The translations under genes were made by a program, and so were the position numbers. Positions 1 to 64,000 of a stretch of DNA of 64,000 nucleotides are shown piece by piece; position 1 is the stretch's first letter; every line of letters begins with the position of its first letter. The stretch spans positions 1,657,501 to 1,721,500 of the forward strand of contig NZ_CP072648.1 in NCBI RefSeq assembly GCF_018304825.1, read 5' to 3'. This DNA is from Chloracidobacterium validum (GTDB lineage Bacteria > Acidobacteriota > Blastocatellia > Chloracidobacteriales > Chloracidobacteriaceae). The notes beneath the pieces were generated by a model. That model ran no database searches and was not told where the DNA came from. It saw nothing but the letters and a program-made list of their open reading frames with translations.

Positions 1-757
1 CATGCGGCTTGCCCCCGGTATCGGGCACGAAAATCACGTCTGGATTCATTTCAATGACCGTTTCAAGCGAAATTTTGCCCCACGCTTGAACACCTGCCTC
101 ACGGGCAGCGTTGCGCGCTCCCGCAGTCTGCAACAGCTCGTCCGTGTAGGTGCCAATGCCGGCCGTGTAACCGTAGCCACTCCCGACATAGAGCGCCCGG
201 GGCAAAGGCGCGCCGGCAACCAGCCGTCGGATGGTGGCAAGCTGGCGGTTCATTTCCGCCACGAGCGACACCGCCCGCGCCGGTTCGCCGACCGCCTGAC
301 CGATGGTGCGGATATTTTCCTGGATTTCAGCAATCGTATAGCCCCGGCCGATGGCAACAACCCGCGCCCCGCCAAGTTCGAGCAGCGCTCTGGCTTCGGC
401 CGTGCAACTGCTGCCAACCAGTACCAAATCCGGTTCAAGGGCCAGGATTTGTTCAACGCGCAGCGGTGATGACGCCACCCGTCCCGGAACCTGCGCCGTG
501 CGCTCCAGGATGTTGCACAATCCCGGATTGTCGGCATCCTGACTCAGTGCGGCAATCCGCTCCGGCGCGACCAAATCCATGAGTATTTCGTTGATGTTGT
601 ACTCGGTCGAAACGATTCGGGATGCGCTAACTGGCGGCTTCCGCGGCGCTCCGGCCACGAGGCGACTCGGTTGCCGGTCAAACCCGTAGGCCCCGAGCAG
701 CGCGGAGGTCATCAGCGCCAGCGGCAAGAGCCACAAGCTAGAAGCCCACTTCCTCAT
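1..757 (-). CDS. btuF: Periplasmic cobalamin-binding protein (BtuF-like), 3' end cut by window edge
   Basis: The frame is open from an ATG at 757 to the window edge (about 252 codons), so the C-terminus is missing. It opens with a basic, hydrophobic signal or anchor (MRKW, then WLLPLALMTSALLGAY). A class III binding-protein fold follows: RIVSTEYNINEILMDL, then LRVEQILALEPDLVLVG, and finally SLETVIEMNPDVIFVP. These are the usual landmarks of BtuF/FecB proteins, which carry B12 or siderophores from the outer-membrane receptor to an ABC permease. Its start overlaps the stop of the 2Fe-2S gene upstream, so it is the last visible gene of the riboswitch-controlled B12 operon. That context is why I prefer cobalamin over iron as ligand. 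Confidence 0.82.
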   Translation of the reverse strand, partial: MRKWASSLWLLPLALMTSALLGAYGFDRQPSRLVAGAPRKPPVSASRIVSTEYNINEILMDLVAPERIAALSQDADNPGLCNILERTAQVPGRVASSPLRVEQILALEPDLVLVGSSCTAEARALLELGGARVVAIGRGYTIAEIQENIRTIGQAVGEPARAVSLVAEMNRQLATIRRLVAGAPLPRALYVGSGYGYTAGIGTYTDELLQTAGARNAAREAGVQAWGKISLETVIEMNPDVIFVPDTGGKPH

Positions 758-1215
758 GATTTGGCCTCGGTGCGTTTTTCAGCGCGCCATTCCCCAGGCG
801 ACGCCGAATCGAACACATGCCGGTTGAAATGGCGCGCGGCCAGTGCGCCACCGGGCGGCACATAACGACCGGCATCGAGCATGGCTTCCAAGTAATCAAA
901 GACGGTTGACACTGCGTCAGCGTCGTTGATGGAGTGCAACCAGATGGTTTCGCCGCCAAACAAAATGAGAATGACGTTGGCCAGCGGGCAGGGGCCGAGG
1001 CAGCCGGTCACCGTGAGGTGAATCCGCAGCCGCAGCCCCCGTTCCTTCCACTGGCGCTTGTATTCATCTAGTGGAACGGCCGGAAATCCACGCTCCGTCT
1101 GCCCACAGCAACAACCCTGGCAAACGAACAACTGTCCTTCGATAACGCGCAACTCTCTGACGACACCATCGGCGCGCGTGACATCGAGGAAGCGGTTGGG
1201 TTGCGTGGACGCCAT
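754..1215 (-). CDS. Thioredoxin-like [2Fe-2S] protein of the B12 operon (CbiW-like)
   Basis: 153 aa from the ATG at 1215; an earlier in-frame start would run into the receptor gene upstream. Cysteines lie at about residues 32, 35, 36, 37, 72 and 76 (FVCQGCCCG, then GCLGPCPLAN). A first cysteine followed later by C-x3-C is the cluster-binding pattern of thioredoxin-like 2Fe-2S ferredoxins, including the small ones found beside cobalt-chelation and cobalamin genes. The rest is predicted alpha/beta with no transmembrane segment, so it should be cytoplasmic. It sits 17 bases after the TonB receptor and overlaps the binding-protein start by 4 bases. A role as electron donor for reducing imported corrinoid is inference from that position. 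Confidence 0.7.
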   Translation of the reverse strand: MASTQPNRFLDVTRADGVVRELRVIEGQLFVCQGCCCGQTERGFPAVPLDEYKRQWKERGLRLRIHLTVTGCLGPCPLANVILILFGGETIWLHSINDADAVSTVFDYLEAMLDAGRYVPPGGALAARHFNRHVFDSASPGEWRAEKRTEAKS

Positions 1216-1232
1216 GGCGGCTTTGCTTCCGG

Positions 1233-3695
1233 TCAGAACTGGAAAGCGACCCCGCCGGTGCCGACTACGCCCGGCGCAAGCCAACCGTTTCCGGTGAAGT
1301 AGCGGCGGTTGAACATGTTTTCGACCTTGCCGTACACCCGGAGCGAACGGTCATTGCCAACCGGAATCGTGTAGCCTCCCATCACATCCGCCTTGACAAA
1401 GCCGGGCACTTCAAAGGCCCGTGACCGGTTGACGGCAAACAGCGAGGCATAAGTTCCGCTGTAGGCAACCATGTCGAAATTGACATTGAAGCGTTTGCCG
1501 ATGGCTTGATTGGCGACGAGGGTAAAGGTGTGGGCGGCGACTCCGAAAATGCGGAAGAAGCCACGCACTGAAACGTCGCGGTCGGTTCCGGCGCTGGTGT
1601 GCGTGTATGACCCGTTGAGGGTGAGGGTCGCCGTCGGACGCGCGTTGAAACTCACCTCAACGCCGCGCGAAATCCCGCCGGAGCCGTTGATATAGCCCGA
1701 TGACCGACCGTATGGATCGGTTGCTGGATTCAACACGCCACTCGAATCAAAGGCCGTAATCTGAACGACACGGGTGTAAAACACCGTCAACCCGACTTGC
1801 AACCGGTCGCGGAAAAAGTACTGATCCACGCCCCCATCGAACGAGTTGTAGCGGTCTGGGGACAGAAACGGATCGCCGTAAGGGGTAAAGTTGACGAGTC
1901 CGGTGACCGGGTTGTTGAAAAAGCCACCGCCAAACCGCTCATAAAGCGCCGGCGCGCGATAGGCATTGCCAACGTGCGCCCGCACCTTGGTTTTACTGGT
2001 TGGGATCAGGTACGACGCCGAAATATCACCCGTGAAGGCGCGGGGCGGCGCTTTGAGCTGCACGTTGGCATAGGCATTGGTCGTGCCGGTCGCCAGAAAT
2101 GTGGGACGATTCAACCGGAACCCCTGTGTCCGCCCAGAAAGCGAAAGCTGCAAGCGGTCTTCGAGCAGGCGGAACTGCGCCTGAAAGTAACCGGCATGGG
2201 CGTTCTGGCTGATGTTGGTTTGCACATCCACCCGGCGGCGGGGATCGGGCAGCCGGTTGTCCTGCCGGTCGAAATAGGCTTCTCGCTCGAATTCGTAACC
2301 GGCCGTAAACGTCAACCACCGGGTTGGCTGTAAATTGACGCGCGCATCAACCGTGTCAATATCTCCGACGTAGTTGAGAACATTGCTCGTCACTGGCTGA
2401 AAGCCAAATCCACCCGGGCCATTTTGGAAGACGCGCGCCGTATGCACCCGCTGCCAGGCAACCCGGTAGCTAACTACCGGATTGATGATGTGGTTGAAGA
2501 TGACCGCGCCCATGGCAAAGTCTGAGGTGCGCCGATTGTCCGGGTCCTGCCGGTTTGGAATGACAGTCGTATCGCCCCAGACAATTTGGGAGGCCGGGAC
2601 ACCGCTCATCAGGCGGCGCACTTGGTCGGACGGCAAAAAGCGCGCCGGAATGACGCCGGTCGTGGGAAAATTCGCTGCCGGGATGCCGCTCGTCGTCGGG
2701 CCGATCTGGAGCGCCACGAAGTCATCGGAGGCATTCACCCGTCCGGTCAGCGAGATGTTCGGGGTGAAGTCATAGCGCAGCGTCCCCTGGACGCCGGTGC
2801 TGCGCGTCGGAGTCCAGCCGTTGACACCACGGGTGACGTTGAGGTGGGTCGTGGCAAAGCTGTAGGTAAAGCGGTCTTGCGCCAGTCCGCCTTGTAACTG
2901 GAAGCGTCCACGAAACAGCCCCAACCCGCCGCCTTCAAGTTGCAGCGAGCCGGTGGTCGGTCCGCCACCCGTGCTCGAAACGACATTTACTACGCCGCCA
3001 ACCGCATTCGTCCCGTAGAGCGACGATCCCGACCCACGCAGGAACTCGACCCGCCCGAAGTCCACGAAGTTGAGGTTCGACATAAACGACGTGGCGTCGC
3101 CCTGGGTCGTCGAGGCATCCCGGAAGCGCAAGCCATCGTAGAGAATCGCCGTCGCATCCGGGCGCAGTCCGCGTGTCCGCAGTTGGGTAAACGCGCCAGG
3201 ACCGCCGTTGTTGAGCACCTGAATGCCAGGCGCCGTCCGCAGAATTTCGTGTAGCGCGTACTCATTCCGGTCGAGGATTTCCTGACGGTCAATCACCGTG
3301 ACGGCTTTCGAGACCTCATCCACGGTTTGGGGCGCTCCGGCAGCCGTGACGACAACCGTATCTGATACGCCGTCCACCCGCAGCGTGATGTCCGCCGGAT
3401 CGCCAACCGTCAGGCGGCGGGTCACGCGGGCAAAGCCAAGGGCTTCGACTTCGACGATGTAATCCCGCCCGGCCAAGCCTTCAAAGGCATAGCTGCCATC
3501 CGCGCCGCTCACGGCGCTGAGGCGAACACCAGCCTCGCGCGTCTGCAGAACCACACTGGCGTTGGAAACCGGATTGCCCTGCTCATCCAGCACGCGCCCG
3601 CGCAAGGCGCTTGACTGGGCCAGCACCGGGGACAGTCCGGCGTGGGCCAGCCACAAAAACAAGGTCAGGGCAGCAAGTCGCAGAAAGCTTGACAT
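1233..3695 (-). CDS. btuB: TonB-dependent outer-membrane receptor, probable cobalamin/corrinoid receptor
   Basis: 820 aa. A signal peptide (about 1-26, ending GLSPVLAQ) precedes a carboxypeptidase-regulatory-like domain (about 28-108; LRGRVLDEQGNPVSNASV). The plug follows at about 115-245 (EILRTAPGIQVLNNGGPG, FLRGSGSSLYGTNAVGGVVN), then a long beta-barrel ending in GGVAFQF with the terminal Phe typical of outer-membrane proteins. The carboxypeptidase-like N-terminal domain is common in Acidobacteria and Bacteroidetes receptors. A GGAGAG ribosome site lies just upstream of the ATG. It is third in the riboswitch-led operon, so corrinoid is the expected cargo; without that context only a generic TonB receptor could be called. 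Confidence 0.87.
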   Translation of the reverse strand: MSSFLRLAALTLFLWLAHAGLSPVLAQSSALRGRVLDEQGNPVSNASVVLQTREAGVRLSAVSGADGSYAFEGLAGRDYIVEVEALGFARVTRRLTVGDPADITLRVDGVSDTVVVTAAGAPQTVDEVSKAVTVIDRQEILDRNEYALHEILRTAPGIQVLNNGGPGAFTQLRTRGLRPDATAILYDGLRFRDASTTQGDATSFMSNLNFVDFGRVEFLRGSGSSLYGTNAVGGVVNVVSSTGGGPTTGSLQLEGGGLGLFRGRFQLQGGLAQDRFTYSFATTHLNVTRGVNGWTPTRSTGVQGTLRYDFTPNISLTGRVNASDDFVALQIGPTTSGIPAANFPTTGVIPARFLPSDQVRRLMSGVPASQIVWGDTTVIPNRQDPDNRRTSDFAMGAVIFNHIINPVVSYRVAWQRVHTARVFQNGPGGFGFQPVTSNVLNYVGDIDTVDARVNLQPTRWLTFTAGYEFEREAYFDRQDNRLPDPRRRVDVQTNISQNAHAGYFQAQFRLLEDRLQLSLSGRTQGFRLNRPTFLATGTTNAYANVQLKAPPRAFTGDISASYLIPTSKTKVRAHVGNAYRAPALYERFGGGFFNNPVTGLVNFTPYGDPFLSPDRYNSFDGGVDQYFFRDRLQVGLTVFYTRVVQITAFDSSGVLNPATDPYGRSSGYINGSGGISRGVEVSFNARPTATLTLNGSYTHTSAGTDRDVSVRGFFRIFGVAAHTFTLVANQAIGKRFNVNFDMVAYSGTYASLFAVNRSRAFEVPGFVKADVMGGYTIPVGNDRSLRVYGKVENMFNRRYFTGNGWLAPGVVGTGGVAFQF

Positions 3696-3738
3696 ACATA
3701 ACTCTCCTATAAGGCATCAGAACGGAATCAGAATTTTC

Positions 3739-4836
3739 CTATCTAGTCAACTCGCGCTGCCGTACCGTTTCAAGCCACCGCACCAGCAACCCAATCAAGT
3801 GGGCGTTGGCCGTGTCATCCCGGACGGCTAGGCGAAGAAACTGATCATCCAGCCCTACGAATTCCGCGCAGCGCCGAATGAGGACGCGGTGGGGTTCGAG
3901 CCAGCGGGCAAGGTCCGCGCCGGTGCCGGAGGGCAATCGCACGAGGAGAAAGTTGGCAGCGCTCGGAAAGACCGTGCAGCCAAGTTCTTCAAGCGCGCGC
4001 GCAAACGTTCGCTTGGCACATTCATTTCGGATGCGTGTCTGGCTGGCAAAGGCTTCATCGGTGAGCGCCGACCGCGCGGCTTCGAGCGCTGGCGTGCCGA
4101 CGGGCCAGGCAGCCGTCTGGCGACGGAGTTCATGGGCGAGTGGTGGGTAGGCAATGGCAAAACCGACGCGCAGCCCTGGCATGGTGTAGAACTTTGTCGG
4201 CGAGCGCAGGACGACGACGTTTGGGATGTGTGCCGCCTGGCGAGCCAGCGACTCCTGCGGCGAGTAATCGGAAAACGCTTCGTCAAGGACGACCCGCACA
4301 CTGTGCTGGGCAACGGTACGAACAAAGGGCAGCAAATGCTTGAGTGGGTAGCTGGCTCCGGTTGGGTTGTGTGGGTTGTTGAGCAGGATGGTGTCCACCC
4401 GCGATGCGCGGATGAACATGGCCAAGTCGGTCCAATCCGGTTGGAAGCCGGTCTCGGCGCGCAGTGGTTTGGTGACCAAGCAAGCATTGACCGCCACGAG
4501 GGCGCGGCGGTACTCGGCAAACGAGGGTTCGAGCAGGAGGACCCGCCGCGGTCGCCAAACCCGCAGCGTGTCAAAGAGCAGGCCGGCCGTCCCGTTGCCG
4601 ACCACCACGCTTACCGGGTCGAGCTGATGCCGCTCGGCAAAGGTGGCCCGCAGCGCCGTATCGTCTGGGTAATGCGTCCAATCAGCTCGCGCCACTGCCG
4701 CCTTGACCGACGCCGGTGGTCCCCACGGGTTGAGATTGGCGCTGAAATCAAGGATGTCGGAAGGTGTCACGCCCCAGCGGCGGGCGGCCTCAGCCACCCG
4801 CCCGCCATGGATGCCTAACCACGGAGAAGGATTCAT
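3739..4836 (-). CDS. cobD: Threonine-phosphate decarboxylase-like PLP aminotransferase (CobD/CobC)
   Basis: 365 aa, fold-type I PLP enzyme. Start ATG at 4836 (MNPSPWLGIHGGRV), overlapping the cbiB stop as ATGA. Motifs: DFSANLNPWGPP near the N-terminus, typical of CobC/CobD; NNPHNPTGASYP around the PLP-phosphate region; VVLDEAFSDYSP with the cofactor-pyridine Asp; and LRSPTKFYTMPGLRVG containing the Schiff-base Lys. The family makes (R)-1-amino-2-propanol phosphate from L-threonine phosphate for the nucleotide loop of cobalamin, the substrate of the CbiB step encoded just upstream. Histidinol-phosphate aminotransferase is the alternative by fold, but the N-terminal motif and cbiB linkage favour CobD. 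Confidence 0.88.
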   Translation of the reverse strand: MNPSPWLGIHGGRVAEAARRWGVTPSDILDFSANLNPWGPPASVKAAVARADWTHYPDDTALRATFAERHQLDPVSVVVGNGTAGLLFDTLRVWRPRRVLLLEPSFAEYRRALVAVNACLVTKPLRAETGFQPDWTDLAMFIRASRVDTILLNNPHNPTGASYPLKHLLPFVRTVAQHSVRVVLDEAFSDYSPQESLARQAAHIPNVVVLRSPTKFYTMPGLRVGFAIAYPPLAHELRRQTAAWPVGTPALEAARSALTDEAFASQTRIRNECAKRTFARALEELGCTVFPSAANFLLVRLPSGTGADLARWLEPHRVLIRRCAEFVGLDDQFLRLAVRDDTANAHLIGLLVRWLETVRQRELTR

Positions 4837-5786
4837 CGCTGCCCCCATAAACAGATGACCAACCCGATGACCAAGCCGAGCCATGACACCCGTGAAACGA
4901 GCCGCAGCGCGGCTTGTACGGCGGTCAGGTCCAGTGCCCGCCGTCGGTCGCCAATCAGAGGCGACCAGTGGGGAACACCGTCGTATGTGTTGCGTCCGCC
5001 GAGCTGAACCCCAAGCGCTCCGGCCATGGCGGCTTCTGGATGCCCGGCATTGGGGCTGGCATGGTGGTGGGCATCCCGCCGCCAGATGCGCCATGCTTCG
5101 CGCCAGTCCTGTCCGCCAAGCCAGGCCGCCGCAACCAGGAGTAGCGCCGTCAAGCGCGCCGGGAAGAAGTTGGCGACATCATCGAGCCGCGCGGCGAACT
5201 TTCCGAACCAGAAGTTGTGGTCATCGGTGTGGCCAATCCGTGAATCAAGTGTATTGATGGCTTTGTAGGCGAGCGCCGCCGGGACGCCGCCAACCGCCAG
5301 GTAAAACAACGGCGCAATGATGCCATCCGACGCGCTTTCGGCGAGGGTTTCGACCGTGGCGCGACAGAGTTCAGGTTCATCCAGGTGGTGCGTGTCGCGT
5401 CCGACGATCCGGGCAACGCGCTGGCGCGCGCCGGGAAGGTCATGATAGGCGAGCCGTTCTACGACGGCCGTGGCCTCATCCAGAAGGTCTTTGGTTGCCA
5501 GGGTTGTGGCGCCGAGATAAACCAGCGCCACGGCGCCAAGCGTCGGGTGGGCTTGGGCCAGGGTGTGGAGCGCCAGCCAACTGCCGCCGCAAAAGAGTCC
5601 GACGGTCAGCAGGGTCAGCCCGGCACCGGCGGTAAAGGCAAGCGCCGGGGGTGCGTCCAACGGTCGCAGCCACTGCTCGCCCAACGTGATAACCGTTCCC
5701 ATCCAGCGCACGGGATGGGGCAGCCACGGCGGGTCGCCCACCAGTCGGTCGAGGGCATAAGCAGCGAGGAGCAGCACCGGCGACAT
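4833..5786 (-). CDS. cbiB: Adenosylcobinamide-phosphate synthase CbiB
   Basis: 317 aa integral membrane protein; start ATG at 5786 (MSPVLLLAAYALD). The signature DRLVGDPPWLPHPVRWMG opens the protein. ETLAESASDGIIAPLFYLAVGG, then YKAINTLDSRIGH, are strong CbiB/CobD-type motifs, and ASPNAGHPEAAMAGALGVQLGG lies near the C-terminus. The enzyme joins aminopropanol phosphate to the corrin ring at the inner membrane. It is the first gene after the cobalamin riboswitch and overlaps the decarboxylase gene. No early corrin-ring genes are visible in the window, so its role here is probably salvage of imported cobinamide or cobyric acid. Confidence 0.93.
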   Translation of the reverse strand: MSPVLLLAAYALDRLVGDPPWLPHPVRWMGTVITLGEQWLRPLDAPPALAFTAGAGLTLLTVGLFCGGSWLALHTLAQAHPTLGAVALVYLGATTLATKDLLDEATAVVERLAYHDLPGARQRVARIVGRDTHHLDEPELCRATVETLAESASDGIIAPLFYLAVGGVPAALAYKAINTLDSRIGHTDDHNFWFGKFAARLDDVANFFPARLTALLLVAAAWLGGQDWREAWRIWRRDAHHHASPNAGHPEAAMAGALGVQLGGRNTYDGVPHWSPLIGDRRRALDLTAVQAALRLVSRVSWLGLVIGLVICLWGQR

Positions 5787-5832
5787 AACGCGGCTTCCGC
5801 CACGGCAGGCATCCTTGACCACCGCAGCATCA

Positions 5833-5857
5833 CATACGTCTGGGGCGCAGACGTATG
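5833..5857 (-). promoter_or_regulatory. Perfect 9-bp hairpin in the B12 leader, possible expression platform
   Basis: CATACGTCT at 5833-5841 pairs perfectly with AGACGTATG at 5849-5857 around a 7-base loop. It lies between the riboswitch aptamer and the cbiB start, about 45 bases from the start codon. No U-tract follows on the minus strand, so a simple intrinsic terminator is unlikely. It could be part of the switching element that controls translation or transcript elongation; this is inference. Confidence 0.4.
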
Positions 5858-5970
5858 ACCATGGCCACGCGCACCGGAAAGCAAACAGGGGGAAGCGCCT
5901 ACGCCACAAGGCACAGGACAGGCTGTCGGCCGCGCCGCTTCCTCCGCGAGAAGCTTCCGGGCGCGCAGTT

Positions 5971-6152
5971 TTGGGCAGGTCTCCTGACTTCGCCGTTTTA
6001 CGCCAAGCCTTCCCACGCTCTGACGAGCGCAGTGGCGGTTGTTTGAAGGGCGTAAACCTACAGTGGCGTCACAGTGGCGGGACCGTGCGGGATTTGCACC
6101 CGCTTCCCTATTCTCCCAGCGTGCCGATCAACAGCAGTGGGCACCCAAAACC
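5971..6152 (-). ncRNA. Cobalamin (B12) riboswitch aptamer
   Basis: Read on the minus strand, the element begins near 6150 with GGGTGCC. It contains the conserved B12 core GTGCAAATCCCGCACGGTCC, continues with CGCCACTGTGACGCCACTG, and ends with the B12 box AGTCAGGAGACCTGCC (about 5973-5990). These blocks in this order and spacing are diagnostic of the adenosylcobalamin riboswitch. About 185 bases of leader, including a perfect hairpin, separate it from cbiB, so it should repress the five-gene uptake and salvage operon when B12 is plentiful. Confidence 0.95.
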
Positions 6153-6303
6153 AAAGAACGTATTGCTGATTACTAACCTACTGCCGAATCTGGGCAGGGC
6201 CAAGTGGTTTTTCTGTTCTAATGGCCTCCGCGAGGATGATTGTGCGCTTGAAGCCATCCGCTGGCCGCTCAATCACCAGAACCTTGACCTTTCAGACGCG
6301 CTC

Positions 6304-7374
6304 TCAAAGCCCGGTCAACCGATCGGCAATGTATTCTTCGGCATAGTCTTCAGCCGACTCAGGCACAGCCGATGTGCCAAGCGGCGGGGCCGACACAGAT
6401 GGTCCATGGCTATGACCATTGGTGAAACGCTGCCCGGTGGCGGCTACCGCATAGGTTGGGCGGGCCTGCACGGCTGGCGGTGGCAAAAGTGCCGGCGTTT
6501 CTATGACCAAATCTGCCTTGCCACGGTGCTTGAGCGCTTCGATGAGGAAGTTCTCAAACATTCGGCGTCCATCGCGGCTTTCGTTGCGGTGCTCCCATGG
6601 GCTGGGAAGTTTGCGCCAGTCCTCGAACGACTTCTCTAAATGAAACTGCACGCCATAGAGCAGTTGCCCGTCGCTACGCTTGACCATGATCTGGTTTCGG
6701 GTCAGCTCGCTCTTGGCCAGAAGCGAAAAGCCAAGTGGCACGCGCTCCAGCATCAGGCCGTGGTTTTGCCAGACCCGCAGGGTGTTTTTTGGCAACCGCC
6801 GTCCGCGTTCGGTCAGGATGCCGGCAAAGAGTGGGTCCTGCGGACGCAGCACGTTGATCAGATAGTATTGATACTCGCGCATCCGTTCGGTGCGCTTTTC
6901 CCAGGGGTTCAGTCCATCGAGCGTCACAACCCGCGCGCCAAACGCCTGTCCCATGATCTGGTGACCACCACAAATGCCCAAAACCGGAAGCGTCGTTCGT
7001 TGAAGGAAAGACTCCAGCTTCGCAATCAGGCTTGGATGGTAGAGGTCGAAGTCGCGCAGTGTGCCGCTGATAATGACGGCGTCGGGATCGAAATCGGCAA
7101 CCTTGGCGTCGGTGAGTTCATTCAGGCGCGCAACCAACCAGTGAGGCTTGACGATCAGGTTGTTGATGTTCTGGGTGATGTTGCCCATGGCGAAGCCGGC
7201 TATCTTGCGCTCTTCGGCAACCCAGGCCTCGGCATCGAAGTTGGCCTCATGCTTGGCTTTATCGCTCAGATCAGATGTACAGGCGATGAGGTTGTCCACG
7301 ATGAGCACACGCATGTACTCGATGCGCTGCAAGATAGGCTCAAACTCACAGTAGTCTTTCCACTGTCGCGCCAT
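6304..7374 (-). CDS. Class I glutamine amidotransferase domain protein (GMP synthase-like)
   Basis: 356 aa from the ATG at 7374, chosen because AGGAGAGG sits about 10 bases upstream. The central domain is a class I GATase: nucleophile elbow LGICGGHQIMG, and FHLEKSFEDW providing the His and Glu of the triad. DAVIISGTLRDFDLYHPSL precedes the elbow. The protein therefore probably hydrolyses glutamine or is a related isopeptidase. It has no fused synthetase domain. The C-terminal 80 residues are low-complexity, Pro/Ala/Gly-rich and end in an acidic stretch. The gene stands alone upstream of the B12 leader; its acceptor substrate cannot be told from sequence. Confidence 0.72.
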   Translation of the reverse strand: MARQWKDYCEFEPILQRIEYMRVLIVDNLIACTSDLSDKAKHEANFDAEAWVAEERKIAGFAMGNITQNINNLIVKPHWLVARLNELTDAKVADFDPDAVIISGTLRDFDLYHPSLIAKLESFLQRTTLPVLGICGGHQIMGQAFGARVVTLDGLNPWEKRTERMREYQYYLINVLRPQDPLFAGILTERGRRLPKNTLRVWQNHGLMLERVPLGFSLLAKSELTRNQIMVKRSDGQLLYGVQFHLEKSFEDWRKLPSPWEHRNESRDGRRMFENFLIEALKHRGKADLVIETPALLPPPAVQARPTYAVAATGQRFTNGHSHGPSVSAPPLGTSAVPESAEDYAEEYIADRLTGL

Positions 7375-7605
7375 AGGTTTTCGCACCTCTCCTGCTGTGG
7401 GGACGCCGTTGGAAAACAATGTAACAAACTTCAAACTAGATTCTTACACGCTAGTCAATCCGTGGCGGATTTGTCAAAACGCGGCGCGCCCGACATCCAC
7501 CCCGCGGTCGGGATTGCGCCATTCCACCATCACGATTACTCTACTTCGTCACAGCCCCATTCCAAACACTCCCAAAACCTGAACTCACGTTCGAGATAAC
7601 TTACC

Positions 7606-8310
7606 ATGTCTGCGCCTGCTCCTGTACCCACGACGCCTCCGGTGACGGCCGAAGCGCTACTGCGTGACGCCCGCGCCCGCCGCGCAACCTTCCCGGATGA
7701 GCACTTTCACGGGTTCACGGCAACCGTGACCTTCCACGAAGGCAACCAAACCTTCTCCGGCCAACTGGTCTTGAAAAACGTCCGTGACCTTGCGCTTGAC
7801 CTTCCCGGCGTAAGTCTTGAGAGTCAATCGTGGCTCAAAGATGTCTTGGCAATGAACATCGCCCACCGGCTGGAACGAACCGGCGGCATGCCGGTGCCGA
7901 CCAACTATCCGGTGTCCATTGCCGAAGCTGAGGAAAACCCCCTGGGCGTCAAGATTGTTTTTGAAGGCGACCCACTCGGCTCGAGCTATCGCATCCGGGA
8001 TGGCGTCATCACCGAAGTGAATCGGCAGATGCACGGCTCGCGGTTCACGATCACGACGCTCGAAGTGGTCACCGGTGACGACGGACGCCTGATGCCCAAG
8101 CACTATGTCGTGACCTACTTCGACCCGGAAACCGGCCGGTTGACGGGCGTGGCGCAGTACACCGAGTTGTACGAAAAAGTCGGCGCGATGTACCTTCCCA
8201 GTTACATTCGTGTCATCGAAACCAAGCCCGGCGAGGCCAGCCTGGGCAGCTCACTGGTGCGGGTCGTTGAACTCACAGACCTTGCGCTCCTTGCGGCGGA
8301 AACCCCATGA
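7606..8310 (+). CDS. DUF3386-like protein of unknown function
   Basis: 234 aa, soluble, no signal peptide. It begins with a Pro/Ala-rich segment, then TAEALLRDARARRATFPD and FHGFTATVTFHEGNQTFSGQ, followed by alternating beta-strand-like stretches to the end (YLPSYIRVIETKPGE). This arrangement resembles the DUF3386 family known mainly from cyanobacteria and plastids; I recall the family from its FPGF-like start and could not confirm it. Its stop overlaps the start of the GatB/YqeY gene as ATGA, so the two are translationally coupled. No catalytic motif is apparent. Confidence 0.6.
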   Translation: MSAPAPVPTTPPVTAEALLRDARARRATFPDEHFHGFTATVTFHEGNQTFSGQLVLKNVRDLALDLPGVSLESQSWLKDVLAMNIAHRLERTGGMPVPTNYPVSIAEAEENPLGVKIVFEGDPLGSSYRIRDGVITEVNRQMHGSRFTITTLEVVTGDDGRLMPKHYVVTYFDPETGRLTGVAQYTELYEKVGAMYLPSYIRVIETKPGEASLGSSLVRVVELTDLALLAAETP

Positions 8311-8768
8311 CGATTCGTGAACGCCTCCTTGCCGACCTCACAACGGCACTCAAAACCAAGGACACCGCCCGCCTTGAAGCCCTGCGGATGGTCAAGGCGG
8401 CCATTCAAAAGCAAGAAATCGAAGTCCAGCACCAGCTTGACGACGCAGAAACCACGGCGCTGCTTTCGACACTCATCAAACAGCGCCGTGAGGCGACCGA
8501 TGCCTTTGTCAAGGGCGGACGCGAGGACTTGGCAGCCAAGGAACGCGCCGAAGCCGAACTACTGGAGAGCTACTTGCCGCCCCCCATCGGCGTGGCGGAG
8601 CTTGACGCGCTGGTGACATCCGCCATTGCCGAAACCGGCGCCGGCTCACCCAAAGACATCGGACTGGTCATGAAAGCCGTCATGGCCAAGCTTGCCGGAC
8701 AGCGGGTGGACGGCAAAGCCGTCAACGAACTGGTCCGCGCCAAACTTTCCAACCAGCCTTCCAGGTGA
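8307..8768 (+). CDS. GatB/YqeY domain protein
   Basis: 153 aa, the usual length for stand-alone YqeY. Hallmarks: MTIRERLLADLTTALKTKD and LEALRMVKAAIQKQEIE at the N-terminus; LLSTLIKQRREATDAFVKGGREDLA in the middle; ELLESYLPPPIGVAELDALV, then GLVMKAVMAKLAGQRVDGKAVNELV at the end. The C-terminal part is the tRNA-binding helical domain shared with the GatB subunit of the amidotransferase. The role of stand-alone YqeY is not settled; tRNA binding is likely. It overlaps the preceding gene and lies 22 bases before the DUF3006 gene. gatC is elsewhere in the window (56.6 kb). Confidence 0.92.
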   Translation: MTIRERLLADLTTALKTKDTARLEALRMVKAAIQKQEIEVQHQLDDAETTALLSTLIKQRREATDAFVKGGREDLAAKERAEAELLESYLPPPIGVAELDALVTSAIAETGAGSPKDIGLVMKAVMAKLAGQRVDGKAVNELVRAKLSNQPSR

Positions 8769-8790
8769 AAGGCCGGCAGGGACGCCCCGC

Positions 8791-9060
8791 ATGAGCGACA
8801 CAGCCACTTCCAGCGAACACCACCTCGTCGTGGACAGCCTGACCGAAGGCCTGGCCCGACTCGTGCTTTACGGCAACGACCACATCTACTTCGACTGCCC
8901 GGTGGCGCTGCTCCCGGCCGGGCTGCGGGAAGGCGATCACTTGCGTCTGACCTTGACCCGTGATGACGTGGCGCGTTTGCAGGAGCAAGCCGAAGTCAAA
9001 AATTTGCTCCGCGAGCTGACGCAGGGCAGCGACCCCGACCAAAAAGACTTTTACCTCTGA
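8791..9060 (+). CDS. DUF3006 domain protein
   Basis: 89 aa, soluble; start ATG at 8791. Core: LVVDSLTEGLARLVLYGNDHIYFDCPVALLPAGLREGDHL, read as a small beta domain with the LPxGLxEGD element typical of DUF3006. A helical tail (LQEQAEVKNLLRELTQ) follows. DUF3006 proteins are small, of unknown function, and often lie beside metallo-beta-lactamase or other metabolic genes; here the neighbours are GatB/YqeY and, 10 bases later, purM. The spacing suggests one transcript from 7606 through purM. Confidence 0.72.
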   Translation: MSDTATSSEHHLVVDSLTEGLARLVLYGNDHIYFDCPVALLPAGLREGDHLRLTLTRDDVARLQEQAEVKNLLRELTQGSDPDQKDFYL

Positions 9061-9070
9061 CGAGAACCCC

Positions 9071-10096
<1,026 letters not shown>

Positions 10097-10145
10097 CCGA
10101 CGGACGTGACGGCGGCCCGGCGACCGTGGGAAAGGGAGACACCAG

Positions 10146-11078
10146 ATGCCACTTCATCCACAAGCTGAAGCCTTTCTCAACCAAGTTGCAGCCCTTGGCA
10201 ACCCGCCTCTGTGGACGCTGGCCCCGGAGCAAGCGCGTCAGGCTTTTTTGGCGCTGCGTGCGCTGGCTGGACCGCCAGAACCGGTTGCCAAGGTGGACCA
10301 CCGTCTGATTCGGGGTAGTCAGGCCAGTTTCGTCATTCGCACCTATACCCCGGAACATGACGGACCACTTCCCATGACCGTCTATTTCCACGGCGGAGGC
10401 TTTGTCATCGGCAACTTGGATAGCCACGACAACGTCTGCCGCGCGCTGGCCAATCGGACGCCAACGCTCGTCGTTTCGGTGGACTACCGACTGGCCCCGG
10501 AACATCCTTTCCCGGCCGCACCGATTGACGCTTACGATGCCGTGCAGTGGGTCGTGGCCCATGCCGAAGAACTGGGTGGTGACCCGGCGCGGGTGGCGGT
10601 CGCCGGAGACAGCGCGGGCGCGAACCTAGCGACAGTGGCGGCGCTGATGGCGCGCAACCGCAAAGGCCACCTGCCGATCTTTCAGTTGTTGGTGTACCCG
10701 GTCACGGATGCGACCCACAGTCAACCTTCCTACGAAGAAAACGGTGAAGGCTATTTTCTCACCAAGGAAGCGATGCAGTGGTTTCTGGGTCATTACGTTC
10801 CACCAGACCAGGACAAACGCCATCCTTACCTTTCACCGCTTTTCGAGAAAGACCTGTCTGGACTGCCACCGGCGCACATCATTGTGGCTGAATACGACCC
10901 ACTGCGCGACGAAGGCACGGCCTACGCTCAGCGATTGGAGCAGGCGGGCGTCGCGGTTTCGGTTTCCCACTACGCCGGCATGGTGCATGGTTTTTTCTCG
11001 CTGATAGCACACTTCGATGACGCCCGACGCGCCCTCGACGAATCAGCCGCAGCGTTGCGCCAGGCGTTCACGGGGTGA
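10146..11078 (+). CDS. Alpha/beta hydrolase of the hormone-sensitive-lipase family
   Basis: 310 aa. The oxyanion-hole motif YFHGGGFVIGNLDSHDN is followed by VSVDYRLAPEHPFPAA and the nucleophile elbow GDSAGANLA. The acid Asp lies in VAEYDPLRDEG and the His in YAGMVHGFFS, so the triad is complete. This is the HSL (bacterial family IV) carboxylesterase pattern. No signal peptide, so it is probably cytoplasmic. It lies 49 bases after purM and only 3 bases before cobT. Substrate unknown; short acyl esters are usual for the family. Confidence 0.9.
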   Translation: MPLHPQAEAFLNQVAALGNPPLWTLAPEQARQAFLALRALAGPPEPVAKVDHRLIRGSQASFVIRTYTPEHDGPLPMTVYFHGGGFVIGNLDSHDNVCRALANRTPTLVVSVDYRLAPEHPFPAAPIDAYDAVQWVVAHAEELGGDPARVAVAGDSAGANLATVAALMARNRKGHLPIFQLLVYPVTDATHSQPSYEENGEGYFLTKEAMQWFLGHYVPPDQDKRHPYLSPLFEKDLSGLPPAHIIVAEYDPLRDEGTAYAQRLEQAGVAVSVSHYAGMVHGFFSLIAHFDDARRALDESAAALRQAFTG

Positions 11079-11081
11079 AAG

Positions 11082-12131
11082 ATGCCACGGTTGCTGCAAC
11101 GCTTCCTGAATGCCATCCAACCACCTGACCAAGCGTTTGCCGAGCAAGCGCTGGCGCGTCAAGCGCAACTCGTCAAGCCGCCGGGAAGCCTTGGGCAGCT
11201 CGAAACGGTGGCCGCCCAGATGGCGGCCATTCAAGCGACCCCGACACCACAGACCAGCCCCCGCACTATCGTCATCTTTTGCGCCGACCATGGGGTTTGT
11301 GTTGAAGGTATCAGTGCCTTTCCGGCTAGCATTACCCACCAACACCTGCGCAACTTCATCACTGGCGGCGCGGCAATTGCCATCCTGGCTGAGTTGACCG
11401 GCAGTCAACTCCTCATCTGTGACGTTGGCGTTGACGCCGACTTGTCTGATCTGCCGGGCATTCGGCATGGCAAGGTTCAGCGTGGCACCCGCAATTTCCT
11501 TGTCGAACCAGCCATGACAACAGCGGAAGCAGAGCAGGCCATCCGGTTTGGATTTGAGACCATCGGTGAGTTGGCTGAGCAGGGACAGCGAGTCGTGGCC
11601 ATCGGCGAAATGGGCATTGGTAATACGACGGCCGCGGCGGCGGTTACGGCCGCGTTGACCCAACGTCCACCGGAAGAAGTGACGGGACGCGGCAGCGGTC
11701 TTTCCACGACGGGCGTGACGCACAAGGTCGCCGTCATTCGACGTGCGCTTGAACATCACCGACCCAACCCGAACGATCCCCTCGATATCTTGGTGAAGGT
11801 CGGTGGCTTCGATCTGGCCGCGATGTGTGGGGCATTTCTGGGTTGTGCGGCCAGCCGGGTGGCAGCCGTGGCAGATGGCTTTGTGTCCACGGCAGCCGCC
11901 GCCCTGGCGGCTGCACTGGCGCCAATGGCGCGCGAGTTCATGCTTTTCGGGCATCGTTCTGCCGAACCAGGGCATCAAGCGCTTCTCGACGTTTTGCAAG
12001 CGACGCCCCTCTTACAGCTTGACATGCGGCTCGGCGAGGCCAGCGGCGCGGCTTTGACGTTTCCAATTCTCGACGCAGCGTGTAGGCTGCATGCGAGCAT
12101 GGCAACATTTGCTGAGGCAAACTTGGGATAA
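11082..12131 (+). CDS. cobT: Nicotinate-nucleotide--dimethylbenzimidazole phosphoribosyltransferase
   Basis: 349 aa, normal length. It makes alpha-ribazole phosphate, the lower-ligand donor of cobalamin. Motifs: KPPGSLGQLETVAAQMAAIQ, VIFCADHGVCVEGISAFP, AIGEMGIGNTTAAAAVTAAL, GFDLAAMCGAFLGCAASRV and the catalytic region LLQLDMRLGEASGAALTFPI with its Glu. It is separate from the riboswitch operon 5 kb away and shows no B12 leader of its own; it is probably read with the hydrolase gene. Together with cbiB and the cobD-like gene it supports salvage-type completion of imported corrinoids. Confidence 0.96.
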   Translation: MPRLLQRFLNAIQPPDQAFAEQALARQAQLVKPPGSLGQLETVAAQMAAIQATPTPQTSPRTIVIFCADHGVCVEGISAFPASITHQHLRNFITGGAAIAILAELTGSQLLICDVGVDADLSDLPGIRHGKVQRGTRNFLVEPAMTTAEAEQAIRFGFETIGELAEQGQRVVAIGEMGIGNTTAAAAVTAALTQRPPEEVTGRGSGLSTTGVTHKVAVIRRALEHHRPNPNDPLDILVKVGGFDLAAMCGAFLGCAASRVAAVADGFVSTAAAALAAALAPMAREFMLFGHRSAEPGHQALLDVLQATPLLQLDMRLGEASGAALTFPILDAACRLHASMATFAEANLG

Positions 12132-12181
12132 TGTTCTGAAACGACTCTCCCCGCACCCAAAGACAAGGTAAGAACCCAAGC

Positions 12182-13993
12182 ATGACCAACCCGATTTCAC
12201 TCAGCACGACATCCCTCGTCGGTCAAGTCATTGACGATAAGGTGCAGTTGGAAGCCATCCTGGGTCAGGGCGGCATGGGGGCGGTGTATCGCGGACGCCA
12301 CCTGTTGCTGGAGCGAACGGTTGCTGTCAAAGTTCTGCGGCCGGAAATCCTGACGGTTGAGGGCGCACTTGAACGCTTCTTTCGGGAAGCGCGGATGGCA
12401 GCCGCAACCGAGCACCCCAATATCGTCACCGTGTACGACTTCGGCAAGCTGGTGGATGGGGGCGCTTACCTGATTTTGGAATTCGTCGAAGGCAAGAACC
12501 TACGTGCCACCCTCCAGGAGCAAGTGGTCATACCACCCTCCCTGGCGATTCCGATTTTGGGGGAAGTCTGTGCGGCGGTTGAGTTCGCGCACCGGCGGAA
12601 TGTCATCCACCGGGACCTCAAACCGGACAACATCATGCTCAAGCGGCGCGATGACGGCAGCACAACGGTCAAAGTCCTAGACTTTGGACTGGCCAAAACG
12701 GTTGAAGAAGCGGAAACGTCGTCGAGCATTACCCGCACCGGTGAACTCGTCGGCACACCGGCCTATATGTCGCCCGAACACTGTAGTGGCGAAGACCTTG
12801 ATGCTCGGTCAGACCTCTACAGCCTGGGCGTGATTGCGTATGAAATGCTCACTGGGCAGCCACCGTTTCGCGGCCGGGTAGCGGCGATTCTCACGGCGCA
12901 AATTCAACGGCCGCCGGCACCACTCCGTGACCTGAACCCCAATCTCCCGCCGGTGCTAGAGGAAGCCGTGCTGGCGGCGCTCGCCAAGAAACCCTACGAC
13001 CGCCCGACTTCTGTCGCCGAGTGGTGGAATCGCCTTGAAGCCGCTTACGTCGCAGCTTATGGCGAAAAGCCTAGCACAACGGTTCCCCTTTCCCTGCCCG
13101 AGCCAGCGCCATTTGTCGCCACAGCCGCGAACGGGACAACTTCTTCGGCAGTCAACCAGAAACATCCATCGCAGGGATCAACGCTTCAGGTCAGCAACAC
13201 ACTGTTACCCAGCCCAGCGGGAGAAACCGTTGGGCTGGTTGCGCCGCCAGGCACCGGCGAACAGAAGCTGGCGGCATCTTCCAAGTCAAGTCTGTCAACC
13301 CCGCAGCCGATACCTCGCGCCGGAACCGGCACCCTGGCAATTGGTGCAGCATCAGCTCAAGTGGAAGAACCAGTCACGGTTCAAACCGTTGTGGTGAGCG
13401 CGGCTCCGAACCCGCCCAAGCTAGGTAGCCTGCACCGGCTTGGTCTGGTTGTGGGCGGCGTACTGGCCCTTGTGACAGCCGGGGGGATCATGGCCACAAG
13501 CTGGATGCGGAGCGCTGCCCCGGTCACGCAACCGGTGCAATCCCCGGTCATTGCCCCCGCAGCGGGTGATGTCACGCCGCCGCCGGCGTCGCCTACAGCC
13601 ACGCCGGTGACGGCCGGACCCGTCACCGCCCCTCCGGCTTCTCCAGCCGACACGCCGTCACGGCGTCCATCAGCCTCTAATAAAGCCAGCGACAACGCGG
13701 ACTCAGCCCCAGCTCGCCCCTCCGACACAGCCCGTGGCGACCGTGATGGACAGCCGCGACGCGAAAGTCCATCCCCGGACTCCCCCACCGCCTCCACACC
13801 CCGCCAGCCGACGGAAGCGCCGCGAACGCCACCACCCGGCCCGCAACCCCGTTCCAGTCCGGGGGCTGGAACGGGGCGCAACCCAAGCGCCAGCAGACCG
13901 GAGCGGGGCAAACCGGACGAGCGCCGCTGGTGGCAAGTCTGGAAAATCGGACGCGACAAGGACAAAGATAAACCCCGCCGTCCCCGCGATTAG
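12182..13993 (+). CDS. Hanks-type membrane Ser/Thr protein kinase
   Basis: 603 aa. The kinase domain spans about 20-285: glycine loop GQGGMGAVYRGRH (about 28-40), ATP Lys in VAVKVLRP (about K50), catalytic loop VIHRDLKPDNIML, DFGLAK, and activation segment GTPAYMSPEHCSGE. All catalytic residues are present. A linker rich in Ser/Thr/Pro follows, then one transmembrane helix (about 420-440; LGLVVGGVLALVTAGGI). A Pro/Thr-rich outer segment ends in a basic tail (RDKDKDKPRRPRD). There is no PASTA or other sensor domain, so the exposed part looks like a stalk. The stop lies 7 bases before the RmlD-like start. Confidence 0.93.
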   Translation: MTNPISLSTTSLVGQVIDDKVQLEAILGQGGMGAVYRGRHLLLERTVAVKVLRPEILTVEGALERFFREARMAAATEHPNIVTVYDFGKLVDGGAYLILEFVEGKNLRATLQEQVVIPPSLAIPILGEVCAAVEFAHRRNVIHRDLKPDNIMLKRRDDGSTTVKVLDFGLAKTVEEAETSSSITRTGELVGTPAYMSPEHCSGEDLDARSDLYSLGVIAYEMLTGQPPFRGRVAAILTAQIQRPPAPLRDLNPNLPPVLEEAVLAALAKKPYDRPTSVAEWWNRLEAAYVAAYGEKPSTTVPLSLPEPAPFVATAANGTTSSAVNQKHPSQGSTLQVSNTLLPSPAGETVGLVAPPGTGEQKLAASSKSSLSTPQPIPRAGTGTLAIGAASAQVEEPVTVQTVVVSAAPNPPKLGSLHRLGLVVGGVLALVTAGGIMATSWMRSAAPVTQPVQSPVIAPAAGDVTPPPASPTATPVTAGPVTAPPASPADTPSRRPSASNKASDNADSAPARPSDTARGDRDGQPRRESPSPDSPTASTPRQPTEAPRTPPPGPQPRSSPGAGTGRNPSASRPERGKPDERRWWQVWKIGRDKDKDKPRRPRD

Positions 13994-14000
13994 TGCCGCC

Positions 14001-14855
14001 ATGGTCAAGCTCGTCGTTACCGGCGCGACTGGATTGCTGGGGCGTCATGTGACGGACGCCTGCGACCGGTTCTACGATATTGTCGCGCTTGCGCGCTCTG
14101 ACCTGGACATCAGCGACGCCAACGCCGTCTCAACCTGCCTGAACATCCATCGGCCGGCGGTCGTCATCAACTGCGCGGCCATGACCAATGTGGACGCCTG
14201 CGAAACCGACCGTGCGGCAGCTTTCCGCCACAACGCCGAGGGTCCGCGTCACATGGCCGAGGCCGCCGCAGCCATCGGAGCGTACTTCATCCACATCAGC
14301 ACGGATTATGTCTTCGACGGCACGAGTTCCCTTCCCTACCAAACGACCGACGCACCACATCCCATTTCCGTGTACGGTGAATCAAAGCTGGCCGGCGAAC
14401 GCGCGGTTCAGGCCGTGTCGCCCAACTTTGCCGTTGTGCGCGTCGCCGGGCTGTTCGGACGCGGCGGCAAAAACTTTGCCAGCGTGATCGGCGACCTGCT
14501 GACCCGCCCTGGCGTGGTCAAGGGCATCACGGACAACCGCATCCTTCCCAGCTACGCGGCAGATGTCGCCACCTATCTTCGTTCCCTGGCCAATGCCCGC
14601 GCTGGTGGTCTGTTCCATGCCGTGAGTTCAGGGACACCTTGTAGCTGGTATGACTTCGCCACCCTGGCCAGTGCGTACCTGGGGACAAGGGCGCAGGCAA
14701 CGGTGGTCGGTGTCACCGAAGCCGAACTAGGCCGGCCGGCCAAACGTCCGATGTCCTGTGTCCTAGCCCACTCGGCAGATGCGGCCCCTGGGCTGCCTGT
14801 CTTGCGCGATTGGCGTGATGCGCTCCAGGAGAGCTTAAGCGCATGGAAAACCTGA
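14001..14855 (+). CDS. dTDP-4-dehydrorhamnose reductase-like SDR protein
   Basis: 284 aa from ATG 14001 (MVKLVVTGATGLLGRHV). Extended short-chain dehydrogenase with GATGLLG cofactor motif, INCAAMTNVDACE, active-site HISTDYVFDG, and the YxxxK pair in YGESKLAGE. These match RmlD/StrL, which reduce dTDP-4-keto-rhamnose, but no other rhamnose genes lie nearby, so the sugar substrate is uncertain. The last 13 bases overlap the P1 peptidase gene, indicating coupled expression. Confidence 0.82.
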   Translation: MVKLVVTGATGLLGRHVTDACDRFYDIVALARSDLDISDANAVSTCLNIHRPAVVINCAAMTNVDACETDRAAAFRHNAEGPRHMAEAAAAIGAYFIHISTDYVFDGTSSLPYQTTDAPHPISVYGESKLAGERAVQAVSPNFAVVRVAGLFGRGGKNFASVIGDLLTRPGVVKGITDNRILPSYAADVATYLRSLANARAGGLFHAVSSGTPCSWYDFATLASAYLGTRAQATVVGVTEAELGRPAKRPMSCVLAHSADAAPGLPVLRDWRDALQESLSAWKT

Positions 14856-15796
14856 CCCTGACGGCCATTCCCGGCATCCGCGTCGGACACTTCACCGAAA
14901 CCCGGCGTCCGACGGGCTGCACGGTTGTGTTATTTGACGTGCCGGCCGTGGCGGGCGTGGATGTGCGCGGTGGCGCGCCGGGCACCCGCGAAACCGACGC
15001 GCTTGCGCCCCTCAACCTAGTTGACCAGACTCACGCCATCGTCCTGGCCGGCGGGAGCGCCTTTGGGCTGGACGCGGCAACGGGTGTCGTTCGCTATCTG
15101 CGCGAACGGGATATTGGTTTTGATGTCGGCGTCGCCCGGATTCCAATTGTTCCGGCAGCCATTTTGTTTGACCTCCACACTGGCGACCCAACGATTTACC
15201 CAGACGCCGACGCCGGCTACCGAGCTTGCCTTGCCGCCACGGATGCGCCAGTGACGGAAGGCGCGGTCGGGGCTGGGGCTGGAGCAACGGTCGGCAAACT
15301 GCTGGGCATTGAACGCGCATCCCGCGGCGGCAGCGGAAGTTTCGCATTCAAGCTGCCAAGCGGCGTCCAGGTTGCGGCGTTGGTTATTGTCAACGCCGTT
15401 GGGGATATACGTCACCCGCAGACTCAGGCGATTCTTGCCGGGGCGCGCCAGGCTGACGGCAGTTTTGCCGACTTGGCAGCCCGCATTCGCGCCGGCGATA
15501 TTGCGCGTTTCGCGCCCCTTCCACCGGCCAGCCACACCACGATTGGGCTGGTGGCCGTCAACGTGCCACTGACCAAGCCGGAACTGACCAAGGTGGCCCA
15601 CATGGCCCACGACGGACTGGCGCGGACCATCTCACCGGTTCACACCTTGTTTGACGGCGACACCCTGTTTGCCGTTTCCGTGCCGGACCCGGCCCTGGCT
15701 GGCGCGACCGACACGAGCTGTCTCGGCGCACTGGCGGCGGATGCCGTGGCGGAAGCCGTGGCGCGGGGCGTGATGTCGGCAACATTTCCGGCATAG
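14843..15796 (+). CDS. P1 family (DmpA/NylC-type) self-processing aminopeptidase or amidase
   Basis: 317 aa. N-terminal IPGIRVGHFTETRRPTGCTVV, then RGGAPGTRETDAL and VLAGGSAFGLDAATGVVRYL are typical of the family. TEGAVGAGAGATVGK lies mid-protein. The self-cleavage and nucleophile site is in the segment SHTTIGLVAVN, where the Thr after cleavage becomes the N-terminal nucleophile in relatives. No signal peptide. It overlaps the preceding reductase gene by 13 bases. Substrate in this organism is unknown; the family covers beta-aminopeptidases, L-aminopeptidases and oligo-amide hydrolases. Confidence 0.87.
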   Translation: MENLTLTAIPGIRVGHFTETRRPTGCTVVLFDVPAVAGVDVRGGAPGTRETDALAPLNLVDQTHAIVLAGGSAFGLDAATGVVRYLRERDIGFDVGVARIPIVPAAILFDLHTGDPTIYPDADAGYRACLAATDAPVTEGAVGAGAGATVGKLLGIERASRGGSGSFAFKLPSGVQVAALVIVNAVGDIRHPQTQAILAGARQADGSFADLAARIRAGDIARFAPLPPASHTTIGLVAVNVPLTKPELTKVAHMAHDGLARTISPVHTLFDGDTLFAVSVPDPALAGATDTSCLGALAADAVAEAVARGVMSATFPA

Positions 15797-15872
15797 CGCA
15801 TTGCGTTAGTTTCGGCCTGGTCGGCACAATCCCTTTCCCCCCGTATGTGTGGCGACTCAAGGAGAAGCACTC

Positions 15873-16640
15873 ATGCCAACGTATGAAGGTCTAGTCGTTG
15901 TTCTTGGGGCAAACGGCGGCACTGGGCGCGAAGTCGTCGCCCGCTTGGCGCACCATGGCGTAGCGACGCGCGCGGTAGCCCGCTCAGAGCGTAAATTGGC
16001 GGATATTGTCAAGCCGGGCACTGAGACGGCAGTTGCCGATGTCCGGGACGTAGAGAGTCTTGAAAATGCGCTGCGTGGCGCGCGGGCCGTGATCAACTGC
16101 ATTGGCACGCGGGTTGGCTTTGCCAATACCGGCAAGGGTGTCGCCGATTTCTTTGGCTTTGGCGAGGATGGCGCGGATGCGGTGGATAACCGCGGCACGG
16201 TCAATGTGCTGAACGCCATGAAGCGCGTCGGCGCGGAGCACTTGGTCATTGTCACCTCGATGCTCATCAATCAGCCGCTCAATCCGTTCAGCTTGATGAT
16301 GAAACCCTTTGGCGACATTCTGACCATGAAGGACAAGGCTGAAAAAGCCGTCCGCGCATCAGGCTTGCGCTACACCATTGTTCGGCCGGGGGGGCTGACG
16401 AACCAACCGCCATTTCAGAAAGGCATCAAAGTAGCCCCGGCTGATGCGCTCTCCAGCGGTTCGATTTCGCGCGCCGATGTGGCCGAAGTCTGTGCGCAAG
16501 CGCTCTGGACGCCGGCGGCTTACGGCAAGACGCTTGAGATCGTCGCGGACGACACCGCCCCGGTCAGTGACTGGGGAGCGTTTTTTGCTTCGGTTCCACC
16601 GGATGCCATACCCGCGCAGGCGACAGCGGCCGGTGTCTGA
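15873..16640 (+). CDS. NAD(P)-binding atypical SDR (NmrA/SDR_a5-like)
   Basis: 255 aa; ATG at 15873 with AAGGAGAAG 8 bases upstream fixes the start. The Rossmann motif is GANGGTGREVVARL. Later segments are INCIGTRVGF, NRGTVNVLNAMKRVGAEHLVIVTSM, and RYTIVRPGGLTNQPPF. The Tyr-x3-Lys pair of classical SDRs is not evident, as expected for atypical SDRs such as HCF173/NmrA-like proteins. In phototrophs relatives act in photosystem assembly, but no link is visible here. Likely a cytoplasmic NAD(P)-binding protein of unknown partner. Confidence 0.8.
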   Translation: MPTYEGLVVVLGANGGTGREVVARLAHHGVATRAVARSERKLADIVKPGTETAVADVRDVESLENALRGARAVINCIGTRVGFANTGKGVADFFGFGEDGADAVDNRGTVNVLNAMKRVGAEHLVIVTSMLINQPLNPFSLMMKPFGDILTMKDKAEKAVRASGLRYTIVRPGGLTNQPPFQKGIKVAPADALSSGSISRADVAEVCAQALWTPAAYGKTLEIVADDTAPVSDWGAFFASVPPDAIPAQATAAGV

Positions 16641-16698
16641 ACCAAGCCTGTAGCAGTGGGCCGCAGCGGATGGACTGTGGATGCGGCGGTGGCGTCAC

Positions 16699-17529
16699 TC
16701 AAGCGGTAAGCACCGTGATGGCTAGCTTGCCGTAATCCGCCGCCGACAGGATTCGCAAGCCAGCCGTTTCCAGGGTGTCGTTCAGCAGTTGGCGGGTGAA
16801 AAATGTCAGTCCGCCCATCGCGGACAATGCCGCCCGGATCACCAATGGTGGGTCGAGCTGATTCATGATGAAATAGCGCCCTACCTCCGGGCGCAACACG
16901 CGCCGCCCTTCCCTCAGCACGGACCGTGCGTCACGGTACTCATTGAGCGAACCACCGCACGCGATGCCCAATACGGTGGCATCGTTGAGCGGTGTCGCGG
17001 ACATGTCAGCCCGCAACCAAAACATCGCCTCGGCAACTCCCTCCCGGACGGCATAGGCGCGCGCTTCTTCGAGCATCCGCCTGGAAAGGTCAATCCCGAC
17101 CACCAGCGAGGCGTCACGCCCGCGCTCGAGGAGCTGCCGGGCGATGGGACGGCCGTAGTAACTTGTCGAGCAAGCCGCATCCAGCCACAAACCATCTTCG
17201 GTGAAGGTTGGCTCGAGCGCATCGAGCAGCAGACCGATTTCACGCTCCGGCGGAAAGTTCTCGCCTGACAGCAGCGACAAGGCGCGCGTTCGCCAGAGCC
17301 GCTCATAGACGGTCGCCGTGAGCTGCCACTGTCCGGTCAACTGGGCAAAGGTCAGGGCTGGATTCCCGTTCGGCAGGAAGTCAGCAACACCATCCCGCAC
17401 TGGGAAATGGGCGCTGCACTGGCCACAGGCAAACGCTCCTTCGCGCCGGTCACCCTGAAGCGTCAGGCTGACCGAGGCGCAGACCGGGCACCGCAGCCGC
17501 GGTAACAATGTCGCCAGTCGCGTATCCAC
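16699..17529 (-). CDS. SAM-dependent methyltransferase with N-terminal Trm112-like zinc domain
   Basis: 276 aa from a GTG at 17529, placed 4 bases after the GH13 stop with AGGAG upstream. Residues 8-50 hold two cysteine pairs, CPVC and CGQC, in the Trm112-like pattern (HFPVRDGVADFLP follows). A class I methyltransferase fold comes next: LWLDAACSTSYYGRPIA replaces the common glycine-rich motif I, then VVGIDLSRRMLEEARAYA and ACGGSLNEYRD. Such proteins resemble UbiE/BioC-type enzymes; the substrate is unknown. It is the last gene of a minus-strand run starting with acyl-CoA dehydrogenase. Confidence 0.82.
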   Translation of the reverse strand: MDTRLATLLPRLRCPVCASVSLTLQGDRREGAFACGQCSAHFPVRDGVADFLPNGNPALTFAQLTGQWQLTATVYERLWRTRALSLLSGENFPPEREIGLLLDALEPTFTEDGLWLDAACSTSYYGRPIARQLLERGRDASLVVGIDLSRRMLEEARAYAVREGVAEAMFWLRADMSATPLNDATVLGIACGGSLNEYRDARSVLREGRRVLRPEVGRYFIMNQLDPPLVIRAALSAMGGLTFFTRQLLNDTLETAGLRILSAADYGKLAITVLTA

Positions 17530-17533
17530 CGGG

Positions 17534-18967
17534 TTACTCCTGGCGCTCGAACGCAATACGAACGAATGGCGCTTCGGCAAAACCGGCCGCCAGGCCGGCA
17601 GCGTCGAGTTGCCAGCAGTCATCGCGCGCCATAACCCGCAGCGGACGCGGTTCGGGATTGAGCGCGTCACCCTGGAGCCGTGCCGACTCCGGTCGGATGC
17701 GGTAGGCCGGTGGCGGCAAGGTCACGCAGGGCATGACGGGCAAAGCGACCGCGGCATCGCCAATCGGCACGAGCAGGAGTTCTGCGCTCGTTTCGTCAGC
17801 GCGCCAAAAGCTCACCACCTGCGGCAGATTGGATTCAGCGTGGCAGTAGTCGCCCTGCCGGAAGATGGGCTGCCGGGCAATCCCCAGCAAGCCGGCAAAG
17901 TAGCTGCGTAAGGCACGGTCGGGTTCGTGATGATGCAGCGGCCAAACACGTTGAACCGGAATCTTTTCCGTCATCCCATCCATTTGCCCCTGATGAATGA
18001 GGGCGGCGCCCGGCAGCAAGCACACCAGGGCAGCCGCTCGGCGGTGAGCCAGCGGCGACAAACGCGCGGCTGCCCGTTCCTCGTCATGATTTTCAACGAA
18101 GCGAATGGTGTTTTTGAGGAAAACTTCGGATACCGAACGCAATCGCTCGGCAACGGCCTGGGGTGCGTCATGCGCAACCAAGCAATCCAGGAATCGCTTG
18201 TCGTAAGCGTAGTCGAAACCTAGTGAGATAAGATGCAGTTCGGTGTCCCAGTAGGCTTCGGCAATGACTTTGAAATCAGGATTGACGCGCTTGGCTGCTG
18301 CAATCGCTTCATCCCAGAATTCCGCCGGCATTGCCCGGTCAAAGACCTCCTTGGGAAGACGTGGATACCACTGGCGGTAGATTTGGTCGCGCAGGACCAG
18401 CATGGCCATGTCGCATCGAACACCATCGCAGAGCGTGGCCAGCCGCGCTAGCGTGTCCCGCATGTGGGCGCGTGTCGCGGCAACGGTGTAGTCAAGCTGA
18501 ACCGTATCATTCCAGCCGGCAAAGTATGGGTCTTTGCCATGCGCCAGACGCCGCCCCGATGGATGCCAGTAGTAGTCATCACCATACTCATCACGCCACT
18601 CCGGGTTACTGTGCATGAAATACTCCGGGTGCGTCAGGATGAGCGGCGTGTCTCGGGCAAAGTGGTTTGGAATGAAGTCGAGCACCAACGCCAGCCCATG
18701 CCGATGGGCCCGCTTGCGCAGCGCGGCGAAGTCCTCTTCGCTGCCGAGTTCTGGGTTGAAATGGTAATCACTGATGGCATAGGGCGACCCAACGAAGTCG
18801 GGCGCGTAACGCTTTGACATCGCCACGCCTTCCGGCCCAATCGCCCAAACGCCCATCAGCCATAGGGTGTCAAAGCCGAGTGACGCATACCACTGAAGTT
18901 GGGCATCCTGTATCTGAGCAAAGCGTTGCCCATTCAAGCGAGCGTTAATTTCGTAGAGCAGCATCAA
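17534..18967 (-). CDS. Alpha-amylase family (GH13) glycoside hydrolase
   Basis: 477 aa, no signal peptide. The four GH13 regions are present in order: LVLDFIPNHFARD, DGVRCDMAMLVL with the nucleophile Asp, VIAEAYWDTELH with the acid/base Glu, and IRFVENHDEERAA with the transition-state Asp and His. The usual C-terminal beta domain is present but short. Start is the ATG at 18967 or the next codon. Cytoplasmic location suggests action on internal glucans, malto-oligosaccharides or related glucosides. The methyltransferase gene follows 4 bases later. Confidence 0.9.
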   Translation of the reverse strand: MMLLYEINARLNGQRFAQIQDAQLQWYASLGFDTLWLMGVWAIGPEGVAMSKRYAPDFVGSPYAISDYHFNPELGSEEDFAALRKRAHRHGLALVLDFIPNHFARDTPLILTHPEYFMHSNPEWRDEYGDDYYWHPSGRRLAHGKDPYFAGWNDTVQLDYTVAATRAHMRDTLARLATLCDGVRCDMAMLVLRDQIYRQWYPRLPKEVFDRAMPAEFWDEAIAAAKRVNPDFKVIAEAYWDTELHLISLGFDYAYDKRFLDCLVAHDAPQAVAERLRSVSEVFLKNTIRFVENHDEERAAARLSPLAHRRAAALVCLLPGAALIHQGQMDGMTEKIPVQRVWPLHHHEPDRALRSYFAGLLGIARQPIFRQGDYCHAESNLPQVVSFWRADETSAELLLVPIGDAAVALPVMPCVTLPPPAYRIRPESARLQGDALNPEPRPLRVMARDDCWQLDAAGLAAGFAEAPFVRIAFERQE

Positions 18968-19046
18968 GCATCACCGGCCAGCAACAAATCAGGTTGGGAC
19001 TTACTTGGGGGATGTCGCCTACGATAAAAAAATCTCCCTTGTCTGG

Positions 19047-19994
19047 CTACTCTTTTTGCAGCATCAGCCAGTCAAAAGCCGCCTTGGCAACCGTTGCGCC
19101 GTCGCCAAAAGCGGTTGACAGGCTCGACAGGAGCGGACGGGTGGTATCGCCACAAGCCCAAACGCCCGCGCACGAGGTCGCGCCATGGCGGTCGGTCAGA
19201 ATGTATCCGTCAGCATCGCAGGCCAATTGTCCGGCAATGAGTTCCGTACCGGCGACAACCCCGAGCGCGAGGAAAACACCCGCGACTGAAAGCGTCGTCT
19301 GAAAGGGCGATTCGCCTGGTCGTGATGTTTCCGTAATAACGCGCTCGACGCTAGCTTGACCTTCAATCGCCAGCAGCCGGGTATGCGTCATGACGCGAAT
19401 GCGCGGATGCTGCAAAACACGGTCGCGGTAGAGCGGCCGCGCGCGAAACGTTGCCGAACGGTGAACCAACGTCACCTGACAGCCGGCTTGATCGAGCATG
19501 AGCGCTTCCTCACAAGCGCCGTCTCCGCCCCCAACAATGATGACCGGCTTTCCAGCATATCGCTCCTTGTCGCGGGTGGCGGAAGTACTGACACCACGCC
19601 CGACGAACTCCCGTTCACCGGGCACACCCAGCCACCGTTTGCGGACGCCAAGCGCCAAAACCAAGGCGTCTCCAACAAATGCTTCTCCGCCCTCAATGAT
19701 CGCGCGGCGTGTGGCACAGTCCACGTTGGTGACTGGCGCATCGGTTTTGAAGCGCACGCCTTCGCGCAAAAGATGAACGGTCAGCCGTTCGGCGATGTCC
19801 GCGCCGACCAGTCCATAAAAACCAGGGCAGTCCACCGAGCGGTTGTAGCTGCGAAGCAACTGACCGCCAAGCTGGGCGCTGGCTTCCAGCAGCAACGGCT
19901 CCAACCCAAGCCGCTTGCCCCACAGGGCGGCGGCAATGCCGGCCGGCCCGCCGCCAACAATCAGAAGCTCCGTCTGGTTACTGCCCTCGGCCAT
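19047..19994 (-). CDS. Thioredoxin-reductase-like flavoprotein lacking the redox CxxC
   Basis: 315 aa. FAD motif VGGGPAGIAAALWG, NAD(P)H motif IIVGGGDGACEEALML, and GVWACGDTTRPLL near the C-terminus show the low-molecular-weight TrxR fold. In true thioredoxin reductases a CxxC lies just before the NADPH motif; here that site (about residues 138-141) reads SATR, so both cysteines are gone. It may act as ferredoxin/flavodoxin-NAD(P) reductase or another NAD(P)H oxidoreductase. It lies 18 bases after the acyl-CoA dehydrogenase gene, which raises the possibility of an electron-transfer link. Confidence 0.85.
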   Translation of the reverse strand: MAEGSNQTELLIVGGGPAGIAAALWGKRLGLEPLLLEASAQLGGQLLRSYNRSVDCPGFYGLVGADIAERLTVHLLREGVRFKTDAPVTNVDCATRRAIIEGGEAFVGDALVLALGVRKRWLGVPGEREFVGRGVSTSATRDKERYAGKPVIIVGGGDGACEEALMLDQAGCQVTLVHRSATFRARPLYRDRVLQHPRIRVMTHTRLLAIEGQASVERVITETSRPGESPFQTTLSVAGVFLALGVVAGTELIAGQLACDADGYILTDRHGATSCAGVWACGDTTRPLLSSLSTAFGDGATVAKAAFDWLMLQKE

Positions 19995-20012
19995 CGTCGT
20001 TGTCCGTTTCGC

Positions 20013-21194
20013 TCAATCGGCGAGCAGTAGCTTCGCAATGGTGTTGAGCTGCATGAACGAGGTTCCCTCGTAAATTTTCCCAATCTTTGAGTCGCGGAAG
20101 TACTTTTCGACCGGGTATTCCTTGGTGAAACCATAGCCGCCAAAGATTTCGACGACCTGAGAAGTCACGCTTTCCGCCACTTGAGACGTAAACCACTTCG
20201 TCATTGCGGCTTCCTTGACAAAAGGTTGCCCAGCATCGCGCAACCGCGCGGCATTATAGACCATCAAGCGCGCGGCTTCGATGTGGGTGGCCAGTTCGGC
20301 AATCTGGTGCTGAATGGCTTGGAAGTCGGCAATTCGCTTGCCGAATTGCACCCGCTCCTTGGCGTAGCGGATGCCGTGTTCGAGCGCGCCCGCGGCGACG
20401 CCGACCATCTGTGCGCCGATGCCGATCCGGCCCTCGTTCAGCGTTTCAATGGCAATCTTGTAGCCCTTGCCGACTTCGCCCAGAACGTTGGACTTCGGCA
20501 CCCGGCAACCTTCCAGAATCAGTTCGCATGTCGAAGACGCCCGAATCCCCAGCTTGTTTTCCTTCTTGCCAACGGAAAAGCCGGGCATGTCGCGTTCGAC
20601 CAAAAAGGCCGTGATGCCCTTGTAGCCGGCTTCCGGGTTGACCGTTGCGAAGACGATAAACAGACCGGCTTCGGCTGCATTGGTAATCCAGAGCTTGCGG
20701 CCGGTCAGTTCCCAGCATTCGCCTTTGTCCACAGCGCGGCAACTCAGGGCGAACGCATCGCTACCCGAACCGGCTTCCGAGAGCGCATAGGAAGCCAGCA
20801 TCCGCGTCGCCAGTTTTGGGAGGTAGTGCTTTTTCTGGTCTGGCGTTCCCCAGCGCAGGATGGCGTTGTTGACGAGGGTGTTCTGCACGTCCACGATGAC
20901 GGCAGCCGAGGCATCCACCTTGCCCAGCTCCTCAACGGCCAGCGCCGCCATGAAAAACGAGCCACCTGAACCCTCATACTCAACCGGAATCTCGACCCCC
21001 ATCAGCCCCAGTTCAAAACACTGGTCAAGCAGTGAGGTTTCAAAAATCCCCGCCTCATCCATGCGTGCCACATGGGGACGAATGCGCTCGCGGGCAAAAT
21101 CCGCCACGCTATCTCGAAACAGACGTTCATCATCCGAAAGCATCGTCAGGGCTGAGATTGGGGACGCAACCGAAACAGGGGCAGCAGCAGACAT
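20013..21194 (-). CDS. Acyl-CoA dehydrogenase
   Basis: 393 aa, full length. Landmarks: FARERIRPHVARMDEAG, YALSEAGSGSDAFAL at the FAD and substrate region, LWITNAAEAG, and FGKRIADFQAIQHQIAEL. The C-terminal part carries VEIFGGYGFTKEYPVEKYFRD and IYEGTSFMQLNTIAK, whose Glu is the catalytic base of short/branched-chain enzymes. Start ATG 21194 has GAAGGAG upstream. It flavinylates and desaturates acyl-CoA, passing electrons to ETF; no etf gene is visible. First gene of a minus-strand unit with the TrxR-like protein. Confidence 0.95.
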   Translation of the reverse strand: MSAAAPVSVASPISALTMLSDDERLFRDSVADFARERIRPHVARMDEAGIFETSLLDQCFELGLMGVEIPVEYEGSGGSFFMAALAVEELGKVDASAAVIVDVQNTLVNNAILRWGTPDQKKHYLPKLATRMLASYALSEAGSGSDAFALSCRAVDKGECWELTGRKLWITNAAEAGLFIVFATVNPEAGYKGITAFLVERDMPGFSVGKKENKLGIRASSTCELILEGCRVPKSNVLGEVGKGYKIAIETLNEGRIGIGAQMVGVAAGALEHGIRYAKERVQFGKRIADFQAIQHQIAELATHIEAARLMVYNAARLRDAGQPFVKEAAMTKWFTSQVAESVTSQVVEIFGGYGFTKEYPVEKYFRDSKIGKIYEGTSFMQLNTIAKLLLAD

Positions 21195-21406
21195 CGCGGA
21201 ACTCCTTCTATAAACCTAACGTGAGATAAAAAACGTTTTGTCTGTATAGCACGGCCAGCCCCCAAAAACCGAGCTGCGGACGGCGATGATGACGCGCCAC
21301 AAGGCCGGCGCGTGACCTTGCCGGTTGGGCCAACGGGGACTTTCAGGTACGCTCTCTTGCTTGCTTGCGCCTGCCTCATCACTCACGGCATCATAGCTGC
21401 CTCTGA

Positions 21407-21438
21407 CGCTTGCTTGAGCTGGCGCTTGCTTGAGCTGG
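21407..21438. repeat. Perfect tandem duplication, 2 x 16 bp
   Basis: CGCTTGCTTGAGCTGG occurs at 21407-21422 and again at 21423-21438 with no mismatch. A related TTGCTTGC stretch lies at 21361-21368. The repeat ends 20 bases before the start codon of the monooxygenase-like gene and just upstream of its Shine-Dalgarno site, so it could affect leader structure or be a recent slippage product. Confidence 0.9.
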
Positions 21439-21458
21439 GCGTTGAAAGGAGGTGGATT

Positions 21459-21800
21459 ATGCCCCACGGTCCAGTTGCCATCATGGTTCACCTAAAGGCC
21501 CGCCCTGGGTTTGAAAACAACATCCTTGGCGCGGTCGCGGCGCTGATTGACCCTATTCGCCAGCATCCACACTGCCAATACTATGATTTTCACATTCACG
21601 CTGATGACCCGACCCGCTTCACTTCCTATGAGGTCTGGTCCAGTCTGGAGGCGTTTCGCGCCCATTTGGCATCGCCCTTCATTCAAGCCATGCAGGATGC
21701 GGCTCAGGAGTTTCTTGAGCGCCCACTTGAATATGATGTGCTCCAGAGCATTCAGCCCGTCAAAGCCAACGAAACGACACCAATCCGGCCAACCCCCTGA
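21459..21800 (+). CDS. Antibiotic-biosynthesis-monooxygenase (YgiN-like) domain protein
   Basis: 113 aa from ATG 21459; AAAGGAGGT lies 6 bases upstream and decides the start. The single ABM-type ferredoxin-like fold is seen in VAIMVHLKARPGFENNILGAVAAL, then YYDFHIHADDPTRFTSYEVWSSLEAFRAHL. Family members are dimeric heme oxygenases, quinol monooxygenases or similar. The His and Trp near the strand ends fit, but the exact activity cannot be assigned. It is followed 18 bases later by the zinc-binding gene. Confidence 0.8.
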   Translation: MPHGPVAIMVHLKARPGFENNILGAVAALIDPIRQHPHCQYYDFHIHADDPTRFTSYEVWSSLEAFRAHLASPFIQAMQDAAQEFLERPLEYDVLQSIQPVKANETTPIRPTP

Positions 21801-21818
21801 TAGACGTTCTGGTTCACT

Positions 21819-22280
21819 GTGAATCCCCAGGTGTATGCTGCCAAGCAGCATCTTTACAAATACCGCCAAGCGCTCCTGCAAGCCATTCGTGAGGTGACGG
21901 GCCGACCACTCGAAGCGCCATCCATGTTTGAGCCAACCAGGAGCTACGCTGACAGTTGGCACGAAGTTGGCACGCTGGCGCTGCTGGTGTGGCAGATGAG
22001 CGCACTCGACAGTGATCGCTTCGATGCCAATCCGCGTTGGGAAGCCACTGCCAATGAGACGATTCGCTTTTTGTCGGAACACTGCGCCGGCTGTGGGAAA
22101 CAACTGACACGGCCCACCATCCAGATTTGCCAAGCCTGCCTGACGGGACTCGATGCCCCGACTCGTCAGGCTTTGCAGGCAAGCGAGGTCACGCGCCAAA
22201 TTCAGGCCTACTTGGTTGAGCACATGGGGACGGTCCTGGCAGATGCCGATGCGGACGATGCCAACCTGGATGACGCATGA
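21819..22280 (+). CDS. Hypothetical protein with four-cysteine zinc site
   Basis: 153 aa with GTG start at 21819. I do not recognise the family. The N-terminal half is helical (YAAKQHLYKYRQALLQAI, WHEVGTLALLVWQMSALD). Residues about 88-107 contain CAGCGKQ and QICQAC, a CxxC-x11-CxxC zinc-ribbon-like site. The tail is acidic (ADADADDANLDDA). No transmembrane segment. The stop overlaps the start of the divergent two-domain oxidoreductase as ATGA, so the products are probably made together; a regulatory or scaffold role is possible but unproven. Confidence 0.6.
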   Translation: MNPQVYAAKQHLYKYRQALLQAIREVTGRPLEAPSMFEPTRSYADSWHEVGTLALLVWQMSALDSDRFDANPRWEATANETIRFLSEHCAGCGKQLTRPTIQICQACLTGLDAPTRQALQASEVTRQIQAYLVEHMGTVLADADADDANLDDA

Positions 22281-24214
22281 GGCGACCTGTTCAAGACCCA
22301 CGCACCGGAACCTTCACCTATGCTGAAGCTCCGCCACCGAGCCTGGCGCCGGGTGGCGCGGTGATTCGCGTTACTGGCTGCCTACTCCACGCGGCAGCCG
22401 CGTTACCGGCGACCGAGGCGCAGGCCACGCCATCGGCCCTCGTCCCAGCATCCGCTGCCAAGCCGGGTCTGGTGCGGCGCGTGTGGTCATCGTTTCGGCA
22501 GTCAGGTCTCAAAAAGGCTTATGAAACGTTCGTCACGCGCAAGGTCATACTGCGTTCGATTGAGTATGGGGGCATCGGCATCATTGCCGCGGTTGCGCCG
22601 CGCAGCGGTTTCCGGGTCGGACAGCGGGTTGCCTGGGTTGGTTACGGACAGGACTTGCCGGCGCCGATGGTGTTTGTGTCGGCGGCGCGCTTGATTTCCG
22701 TGCCCGACCACACGCCGGATGACCTCGCCCTGCTGGCGCTGCCAGGCGGGATGGCCTGGCGCGCGGTCGAAGCAGCCGACTTGCGCCTGGGGCTGCCGGT
22801 TGGCGTCGGCGGACAAAATCCGGTTGGGCTGTTGTCTCGCGGACTCTGCCGCCTGTCCGGTGGCGACCTCCACGACCTTGACGCCACCCCACAGCCAGAC
22901 TGGCGGCTGGCAGCTTTGATTGTGACCAGCTTAGCAATCGCCGAACGGATCGCGCCCCAGCTTTCACACATTGCCTTGCCCCAAGCGCGACTGGTGGCCA
23001 GCCTGCCGACACTGCCGGCGGCAGTTTGGTCACACTGTCGCGCCCAGGAAATGCAGGTACGATTTACGTGGGTGGGTGGCGGCGGCGAACAGGATCCACT
23101 GGCCACCGCCGCCTCTCCACTTCCGGCGATGGAAGCCTTCTTGCGATTGGCGGATGACCTCCCACGCGACGGCCGCCCAGCCATCGAAGGCCACGACTTT
23201 GACGCCATTGACGCAGCCGTGGACGCGGCGTTTCGCGCCGATGCTCCACCTGGGCAAGTCGTCGTCGTGAACTATCCGACCTCGGTCGAGGCTCATCCGG
23301 TAACGCGCTTTGACGTTGGGGGAGCGCGGCCCAAGCTAGCCGGGACGGTTGGGCTGGCGCTTGTGACCGACACCAGTGACGAAACACTGAGCGACATCAT
23401 TCCAGCCAAGCAGGTTCGTCTCACCGGACTCGTGGCCGGCCATCCGGAAACGGCCAAACGCCTCGCGCAGACATTCGACAGTGAATATGGCACGAATGAT
23501 GTATCACCGCTACTTTCCGATGGCAGAACGGATGCCGTTCTGATGGGTGGCGCGGCAGATGGCCTGCGTTTTGCCGGTGACATCCTGCGCGGACGACTGC
23601 CGCTTTTTCTCACCACCCTCCCAACCGAGGACGAAAGTGAACTGGAAACATTGTTCCAGTTGGCAATGACGCATGACGCGCCATTGATGATCAACTTCGC
23701 GCGACTCGCGACACCGGCCTTTGCCGAGCTAAAAAAGCTGCGGACAAACGCCACGCCCAGTTGGATGCAATATGACTTTCAAGATACCCGACCGATGCCA
23801 TCGGCCGATGCGACCTTTCGCTTGGCTGAAGCCATTTTGATGGCCATGGTGTTTACTGGAAGCATTCCTGAACGGCTTTATGCCCAGGAAGTCAATCAGG
23901 AGCGCCTAACCACGCTGGCCGTGATGCTGGCGCTCTCAGATGGAAGCAGCGCCCAGATTAGCGCCTCATTCGGCGCTGAACGCCAACAAGAGCGCCTATC
24001 CGCCAGAACGACCGCCGGACAAATCGAGCGCGAAGATGTGACGCCCTCGTTGGCAAGCCAACGAACTTACTTTGAAAATTTTCTCAAGCAGCTTGCCGCC
24101 GGAGAAACGCCCACGCCTACCACGACCCAGATACAACAGGCCATTCGCACGGCGCTGCGCATTCGTGATTCACTCGCGTTTGGGACGGTGATCGGACTTT
24201 CAGCCTCGAACTGA
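22277..24214 (+). CDS. Highly divergent two-domain oxidoreductase (ADH-like plus Gfo/Idh/MocA-like), possibly inactive
   Basis: 645 aa, no signal peptide. Length and layout match fusion proteins that join a medium-chain dehydrogenase to a Gfo/Idh/MocA domain. Residues 62-145 fit the first part (PGLVRRVWSSFRQSGLKKAY, GFRVGQRVAWVGYG, FVSAARLISVPDHT). The later part (LMGGAADGLRFAGDILRGRL; APLMINFARLATPAFAEL) fits the second. Where relatives have a glycine-rich dinucleotide motif and long Rossmann core, this protein has GVGGQNPVGLLSRG (about 176-190) followed by a short unlike segment. Cofactor binding is therefore doubtful. Start overlaps the zinc-site gene. Confidence 0.55.
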   Translation: MRRPVQDPRTGTFTYAEAPPPSLAPGGAVIRVTGCLLHAAAALPATEAQATPSALVPASAAKPGLVRRVWSSFRQSGLKKAYETFVTRKVILRSIEYGGIGIIAAVAPRSGFRVGQRVAWVGYGQDLPAPMVFVSAARLISVPDHTPDDLALLALPGGMAWRAVEAADLRLGLPVGVGGQNPVGLLSRGLCRLSGGDLHDLDATPQPDWRLAALIVTSLAIAERIAPQLSHIALPQARLVASLPTLPAAVWSHCRAQEMQVRFTWVGGGGEQDPLATAASPLPAMEAFLRLADDLPRDGRPAIEGHDFDAIDAAVDAAFRADAPPGQVVVVNYPTSVEAHPVTRFDVGGARPKLAGTVGLALVTDTSDETLSDIIPAKQVRLTGLVAGHPETAKRLAQTFDSEYGTNDVSPLLSDGRTDAVLMGGAADGLRFAGDILRGRLPLFLTTLPTEDESELETLFQLAMTHDAPLMINFARLATPAFAELKKLRTNATPSWMQYDFQDTRPMPSADATFRLAEAILMAMVFTGSIPERLYAQEVNQERLTTLAVMLALSDGSSAQISASFGAERQQERLSARTTAGQIEREDVTPSLASQRTYFENFLKQLAAGETPTPTTTQIQQAIRTALRIRDSLAFGTVIGLSASN

Positions 24215-24248
24215 GGGTTCAGTCACCGACTTGCTTCCAGCCGTTTCA

Positions 24249-24917
24249 TCAAGAGGAAGATTTCGCGCGCCGCGAGCGGCTCTTTTTCAGGGGCGGGGCG
24301 TCGGCTGCCTTGACAATCCGGGCTTGCGGCGTCGTCGGTGGCGGGCTGCTGGGTGGAGCCGTTGTGCCGGGAACGGCGGCTGGCAACGCCGCCGAAGCGC
24401 TGCCGGCAGTCGCGCCGGCAGGAGCCGACTTCGCGGTTTCCTTGGCTGAAGCTCGTGCCGCTTCGGGGGTCAGCGTGGGTGGGTCGTCATCCAGCGCGGT
24501 GGTGCCGGCATCGGATGCGCCAAAACTGAGCAGTGCGGCATCTTCATCGGTCCATAGGTCGAATACGCTGTCGAGTTTTGAGACGGTGAGAATCTGGCGC
24601 ACTGCTTGGGATGGATTCAAGAGCTTGAGCTTTCCACCAGCCCGTTCCGCATGGTGATAGCACTCGATGAGCGAGCCGACACCGGTACTGCTGATGTAGC
24701 TGACCCCGCGTAGGTCAATCAGAAAATTCACATGGCCCGACGCAATGAGGTCGTCCACGCGCGTGGTCAATTCCTCCTGTGCCGTGCTGGGGGCGAGGCG
24801 TCCGACGACTTCCAGGACGCAGACGCCATTGACTTTTTTATCCAAGCGATAGCGAGTTGGCCGTCGCGCCAGCGGGCGACCGGCTCCCCGCTCCCCATCG
24901 TTTTCAGAAGATTTCAT
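24249..24917 (-). CDS. STAS-domain anti-sigma-factor antagonist-like protein with low-complexity tail
   Basis: 222 aa. The STAS domain occupies about 22-130: VCVLEVVGRLAP, NFLIDLRGVSYISSTGVGSLIE with the Ser next to the usual phosphosite, and LKLLNPSQAVRQILTVSKLDSVFDL. This is the SpoIIAA-type fold that binds anti-sigma factors when unphosphorylated. The last 90 residues are Ala/Pro/Thr-rich and end in a very basic run (KKSRSRRAKSSS), which is unusual. No partner kinase or sigma factor is adjacent. ATG at 24917. Confidence 0.85.
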   Translation of the reverse strand: MKSSENDGERGAGRPLARRPTRYRLDKKVNGVCVLEVVGRLAPSTAQEELTTRVDDLIASGHVNFLIDLRGVSYISSTGVGSLIECYHHAERAGGKLKLLNPSQAVRQILTVSKLDSVFDLWTDEDAALLSFGASDAGTTALDDDPPTLTPEAARASAKETAKSAPAGATAGSASAALPAAVPGTTAPPSSPPPTTPQARIVKAADAPPLKKSRSRRAKSSS

Positions 24918-25274
24918 GTCTCACACGCGGCTTGGGCGAAACCAAGCCACCCTGCCCGGCTTTTGAAAAAGCTCGCCTACTGAATCACTGTATGTTTCTA
25001 GGCTGTGTGCTCCTAGAGTAGCCTTGCGTAATGCAGCGCGTCAACCTCTTCACCGAGAAATCATCGGCTTGGCGCAGAAAAATCACCCGCTGGAGTCCAT
25101 TTTTCCATCCGTGCGCTTGATAGCACCCAACTGCGCCAGCAGGCCACGTTGGCGGTCGAGGGTGAGCGATCCAGGTTAAACTGGCTTCTCAACGTGGGAC
25201 ACCCTGGCGTGAACAACCATCTGGGGGCGAATCGGCTGACCTACGCCCCCGACGAACCAAATTCGGCAAAACCG
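24918..25274. other. Intergenic stretch without recognisable gene
   Basis: 357 bases between the STAS gene and rpmG (both minus strand). I find no convincing open frame with a ribosome site and no tRNA or other RNA signature. The only structure noted is the hairpin at 25223-25250, reported separately. The left end should hold the STAS promoter. Confidence 0.5.
25223..25250 (-). terminator. Possible rpmG terminator hairpin
   Basis: GGGGGCG (25223-25229) pairs perfectly with CGCCCCC (25244-25250) around a 14-base loop, about 25 bases beyond the rpmG stop on the minus strand. It is GC-rich and well placed, but no clear U-tract follows, so termination is only probable. Confidence 0.35.
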
Positions 25275-25436
25275 TTATTTGGCTTCCTTGTATTCCACAT
25301 GCCGACGGACTTTGGGGTCGTACTTCTTCAGGACAAGGCGCTCATTGGTATTTTGCTTGTTTTTTTCCGTGTAGTAGCAGTGCGAACTAGCCGAACTTTG
25401 CAACTTGATATTGATACGCTTGCTTGCTTTTGCCAT
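25275..25436 (-). CDS. rpmG: 50S ribosomal protein L33
   Basis: 53 aa, too short for most ORF cut-offs. Reads [20 protein letters not shown], then a [33 protein letters not shown]-type tail split here as [14 protein letters not shown] and [17 protein letters not shown]. This is the L33 core, including the TEKNKxNTxxRLxLKKYxP pattern. Only one cysteine is present, so it is the zinc-free type. It is a component of the large subunit near the E site. It stands alone here; secE, nusG and tRNA-Trp, frequent neighbours of rpmG, are not in the window. Confidence 0.95.
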
Positions 25437-25553
25437 GGCTCAACGTTTCCTTTCTCTTGGCTCTTCAGCTTCTGTTGGCTCTTCACGTTCCCAAGCCAAA
25501 ACAATCCTGAGAAAAAATGAAGTCTGCGAGTGTGGCTATTTTGGCCACATGGG

Positions 25554-26513
25554 TCAAGTCTTTTTCAACGCTCGCCCATGGGCTGTCGTGAGAAGCTCGG
25601 AGATGACGACGCCGGCAATTGTCAGTGTGCCACCCGCCAGTTCACGCAATCCAAGCCGTTCAACCCCAACGCCAAAGGCAATCAGCGCGGCAAAGACCGG
25701 CTCCAACGTCAACGTCAGTGCCGTCTGCGTCGCGGATACGTGCCGCTGCGCCCAAGTCTGCAACCGGTAGCAAATCATCGTGCCAAAAATGACCAAGTAG
25801 AGTAGTTCCCACGCTTGGCGCCCTGTCAGCGACAGCGGGCGCAACTCTGGGGCCAGGACTGGTGGCACCGGCAACCCAAGGGCAGCCCATCCGGCCAGAG
25901 ACAGCCATCCGGCGGCGGCTACCAGCACGGAGACACCAAGCTGGACGATATTGAGCGTGTCCACATCGGACCGCTCGGCGTAGCGTTCCATAAGGACAAT
26001 GTGGATAGCAAACGGCACGGTGCAACCGAACGACACGGCGTCGCTCCACCGCCAGCCACGTGCCTGGTCATCGGGAAAGCACAACAGTGTGAAACCAACG
26101 AAAGCAATGACCAAGCCAATCAGATTTGCGGCGGTGGGGCGTTGTTTTCCAAACCACGCCCCAAACAACGGCACGAGCAGCACGCTCGATCCAGTAATGA
26201 AGGCGGCCTTGGATGGACTGCCACTCCAGGCCAGACCCTGCGCCTGCAAAACGTACCCAAGCCCTAAAAAAATCCCTAGCCGGACGCCATGCCCAACGGT
26301 TTCAGCCGGGATGTGCCGTAACCGCCAACCCCAAATAAGCAGCATGAAACCAACGGCAAGACCAAACCGCACCATGATGTAGCGCATTGGCGCGAGACTC
26401 GTTGGGTGCGCCGGATTGGTGACGTCTTGCGCGACGACAAACGTACTGCCCCAAATGGCATTGGCCAGGACGAGACCCAGCAATGCCCAGCGGTGGAGCG
26501 TCCAGGTTTCCAT
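25554..26513 (-). CDS. DMT superfamily (EamA) transporter
   Basis: 319 aa with about ten hydrophobic segments in two EamA repeats. Repeat 1 begins ALLGLVLANAIWGSTFVVAQD; repeat 2 carries LTLTLEPVFAALIAFGVGVE with the usual EP motif and ends near LRELAGGTLTIAGVVISEL. Family members export amino acids or other metabolites across the inner membrane. ATG at 26513 is preferred over a TTG at 26519 that directly abuts the upstream stop. The 6-base gap to the LIC_10190-like gene suggests an operon. Confidence 0.9.
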   Translation of the reverse strand: METWTLHRWALLGLVLANAIWGSTFVVAQDVTNPAHPTSLAPMRYIMVRFGLAVGFMLLIWGWRLRHIPAETVGHGVRLGIFLGLGYVLQAQGLAWSGSPSKAAFITGSSVLLVPLFGAWFGKQRPTAANLIGLVIAFVGFTLLCFPDDQARGWRWSDAVSFGCTVPFAIHIVLMERYAERSDVDTLNIVQLGVSVLVAAAGWLSLAGWAALGLPVPPVLAPELRPLSLTGRQAWELLYLVIFGTMICYRLQTWAQRHVSATQTALTLTLEPVFAALIAFGVGVERLGLRELAGGTLTIAGVVISELLTTAHGRALKKT

Positions 26514-26519
26514 ACCCAA

Positions 26520-28196
26520 CTATTCCCTTCCCGACGGCCGCCCACGGATGAAGCCAGCCGCGACCCCGCGCCGGGGATCGCGCAGACGGACGGTGGGAGC
26601 GATGTTCGAGCCGCACGGCAAAGGACTGTCGCCACAACGTGGGAATATGCCAGGTTGCGGCACGGGCTGATAGAGCCGCATGCCGTTGACCTGCTGGATA
26701 GACACCGGTGTTGGGGTCAGGCGCGGCGGACGCCAGAGTGGCACACTGGCCGGAAATGGCAGCAACGTTACCAGTCCAGCGCCTAGCAGCGCCGGAACCC
26801 AGCGCGGTAAGTGGGTTGAAAAGTACGCCAACCCGAGCGCCGGCGGGATGACGAAATACCCGACCCCAAACCGGAGCGAAGGCGCTTGCAGGAGCACGTA
26901 GGCGCTTCCGAACCATCCCAACCCCAGTACCCAGCCCCACCCGACAACTGACTGGCGACGGCCCAACAGCATTGCCAAGGTTGCGACGACGCTGGCGGCT
27001 AACAGCCCAGCGGCAACCGGTTCGTGAGATGGCCATGCCGGCAGCCAACGCCAATCAAGCAGCCCATCGAGTGGTCCTTGGCTATAGCGCGGCGAGGCCA
27101 GCGCGCCCCAATCCCAGCGGGCTTGGTCACGAATCGCTACGGTCAGTTCGCGGGGGGTGCCGTCTGCCATTTGCCAGGGGTTCATGTCATAGCGCCACGC
27201 GACCGGCAACGCGCACAGCTTTGATGGAAAAAACGGATGGCCCGACGCCATCGCGCGCACCACGGTTACTGGCAGGAGCAAGCCGATGACCATGACCGCC
27301 AGGCTCAGTGCGGTCTTCCATTTCCACCCAGATGCCCGCCAAGCGAGCCAGCCGGCGACGACCAGCACGGGTGCGGCAGTGAGCTTGATGCTCAGGGCAA
27401 CGGCCGCCAAGGCCGCGGCTGTCCAGCCTGACCTGGGTTCCGCCGCCGGCCGCTGACCAAGGAGTACCCAGGCAATCGTGATGATGAGCGCCGCCGTTGG
27501 CACGTCTGGCGACGACGACGCCAACAACCCGTCTAGCGTGCTCACTGCCCCGACGCCCAGGACGGTCGCCCATACCAGGAACCAATCGGTGGGCTGTCCG
27601 TCGCCCCGGTAAATCCGCAGACCGGCGAATCCGGCGCTGGACAGCCAAAGCGCCAACGCCAAACCACTCCCAAGGGCCGCGGCGCGGGTCTTCATGCCGC
27701 CGTGCAAACAGGGCGCAAAGAGCGCGAACCACGATGAGGCGTAGCCAAGCTGAACATCGAGCAAGGCCGTCCCCTTGACAACGCCGTATTCGGCCAGCCA
27801 CCGCGCTGCCGGATAGTGGTAGATGCCGGTGTCAATCAGCGTCACCGGCGCCACCGCGACAACGGCTGCAACGATAGAAGCAAGGCCAACCGCAAGCGCT
27901 AACGTCCAAGCGTCCGGCGCGAGGTCACGCCCCAACGTGGCGACGCGCAGTCGAAAGGGCTTCGTTTGGATGATGACGCCAAGCAACACGGCCGCCGTCA
28001 GAATGGCTGTCACCGGAGAAAGCGGAAGCCACAGCGCCACGGTCAACCAACCGTTAGACAGAATGCCAGCGCCCAGCCATAGGTTCACAACCAGCCGCTC
28101 CGCCGGGCTTGAGCCTGACGTCATCGAGAAGTAGCCCGCGCCAATCACGCCGGCAAGCCCGGCAACAACAACCCAGATGGCTAACGTGATGAGCAT
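26520..28196 (-). CDS. Polytopic membrane protein, resembling the LIC_10190 family
   Basis: 558 aa with roughly twelve transmembrane segments from residue 2 to about 470, then a soluble C-terminal tail. The loop DTGIYHYPAARWLAEYGVVKG with LGYASSWFALFAP is a hallmark I associate with LIC_10190-type proteins, which look like GT-C glycosyltransferases. The acidic D near a first outer loop and the YH pair fit such a fold. Late segments carry HLPRWVPALLGAGL. The tail is rich in Arg and Pro (RDPRRGVAAGFIRG). A role in cell-surface glycan or lipid modification is possible. It is followed by the EamA gene. Confidence 0.65.
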   Translation of the reverse strand: MLITLAIWVVVAGLAGVIGAGYFSMTSGSSPAERLVVNLWLGAGILSNGWLTVALWLPLSPVTAILTAAVLLGVIIQTKPFRLRVATLGRDLAPDAWTLALAVGLASIVAAVVAVAPVTLIDTGIYHYPAARWLAEYGVVKGTALLDVQLGYASSWFALFAPCLHGGMKTRAAALGSGLALALWLSSAGFAGLRIYRGDGQPTDWFLVWATVLGVGAVSTLDGLLASSSPDVPTAALIITIAWVLLGQRPAAEPRSGWTAAALAAVALSIKLTAAPVLVVAGWLAWRASGWKWKTALSLAVMVIGLLLPVTVVRAMASGHPFFPSKLCALPVAWRYDMNPWQMADGTPRELTVAIRDQARWDWGALASPRYSQGPLDGLLDWRWLPAWPSHEPVAAGLLAASVVATLAMLLGRRQSVVGWGWVLGLGWFGSAYVLLQAPSLRFGVGYFVIPPALGLAYFSTHLPRWVPALLGAGLVTLLPFPASVPLWRPPRLTPTPVSIQQVNGMRLYQPVPQPGIFPRCGDSPLPCGSNIAPTVRLRDPRRGVAAGFIRGRPSGRE

Positions 28197-28402
28197 GGCG
28201 CGATGTTAACCCAAAGCGCGCGAAGGCACAGGGCTTCGTGTTCACAAATTGCCCAAGGCGCGCTTTCAAAAGGGTAGAGTCGTGAGCCTCTGCCACCCCA
28301 GGAATTCTTGAGACAGCCCTGACTCACGGAAACAGCGGAGACCCGACAACCCGAAGGGCAACAACAAGCGGTTTTTTGGCGGCCCGATGCTTTTCAGACG
28401 CG

Positions 28403-29440
28403 CTAGCCGGTCGGACGCAGCAAAAGCCGTAAAAAGTAAGGAGCGCCGATGATGGCGGTCACAATACCCAGCCGAACTTCTTCTGGACGATTGATTGTCC
28501 GCGCCAGCAAGTCGGCACCGACCAGGAATGCCGCGCCGACCAAGGCACAGGCCGGAATCAGCGCCCGATGACGTGGACCAACCAGCAACCGGACGGCATG
28601 GGGAATGATCAAACCAACAAAACCGATGATGCCGCCAACGGCCACGGCAGCGCCGGTCAACAGCGCCGCGGACAGCAGAACGACCCAGGTTGCCCGCCGG
28701 GTTTCGACGCCGAGCGCCCGCGCGTCCTCATCACCGAGAGACATCACATCTAGTTCTGGCGCATAGGTCAGCGCCACGCCGAGACCAAAGAGAAAGCAAG
28801 GAACTAACAGCCGCACATGCAGCCAAGTGCGGCTGTCAAAGCCCCCCATCAACCAAAAAGAGATTTCCTGAGCTACTTCCCACCGCTTCCACGCCAGCGA
28901 CACCACCAAGGCGGTGAACGCTCCACACAAGGCCCCAATCGCAACGCCGGCCAGAAGTAAGGTCGTGACCGGTGCGCGCCCGGCGCGCGCCGTCAGGGCG
29001 TAAACGGCCGTGAGCGCCAGGGCACTGCCCACAAAAGAAAAGAGCGGAATATAAAACGGCGACTGGGCCGCCAAACCGGCCGAAATGGCAATGACCGCGC
29101 CTAATGCGCCACCGGCGCTTGTGCCGACAATATCCGGCGACGCGAGCGGATTCCGAAACAAACCCTGCATTTGCGCCCCGGCAACGGCCAGGGCCGCCCC
29201 GACCAGCGCCGCCACCAGCACGCGCGGCAAGCGCATGGCCCAGACAATCGCTTCCTCGGTCGGCGTGAAGTCCCCTACGCCAAGCCATGGAAACAACTTA
29301 CCGACCAAGACGGCAAGAACGGACGACGGCGGCAACGGCACACTGCCAATCGCCACGCCGAACACAACCGCCGCCGCCAGGAGTCCAAGCGCCAGCGTGA
29401 AGAACAATGTGCGCGATACCAAGCGATTGGAGGTGAGCAT
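28403..29440 (-). CDS. FecCD/BtuC-type ABC transporter permease
   Basis: 345 aa from ATG 29440; a longer frame upstream lacks a good ribosome site. Nine to ten hydrophobic segments. Family motifs: LPRVLVAALVGAALAVAGAQMQGLFRNPLASPDIVGTSAGGALGA broken here as LPRVLVAALVGAALAVAGAQ and LFRNPLASPDIVGTSAGGAL; later GGIIGFVGLIIPHAVRLLVG and GADLLARTINRPEEVRLGI. Such permeases import B12, heme or siderophores. No ATPase or binding-protein gene adjoins it: it lies 155 bases after atpG. It could partner the BtuF-like protein at the window start, but that is a guess. Confidence 0.92.
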   Translation of the reverse strand: MLTSNRLVSRTLFFTLALGLLAAAVVFGVAIGSVPLPPSSVLAVLVGKLFPWLGVGDFTPTEEAIVWAMRLPRVLVAALVGAALAVAGAQMQGLFRNPLASPDIVGTSAGGALGAVIAISAGLAAQSPFYIPLFSFVGSALALTAVYALTARAGRAPVTTLLLAGVAIGALCGAFTALVVSLAWKRWEVAQEISFWLMGGFDSRTWLHVRLLVPCFLFGLGVALTYAPELDVMSLGDEDARALGVETRRATWVVLLSAALLTGAAVAVGGIIGFVGLIIPHAVRLLVGPRHRALIPACALVGAAFLVGADLLARTINRPEEVRLGIVTAIIGAPYFLRLLLRPTG

Positions 29441-29595
29441 AGGCGGGAATAGCGCGCTAGCCGGTTCAAGCCCATCACCGACGCCCGGTACGACGGCCGG
29501 CATCGCCACATACACCAACGTTAGCCGAAGCCGTCCGCACCGACTTCCTTGCTTTAGGTGGGGCCAAGCCCGACTCAACGACGGACGGTAGCCCT

Positions 29596-30498
29596 CTACA
29601 GCGCCGCCGCGCCGCTCACCACCTCGATGATTTCATTCGTGATGGCCGCCTGACGGATGCGGTTCATGGTCAGCGTCAGGTTGGCAATGACTTCACCGGC
29701 ATTCCGGCTGGCGGAATCCATCGCCGCCATACGCGCGCCATGCTCGGACGCCACCGACTCCAGCAAGGCTTGAAAGATGCAGGTTTCCACAAAGCGCGGC
29801 AGCAGGCGTCCAAGAATTTCCGCCGGTGGCTGTTCATAGATGTAATCTGGGCCGGCGGCCGGCGCATCAGCGGCGTCAGACGGCCCGGCGGCCGGCTTGC
29901 CAACCGGCAGGAGTGGCTCGATCCGAACGACCTGGGAAATAGCCGACCGGAACTCGGCATAGACCAGCAACACCCGGTCAGGACGCGCCGCCAGCACGTC
30001 TTCCTCGGTCGCCACACCTTCGTAGATGTCCATGATGTCTTGGGCGATACTCACGGCAACATCATAACCAAAGGTTTTCGCCGTGACGTTGATATACTCC
30101 TTGCGGATCGGCACCGTTCGCCGGCGAAAGAAATCCCGCCCCTTGCGCCCAACGGTAATCAACTCGATGCGTTCACTGGGGTGGTCGGCAATGTATTGCT
30201 GCACGGAGCGAATGAGATTAGCGTTGAAAGCGCCACACAGTCCCTTGTCGGCCGTCATGAGAACCAACAGCGTACGGTTCCCCGTCCGTTCTTCCATCAG
30301 CGGACTGGTGAAATCCGTCACGGTCGCGGAAAGGTTATGCAGCACTTCCCGTATCTTGCGCGCATAGGGACGAGTTGCCGTCACCCGCTCCTGCGCGCGG
30401 CGGAGCTTCGACGCCGAGACAAGTTTGTATGACTTGGTAATTTGGCGCATGTTCTTGACGGCTTTGATGCGCCGTCGCACGCCCTGCAAATTCGGCAT
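29596..30498 (-). CDS. atpG: F-type ATP synthase gamma subunit
   Basis: 300 aa. N-terminal MPNLQGVRRRIKAVKNMRQI and SYKLVSASKLRRAQERV form the first long helix; LVLMTADKGLCGAFNANLIR is the diagnostic core; the C-terminal helix includes ARMAAMDSASRNAGEVIANL and LTMNRIRQAAITNEIIEVVSGA. A Pro/Ala-rich insertion (about 205-228; GKPAAGPSDAADAPAAGPD) is longer than in most bacteria. It forms the rotor shaft inside alpha3beta3. Located 25 bases after atpA. Confidence 0.97.
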   Translation of the reverse strand: MPNLQGVRRRIKAVKNMRQITKSYKLVSASKLRRAQERVTATRPYARKIREVLHNLSATVTDFTSPLMEERTGNRTLLVLMTADKGLCGAFNANLIRSVQQYIADHPSERIELITVGRKGRDFFRRRTVPIRKEYINVTAKTFGYDVAVSIAQDIMDIYEGVATEEDVLAARPDRVLLVYAEFRSAISQVVRIEPLLPVGKPAAGPSDAADAPAAGPDYIYEQPPAEILGRLLPRFVETCIFQALLESVASEHGARMAAMDSASRNAGEVIANLTLTMNRIRQAAITNEIIEVVSGAAAL

Positions 30499-30523
30499 GG
30501 AAACCTCTTATCACGCCCCAGGC

Positions 30524-32600
<2,077 letters not shown>

Positions 32601-32645
32601 ACAACAACAGACTTTGTTCCGTAGTGTCGCATCCTTTTGTCAGAG

Positions 32646-33161
32646 CTAAACACGCTGTTTCCCAAGCTGATTCGTGTAGCTTGCAACCAGTCGGGACTGG
32701 TCGCTCGACGACAGCTCGCGTCGGATTAGCGATTCGGCTAGCTCAACCGCAGTGGCGGCCGCAAACGCCTGGAGTTCAAGGCGAGCCGCCTTTGTTGCGC
32801 CTTCGATTTCCATTTTGGCCAGCTTTCGCAAGCGTTCCGCATCGGCCTCGGCCGCGGCCACAATCCGGTCATGCTCTGCCTGTGCCGCCTGCTCCGCTTG
32901 CTGGCGAATGTCGGCCAACTCCGATTCAAGTCGCGCAAAACGGTCCTCCAGCTCGCGCAGCTTGGTTTCAGCCAGTGCGCGCTCCTGCCCAGCCCGGTCA
33001 AGGGCTTCGAGAATATTTTGGGCGCGTTTGCGCAAGCCTTCAGCAATTGGCTTGGCAAGAAAAAACGCGAGCAAGCCGGCGTAAATTGCAAAGTTGAGAA
33101 ACTTGGCCCAGAGCGGGATGCCAGCGGCCCAAAAAACCATAGTGGCAAGCGTCATGGTCAT
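32646..33161 (-). CDS. atpF: F-type ATP synthase b subunit
   Basis: 171 aa. One N-terminal membrane helix (about 10-32; FWAAGIPLWAKFLNFAIYAGLLAFFL), then a long charged coiled coil (LRKRAQNILEALDRAGQERA, AKLRELEDRFARLESELADIR). C-terminal RRELSSSDQSRLVASYTNQL. It is the peripheral stalk. Its ATG overlaps the stop of the b'-like gene as ATGA, so the two stalk subunits are coupled. Confidence 0.93.
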   Translation of the reverse strand: MTMTLATMVFWAAGIPLWAKFLNFAIYAGLLAFFLAKPIAEGLRKRAQNILEALDRAGQERALAETKLRELEDRFARLESELADIRQQAEQAAQAEHDRIVAAAEADAERLRKLAKMEIEGATKAARLELQAFAAATAVELAESLIRRELSSSDQSRLVASYTNQLGKQRV

Positions 33162-33649
33162 CGTGGCGTTCCAATCTGGCGACCCAGAATCGTTCCGGCG
33201 ATGGAAGCGGCCAGGTGCTCGGCGTCACGGGCAAGCGTTTCTTTTACGGCCGCCACCTGCGCGGTCAAGGCCTGTGTCGCCGCCGCCACTTCGGCCGATG
33301 CAGCTTGTTTTGCCGACTCGATAATCTCGCTCCGCCGTTGGAGGGCGGCGGCCCGGCGCTCTTCGACAAGCTTGGCGGCAGCCACTCGCCCAGCCCGGAG
33401 CGCGGCTTCGTACTCAGCCAAACGCTGGTCATAACCACCGAGCATCTGGCGAATGCCGCCTGTCCGGCGCGCGCGTTCGTCCAGAACCGCCAAGACTGGC
33501 TTGAACACCAAGACGTTGAGCAGGTAGGCAACCAGCAAAAAGACGCCGACTGTGACCAGGAGCGACCAATCAGGCGTCAGTAAGCTACTCTCAGCAGCCA
33601 AAAAGTAGCTTGCCTGTAGATTACTCACACCAAATGACGACTCGAGCAT
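33158..33649 (-). CDS. F-type ATP synthase b'-like subunit
   Basis: 163 aa from ATG 33649; a longer start at 33706 exists but neither has a clear ribosome site. Membrane helix at about 26-46 (LLVTVGVFLLVAYLLNVLVF), then KPVLAVLDERARRTGGI and a coiled coil (YEAALRAGRVAAAKLVEERR, EIIESAKQAASAEVAAAT). C-terminus SIAGTILGRQIG resembles b subunits. Having two different b genes points to a b/b' heterodimer as in cyanobacteria and other phototrophs. First gene of this ATP synthase unit. Confidence 0.85.
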   Translation of the reverse strand: MLESSFGVSNLQASYFLAAESSLLTPDWSLLVTVGVFLLVAYLLNVLVFKPVLAVLDERARRTGGIRQMLGGYDQRLAEYEAALRAGRVAAAKLVEERRAAALQRRSEIIESAKQAASAEVAAATQALTAQVAAVKETLARDAEHLAASIAGTILGRQIGTPR

Positions 33650-33859
33650 AAACAAAAGCGAAATGGGCGAACGCCCCAACACGCCGAAACAGGGTTTGAA
33701 AAGCAAGCTGCGAAGTTACTCGTGCCTCTGGTCACTGTCAACCAGGAAAGCGCAGAAATACCCGCCGCCGGCGACAAGGGTGCGCACGACCGAGCAGGTG
33801 TCCCTAGCAGGGGGCAGCCGAACCGGAAAAACCTAACGTGGGAGGCAGTGGAAAAACAG

Positions 33860-33937
33860 TGGGGCGAGTGATGGGACTTGAACCCACGACCTCTTGAGCC
33901 ACAATCAAGCGCTCTAACCAACTGAGCTACACCCGCC
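33860..33937 (-). tRNA. tRNA-His (anticodon GTG), CCA encoded
   Basis: On the minus strand it reads GGCGGGTGTAGCTCAG, then an anticodon stem CTTGA/TCAAG around TTGTGGC, and a T arm with GGTTCAAGTCC. The anticodon is GTG. The first G (33937) pairs with the C opposite, giving the extra -1 G:C73 pair that identifies tRNA-His, and the CCA end is encoded (33860-33862). G4:U69 is the only acceptor wobble. It lies alone between the ATP synthase genes and the DUF4388/J-domain gene. Confidence 0.97.
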
Positions 33938-34028
33938 GTCAAACAAGGCGCGGATGATAACGCGCGGCCCTTGTCAATGCAACGCCTGCCTGGATGATTT
34001 CGTATGGGCATCGGGACAACTCAGACAA

Positions 34029-36062
34029 CTAGGTTGAATCATCATCCTTTGCGTTGTCCAAGCCAAAGACTTTCCCTACCAACGACTGCAATCGCCGACC
34101 GGTGGCAACACGCAGACTGCCCGCTCGTGGGGTCATCGTCCGCTTTGCTCCAAGCGCCTTGCGACGTTTCTTGAGTTCGGGATGCTCCGGCGCCAATGAA
34201 AGCCCCTGGTCGAGGCACTCAATCGCGCGGGAATCAAGCCCAAACTTGATGTATAGGTCAGACAGTTCTATGAGAAGTTCGGGGACTTCATCCGGGTCTC
34301 GGCAGAGATCGATTGCCGTGAGAAAAGCTTTCTCGGCCTCTTTGTTGCGCCCTGGGATCCGCAAAAGCACACGCCCCAGCATCGCTTGATAGTCAGCATT
34401 GTTGGGACGCTGCTCCACGGCCCGGCGGATGGATTGATAGGCCCGCTCGACATCCCCATTCCCCATGTATTCCACGGTTTTCAGGTATAGCTCTGAAGCT
34501 GGAACAGCCGGCGGCTCCGGTGGCAGGCTCGACGGCGCTTTTGGGTATGCGCCGGTTGGCATCCGGGGTGGTGGCGTAGATGGTGGACCACCGTTTGATT
34601 GCGCCGTCGCCCCGGTTGCTGCGGTGACGGGCGGCGGGGTTGGCGGCTTGAGCGTTGGCGGCGTTGGCGCGGGAGGCTTCGGGATTGGCGGTGATGCTGG
34701 ATGAGCGCCAGTGCTGGGACGCTTAATGGTTGGTGGCGTCGGGAAACTGGCGCTTGCCGGTGGCTTTGGCGGCAGTGGCGGCGATTTGGGCGTCACCGTC
34801 GGACGCGGCGTGTCTCCCGATGGTGGGCGCACCGGCAGCGTGGGCGGCACTGGCGGACGTGGCGGCGGCGCGGCCGGCGGCTTCGGCGCAGGCCCAAACG
34901 ACGAGGGCTGTCCCCCCGGTGGACTCGACGGCGTTGGACGCGCGACCGGATAAGCCCCGGTCGGAAAACGATTTCCGCCAGGGGTTGAACGGGCGGTGTT
35001 TCCGGTAATGGTCAGGTCATACTTGCGCCGCTTCTCCTCGTCGTTCAGCACATCATAGGCCTGCTGGATGGCAATAAACACCCGCTCCAACTTGGCTTTC
35101 ACCTGAAAATCAAACGCTGCGAGCTGGGAATGGCGGTCGGGGTGAAACTTTTTGGCAAGTTCCCGATAGGTTTTCTTGAGCTCGTCCGAGGTAAACCGAC
35201 GATTGATCCCCAAAACTTGGTAATGCGTTCCGCCGGACTCAACGACTCGCATCTTTTCTTCCAGCTCAAAACATATCTCGGCGGCGTGCGCGGCATCGAT
35301 CTCACCGGACGTTTTGCCTGCTGGGGCCGACGGGCTTGGCATCACCTCGATGACGGGCGAAGGGTCACCGTCTGCGAAACTCACGATGCCAGCCATGGCA
35401 AAAGCGCACAACGCCCGGAGCACGCGCTCTTCTGGCAATGGCGTGGCCAGGCAGGCATCTTCGATACGCAGCGGTGCGTCAAGCCGCGACAGGACAAACG
35501 CCTCTTCCGGGGTGAGCGTTACACCAGGCAAGCTCACTTGCTTCGTGGACACCGGCTTGAGACAGCGGTGCATGCCCCCCAACCAGCGGCGGATGAGTTC
35601 CATGTCCGACAGACTACGAATGCCATCGAAAATGAGGCTCACCGGCGACAGAGATTGCTCGAAGCCCGCCACTTTAATCTTCTGCGCCTGAAAGCGATAC
35701 TCGCCCGTCGTCCAGTGGAAAAGCGAATGCACCAAATAGGTGACATGCCCCACCAGCATTGCTTGCAAGTCCGTCGCGGCGAGGTAGCCAAGTTCAACCA
35801 AACAAGCCCCCAAGCGCTTCCCTTTACTGGTTTCAGCGATTGCCCGCGCAAGCTGTTCGGGAGAGATACAACCCAGCGTGCACAGCCGCTCACCAAATCG
35901 CTCGGAAACCGTTTCACTTGCCGCATAAACGATTGAGCCGTTTTCGAAATATACGTGGCGCACCAGGTTCGGCTGCGTAAGCGTGAGTGTCCCGCTCAAC
36001 TGCTGCTGGTAGCAAATGCCGATGAGTTGTGGAACACAAGTACCTTCGAGTCGCTGTGTCAT
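34029..36062 (-). CDS. DUF4388 - J domain - TPR protein
   Basis: 677 aa. Residues about 1-125 resemble a DUF4388 (PatA-type) domain: LSGTLTLTQPNLVRHVYFEN, VYAASETVSERFGERLC, ACLVELGYLAATDLQAML. A J domain spans about 279-350 (YQVLGINRRFTSDELKKTYR, HPD at 307-309, YDVLNDEEKRRKYDL). A long Pro-rich linker (about 355-520) leads to TPR-like helices (about 520-640; YLKTVEYMGNGDVERAYQSI, ALGRVLL, GLDSRAIECLDQGLSL). The HPD makes DnaK stimulation plausible. Such mixes occur in Acidobacteria and Deltaproteobacteria; the role is unknown. No transmembrane segment. Confidence 0.8.
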   Translation of the reverse strand: MTQRLEGTCVPQLIGICYQQQLSGTLTLTQPNLVRHVYFENGSIVYAASETVSERFGERLCTLGCISPEQLARAIAETSKGKRLGACLVELGYLAATDLQAMLVGHVTYLVHSLFHWTTGEYRFQAQKIKVAGFEQSLSPVSLIFDGIRSLSDMELIRRWLGGMHRCLKPVSTKQVSLPGVTLTPEEAFVLSRLDAPLRIEDACLATPLPEERVLRALCAFAMAGIVSFADGDPSPVIEVMPSPSAPAGKTSGEIDAAHAAEICFELEEKMRVVESGGTHYQVLGINRRFTSDELKKTYRELAKKFHPDRHSQLAAFDFQVKAKLERVFIAIQQAYDVLNDEEKRRKYDLTITGNTARSTPGGNRFPTGAYPVARPTPSSPPGGQPSSFGPAPKPPAAPPPRPPVPPTLPVRPPSGDTPRPTVTPKSPPLPPKPPASASFPTPPTIKRPSTGAHPASPPIPKPPAPTPPTLKPPTPPPVTAATGATAQSNGGPPSTPPPRMPTGAYPKAPSSLPPEPPAVPASELYLKTVEYMGNGDVERAYQSIRRAVEQRPNNADYQAMLGRVLLRIPGRNKEAEKAFLTAIDLCRDPDEVPELLIELSDLYIKFGLDSRAIECLDQGLSLAPEHPELKKRRKALGAKRTMTPRAGSLRVATGRRLQSLVGKVFGLDNAKDDDST

Positions 36063-36214
36063 TCAAACGACTCCCACATCTAGAAACATGTGCGGGGCAT
36101 CGCACCAAAGCTTGGCAACAATGGCTACGATGTCAAGAGTATTCAACGGCCTCCAGTATTTGGCAAGTGGCAAGCCAGTGGGTAGGGCACTCATCGCGCG
36201 CCAGCTCAGGCATA

Positions 36215-36259
36215 CTTGCCGCCAGCCCAGGGGTTCGGTGGCATAGGGCTGGCGCCAAG
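36215..36259. terminator. Strong inverted repeat between gyrB and the DUF4388/J-domain gene
   Basis: CGCCAGCCC (36220-36228) pairs with GGGCTGGCG (36246-36254) in a perfect 9-bp stem. After one C:C mismatch the stem continues with CTTG (36215-36218) and CAAG (36256-36259). The loop is 17 bases. It lies about 75 bases past the gyrB stop on the minus strand and 155 bases before the next start. No U-tract is seen, so it may be a processing or attenuating structure and not a classic terminator. Confidence 0.45.
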
Positions 36260-36331
36260 CCTGCGGGACTGGAATCAGGCTTGAGTGACCGGGATTCAGT
36301 CCAGGATAAGTGAAGACCGGTTAGGACCACA

Positions 36332-39819
<3,488 letters not shown>

Positions 39820-39970
39820 TATCGTCTCTACGTCACCTGATGTACATCCCTGAATGCGATTTAGTTTATCATTCCAGCGGCGCCGGCGCAGGACGAGTTG
39901 CCCACCGGCCCGGTGGACAGGTGGGACCCACCTCGTCATCAACTTTACTGCCTGTGGATTGAAAGTCTTT

Positions 39971-40606
39971 GTGAAGCACCTGACCGTGGCCATTACCGGC
40001 GCAAGCGGGGCCATTTACGCCCAGCGATTGCTGCACTACCTCGACGCCAGCCTGGAAGTCGCTCAAATCAACTTGGTTATCAGCGCGCTGGGCGCGACGG
40101 TCATTCGGGAAGAACTCGACTTGCCCATCACGGGCGCCAAAGCCAGCGACGTGGAAGCGCTGCTTGGGCGGCCGACAACCAAGATTACCCTGCTGCCGGT
40201 CAAGGATGTCGGCGCAACGATTGCCAGCGGCTCCTACCCCTGCGATGGCATGGCCGTCGTGCCGTGCAGCATGGGCAGCCTGGGCTACATTGCGGCCGGC
40301 ATCGCCCGCGACCTGATCCACCGGGCCGCGGACGTTATGCTCAAAGAACGGCGGCCGCTGATTCTGGTCCCCCGCGAAACGCCTTTCAACGCCATTCATC
40401 TTGAGAACATGCTGCGCGTTGAACGGGCCGGAGCGCTGATTTTGCCGGCCTGTCCCAGCTTTTATCACCGGCCGCAATCCGTACAAGCACTGGTCGATCA
40501 CCTGGTGTTTCGCATCATGGCGCACCTTGGCGTTTCCCATCCAACCGACACCACCTGGCGCGGACGACGCGCGCCGTCATCCGAGCCGGCATCAGGCCAG
40601 GTGTAA
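39971..40606 (+). CDS. ubiX: Flavin prenyltransferase (UbiX/Pad1)
   Basis: 211 aa from GTG 39971 (VKHLTVAITGASGAIYAQRL). Diagnostic motifs: GASGAIYA at the FMN site, PCSMGSLGYIAAGIARDLIH, and ADVMLKERRPLILVPRETPF with HLENMLRVERAGALILPACP and SFYHRPQS. It prenylates FMN to make the cofactor of UbiD-type decarboxylases. The C-terminus is about 15 residues longer than usual (GRRAPSSEPASGQV), and it overlaps the small minus-strand gene at 40592. No ubiD gene is nearby. Confidence 0.95.
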   Translation: MKHLTVAITGASGAIYAQRLLHYLDASLEVAQINLVISALGATVIREELDLPITGAKASDVEALLGRPTTKITLLPVKDVGATIASGSYPCDGMAVVPCSMGSLGYIAAGIARDLIHRAADVMLKERRPLILVPRETPFNAIHLENMLRVERAGALILPACPSFYHRPQSVQALVDHLVFRIMAHLGVSHPTDTTWRGRRAPSSEPASGQV

Positions 40607-40798
40607 ATCTTCCAGGATCTCCTGCCGCCCGTAGCCCCGCTGCCGAAGTTCCCGTCCCCAGCGCACATCGGCCGCAATGAGCCGCAGATCAAGCAACGGG
40701 AACTTGGCGCGTAGTTCAAGGATGGACTCTTCCGGAGAGGGCAGGCGGATGGCCTCGAGCAAAGCGCTAAGGTACTCTTGCGTTGTGGAAGCTGGCAT
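40592..40798 (-). CDS. Small hypothetical protein
   Basis: 68 aa from ATG 40798 (MPASTTQEYLSALLEAIRLP). The composition is protein-like: acidic/basic amphipathic helices (SPEESILELRAKF, WGRELRQRGYGRQEILEDL) and no long low-complexity run. No family recognised. The last 15 bases overlap the ubiX end on the other strand. No good ribosome site was found, so it could be a chance frame. Confidence 0.42.
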   Translation of the reverse strand: MPASTTQEYLSALLEAIRLPSPEESILELRAKFPLLDLRLIAADVRWGRELRQRGYGRQEILEDLHLA

Positions 40799-40851
40799 GC
40801 GCAGTCCCTCGCTCCAAGCTTGTGTCTTCACGCCCGATGCTTCCCGTCACG

Positions 40852-40887
40852 CTGGCGGAAAGGGTACATCTGGCGGAAAAGGTACAT
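40852..40887. repeat. Near-perfect tandem repeat, 2 x 18 bp
   Basis: CTGGCGGAAAGGGTACAT (40852-40869) is followed directly by CTGGCGGAAAAGGTACAT (40870-40887), differing at one base. It lies in the divergent gap between the small protein at 40592 and the family-M3-like gene, about 115 bases before the latter's start. It could be a regulator-binding pair or slippage. Confidence 0.85.
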
Positions 40888-41001
40888 GACGATATGCGCC
40901 TTGAATGCTACACGTTCTCACGGCGCGCTTCAATTCAGTGTACAGTCCGGTTAGATGGCGGTCTCTGGTTGGCAACCCAACCATGACGGGTTTCCTGAGC
41001 T

Positions 41002-42423
41002 ATGAAACGCGACGACTATCGGCGCGAGTTTGCGGCTTTTCAGGCGGCACGGGCGCAGGCCAGGCAGATGGCGTGGCGTGCCGCCTCCGGTTTTGAGCCG
41101 CTTCCGGCGCGACTTCAGGATCGATTCAGTGACTTGTGGTCGGCGACGGCTGTGGCCGATTTGCGCCGCGAAAGTCAAGCTGATGCCTCGCGCTCCGAAA
41201 CCGAACGGCGTGGCGGACAATCACTCCTTGATTTTGCGGAAACCTGGTTCATTCGGACGCAAACGCGGGAACTCGACGCGGAACTCCACCGGGCCCTCAC
41301 CACCCCACTCATCCCGTGGCGCGGACAACGCCAATCGGCATCCGCGCTCCGGCCGCATCTGGCCGCCGAGTCAGACCCGGCGCACCGCCGCGAACTTCAG
41401 GGCAAACTCGCGGCGCACGACGCCAGCTTGGTTGATCTTCGAGAGCAGCGCCGGGAGATGCTGGGCGCAGCCGCGCGCAGCTTGGGTTACGGTCACTTGG
41501 CGGAGCAAGTCACCGCACAGCTTCACCGGCGGACGGGCGAGGACATCTCCGCGTGGACGGACACCTGCGAGCGGTTTTTGGTCGAAACGGATACCCCCTA
41601 TCGTCGCGTGGTTGCAGCGCATGCCGCGGCCGCGCCGGCGACTGACCCTTTTGGTGACCGCCAGCCTCGGCGTGTGGCGGAAAACCTGTTACGTGGCTTT
41701 GGGATACGTCCGTGGCAGCAAACCAATGTGACGACCGCCTGGCGCTTCACCGGCCCGTCCGGCGTGTTTCGGGTACGCATTCCAGAAGACATCCGCTGGA
41801 TGGTGGCAGAAGCATCCAACTGGCAAACTTGGCGGCGCTTTCTGGGCGAGCTGGCCCGCGTGCAGCAAGCGGCCTGGACGTCGGCCAAGCTGCCGGTCGA
41901 ACTTCGTTCCCACGGCGATCCGGCGGTGGCTGAAGCTTGGCAGTGGCTTTTTGCCGATTTGCTCATTGACCGGCGCTGGGTCGCTGGCGCGCTGGATATT
42001 CAGCCGCCTCCGGTCATTCGGCATGCCCTGCTAGCTGCCCGTTGGCAGCTAGCGCGGCGGGCGGCCCTGCGATTCGTGGCCTGGCATGGGCGCGAAACCG
42101 GTGGCTGGGCGCTCGACCGTGTACGCGCTGAGTTTGCGCAGCACCTGGACACAACCCTTTCAGACTGGGAATTGCACGATGAACTTGACGCGGCACCTCA
42201 GGCCCTGGCCCAACTGCGCGGCGCGTGGCTGGCCGCCGCGCTGAACGACTGGTTGCGCACGAAATACGGTAACTGGTTCGCCAGCCGCCGCGCTGGCGAT
42301 GACTTGATTGACCTGTGGAACACTGGCTTTCGCTACACGGCCGGCGAACTCGCCGCCTTGGTCGGCGTCGGACCGCTCACACCGGACGCTTTCTTGGCTG
42401 GCTCAGACCCGGTCAGCAAGTGA
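41002..42423 (+). CDS. Family M3-like protein without HExxH, probable pseudopeptidase
   Basis: 473 aa, mostly helical, no signal peptide. The overall pattern follows oligopeptidases of the M3 type: early helices (FAETWFIRTQTRELDAEL), ARSLGYGHLAEQV, and a C-terminal AGELAALVGVGPLTPDAFLAG. The segment at about 280-297 (FLGELARVQQAAWTS) sits where relatives have LLHEAGHxxHFAWTS. Here both His are replaced (G282, R286) while the Glu remains, and the downstream VAEAWQWLFADLL still holds the third-ligand Glu (about 311). It should not bind zinc. The gene frame is intact, which argues for a non-catalytic function. Confidence 0.55.
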   Translation: MKRDDYRREFAAFQAARAQARQMAWRAASGFEPLPARLQDRFSDLWSATAVADLRRESQADASRSETERRGGQSLLDFAETWFIRTQTRELDAELHRALTTPLIPWRGQRQSASALRPHLAAESDPAHRRELQGKLAAHDASLVDLREQRREMLGAAARSLGYGHLAEQVTAQLHRRTGEDISAWTDTCERFLVETDTPYRRVVAAHAAAAPATDPFGDRQPRRVAENLLRGFGIRPWQQTNVTTAWRFTGPSGVFRVRIPEDIRWMVAEASNWQTWRRFLGELARVQQAAWTSAKLPVELRSHGDPAVAEAWQWLFADLLIDRRWVAGALDIQPPPVIRHALLAARWQLARRAALRFVAWHGRETGGWALDRVRAEFAQHLDTTLSDWELHDELDAAPQALAQLRGAWLAAALNDWLRTKYGNWFASRRAGDDLIDLWNTGFRYTAGELAALVGVGPLTPDAFLAGSDPVSK

Positions 42424-42568
42424 CCAGGGTGCGCCAAGTACCATCTCAGTGGTTGCTGCTTCCGGTGGCACATGGTAGTGTTTTCTAACTTAGTGGCTTT
42501 TCTCACACTCAGCAGTCCAGCCATCATCCCAAGTCACGATGACATCCCAGCACGGAGGATTTCTCGCC

Positions 42569-42967
42569 ATGTCTGAAAGCTCGAACAAGATTACCTATTT
42601 CCTGGCTGGCGCCAGCATCGGGGCGCTGGTGGCGCTACTGTTCGCGCCAAAGTCGGGGCGTGAGCTGCGCGGCGACATCAGTGACGCGACCCGGCGCGGC
42701 ATTGACTACACGACGGAAAACGCCAAGGCGCTCGGTGAGAAGGCCTCCCATCTGTACACGAGCGGGCGCGAGAAGACCTCGGAGTTGTATGCCTTGAGCA
42801 AAGAAAAAGCATCGCACCTGCTTGAATCCGGGCGCGGGTTGCTCGATGAACAACGCGACCGTGTGGCGGCTGCCATCGAGGCCGGTAAGCAGGCGTACCG
42901 CGAAAAGAAAGCCGAAGCCCTGGCGATTGACAACAAGGAAGCTGCCGACGGCGAACCTACGGCGTAG
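42569..42967 (+). CDS. YtxH-like envelope protein
   Basis: 132 aa from ATG 42569; ACGGAGGA lies upstream. N-terminal membrane helix YFLAGASIGALVALLFAPKSGRELR given as YFLAGASIGALVALLFAPKS and GRELRGDI is the YtxH signature. The rest is a charged amphipathic helix with repeated KxEKASHL-type segments (LGEKASHLYTSGREKTSELY, LSKEKASHLLESGRGLL). YtxH proteins are small stress-related membrane proteins of unknown function. The DUF948-like gene follows 106 bases later on the same strand. Confidence 0.85.
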   Translation: MSESSNKITYFLAGASIGALVALLFAPKSGRELRGDISDATRRGIDYTTENAKALGEKASHLYTSGREKTSELYALSKEKASHLLESGRGLLDEQRDRVAAAIEAGKQAYREKKAEALAIDNKEAADGEPTA

Positions 42968-43073
42968 TCACCCAAATGACTGACCTAGCCACGCCTTCAC
43001 CTTCAACCTGTACCGCTCGCTGTGGCTGCTCGCCGAGTGGCAACTGGCGGCTCTAGTTGAGAGTCCTGAACCC

Positions 43074-43712
43074 GTGATTACGAACGAAATCTTCCAAACA
43101 ATCATCAGCGTTTCCCTTGTCGTCGTCTTTGTCGTGCAGTTGGCGCTGCTCTTGGTTATCTACCGGTTGGTCACCAAAGTCATGGGCTTGATTGAGCAAG
43201 CCCGGACCAAAACTGATCCGGTGGTTGAACAAACCCGCCAACTCTTGACATCGGCCAAGCCCATTATCGAGAAAGCGCAAACCACCGCCGAAGCCATTAC
43301 CCCGATTCTGGTTCGGACGAATGAACTCCTTGGCGTGGCACGCGAAACGACCGTGCTGGTGCGCGACACCACGGCAACGCTCAAAACGGAAGCTCAGGCC
43401 TGCCTTGCGGCGGTGACGGCGACCACCAAGGAGCTTTCCCGCTTGACCACGGAAAGCGCACAGGAAGTTTCGACGCTTGTCAAGGACACTTCTGAACAAC
43501 TCCGCACCCAAGTGGACACCTACGCGCATGTCGCGTCGCGGACGGCGCTCCGCATTGATGACACGGCCTCGATCATTCAGCAAGACGTGCTGCGGCCCGT
43601 GCAAGAGATTTCAGCCATGTTGTCTGCGGCAAAGACGTTCCTATCGGTCTTGCTGACACCAGAGCGCAAGACGGTTGACCGTGCCTACCAGGACGAAGAG
43701 ATGTTCATCTGA
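43074..43712 (+). CDS. DUF948-like membrane-anchored coiled-coil protein
   Basis: 212 aa with GTG start at 43074. N-terminal membrane helix (about 10-30; ISVSLVVVFVVQLALLLVIY), then a long helical region dominated by T/E/A/L heptads (VEQTRQLLTSAKPIIEKAQT, LVRDTTATLKTEAQACLAAV, TKELSRLTTESAQEVSTLVK), like DUF948 and methyl-accepting-type coils without a signalling domain. C-terminus LLTPERKTVDRAYQDEEMFI. Probably paired with the YtxH-like protein upstream, a common arrangement. Function unknown. Confidence 0.72.
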   Translation: MITNEIFQTIISVSLVVVFVVQLALLLVIYRLVTKVMGLIEQARTKTDPVVEQTRQLLTSAKPIIEKAQTTAEAITPILVRTNELLGVARETTVLVRDTTATLKTEAQACLAAVTATTKELSRLTTESAQEVSTLVKDTSEQLRTQVDTYAHVASRTALRIDDTASIIQQDVLRPVQEISAMLSAAKTFLSVLLTPERKTVDRAYQDEEMFI

Positions 43713-43927
43713 ACGGATGCGGTCAAACCGTTTGGGCGCGCCTGAAGGCGGACATTCCCGCGTGTCCCAGGCGTGCCACATCGCCCACGCTTTGGCCGGT
43801 GTGGCTTGAAGAGTTCGATGACTTTTCAGGTACATTCTTGGAAAAAACAATTTGGCGTCGCATTATCCTTCCGCTAGGTTTCCAAGAGTACAGTCAGTCC
43901 TAATTTGTGGTTGGTGAGCGTTCTGGA

Positions 43928-44899
43928 ATGTCCCAAATGCTTTCTGGAGGTTTGTTAATTGACAAGCCTCCCAATGCCACCTCACATGATGTCGTCGCGC
44001 TGGTTCGGCGTTTCATCGGCATCAAGCGTGTCGGTCACACCGGCACACTTGACCCCTTCGCTACCGGCTTACTCGTTCTCTGCCTAGGGCCGGCCACCCG
44101 GCTCTCACGGTTTCTGACCGATACCTCAAAAAGCTATCGAGCGGTTCTTCGATTTGGTTTTGCTACGGATACCCAAGACCTGACCGGACAACCGCTCACA
44201 CCACCGCGCGCCACCCAAGGCCTGACCGAAGACCAGTTGCAAGCCGTCGCGCAGACGTTCCTGGGCAAGCAAATGCAGACACCGCCAATGTATTCGGCCA
44301 GAAAAATTGACGGGGTGGCGCTCTATCAACTCGCGCGCGCCGGCAAAGTGGTCGTCCGGGCAGCGACGCCGATTGAAGTGTTTAGTTTCAACTTCTTGCC
44401 TGACGCCCAGGGGCGCGTCATTCGGCAGGACCAACAGGGCGCACCCATCGTGGAATGCGAGGTCACATGCTCATCGGGAACGTATATCCGTACCCTTGCG
44501 CACGACATTGGCGAACGCATCGGCTGTGGCGCACACTTGGTCGCCCTTCGACGAACAGCCGTAGATGGCTTCACCGTTGACGAGGCACTGACCCTCGAAG
44601 ACCTGCAACGGTGTGTCATGAGCGGCGAATGGTCGGGACAAGTGCTATCGCCCCTTGATCTCCTGCGGGGCTGGCCGCGCGTCCGACTCGGTCAACCGCT
44701 GGCGAACCGGTTTATCTGTGGGCAGGCGCTGGACATCTCGCCAGATGACATTACGCCTGACAACCGCCGCCCATTTCCTGTTGCCCCAGAAGTAGGCGTC
44801 GCCGTCACGGATGAAGCCGGATACTTTCTAGGCGTGGGACGCTATGACCACCGGACGGGTTGGCTTCGTCCGCAAACGGTGATGCCCACGGCACATTGA
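43928..44899 (+). CDS. truB: tRNA pseudouridine(55) synthase
   Basis: 323 aa from ATG 43928. Catalytic region VGHTGTLDPFATGLLVLCLG with the Asp of GTLDP; GGLLIDKPPNATSHDVV near the start; PPMYSARKIDGVALYQLARAG; SCSGTYIRTL present as CSSGTYIRTLAHDIG. It modifies U55 in the T loop of tRNAs. rbfA, infB and rpsO, common neighbours, are not here. The zinc-ribbon gene follows 23 bases later. Confidence 0.96.
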   Translation: MSQMLSGGLLIDKPPNATSHDVVALVRRFIGIKRVGHTGTLDPFATGLLVLCLGPATRLSRFLTDTSKSYRAVLRFGFATDTQDLTGQPLTPPRATQGLTEDQLQAVAQTFLGKQMQTPPMYSARKIDGVALYQLARAGKVVVRAATPIEVFSFNFLPDAQGRVIRQDQQGAPIVECEVTCSSGTYIRTLAHDIGERIGCGAHLVALRRTAVDGFTVDEALTLEDLQRCVMSGEWSGQVLSPLDLLRGWPRVRLGQPLANRFICGQALDISPDDITPDNRRPFPVAPEVGVAVTDEAGYFLGVGRYDHRTGWLRPQTVMPTAH

Positions 44900-44922
44900 G
44901 CCAGCCAGCCACAGGATTCACC

Positions 44923-45135
44923 ATGACGCCAGAGGAAGCCCGCGAAAAGTTTGGGCGCCGCGCCCAGCGGTGCGCCGGCTGCTATGTCGCATTTTTGGTC
45001 AGAGACCTGTGGTGGGCCGACGATGGGAATTATTACTGCGCCCATTGTCACAGCGACCATCCGGGCATTGCCGTCCATTTCTCAGACTATGCGGATGGTT
45101 TTGATTTCAGCCAGTTGCCGAGCTTGAATGAGTAA
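44923..45135 (+). CDS. Small two-CxxC zinc-ribbon protein
   Basis: 70 aa from ATG 44923 (MTPEEAREKFGRRAQRCAGC). Cysteines CAGC and CAHC, separated by about 20 residues including LWWADDGNYY, look like a single zinc ribbon; a His follows the last Cys. The C-terminal part is acidic. No family recognised. It lies just after truB and overlaps the end of the YpdA-like gene on the opposite strand by 29 bases. Confidence 0.6.
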   Translation: MTPEEAREKFGRRAQRCAGCYVAFLVRDLWWADDGNYYCAHCHSDHPGIAVHFSDYADGFDFSQLPSLNE

Positions 45136-46105
45136 GTCGTTGCGCAATCGCGGCGACAACCCGGCGCGGCACAACCGTGGCATTCTTCATGTGAAGTTCA
45201 CGGGTTAGGTGCCCGACAACGTAGAGTCCTGGCACGCTGGTTTCATTGGTTTCGGGGTCATAGACCGGTCGCTCGTCGGGGGCGATGGCAACGCCCGCCG
45301 CCGCCAGCAGCGAGACATCCGGCGCGGCCCCTAGCAGGGCGAAAACATGGGCGCAGGGGACTTCCAGAAGGCTTCCAGCTTGGCATCGGAGTCGCGCGGA
45401 CGTAGGCAGTATTTCAACACAAGTCGTCGCGTAGTGAATGGTTAGCTCACCGCGCGCGACACACTCACGCAGCGGGGCGCGCACCCAGGGCTTGATGCCA
45501 ACGCGGTCGGCATCTTCCGGGCGTGGGTCAAGTGATGGTCGGCGCAGTGACCAGTGAACCTCTGCGCCAGCTTGGCATAGGTCGAGTGCGGCTTCGGCGG
45601 CTGAGTTGCCTCCTCCCACGACCAGGACGGTTTGCCCGGCGAAGGGGAAGGCCTCCACGAATCGGTACGACACCCGCGCCGGTGTTTCACCACGCGCGTT
45701 CAGCCGGTAGGGACGACCAAATCCACCAGTGGCAACGATGACCCGGCGCGCTTGATATACGTTCTTGGCAGAGATGACCTGAAAGCCTCCGCCGGTTGGG
45801 ATGATGGCCTGGACGGCTTCATAGGTATGAATCGCCAACCGCAACTCGCGCGTCGCCAGCCGCGTGTAATAGGTCAGGACTTCTTCGCGGGTCGGTTTCG
45901 GGCCGGCCTTGGGTTTGAGCGTGCCTGGGATGAGTTCGACTTCATCCGGCGTCGAAAACAAGGGACGCCCAATTGGGTACTCCGCAACCGTCTGGGCAAT
46001 CGCCCCCCGCTCCAAAACCAGATAAGCCAAGTTGGCCTGCTGGGCGGCGTAGGCGGCTGTCAATCCCGCCGGTCCAGCGCCAACGATGATGAGGTCATAG
46101 GTCAT
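45107..46105 (-). CDS. YpdA-type NAD(P)H flavoprotein (bacillithiol disulfide reductase family)
   Basis: 332 aa. FAD motif VGAGPAGLTAAYAAQQ, then YPIGRPLFSTPDEVELIPG, which is close to the YpdA landmark in which FxS precedes a PxELxxG stretch. NADPH motif VVGGGNSAAEAALDL; GLYVVGHLTRELHMKNATV at the C-terminus. No CxxC is present, in line with YpdA. Relatives in Firmicutes reduce bacillithiol disulfide; no bsh genes are visible here, so the substrate is uncertain. Convergent with the small zinc-ribbon gene. Confidence 0.82.
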   Translation of the reverse strand: MTYDLIIVGAGPAGLTAAYAAQQANLAYLVLERGAIAQTVAEYPIGRPLFSTPDEVELIPGTLKPKAGPKPTREEVLTYYTRLATRELRLAIHTYEAVQAIIPTGGGFQVISAKNVYQARRVIVATGGFGRPYRLNARGETPARVSYRFVEAFPFAGQTVLVVGGGNSAAEAALDLCQAGAEVHWSLRRPSLDPRPEDADRVGIKPWVRAPLRECVARGELTIHYATTCVEILPTSARLRCQAGSLLEVPCAHVFALLGAAPDVSLLAAAGVAIAPDERPVYDPETNETSVPGLYVVGHLTRELHMKNATVVPRRVVAAIAQRLTHSSSATG

Positions 46106-46512
46106 ATAACATGCGCCGTCGAAACAACCGGATCGAGTCTGACATCCTATGGTGTCTGCTAACGAGGCGGCAAGCCGCCCTTCCCAATCGAAAACTTCAA
46201 GGAGCGCCGCCGTTTTTGCGCATGGCTTTTCATCCGGGGATAGTCCAGAAAGCTTCCTGATGGGTTGTGCTTGATGTCTTTTGAAACCACGCCCTTCAAT
46301 CGGATTTCAATACCTGGCATGACAAAGCAGCCAAGACTCCCCGCGAACGCGCGCCGGTGGACGGGCAAATTGCCAAAGTACCGTCCAGCCCGTCCTTGAA
46401 ATCTACCATCAGGGCGTCGAAACTACCGAAACCAACCAGACGGTTACCGCGCCTCGCGGCTCAACGAGGCCGACACCGGCTGGGAAACCGCTGTTGACAA
46501 GGATACTCGTCC
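46106..46512. other. 407-base intergenic region
   Basis: Between the divergent YpdA-like and M28 genes. It should hold two promoters. One basic 53-residue frame on the minus strand (46159-46320, MPGIEIRLKGVVSKDIKHNP) is open but has no ribosome site within 10 bases, so I do not call it. On the plus strand AAGGA lies just before the M28 start. No RNA signature or insertion remnant was recognised. Confidence 0.5.
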
Positions 46513-48330
46513 ATGGTGCGCCTTTCACGCTTGCTTCGTTTGGGATTTGTCGCGCTGTTGATCACCGGGCTATCGTCGCTGCCGTGGGCGCGCTTGGCCG
46601 AGGTCGCCCCGGCCGATGCGGCTGTTGAAGCCAACCTTCGTCGCCATATCGGCTACTTGGCCTCCAACGAACTTGCCGGACGCCTGCCTGGCACGCCGGG
46701 CGCGGAAAAAGCGGCGCAGTACATCACCGCTCAGTTCCAACGCGCTGGACTCCGCCCGCTCGGCGACCGTGGCTACCGTCAAGCGTTCAGCTTCGTGGCG
46801 GCCGTTCGCCTGGGGCGGCGCAACCACCTAACGGCAACCGTTGCCACATCGCGCCTCACGGCGGTGCCAGACACCGACTTCCGGCCACTGGGATTCACGG
46901 CCAACGGCAGCGCAGAGGGCGATCTGGTCTTTGCCGGGTACGGCATTTCCGCTGCCAAGGACGCCCAGTACGACGATTATGCCAACCTCGATGTGAAAGA
47001 CCGCATCGTGCTGACGCTTCCCTACAGCCCGGCCGGGTCGAATCCACACACCAAGTTTGGCCCGTTTCTGTCGCTGCGCTACAAGGCAACGACCGCCCGC
47101 AACAACGGAGCGGCGGGGCTGCTGGTCATTGCCGAGGATGATGATTTCGGACGTTCCCAAATCGCCCGGCTGCGCTATGACGATGCCTTTGGCGACGCCG
47201 GCTTTCCATGCGCTGTCGTGAGCCGCGCCTGGGCCGCCAAGCTGCTCGGCGTCCCGGTCGCCGACCTGGAAAAAACCATTGCGGCCAGCGGTCAGCCGGC
47301 GTCCAAATCCCTGGCCGGTGTTCGCGCGCGTCTCCAAACGGAGGTCGTCAAGGAGCGTCAAACCGGGTACAACCTCCTTGGCTGGCTCGAAGGGAGCGAT
47401 CCCGTTCTGAGCCAGGAAGTGGTGGTGATTGGCGCGCACTACGACCACCTGGGCCTTGGCGGGCCCAACTCACTCGCACCACGGGAGGGCGATGTTCACC
47501 CTGGCGCCGATGACAACGCTTCCGGCACGGCCGGACTCATGGAACTCGCCAAGGCGCTGGGCAACCAGACGGCGCGACCCAAGCGCAGCTTGCTGTTCAT
47601 TGCGTTCTCGGCCGAAGAAAAGGGACTGATCGGTTCAGCGTACTTTGTTGACCATCCCACGACCCGCGGCAAGCGCATCGTGGCCATGATCAACATGGAC
47701 ATGATCGGTCGCCTGCGCGAAAACCGTCTCACCATCCAGGGCGTTGGCACGTCATCGGTTTGGCGATCGCTGTTGACCGAAACCAACCAACGCCACGCGC
47801 TCACGTTGTCACTTGGCGAAAGCGGCTTTGGGCCAAGCGACCATGCGTCGTTTTACAAACGAAACATTCCGGTGCTGTTTTTTCTCACTGGCAGCCACCC
47901 GGACTACCACCGCCCGTCGGATACGGCCGACAAGATCAACTACGCCGGGGAGCGGCAGGTGCTCAGCTTCGTGAGCGACGTGCTCCGGGCAACGGCCAAT
48001 CTCCCGATGCCGCCGGACTTCATCGCGCCGCAAGCCAGCGATCCCGCCGAACGCGCGCGGGGTGGCTTCCGGGTTTCCCTCGGGACGATTCCTGACTACG
48101 CGGCCGAGATTGCCGGGGTGAAGCTTTCCGGCGTGCGCGAGGGCAGCCCGGCGGCTACGGCTGGGCTGCAAGCCGGTGACATCATCGTGGGGCTGGCCGG
48201 ACGCGACATCAAGAGTGTGTATGACTACACCTATGTCTTGCAGGAGCTTGAACCGGACAAGGAAGTTGAAGTTGTCGTCGAGCGAAATGGTCGGCGGTTG
48301 ACGTTCAAGCTTACGCCGATGCGGCGGTAA
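46513..48330 (+). CDS. M28 family metallopeptidase with PA insert and C-terminal PDZ domain
   Basis: 605 aa. A signal peptide (about 1-28; LLRLGFVALLITGLSSLPWA) indicates export. A PA-type domain (about 120-260) splits the peptidase fold. Metal and catalytic residues are complete: H309 (IGAHYDHLG), D333 (HPGADDNASG), E368/E369 (FSAEEKGLIG), D396 (INMDMIGR) and H444 (PSDHASFYKR). A PDZ domain (about 515-605) carries GVREGSPAATAGLQAGDIIVGL. It is an aminopeptidase-type periplasmic or surface enzyme, probably used for nitrogen or peptide supply. Confidence 0.95.
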   Translation: MVRLSRLLRLGFVALLITGLSSLPWARLAEVAPADAAVEANLRRHIGYLASNELAGRLPGTPGAEKAAQYITAQFQRAGLRPLGDRGYRQAFSFVAAVRLGRRNHLTATVATSRLTAVPDTDFRPLGFTANGSAEGDLVFAGYGISAAKDAQYDDYANLDVKDRIVLTLPYSPAGSNPHTKFGPFLSLRYKATTARNNGAAGLLVIAEDDDFGRSQIARLRYDDAFGDAGFPCAVVSRAWAAKLLGVPVADLEKTIAASGQPASKSLAGVRARLQTEVVKERQTGYNLLGWLEGSDPVLSQEVVVIGAHYDHLGLGGPNSLAPREGDVHPGADDNASGTAGLMELAKALGNQTARPKRSLLFIAFSAEEKGLIGSAYFVDHPTTRGKRIVAMINMDMIGRLRENRLTIQGVGTSSVWRSLLTETNQRHALTLSLGESGFGPSDHASFYKRNIPVLFFLTGSHPDYHRPSDTADKINYAGERQVLSFVSDVLRATANLPMPPDFIAPQASDPAERARGGFRVSLGTIPDYAAEIAGVKLSGVREGSPAATAGLQAGDIIVGLAGRDIKSVYDYTYVLQELEPDKEVEVVVERNGRRLTFKLTPMRR

Positions 48331-48655
48331 GGGTGGAAGGCGGCTCGCCGTCACTGAGGCAGCGCAGGCGAATGTGCTTACTCAAGCCAATGATGCGCAT
48401 GCCTTCGCGCGCCTGAATCCGACAGGAAAGCGCCGGGCGTTCGCGGTCTTCACCGGGCCGGCAGTACCGAATCTGGCAGTTCGTGCAGTCGCCGTTCCAG
48501 CAAAAATCGCCGTAGGAAATGCTTTCCATGTCAAGAAACTGAAAGCCGCGCAAGACGACGTTGTGCTCTGGGACGTGAAGGATTCGCCCCATTACTTCGA
48601 TTGGAATCAGGCGTTCGTAAGGCTCGAAAATTTCTGTCGGGGGCGTTGCAAACAT
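48311..48655 (-). CDS. Plant-type [2Fe-2S] ferredoxin-like protein
   Basis: 114 aa from ATG 48655 (MFATPPTEIFEPYERLIPIE). Cysteine spacing FCWNGDCTNCQI and ALSCRIQAREGM gives C-x4-C-x2-C-xn-C, the cluster loop of plant-type 2Fe-2S ferredoxins, though the first gap is that of the shorter variants. The N-terminus contains a beta-rich lead. C-terminal LSKHIRLRCLSDGEPP has an additional Cys. No reductase is adjacent. Convergent with the M28 gene, whose last 20 bases overlap its end. Reading frame and family are plausible but not certain. Confidence 0.62.
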   Translation of the reverse strand: MFATPPTEIFEPYERLIPIEVMGRILHVPEHNVVLRGFQFLDMESISYGDFCWNGDCTNCQIRYCRPGEDRERPALSCRIQAREGMRIIGLSKHIRLRCLSDGEPPSTLTAASA

Positions 48656-48744
48656 AGTTTGGTGAGAATCAGCTAAAGTAAGTGCAATGGCCCTTTCAAT
48701 CGCATGCGTTGACGACGCAAAGCAAGTCGTTTCGGTGTAGCGCA

Positions 48745-49299
48745 GTGGCACGACATACCTTTTACCTTGGCTTGGGCAGTAATCTGGGTGACCGGCAGAC
48801 GTTGCTGGAACGTGCCATTGATCGCCTGACCAGCCGGGCCGAACGCTGGCGGCGCGCGCCCTGGTACGCCACCGCGCCGGTGGACTATCTGGCGCAGCCG
48901 TGGTTTCTCAACACGGTGCTCGAAGTGACAACGGACATCGCGCCCGCCGAGATGCTGACCCTGGGGCTTCAACTCGAAGCCGACGTTGGACGGGTTCGCT
49001 CGATTCCAAAGGGAGCGCGGCCGCTCGATGTGGATGTCCTACTATGTCAAGCCCTGGACGGACAGTTTCTGGTTTCGGACGACCCAACGCTGACGCTGCC
49101 GCATCCCCGCCTTCACCTGCGACGGTTTGTTCTCGTGCCGTTGTGTGACCTCATCCCAACGGCCGAGCATCCACACTTCAAACAAACCTTCGCGGCATTG
49201 CTCGCCGCGTGTCCAGACAACAGCCCGGTTCACGCCTGGGATGCATCCGCAGTTGACTCCGCAGCTAACTCCGCCGCCGGCGACCAGTCGGAGGCGTAG
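48745..49299 (+). CDS. folK: 2-amino-4-hydroxy-6-hydroxymethyldihydropteridine pyrophosphokinase
   Basis: 184 aa from GTG 48745, the position that gives the family N-terminus (ARHTFYLGLGSNLGDRQTLL). Motifs YATAPVDYLAQPWFLNTVLE, RSIPKGARPLDVDVLLCQ with the ATP- and Mg-binding Asp pair, and TLPHPRLHLRRFVLVPLCDL are typical. It transfers pyrophosphate to the pterin in folate synthesis. The C-terminus is extended by about 20 residues and overlaps the response-regulator gene by 35 bases. folP and folB are not adjacent. Confidence 0.95.
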   Translation: MARHTFYLGLGSNLGDRQTLLERAIDRLTSRAERWRRAPWYATAPVDYLAQPWFLNTVLEVTTDIAPAEMLTLGLQLEADVGRVRSIPKGARPLDVDVLLCQALDGQFLVSDDPTLTLPHPRLHLRRFVLVPLCDLIPTAEHPHFKQTFAALLAACPDNSPVHAWDASAVDSAANSAAGDQSEA

Positions 49300-50473
49300 C
49301 CGTCGGCAGCCGCAGGTCTTCCGGCTCCAGCGTTGTTCCTTCGCAGAGAATACAGGCGCGCTCGATGCAGTTTTCAAGCTCACGGATGTTGCCCGGAAAG
49401 TCATACGCCTGAAGCGCCTGAAGCGCCGCCGGTGAAAGCGTCAGCTTGCGCCGGCGGATTTCACGCCCATACTTTTCGGCAAAATGGGCGGCCAGGGCCG
49501 GAATATCCTCGCGCCGCTCACGCAGGGGTGGAATCTCAAGGGTAAAGACCGCCAGCCGGTAAAATAAGTCCTCGCGGAAGATTTTTGCCGCCACGGCTGC
49601 CGCCAGGTCACGGTTGGTTGCGGCCACGATCCGCGCGTCAACGCTGATTTCCTGCGTGCCGCCAATGCGCGTGATGGTCCGGGCTTCCAGCGCACGCAAA
49701 AATTTGGCCTGGACGATCAGCGGTAGCTCGCCAATCTCATCCAGAAACAGCGTGCCGCCGCGCGCCAGCTCGAACTTGCCGACCTGGCGGCCGTCAGCTC
49801 CGGTAAACGCGCCTTTTTCGTGGCCGAAAAGTTCGTTTTCGACGAGCGTTTCGGGAATCGCCGCGCAGTTGACGGCCACGAAGGGCTCCTGCCGGCGGCG
49901 GCTCAGGTGGTGAATGGCGCGGGCGAACAGTTCCTTGCCAACGCCGGACTCGCCTAACAACAACACGGTCGCATCGGTTGGCGCGACCTGCTGGAGACGC
50001 CGCCCGACCTCCTGTAGGGCTGGGGAGTCGCCAATCATGCGCGGGAAACCATACCGGCGGGCATACTCCTCGCGCATCAAGATGCAGGCGCGCCGGAGCT
50101 GACGAGTCTCAACCAAGCGCTCCAGCGCCAGCAGCAAGTGATCGGGATCAACTGGTTTTTGCAGAAAGTCTTCCGCGCCGTCCTTCATAGCCGCCACCGC
50201 TTCCTCAACCGAACCGTAGGCGGTCAGCACGACAACCGGCGTGTCCGGATCGAGTGCCTTGGCCGCGCGCAGCACGTCCAATCCGGTGCCATCCGGGAGC
50301 CGCAGATCGGTCAACACGACCGTGGGGGGCTGCCGACGCAGCGATTGGCGAGCCTGCTTGACATCGGCGGCTTCCACGACACCGTAGCCGGCCCGCTCCA
50401 GTGTCAAGCGCCACATCTGGCGCAGGGCGTCCTTATCTTCGACAATCAGAATATCCGCGCGACTCACGGTCAT
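49265..50473 (-). CDS. NtrC-type sigma-54 response regulator lacking the C-terminal HTH
   Basis: 402 aa. Receiver domain 1-115 with phospho-acceptor about D56 (VVLTDLRLPDG), then an AAA+ domain (about 140-370): Walker A GESGVGKE, sigma-54 contact loop GAFTGAD, Walker B GGTLFLDEIGEL, and the R finger region FREDLFYRLAVF. The usual Fis-type HTH (about 45 residues) is absent; the frame ends ACILCEGTTLEPEDLRLP plus a short RRRRS tail. Activation from solution, as described for HTH-less relatives such as FlgR, is possible. Downstream of the kinase genes and the secreted protein. Confidence 0.88.
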   Translation of the reverse strand: MTVSRADILIVEDKDALRQMWRLTLERAGYGVVEAADVKQARQSLRRQPPTVVLTDLRLPDGTGLDVLRAAKALDPDTPVVVLTAYGSVEEAVAAMKDGAEDFLQKPVDPDHLLLALERLVETRQLRRACILMREEYARRYGFPRMIGDSPALQEVGRRLQQVAPTDATVLLLGESGVGKELFARAIHHLSRRRQEPFVAVNCAAIPETLVENELFGHEKGAFTGADGRQVGKFELARGGTLFLDEIGELPLIVQAKFLRALEARTITRIGGTQEISVDARIVAATNRDLAAAVAAKIFREDLFYRLAVFTLEIPPLRERREDIPALAAHFAEKYGREIRRRKLTLSPAALQALQAYDFPGNIRELENCIERACILCEGTTLEPEDLRLPTATPPTGRRRRS

Positions 50474-50491
50474 GACCGACTGACGCCTGGC

Positions 50492-51076
50492 TCAGGGCTG
50501 GGGCTGGGATGGCTGCTCGCGGTACTGCTTGACTTTCCCTTCTTCGAGCAAGCGTCGAATGGCTTGCCGCGCCTTGACAACCCGCAGTGTCGCATCCTGC
50601 TCTGGCAGCGGCGGGTTGTCGGCGTTGTCCTGGCGCTGTTTCTCAGCTTCGGCCTCGCGCAGTTCGTTGCGGGCGGCCTCGAGCGCCTGTCGCCAGGCTT
50701 CCTCCGGCGATGGCATCGCTTCAGACGTTTCCCCGTTGCTTTCTTCAACGTCACCTCGCGCCGGGGGAGCGTCAAAGTCCTCGTTACTCAAGGCGCGTGA
50801 GCGTGACTGGCGGCCGGAACCTCCGGATGCCGGGGCAGTTGGTGTCGGGCTTGTTTGTAAAAGGTCTTGCGCGCCCAGCGGTAGGTCGTCCAAAGCCGGA
50901 CGGCTCGTTTCCGGTGGCGGTGCCTGCCGTGGCGACCGCCGTGATCTTTTTCGACCCGGCGCGGACGGCGACTGGGACGGCGACTGAACCGCCGCGCCAT
51001 CGGCAACGGCCGGCTCGCGTTCAGGGGTAGCCCAACCCAAACTACCTGCCAGCATCAAACTCAACAGAACGCTCAT
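50492..51076 (-). CDS. Small exported hypothetical protein
   Basis: 194 aa from ATG 51076, with GAGGTG 7 bases before. A signal peptide (MSVLLSLMLAGSLGWA) is followed by disordered Pro/Ser/Arg/Glu-rich sequence (PSQSPSAPGRKRSRRSPRQA) and a charged helical end (EEAWRQALEAARNELREAEA; KARQAIRRLLEEGKVKQYRE). Family not recognised. It lies between the histidine kinase and the response regulator on the same strand, so it may be part of the signalling unit, for example as an outer component. Confidence 0.7.
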   Translation of the reverse strand: MSVLLSLMLAGSLGWATPEREPAVADGAAVQSPSQSPSAPGRKRSRRSPRQAPPPETSRPALDDLPLGAQDLLQTSPTPTAPASGGSGRQSRSRALSNEDFDAPPARGDVEESNGETSEAMPSPEEAWRQALEAARNELREAEAEKQRQDNADNPPLPEQDATLRVVKARQAIRRLLEEGKVKQYREQPSQPQP

Positions 51077-51086
51077 GACGAACACC

Positions 51087-52883
51087 TCACGCTTCGGCAC
51101 TCAGGTACAAAGGCAGCGACACCCGAAACTGCGCGCCGCCACCGGGAAGGTTTCGGGCTTCGATGCGCCCATTGTGACCGACAACAATCTTCCGAACAAT
51201 GGCCAACCCCAAGCCGTGTCCTTGTTTTTTGGTCGTGAAAAACGGGACGAACAGATTTGAAGCGACCTCTGGGGGAAAGCCACGACCGGAATCCTCAACC
51301 AACAGTGTCACCTCTCCCTGGCCGATCTCAGTCCGTATCCGAACCTCTCGCACGGTGGCGTCTTCAGGAATGGCTTCCAGGGCATTGCGCAGCAAGTTCT
51401 CAAGCGCGCGTCGCAGCAAAGCCGCGTCCCCGGCAACGGTTGGCAGTGCCGATGGCAATACCAGCGTCACGTCACGCCGGGTGGACTCCGGTTCGAGCGC
51501 CTGTGCGACTTCTTCAACCACGCTCATCAGGTCAACGGGGCCGGCAGCCAGCCGCAGGGGACGGGCAAAGGTCAGAAACTCCGACACGACCTGCGTCAAA
51601 TGTCGCACTTCATCCCGGAGCGCGGACGCCGCTGGACTGTCGGGCGCGTCCTGGGCAAGCAATCGCGCATAGCCATCCATCGTCGCCAGTGAGTTTTTGA
51701 ACTCGTGCGCGATCCCCGCTGCCATTTCACCGACATTCGTCATGGTTTCCTTGGCATGCGCCGTGGCGCGCAGCGCGGCCAGTTCGGTGATGTTGGCAAC
51801 CAGACATAAGACGCTTGCCGCGCCTGGGATCGGCGAAACGCTCGCGTCGAGCGTTCGCTCATGTCCGCCAATCGTGGCGGTGATGTCAGACTGGCGGCAA
51901 ACTTGGCTGCTCTGCAAACTATTCACGACCAAATCCCTGAGCGCCGGAACATCGGCAAAAAACACGTCGAGGGGGACGCCCGGCGACCGTCCAAACAAGG
52001 TTTGCGCCGCCAGATTGGCAAGCACGACCGTACCATCCGCCGACGCCACGATGAGCGCATCGGGAATGCTGGCAATCAGCCGGTCGCTGAACTCAGCCTG
52101 GGCAACGGCCCGGTGCTCGGCGTCGCTGCGTAGGCGTTCAAGCTCGCGCCCCGTGGATTGGAGGCGATCAATGACCTCCTGGTAACTTTCCAGAACGAAC
52201 TCGACCGGCGCGGCCCGTGCATCGCGGGCCGGTCGAAGCGAAGTGCCAGTCCGTAACAAGGCATGCATGAGCCATAGGCCGGACGCCGTCACGGCTAGCC
52301 ACAACGGCAGTTCGTAGCCAAGGCGGGTCAGGGCCGTCGAGAGGCGCGCCCCACGGTGGCGGGCGCTCAGGTAGAGGCCCCCCATCAGCTTCCCATCGTC
52401 TTTTTGCAAGGGGAGTGTCATGACCCAGGCCTCCTGGACATACACGCCGGTTTCCTGGCGGAAGCTGCCTGCATCAAGCCGCTCCGGCAAGGTCAGTTCG
52501 CCGGTTGGGTCATTGCGCGACGCCATGGCGTGCCGTCGCCCGGCGTGGTCATACAACGCAACGGCGGCCGTCAGATTTGGCGGAAGCCGGTCTGCGGCAA
52601 GCTGTGTCGGCAGCTCGGCTTGCGCCAGCACGTCGGCCATAATCAGTTGGGCAGCCAACCGCGCTTCGGTCTGGGTACGGTGCTGCGCCTCACGCTCATA
52701 AGCGTTCCGCAGCGCGTATGTCATCCACAGCCCGATCAGACAAACCCCGGTGAGCAGGGCCACGAGCGCCACGGCCAGGGCCTGGCCAGACCGGATGCGC
52801 CGTCCGACGCGAAGGCGCGCGCGGCGACAGTCACCTGCCCGGTCACGGGCCAATGAGCGTCGGGGCGCTGTATGGATCATCAT
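51087..52883 (-). CDS. PAS-domain histidine kinase
   Basis: 598 aa from ATG 52883. One membrane helix (about 35-58; LAVALVALLTGVCLIGLWMT), an outer loop, a second helix near LWLAVTASGLWLMHALLR, a PAS domain (IPDALIVASADGTVVLANLA, TLFGRSPGVPLDVFFADVPA), then DHp box GIAHEFKNSLATMDGYARLL with the phospho-His and the HATPase_c N, G1 and G2 boxes (RRALENLLRNALEAIPED, VEDSGRGFPPEVASNL, GLGLAIVRKIV). Start overlaps the stop of the propeller-kinase gene by 41 bases. NtrB-like, the expected partner of the NtrC-type regulator downstream. Confidence 0.9.
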   Translation of the reverse strand: MMIHTAPRRSLARDRAGDCRRARLRVGRRIRSGQALAVALVALLTGVCLIGLWMTYALRNAYEREAQHRTQTEARLAAQLIMADVLAQAELPTQLAADRLPPNLTAAVALYDHAGRRHAMASRNDPTGELTLPERLDAGSFRQETGVYVQEAWVMTLPLQKDDGKLMGGLYLSARHRGARLSTALTRLGYELPLWLAVTASGLWLMHALLRTGTSLRPARDARAAPVEFVLESYQEVIDRLQSTGRELERLRSDAEHRAVAQAEFSDRLIASIPDALIVASADGTVVLANLAAQTLFGRSPGVPLDVFFADVPALRDLVVNSLQSSQVCRQSDITATIGGHERTLDASVSPIPGAASVLCLVANITELAALRATAHAKETMTNVGEMAAGIAHEFKNSLATMDGYARLLAQDAPDSPAASALRDEVRHLTQVVSEFLTFARPLRLAAGPVDLMSVVEEVAQALEPESTRRDVTLVLPSALPTVAGDAALLRRALENLLRNALEAIPEDATVREVRIRTEIGQGEVTLLVEDSGRGFPPEVASNLFVPFFTTKKQGHGLGLAIVRKIVVGHNGRIEARNLPGGGAQFRVSLPLYLSAEA

Positions 52884-55800
52884 CCGACGGAAAACTGTTT
52901 GGCACGACCTTTGGGAAGCCACGGCTATCCAAAACAGGTGTCTGGGCAAGGTATTCGGCCAGGCGCACCGCCATGTCACGGGCTGTCGGGCGCAAAGCCG
53001 GGTCTTTTTCAAGGGCTTGAGCGACGATGTCGCTCAACGCTGCCGGTATGTCAGGCACGACTTGCTGCACCGGCCGGGGGCGATGCGTCAAATGCTGGAG
53101 GGCAATGCCCACAAAACCGCTGGCGCTGTCAAAGGGCAGTTGCCCGGTCAGCATTTGGTAAAGCGTCACGCCCACGGCATAGACATCTGATTTCCCATCG
53201 TAGGACAGGTGATTGATGCGCTCCGGCGCCAGGTAGGCGGCCGTGCCAACCACGGCGCCGAGCACGCTGATGGTCTGCTCCTTGAGCGTATCCTCCCCTA
53301 CCAGCTTGGCCACGCCGAAATCCACGACCTTCACGATTTCGCTATCCTTGGTCTGGTGAAGAAAGATGTTGTCAGGCTTGATGTCCCGGTGAATGACTCC
53401 TTCGGCATGGGCCGTGTCGAGCACGTCGAGGACGGGAATCAAAATCTCGGCACAGCGCGCTGGCGACAATGAGCCATAGCGCCGGAGTTCATCCGTGAGG
53501 GTATAGCCTCGCAGCAGTTCCATGACGATGTAGGCAATACCTTCCAACGAGACGCCGGAATCAAGAATGGCGACGGCGTTCGGGTGGTTGACGCGACAGG
53601 CCGAAATTCCTTCCTGCCGGAAGCGCTCCAGGGCTTGCGGTGAATCATTGCCTGCCGCCGGACGAAAAACCTTGACGGCAACTTTGCGGTTGAGTGCCAG
53701 TTGGGTGGCTTCATACACCACACCAAAGCCACCGGTGCCAATTTTGACATCCAGTTGGTACTTGCCATCGAGGACGGTGCCCGGCAGCGCCTTTGTGAGC
53801 GCACTGAAAACCAGGTCAGTTCGGCGCTGCGCCTCGGCGAGTTCGTCGTTTTTGCGCGCCAGATCACGATTGGCAACCACGAGTTGGTCATTCTTTTCGG
53901 CCAGGTTTTGATTGAGCGCGGCCAGTGCGGCTGTCCGCTCGGCAACCTTGGCTTCGAGTTCGAGCGTCCGCTTGCGCAGCAGGTAAACGCGCCACTGCAT
54001 GATGCCCAGGCCCAGCGCGACAAAGGCCAGCGCATACAACCCAAAAGCCCACCACCGCGCCCACCAGGGGCGGCGGATAGTCAGCGAGGCCGTCGTGATT
54101 TCCTGAACGGTGCCGAGGTAATCCCGGCTGCGAATCCGAAAGGCGTAGGTGCCGGCCGGCAAGCTGGCAAAGGTTCGGCGCCGATCCAACACCCAGGGCG
54201 TTGGTTGGGACTCATAACCAATCAGTTGGGTTGAGTACTGGGTTTCGGCGTTGCGGAAAAAGTTCAACAGCTCATACTCGAAGCTCACTTCGTTCTGGTC
54301 ATGGGACAACACCAAGTTGGTGGTGAGGCGTTGTTCCTGACCGTTGATGAGAATCCGCACGATGCGCGGTGGGACGGTTTCCCCCCTGGTAATTTCAAGC
54401 CGGTCGTCAAACATGGTCAGTCCGGCGATGGTGCCCGCCCAGAGACGCCCTTCGGAATCACAAAGCGCCGCCCCACCATTGCACTCGTTGCTGGGCAGTC
54501 CATCTTCAGTCGTGAAGGTTTCCAGCGTCGGAAGTCGCCAGGCCTGGGTCTGGCTTGGCGTCAGGCGCGCCACACCACGATTGGTGAAGAGGTACACCCG
54601 CCCCTGGCGATCATGGCGGACTTCATAAACGACATTATTCGGCAGCGCCGGCTCGGTGCTATCCGACAGCGTGTGCCACTGAACCTCGCCGGATTGCAAC
54701 GCCCCGATGGCGACGCCGGCATAGGTGCCGGCCCACAGGGTCCGGGTTCCGTCCTTTTCCAGCAGGTGCAGCGAGCGCACGATGTCGCTGGGCAACGTGC
54801 CGTTGGCGCGGTTGTACAGGGTCCAGCGCCCCCGGTGCAGCCTGGCAATCCCGCCGCCAAACGTCCCAAACCACAGGCACTGACTGCCGTCCGGCTCGCG
54901 GATGGCCAGCATCGCCGTGACGTACTCACTGGTTATTCCCGACGCTTCTAGTGGAAACCGGCTCCATTGCCCCTGCTTCCAGACGGCGACGCCTTTTTCC
55001 GTCCCGACGAGTAGTTGCGGCGTCCCGGCGTCGTCCGTCGTTTCCAATAAGCTCCAGATGCCATCGTCCGGGAGGCTGCCCTGCTCACGGTTGAAGATCG
55101 TCCACTGCCGGTTTTGAAGCCGCGCCAAGCCGCCCGTCGCCGTTCCCAGCCAGACTGCCGGACCATTGGAAACCTGCTCCGTTTTGAGCATGCAAGAGAC
55201 GAACCGACTTGGAAGCGGGCCGTTTTCCATCTGGAAGACTTCCCACCGTCCCTGGCGAAAGCACGCCGCGCCGTGATTGCGTGTCCCGATCCAAAAGGCG
55301 CGTGAACCGTCTGGTTCGACGTATTCGAGCAAGGACTTGACGCCAACCAGTGGGATCAGGTCGGTTGGAAAGTGCAGGCGGTGCCAGGCGCCAAACCGCA
55401 ATCGGGCCAGTCCCCCGCCGTTGGTGCCAACCCAGAGCAGCGGCGGGCCGTTGCCGGTCTGGGTTTGATGAATGGAGGAAACTTCGCTATTGGGAATGGT
55501 TTGCGTATCGGTGTTATACAGTGTCCACCGGCCGGCGTGATAGGCGGCCAGACCGCCGCCGTTGGTGCCGACCCAAAGCGTCACGGACTGGTCCGGGCCA
55601 TAGGTTGCCGCCAGGCTGCGGATTTGCTTCGTGCCGTTGAAGTCCTCCCGCATCATCCGCCACTGACCATCGCGGTACATGGCCACACCGTGGTTGGCAA
55701 AGCCAGCCCAGAGCACGCGCGCGCCGTCCGGTTCACGCACCTCAACCATCGCCCGAATGTCGTCGCTGGGGAGTTGTCCATTCGCCGTGCTGTAGAGTCG

Positions 55801-56526
55801 CTGCACGCGCCGGTCCTGCCACTCGACCAGTCCGTGGCTCGTCGCCACCCAAAGCACCGGTTGACCGGCACGCTCGGTCACGAGGAGCGCGCGAATCGCA
55901 TCGCTGGGTAGGCCGGCATTGGCCTGGGTGAAGGTTTCCCAGCGCTTGCCGTCAAAGCAGGTCAATCCACCGCCGGCCGTCCCGGCCCAGAGGATCGTGC
56001 GGCCATCCGGTTCGGGGACTTCGGCAAGCGCCGTCACGGTGTTGTGGGGAAATCCGGCTTGCCCGGCGTGGTAATGCTGAACGAAGCTTCCCTGGTGCCA
56101 AATGAACACACCGTCTGCGTTAGTGCCAAACCAGAGCCGACCATCCCGCGCCAGCAACATCGTCCGCACCCAGTTTGAACTTCCCTTCTCCGGCAGGTCG
56201 AAACGTTGCCACTGGTTGCCGTCATAGCGGGCGGCACCATCCTGAGTGCCAACCCACAAATACCCATCGGCATCGGTGGTCATGGCCATGACGGAGTTTT
56301 GGGGTAGCCCATCAACATCGGTGAAGATACGTGACGCCGGCAGAGCAATGAGGTCTGGTTGAATGGTCGGCGCATCGGCTCGCGTTCCAGAAGCAGACAG
56401 GCGCGGCGGAACAGGTTGGGCCCACGTGCCGGCCAGAAACAGCAGAATGAGCAGGGTGTGCAGGACGCGCCGGCCAACTGTTTGCCAACACAACCGATGG
56501 ATGCCTATCGTCACGTCAAACCCCAC
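52843..56526 (-). CDS. Two-propeller (Reg_prop) - Y_Y_Y - transmembrane - Ser/Thr kinase fusion
   Basis: 1227 aa, GTG start. A signal-peptide-like N-terminus (about 14-35) precedes fourteen Reg_prop-like repeats (WVGTQDGAARYD, WAGTAGGGLTCFDG, WVGTNGGGLAAY, WFGTFGGGIARL and others), enough for two 7-bladed propellers. A Y_Y_Y domain (about 740-830; RTFASLPAGTYAFRIRSRDY) leads to a membrane helix (about 838-862) and a coiled coil. A complete Hanks kinase occupies about 925-1190: GTGGFGVVYE, VAVKVFRP, VIHRDIKPDNIFL, DFGVAKL, GTAAYLAPE. The usual histidine kinase output is replaced by a Ser/Thr kinase. Confidence 0.93.
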   Translation of the reverse strand: MGFDVTIGIHRLCWQTVGRRVLHTLLILLFLAGTWAQPVPPRLSASGTRADAPTIQPDLIALPASRIFTDVDGLPQNSVMAMTTDADGYLWVGTQDGAARYDGNQWQRFDLPEKGSSNWVRTMLLARDGRLWFGTNADGVFIWHQGSFVQHYHAGQAGFPHNTVTALAEVPEPDGRTILWAGTAGGGLTCFDGKRWETFTQANAGLPSDAIRALLVTERAGQPVLWVATSHGLVEWQDRRVQRLYSTANGQLPSDDIRAMVEVREPDGARVLWAGFANHGVAMYRDGQWRMMREDFNGTKQIRSLAATYGPDQSVTLWVGTNGGGLAAYHAGRWTLYNTDTQTIPNSEVSSIHQTQTGNGPPLLWVGTNGGGLARLRFGAWHRLHFPTDLIPLVGVKSLLEYVEPDGSRAFWIGTRNHGAACFRQGRWEVFQMENGPLPSRFVSCMLKTEQVSNGPAVWLGTATGGLARLQNRQWTIFNREQGSLPDDGIWSLLETTDDAGTPQLLVGTEKGVAVWKQGQWSRFPLEASGITSEYVTAMLAIREPDGSQCLWFGTFGGGIARLHRGRWTLYNRANGTLPSDIVRSLHLLEKDGTRTLWAGTYAGVAIGALQSGEVQWHTLSDSTEPALPNNVVYEVRHDRQGRVYLFTNRGVARLTPSQTQAWRLPTLETFTTEDGLPSNECNGGAALCDSEGRLWAGTIAGLTMFDDRLEITRGETVPPRIVRILINGQEQRLTTNLVLSHDQNEVSFEYELLNFFRNAETQYSTQLIGYESQPTPWVLDRRRTFASLPAGTYAFRIRSRDYLGTVQEITTASLTIRRPWWARWWAFGLYALAFVALGLGIMQWRVYLLRKRTLELEAKVAERTAALAALNQNLAEKNDQLVVANRDLARKNDELAEAQRRTDLVFSALTKALPGTVLDGKYQLDVKIGTGGFGVVYEATQLALNRKVAVKVFRPAAGNDSPQALERFRQEGISACRVNHPNAVAILDSGVSLEGIAYIVMELLRGYTLTDELRRYGSLSPARCAEILIPVLDVLDTAHAEGVIHRDIKPDNIFLHQTKDSEIVKVVDFGVAKLVGEDTLKEQTISVLGAVVGTAAYLAPERINHLSYDGKSDVYAVGVTLYQMLTGQLPFDSASGFVGIALQHLTHRPRPVQQVVPDIPAALSDIVAQALEKDPALRPTARDMAVRLAEYLAQTPVLDSRGFPKVVPNSFPSDDDPYSAPTLIGP

Positions 56527-56564
56527 TCACGGCAAGCCGATGCGGTGCGCGAAGCAACGCCCCG

Positions 56565-56852
56565 CTAAATAACGCGAGGAACTTTGAAATGCCCGTGTCC
56601 GGCCTCTGGCGCATTTGCCAAGGCGACATCCGACCCGGGCGGTGTATGCGGCGTGTCGGGTCGCAAAGCCGTGTCGCCAACTGCCGTGCAGTGGGCCATG
56701 GGTGGCAGGTCAGTCGTATCCAGTTCATTGAGGCGGTCAAAGTAGCCAACGATGGCATCCATTTGGGCCGCGAGACGGTCGAGGTCGGCCGGGGAGGGAC
56801 GCAGGTTAGCAAGCTGGGCAATCTTTTCTACATCCTGAGTTGTGATGGACAT
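56565..56852 (-). CDS. gatC: Asp-tRNA(Asn)/Glu-tRNA(Gln) amidotransferase subunit C
   Basis: 95 aa from ATG 56852 (MSITTQDVEKIAQLANLRPS). VEKIAQLANL, MDAIVGYFDRLNELDTTDLP and HGHFKVPRVI at the end are the GatC signature. It stabilises GatA in making Gln-tRNA(Gln) or Asn-tRNA(Asn). Neighbours are a lipoprotein gene and the propeller-kinase, not gatA; gatA and gatB are outside the window. Confidence 0.95.
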   Translation of the reverse strand: MSITTQDVEKIAQLANLRPSPADLDRLAAQMDAIVGYFDRLNELDTTDLPPMAHCTAVGDTALRPDTPHTPPGSDVALANAPEAGHGHFKVPRVI

Positions 56853-56887
56853 AGGGAGGTTCCTTGTGAAGGTGGACAAGCTAGCGA

Positions 56888-57334
56888 CTACTCGATGACC
56901 GGATCGGTTGCGGAGGCGCGGCCGCCGCGGCGGTCACTGCCACGCAACTTCCCAGTTTGGTCAATGAAGTAAGACATCCGCCCTGAAGCCGGATAATCGG
57001 TTGGGGTACTGTAACACCCAAAGGCATTCTCTGAAGCCTCGATGAAAAATTGCGACATCCGGGCTTCGGACGGATCGTTTGGCAGAAAACCACCATCCAC
57101 GAGTTCCGCCAGTGAGCCATAGCGCCCATGCGCCGCATGGAAAGACGACTGGACGCGGGCAATCGTGAGCATACTGGCCCGCGTGGCATTGTCCCGCGAT
57201 GACTGGCTCGCGGCCACCACGACCTCATCCGGGCGTTCCTGCTTCTTGCAGGCTGGACTTGAAGCCAGACCGATCAGCAGACCGATCAGTACCTTTCCCA
57301 CAGTAACGACACACGGCCTGGACAGCACTTGCAT
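56888..57334 (-). CDS. Pilin-like exported protein or lipoprotein
   Basis: 148 aa. A hydrophobic N-terminus (GKVLIGLLIGLASSPAC) ends in a possible lipobox Cys (SPAC, not canonical). The remainder reads like the C-terminal part of a type II/IV minor pilin: IARVQSSFHAAHGRYGSLAELV, FFIEASENAFGCYSTPTDYP and RMSYFIDQTGKLRGSDRRGG. The long N-terminal helix and GFxxxE motif of pilins are missing, so it is a pilin-head-like protein, not a pilin. gatC follows 35 bases later. Confidence 0.6.
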   Translation of the reverse strand: MQVLSRPCVVTVGKVLIGLLIGLASSPACKKQERPDEVVVAASQSSRDNATRASMLTIARVQSSFHAAHGRYGSLAELVDGGFLPNDPSEARMSQFFIEASENAFGCYSTPTDYPASGRMSYFIDQTGKLRGSDRRGGRASATDPVIE

Positions 57335-57413
57335 AGGTTACCCCTCGGTGATCACACGCAAAGGAAGTTGAAGGCTTGGTAAGCGACGAGGACAAGTCTA
57401 GCTCACTGTAGCC

Positions 57414-59690
57414 TCAGCTTACACCAGTTGAAGCCGCCGAGACATCGGCTTCGGTTGGAATTCGCTGTGGGTTGACTTCGACCACGGGGAAATCAATGAC
57501 GAAGGCTGCCCCGCGCGGCTGGTTGGGTTCGTAACGAATGCTTGCCCGGTGGTCGGCCAGGATGTGCGCCACAATGGCCAGGCCCAGTCCAGTTCCGCGC
57601 TCCCGAGTCGAAAAATACGGCTCAAACAAGCGGTTTCGCGCTTCCGGCGAGATGCCAACGCCAGTGTCCGAAACGCGCAGCCGGACGGTTTCCGTGGCAG
57701 CCAAGTAATGGGTCGTTATCTGGATTTCTCCGCGGGCGGGTTTCTCCCCGCTCGCCTCGATAGCTTGCAGGGCGTTGTCAATCAGGTTGACCAGGCAACG
57801 CTTGATTTGCTCGGCGTCAAGCAGCAATGGCGGCAGGTTGCCGGCGAGATGGGTGATCAGTTGCACCGAACCAAGTCGTTCGGCGTACAGGATGGCAGTG
57901 CGCTCAACAATGTCATCCAGCGATTCTGGAACGAGTTTGGCATCGGGCAGCTTGGCAAACCGCGAGAATTCGTCCACCAACCGCTGAAGCGTTGTAACCT
58001 CACCGATGATGCTTGCCGCGCACTCCTCGACCGTGGCCTGCAGACGCGGCAGGTGGCTCGCTTGTCGCGCGACCTGCCGCGCAATGCGTTCCGTGGAAAG
58101 CTGAATGGGTGTCAAGGGGTTCTTGATTTCGTGGGCCATGCGGCGGGCAACTTCGCTCCACACGGCATTCCGCTGCGCCTGCATGATGGGCGAGATGTCG
58201 TCCAGCATCACGACCACGCCGGTTACTTGACCGTCCGTATCGGAAAGGGTCGCTGCCGTCAGCGCGACTTGCAGGGACGGACGCTCCGGCAGGCGGATTT
58301 CCGTCTCCAGACTGGTTTGCCGAACCCGCCGCGCGCGCCGTAGTAGGCGCTCGAAATCACTTCGGTTGGGCGGCGGAACGTGTTTCAAAAACTCGTCCCC
58401 GGTGACAATGGTCGTGCCCAGCATGTTGCAGGCCGCCGGGTTGACGGTTGTCACGCGCCCTTGCGCGTCGAGTGAGACGATGCCGGTGCAGAGGCTGCCC
58501 AGAATGGTTTCGATATAGCGCCTTCGCTCGTCCAGTTGCGCCCGGTTGACGCGCAACTGCTGCGCCATGGCGTTGAAGGAATCCACCAGGACGGCCAGCT
58601 CGTCATGCGCTTCAACCCGCACAACGTAGTCGAGATTGCCGCGCGCAACGGCTTCCGTCGCTTCCGCGAGCGCGCGCAGCGGCACCACCACAACCCGCGC
58701 CGTCGTGACGGCAAACCACATGGCACCGAACATGAGAAAGAGCGTCACGAAACCCAGAATGAGCAAGTAGTTGAGCTTGAGCATCCGGGATTCGGCCACA
58801 AGCGTGGCGCGCTGATTGGCGACGCGCGTCAGCTCGGCAATTTTCTGATCGAGAACGGGCGGCATGGTCCGCATCACGACCAGCACCTCAGATGTCTTTT
58901 CGAGTGGCACGGCAGCCGCGATGAACGTCATGGACTCACTTCCCAGATGGCTCGTGGGGAAGGGATCGCTCGCCACGCGCCGCCGCAGATCGGCGATGAG
59001 GGATGGCGTCAGCGCCGACCAATCGCCAAACACCGCCCGCCGCTCTCCGTTCGAGTCTAACCACTGTCCTGCCTCGATCCCCAGCGCTTGGGATTCATCC
59101 ACAAAAAGTCGTTCGACTGGAAGCGAGGGAAGGGCCTTGGTTGGCGGCTGAAGATGCGCCATCAGACGGCGCGCGACGGCCCGCCCATCGTCGTGCAGCG
59201 AGCGCATTTCACGGGCCAAGACAAGCTGCTGAAGCGCGACCGCGCTCTCACGATAATGCTCGGCCGGAAGGTTGAACCACTTGTCCAAGCTGCGATTCAA
59301 CAGCCCATAGGCAAAGAAAAACAGCATCAACAGCGGCAGTGCCGAGACGATCATTGACGCTGTCACCAGGCGCGTCTGAAACGACGTCCCTAGGGTTCGT
59401 TGTCGCCGCTCCTGCTGGAGCTTCACGATATTGCGAATGAGCAGCGCCAGCAGGATGACGAGCGCCAGGAAGTTCAATGCCGAGAGCGCATACAGCAGCC
59501 AAGTCGCCGAGACATTGCGTGGTGACAGCACCGGTAACACATTGAACGCCGCCTGGATGACCAACGCCCCACACAACACGATCACGATGATGAGCAGCGA
59601 CAAGGTCCGCACCCGGCGCAAACGATAGGCGCGCAGCGCGCGGGCAGCTTCCTGGGGGTTGACAATGCTCACCGGACGGTCAGACGACAT
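57414..59690 (-). CDS. NtrY-type membrane histidine kinase
   Basis: 758 aa from ATG 59690. Two pairs of membrane helices (LLIIVIVLCGALVIQAAFNV; LLYALSALNFLALVILLALL; ASMIVSALPLLMLFFFAYGL; LILGFVTLFLMFGAMWFAVT) enclose an outer loop. HAMP (PLRALAEATEAVARGNLDYV), PAS (GIVSLDAQGRVTTVNPAAC), DHp box RMAHEIKNPLTPIQLSTERI and HATPase_c motifs (LIDNALQAIEASGE, DTGVGISPEARNRLFEPYFS, GLGLAIVAHI) follow. The order matches NtrY. No regulator adjoins it on the same strand. Divergent from thiL. Confidence 0.93.
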   Translation of the reverse strand: MSSDRPVSIVNPQEAARALRAYRLRRVRTLSLLIIVIVLCGALVIQAAFNVLPVLSPRNVSATWLLYALSALNFLALVILLALLIRNIVKLQQERRQRTLGTSFQTRLVTASMIVSALPLLMLFFFAYGLLNRSLDKWFNLPAEHYRESAVALQQLVLAREMRSLHDDGRAVARRLMAHLQPPTKALPSLPVERLFVDESQALGIEAGQWLDSNGERRAVFGDWSALTPSLIADLRRRVASDPFPTSHLGSESMTFIAAAVPLEKTSEVLVVMRTMPPVLDQKIAELTRVANQRATLVAESRMLKLNYLLILGFVTLFLMFGAMWFAVTTARVVVVPLRALAEATEAVARGNLDYVVRVEAHDELAVLVDSFNAMAQQLRVNRAQLDERRRYIETILGSLCTGIVSLDAQGRVTTVNPAACNMLGTTIVTGDEFLKHVPPPNRSDFERLLRRARRVRQTSLETEIRLPERPSLQVALTAATLSDTDGQVTGVVVMLDDISPIMQAQRNAVWSEVARRMAHEIKNPLTPIQLSTERIARQVARQASHLPRLQATVEECAASIIGEVTTLQRLVDEFSRFAKLPDAKLVPESLDDIVERTAILYAERLGSVQLITHLAGNLPPLLLDAEQIKRCLVNLIDNALQAIEASGEKPARGEIQITTHYLAATETVRLRVSDTGVGISPEARNRLFEPYFSTRERGTGLGLAIVAHILADHRASIRYEPNQPRGAAFVIDFPVVEVNPQRIPTEADVSAASTGVS

Positions 59691-59773
59691 GGCAATATCC
59701 AACTGAACAGTATGCCTTCTTGTAGCATAGTTTATTCGACTAACCTGCATCTGCCGGCCGCCCGGCGACACCG

Positions 59774-60817
59774 GTGACCGACGACCACACCGCAATGCAC
59801 TCCGAACGGGACTTCATCCGACAAATCCAGCAGCAAGCCAGGCGGGCGCGCCCGGATATTCAACTTGGCATCGGGGACGACGCCGCGGTTCTCATCCCGG
59901 CAGATGGCCGCCACCTCGTCGCCATGAGCGATGCGCTGGTCGAGGATGTCCATTTCCGGCGGCGGTACGTCCCAGCGGAAGCCATCGGGCACAAGGCCCT
60001 GGCCGTCAATCTCAGCGACTGCGCGGCCATGGGCGCAACGCCCCGGTTTGGCTTGGTTTCGCTGGCTCTTCCGCCGGATGCCCAGTTTATGGCCGAAGGC
60101 ATCTTGGCTGGATTGCTGGCTCTGGCCGACCAAGTGAACGTCGCGCTGGTCGGCGGCGACACCAGCGCCAGCCGTCACGGCCTGTTCATAGATGTTTGTC
60201 TCATCGGCGATGTCCCTCCCGGCCGCGCGGTCAGGCGCTCCGGCGCGCGCGCCGGTGACGTAGTCTTTGTCAGTGGATCCCTCGGCGCGGCGGCGGCCGC
60301 GCTCCAGGCATTTGAACGGCAGCGTCCACTGCCTGACCCCGACGCCCGGAACCGGCTGCTTTTTCCAGAACCCCGCCTCGCGCTAGGTCAGTATCTCGCC
60401 GAACAGCGCCTGGCCACAGCCATGCTCGACCTCAGCGACGGGCTATCCCTTGACCTTGCCCGCCTATGCGAAGCCAGCCGGGTCGGGGTCAGCCTCGATG
60501 CCCTGGCGCTTCCCATCGCGACGGCGGCCTACACCGTCGCCGACCACCCGGAAGCCGCCCGGCAGTTGGCGCTCGATGGCGGCGAAGACTACGAACTCCT
60601 TTTCACCGTCCCGCCGGAGCGCGCCGACACGGTAGCCGCACTGAGTGAAGCGCCAGCGGTGGGTGGCGTCCGCCTCACCCGGATTGGAAACATCACTCAA
60701 GACCTGGAACTGAAGCTCTGCTTCGCCGGAGAGACCCAGCCCCTGCCGATCAGGGGTTACGATCATTTTGCCGGCCCGGGCGACATCACGCGGGAGACGG
60801 CGGACAACGGGGTGTAG
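59774..60817 (+). CDS. thiL: Thiamine-monophosphate kinase
   Basis: 347 aa, GTG start 59774; ATG 59795 is an alternative. Motifs: FIRQIQQQARRARPDIQLGI followed by GDDAAVLIP, VAMSDALVEDVHF, GHKALAVNLSDCAAMGATPR, GGDTSASRHGLFIDV, LDLSDGLSLDLARL, and LDGGEDYELLFTVPP. It phosphorylates TMP to TPP. The last 55 bases overlap the glycosyltransferase gene on the other strand. Confidence 0.95.
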   Translation: MTDDHTAMHSERDFIRQIQQQARRARPDIQLGIGDDAAVLIPADGRHLVAMSDALVEDVHFRRRYVPAEAIGHKALAVNLSDCAAMGATPRFGLVSLALPPDAQFMAEGILAGLLALADQVNVALVGGDTSASRHGLFIDVCLIGDVPPGRAVRRSGARAGDVVFVSGSLGAAAAALQAFERQRPLPDPDARNRLLFPEPRLALGQYLAEQRLATAMLDLSDGLSLDLARLCEASRVGVSLDALALPIATAAYTVADHPEAARQLALDGGEDYELLFTVPPERADTVAALSEAPAVGGVRLTRIGNITQDLELKLCFAGETQPLPIRGYDHFAGPGDITRETADNGV

Positions 60818-61554
60818 CCCCCCTGCCAATCCCGCCAACGCAGCGCGGCGACATCCCAGAACGGACGCACGGAACGCCAGTTGAACCCGACCTTTGACCC
60901 CTCGGCGTGGTTCCAGACTACCGGCACTTCCGCCACCCGCGCACCAACCTTGCGCGCTAGGTAGAGAATTTCCACATCGAAGGCAAATCCCTTGACGCGC
61001 TGGGACTGAAACACCGGCAAGAACACATCCCGCCGGAACGCCTTGAAGCCGCACTGCGTGTCGGCATAGCTCAGTCCGGTTGTCAGGCGCATGAAGCGGT
61101 TGAATGTCCGACCGGCCAACTCACGCAACGCCGACTGATGCGTGCCGATTTGTGAATCCGGCAGATCGCGCGAGCCGATGGCGGCGTCGTACTGCTCGGA
61201 CGTAATTGGCGCAAGAAGCTTCGGTGTCTCACTCAGTGGTGTCGAGAGGTCGGCATCTGAAAACAGCACGAGGTCGCCACGCGCTTTGAGGAAACCGTGC
61301 CGAACGCTGTACCCCTTACCCTGGTTGCCTGGGTTTTGGACGACCTGGAGGGAAACCCCAGTGGCGGCAAGGGTCGGGATGAGCTGCCGCACGACGGCCG
61401 CGGTCGCATCAGTTGAGCCATCATCCACGACGATGACCTCTACGCCTGCCGTGGCGCGGCGGAAGTAGTCCCCGACGCTTTCCAGCGTCGGGGCAATTCG
61501 CGCGGACTCATTGTAAGCCGGAATAATCAGACTCAGGAAAGGGGTCTCACTCAC
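60763..61554 (-). CDS. Family 2 glycosyltransferase (dolichyl-phosphate-sugar synthase-like)
   Basis: 263 aa, soluble. GT-A signature: [69 protein letters not shown] with the metal-binding DxD-type pair, and [13 protein letters not shown]. The set matches the dolichol-phosphate glucosyltransferase (Alg5-like) subgroup. No C-terminal GtrA-like membrane domain. It overlaps the aldolase stop by four bases (ATGA), so it is translated after it. Confidence 0.92.
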
Positions 61555-62603
61555 GCAATCGTCACTTCCGGCGCAAGGTAAACATCCTGAATGAGGTTGA
61601 GGAGCTTGACGCCCTCGGCCATTGGGCGTTGAAACGCCTTGCGTCCTGAAATCAAGCCCATGCCCCCGGCGCGCTTGTTGATGACGGCGGTGCGGACGGC
61701 TTCGGCAAAGTCGTTATCACCAGAGGCCCCGCCGCTGTTGATCAGCCCGGCCCGCCCCATGTAACAGTTCGCCACCTGGTAGCGCGTCCACTCGATGGGG
61801 TGATCGGTGGCCAGTTCCGAATAGACCTTCTTGTGGGTTTTGCCAAACTTGAGGGCTTCGTAGCCGCCGTTGTTTTCCGGGAGTTTTTGCTTGATGATGT
61901 CGGCCTGCAAGGTGACGCCCAGGTGATTGGCTTGTCCGGTCAAATCGGCTGCGAGGTGGTAATCTTTCTCGGCGGTTTTGAATGCCGAATTGCGGGTGTA
62001 ACACCACAGGATGGTTGCCATCCCCAGCTCGTGCGCCGCCTGAAAAGCCTCTGAAACTTCCTGAATCTGACGGCTGGATTCAGGCGAACCAAAGTAAATG
62101 GTCGCACCAACGGCGACCGCCCCGAGGTTCCACGCCTGCTCGACGCGCCCAAACATCACCTGGTCGTACTTGTTTGGGTAGGACAGGAATTCGTTATGGT
62201 TGAGCTTGACGATGAAGGGAATTTTATGGGCGTACTTACGCGCCGCAAAACCAAGCGCCCCAAACGTGGTGGCGACCGCGTTGCACCCGCCTTCAACGGC
62301 AAGTTTCACGATATTTTCGCCGTCAAAATACATCGGATTAGGCGCAAATGACGCGCCGGCGCTATGCTCAATCCCCTGGTCCACCGGCAAGATGGACAGG
62401 TAGCCGGTTCCAGCCAACCGACCGTGATTGAGCAATTGCTGTAAGCTCCGTAAGACTTGGGGCGAGCGATCCGACGGCATAAAGACCCGATCAACGAAAT
62501 CCGGGCCAGGCAAGTGCAGGTGCTCTGATGAAATGCCTTTGGCGCGATAGGTCAGCAAAGACTCCGCTGCATCGCCAAGCAAGCGCTCGATTTCTGCAAT
62601 CAT
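61551..62603 (-). CDS. fbaB: Class I fructose-bisphosphate aldolase (DhnA/FbaB type)
   Basis: 350 aa from ATG 62603 with GGAGG about 10 bases upstream. Core: [68 protein letters not shown] carrying the likely Schiff-base Lys, and [20 protein letters not shown]. Type IA prokaryotic/archaeal aldolase splitting fructose-1,6-bisphosphate. First gene of a pair with the GT2 gene, and divergent from the OmpR-type regulator with a 212-base gap that holds both promoters. Confidence 0.95.
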
Positions 62604-62815
62604 GACAGGAAGACCTCCGGGCAAGGGTGTAGGAAATTGAAACCAGGGAATGTGAATCAGGCCGGCCGGGAAACTTAGTAGTCCCTGTTTGGTATCACAA
62701 GTGCTAATATCCATTGCACAAGCCAAAGCTGTACGCCAAGGCTTTCCCACTACACTTTGCGACACCAGCTTTGGCATCATAGAGGGATGGAAGCCAACTG
62801 GTAAAGAAAAGACCT

Positions 62816-63529
62816 ATGAATGAAGCACCGACGACCGAACACTCAAAGCCCACCATACTTGTTGTTGACGACGACCCAACGATTCGTTTGACCGTTGGGG
62901 CGTACCTGACCGGACAGAATTTCACCGTCCTGGAAGCCGCAACGGCCCGTGAGGCGCTGGAGATGGTGTCTAGGCAGCGGCCGCAGGTGATTGTCCTGGA
63001 TGTCGTCATGCCTGATTTGGACGGGCTGCAAGTCTGTCGCCAAATACGCGAGTGCGGCGTTCAGTCGCCGATTCTCTTTCTTTCGACCGACAATCAGTTG
63101 GAGACCCGGCTCAAAGGCTTTGCCTCTGGCGGCGACGATTACCTCACCAAGCCATTCAATATGCTTGAGCTTGGGGCGCGCATCCAGGCGATCCTCCGTC
63201 GGCATGCCTATGTGCCGGAATTCGAGGATATTCTGGTGCGCGGCGACCTCTCCATTGATGTCATTCGTCGCCGGGTCATCCGGCATGGCAATCCCGTTGA
63301 ACTGACGCCGACGGAGTTTCGCATTCTGCTCACCATGGCCCGCCGCCCTGGACAAGTCTTCTCCCGCGACCGGCTGCTTGACGAGCTTCAGGACGAAGAA
63401 GGTTATCTGCGCAACGTTGACCCACACATTGCGCGGCTGCGCGCCAAGATCGAGCCGACTCCGAGCCGTCCGATGTACGTGCAGACGGTGTGGGGACAGG
63501 GCTACAAGTTCGAGTATCCGAACATGTGA
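62816..63529 (+). CDS. OmpR/PhoB-family response regulator
   Basis: 237 aa. Receiver: TILVVDDDPTIRLTVGAYLT, phospho-Asp in VIVLDVVMPDLDG, FLSTDNQ, and SGGDDYLTKPF with the conserved Lys. Winged-helix output: VELTPTEFRILLTMARRPGQ, VFSRDRLLDELQ and HIARLRAKIEPTPSRPMYVQ to QTVWGQGYKFEYP. A Ser replaces the common Thr in the LST segment, which is normal variation. No sensor kinase is adjacent. sbcD starts 24 bases after the stop, so the two may be co-transcribed. Confidence 0.95.
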   Translation: MNEAPTTEHSKPTILVVDDDPTIRLTVGAYLTGQNFTVLEAATAREALEMVSRQRPQVIVLDVVMPDLDGLQVCRQIRECGVQSPILFLSTDNQLETRLKGFASGGDDYLTKPFNMLELGARIQAILRRHAYVPEFEDILVRGDLSIDVIRRRVIRHGNPVELTPTEFRILLTMARRPGQVFSRDRLLDELQDEEGYLRNVDPHIARLRAKIEPTPSRPMYVQTVWGQGYKFEYPNM

Positions 63530-63553
63530 GCCATACCGGCAACCTGGTGTGCG

Positions 63554-64000
63554 ATGCGCTTGCTGCATACGTCGGACTGGCACCTGGGCGCAACATTGGG
63601 CGACGTTGCGCGTGACGCTGAACACCAGCGATTTCTTGACTGGCTCGTAACGACCATCGAGCAAGAGCAGGTGGATGCGCTGCTCATCGCGGGTGACATC
63701 TTCGACACCGCCAATCCCCCGGCAACGGCGCAGCGGATGTACTATGAGTTTCTGGCCAGGTGCCGGGAACGCGCGCCCAACCTTGATATGGTCGTCATCG
63801 GTGGAAACCACGACTCAGCCGGACGGCTCGACGCCCCGGCTGAACTGCTCAACGTTTTCCGCGTCCGTGTCGTAGGCGGACTTCCCTACGCCCCCGGCGA
63901 CAAGCTCGACATTGACCGGCTGCTCGTTCCACTCCGGGCGGCCAACGGCACAACGGCCGCTTGGTGTATTGCCATGCCCTTTATTCGCCCGTTTGACGTC
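63554..64000 (+). CDS. sbcD: SbcD-like nuclease subunit, 3' end beyond the window
   Basis: 149 codons visible from ATG 63554, open to the edge. The calcineurin-type metallophosphoesterase motifs are present: MRLLHTSDWHLGATLGDVAR with DxH, LLIAGDIFDTANPP with GDxxD, and VVIGGNHDSAGRLDA with GNHD. The family with SbcC trims DNA ends and hairpins (Mre11-like). Further His motifs lie beyond the end. sbcC is expected just downstream of the window. Confidence 0.92.
   Translation, partial: MRLLHTSDWHLGATLGDVARDAEHQRFLDWLVTTIEQEQVDALLIAGDIFDTANPPATAQRMYYEFLARCRERAPNLDMVVIGGNHDSAGRLDAPAELLNVFRVRVVGGLPYAPGDKLDIDRLLVPLRAANGTTAAWCIAMPFIRPFDV

Follow-up and report, generated by a model that had tools for sequence, protein, structure and literature searches.

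In this study, we analysed the gene at positions 41002-42423 of a 64,000-nucleotide stretch of Chloracidobacterium validum DNA (here called the window). The reading that we favour, at a probability of about 0.72, is that its product is a pseudopeptidase of a kind that evolved repeatedly in bacteria, with a non-catalytic role in binding or as a scaffold, and that it was encoded ancestrally in an aroB operon. On comparison and modelling, the protein appears to combine what is expected of a pseudopeptidase, namely lost catalytic residues, a kept fold and purifying selection. The first-pass annotation had described a single intact M3-like gene without zinc histidines; beyond it, the loss recurs across the phylum, and the ancestral setting would be the aroB operon. 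The features are listed in Table 1.

Table 1. Features of the M3-like gene, in window coordinates
Feature	Coordinates	Strand	Basis
Putative M3-like pseudopeptidase gene, 473 aa	41002..42423	+	open frame, orthologues, AF2 model, M2/M3/M32 fold
GELAR, residues 282-286, aligned to the HExxH zinc motif; G and R in place of the two His	41845..41859	+	alignments, hhalign vs canonical peptidases
Glu311, third zinc-ligand position; kept here, Ala in two congeners	41932..41934	+	alignment, hhalign
Residues 249-253, R-P-x-K substrate-side loop in intact relatives; unconserved here	41746..41760	+	alignment conservation
Residues 404-411, Y..RAW..E in intact relatives	42211..42234	+	alignment conservation
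C-terminal core WFASRRAGDDLIDLWNTGF, residues 425-443, conserved whether the zinc site is intact or broken	42274..42330	+	alignment conservation

The frame runs from an ATG start to a TGA stop through 473 codons with no internal stop, and the coordinates and open frame given in the first-pass annotation were exact. A wrong frame or strand was ruled out, since the reverse strand across the gene is closed by several stops and the orthologues lie in a common frame. Scans for promoters and terminators gave no signal above chance. The C. validum genome has 3.66 Mb in two contigs; a published Chloracidobacterium genome consists of two chromosomes of ~2.6 and ~1.0 Mb (PMC8245765).

The genus genomes examined share one gene order around the locus, namely gyrB, a conserved ORF, ubiX, the M3-like gene, ytxH, a membrane-protein ORF and truB, with a reductase gene after truB wherever the stretch compared reaches that far. 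Among the loci examined, this order did not extend beyond the genus, so the neighbours ubiX, ytxH and truB were given little weight in assigning a function. The ORF adjoining gyrB (38863-40014, minus strand, 383 aa) is conserved throughout the genus and has no Pfam match; the ubiX-like ORF, as listed, has its start within the 5' part of this frame. The ORF between ytxH and truB (43074-43712, plus strand, 212 aa) has an N-terminal membrane segment, is 83-90% identical over the genus and also has no Pfam match.

We then examined the fold and family membership of the protein. An AlphaFold2 model built on an alignment of 30 orthologues reached a pLDDT of 93.2 and a pTM of 0.91. Foldseek and VIA-align identified the modelled fold as the M2/M3/M32 clamshell, which is helical and two-lobed with a deep cleft, so the M3-like fold proposed in the first-pass annotation is present in the prediction. 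The nearest solved folds were the M32 carboxypeptidases 3dwc and 5giv, ACE and ACE2, with Z of ~22-23 over 415-460 residues (3dwc, Z 22.9, rmsd 4.1 over 424 residues; ACE2, Z 22.7) and a best E of 4.7e-9 (5giv). A zinc-intact relative modelled likewise gave Z 27 against ACE.

Profile comparison agreed with the model. A profile restricted to zinc-broken sequences from family f1, the gene's own family, was aligned by hhalign to canonical M2/M3/M32-type peptidases, each above at least one Pfam M2/M3/M32 cut-off, with a probability of 98.7 and an E of 3.7e-16 over 424 columns; an intact-led profile gave 4.2e-33. The window protein itself had no match in Pfam or NCBIfam over curated family thresholds and none among PDB sequences, and two family profiles (A1 and A2) found no relevant match among PDB sequences. 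Weak matches to NCBIfam TIGR02289 (M3_not_pepF) were obtained for 10 of 30 family members (best 2.2e-12), far below its cut-off of 442 bits where scores were printed. The homology of the family to M2/M3/M32 peptidases is solid, and the family is an undescribed, distant subfamily. Neither a second family copy nor another M3 (PF01432) gene was found in this genome, and a role as regulator of an active paralogue, as in M16-type pairs, was therefore dropped.

We next compared the zinc site with that of the relatives. The alignments and hhalign both place GELAR on HExxH, as had been read from the sequence alone, hhalign matching it to HEFGH, and Glu311 to the Glu that canonical peptidases conserve. 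Orthologues from other families of the class carry HEAGH, HEGGH or HESGH at this very position, not elsewhere in the chain as the first-pass annotation had allowed for. Intact relatives share HE(A/G/S)GHAQ..W and a Glu 29 residues after the first His, which is the spacing of M3 peptidases; the corresponding stretch here is GELARVQ..W plus Glu311. Both zinc His are gone throughout the genus, where GELAR is found in 7 of 7 genomes, and in the rest of family f1, whose other genera have RALAV, QTAAM or RAAAL. The distal Glu had also been reported as kept; this holds for C. validum, but the residue is Ala in 2 of 7 Chloracidobacterium species, and because of this Glu311 is not a conserved remnant.

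The change extends beyond the zinc ligands. Tyr404, Trp408, Glu411, Asp397 and the R-P-x-K loop decay alongside the zinc His; the window protein has Gln, Ala and Ala at 404, 408 and 411, and the Tyr404 column corresponds to a Tyr present in every member of the canonical set. Conservation of K249 and R252 is 0.96 and 0.91 among intact members, compared with 0.29 and 0.22 among broken members. By contrast, P261, G273, E300, D306, R352, R406, W425, A431 and W439 are conserved in both groups, W425 and W439 being invariant in both. These comparisons suggest that the window protein has lost peptidase activity.

To follow the loss across relatives, we surveyed the Acidobacteriota, with 74 family members from the class and the phylum. 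A full H-E-H-E set, scored as intact with a predicted catalytic state, was found in 25, and the site was broken in 49. On a maximum-likelihood tree of 79 sequences with some long branches (L123, L124, L064), from which the motif columns and one partial member were removed and in which six canonical outgroups were included, 7 changes of state were needed (bootstrap range 5-8), at least 4 of them forced by strongly supported branches. If the site was never regained, about 10 losses are required. The loss in family f1 is older than the genus Chloracidobacterium.

A recurrent replacement was observed at the second His column (window residue 286), where Arg or Lys stands in 32 of the 49 broken copies, and in 8 of 10 lineages of loss. 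The first His has the same mutational options, and there these residues were seen in 7 copies and 3 of 10 lineages. A plausible reason may be that the positive side chain occupies the pocket left by the zinc.

The genomic setting of the family was then investigated. The gene lies directly upstream of aroB on the same strand in 51 of 71 evaluable loci, whether the site is intact (22 of 24) or broken (29 of 47); three further loci with longer gaps raise these counts to 23 and 31. The pair often overlaps by 4 nt. Within the Acidobacteriota it is spread over at least 12 family-level groups, in any zinc-site state (L051-L123, e.g. L054, L060 and L114). The downstream gene was identified as 3-dehydroquinate synthase by the TIGR01357 equivalog, against which two examples scored 361 and 363 bits, and most of the repeated site losses in relatives took place while the gene still adjoined aroB. 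A small one-helix membrane-type protein (ORF of ~130-150 aa) recurs just 3' of aroB, whether the M3-like gene is present or not (L054, L070, L080, L092, L097, L140-L146).

This linkage raises the possibility that the protein is a specific partner or regulator of AroB, such as an assembly factor or stabiliser, for which catalysis was never the essential part. Such a role would be a special case of the favoured reading and does not compete with it. We consider it unlikely, although not strongly so, since gene order is no proof of contact and the pair is unlinked in Chloracidobacterium, in f2 g6, f53 and f56 and in others. The pair persists in the sister genera g2 and g4, but aroB of Chloracidobacterium lies ~1.63 Mb away on the chromosome, so the AroB link need not hold there. 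In several families, moreover, genomes carry aroB without the M3-like gene, and the protein is thus not universally required for AroB. A wider form of the idea is that the selected function in the aroB operon was independent of catalysis and served to assist or regulate aromatic biosynthesis, the zinc site being discarded independently up to about ten times with a tendency to Arg/Lys refill at the second His; we put this forward as a doubtful proposal.

As selection had been claimed on the strength of one open frame, which is insufficient by itself, we examined the orthologues and their substitution rates. Orthologues are present in 44 of 98 related genomes, and all broken copies examined are open, near full-length frames except those cut by contig ends. 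Pairwise NG86 dN/dS, rough where dS exceeds about 1, was 0.13-0.28 within Chloracidobacterium, 0.11-0.28 in other broken pairs and 0.11-0.14 in intact pairs. Synonymous changes dominate, and the comparative data support the claim that selection keeps the gene.

These data bear on the main rival explanation, slow decay, in which a peptidase that had ceased to be needed lost its active site first and is now losing the rest, with no new function gained. Some broken pairs do lie slightly above the intact ones in dN/dS, and in most genus members the M3-like gene has diverged more than any of the genes around it (63-66% identity versus roughly 66-92% for the neighbours). No copy was detected in 100 of the 162 genomes of the class, which indicates that the role is dispensable in many lineages, and the persistence of aroB without the gene fits decay as well. 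However, the frames stay open, dN/dS remains far under 1 even in deep broken clades, W425, W439 and R352 are invariant among members that lost the site independently, and in family f1 the loss came before the genus. Slow decay is therefore improbable. A rebuilt active site, using another metal site or a non-metal mechanism through Glu283 and Glu311, would fit the retention of Glu283 in 7 of 7 genus members and 20 of 49 broken copies and the recurrent Arg/Lys, but it is very improbable, as the translated chain holds no other HExxH, Glu283 and Glu311 are both gone in many broken relatives (Glu311 even inside the genus), and further cleft residues, Tyr404 among them, have gone as well.

Taken together, the pseudopeptidase reading can be set out as follows. 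The ancestor would have been a zinc oligopeptidase-like protein, probably catalytic, encoded directly upstream of aroB and probably translated together with it. In family f1 the zinc site may have been lost first and the substrate-side residues later, and the same loss occurred separately in several other Acidobacteriota families. The fold and the conserved C-terminal core seem to have stayed under purifying selection after the site was lost, which makes binding more likely than cutting. The present product would then be a pseudopeptidase located in the cytosol, with the M2/M3/M32 clamshell fold, and a non-catalytic role is the most likely one: it would bind a partner, peptide or protein, in or around the old cleft. 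The data thus bear out the observation made in the first-pass annotation and favour its suggestion of a non-catalytic role, although nothing points specifically to the chaperone-like variant that it named. That this partner is AroB is a weaker suggestion, drawn from gene order.

The window protein shares its overall fold with peptidase family M3 (oligoendopeptidase/thimet type; TIGR02289, PF01432), and the intact members of its family match M3 in the position and spacing of HExxH and the distal Glu, whereas the window protein lacks both zinc His and any Pfam or NCBIfam match. It is only 10-15% identical to its nearest solved folds, M32 (carboxypeptidase Taq) and M2 (ACE), and lacks their zinc ligands. 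A further parallel is ACN-1 of C. elegans, an ACE-like (M2) protein described in PMC2259306, citing Brooks et al. (2003), as missing the metallopeptidase active site and retained in an essential role. ACN-1 and the window protein have the same fold class, and both are retained despite a missing active site; unlike the window protein, ACN-1 and the other metallopeptidase-like pseudopeptidases (reviewed in PMC11266112) are eukaryotic. That review makes no mention of M32, thimet oligopeptidase or ACN-1. Our literature search turned up no paper on a pairing of aroB with M3 or on M3 pseudoenzymes in bacteria, and an M3-like protein of bacteria that combines recurrent loss with linkage to aroB seems to be undescribed in the literature searched. 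Pseudopeptidases are best known from animals. Here, a single family spread over a bacterial phylum contains both intact and broken members, has lost its site repeatedly and has a conserved partner gene, and it offers a natural experiment in the passage from enzyme to binding protein. The family also points to a companion, unsuspected until now, of AroB in the shikimate pathway.
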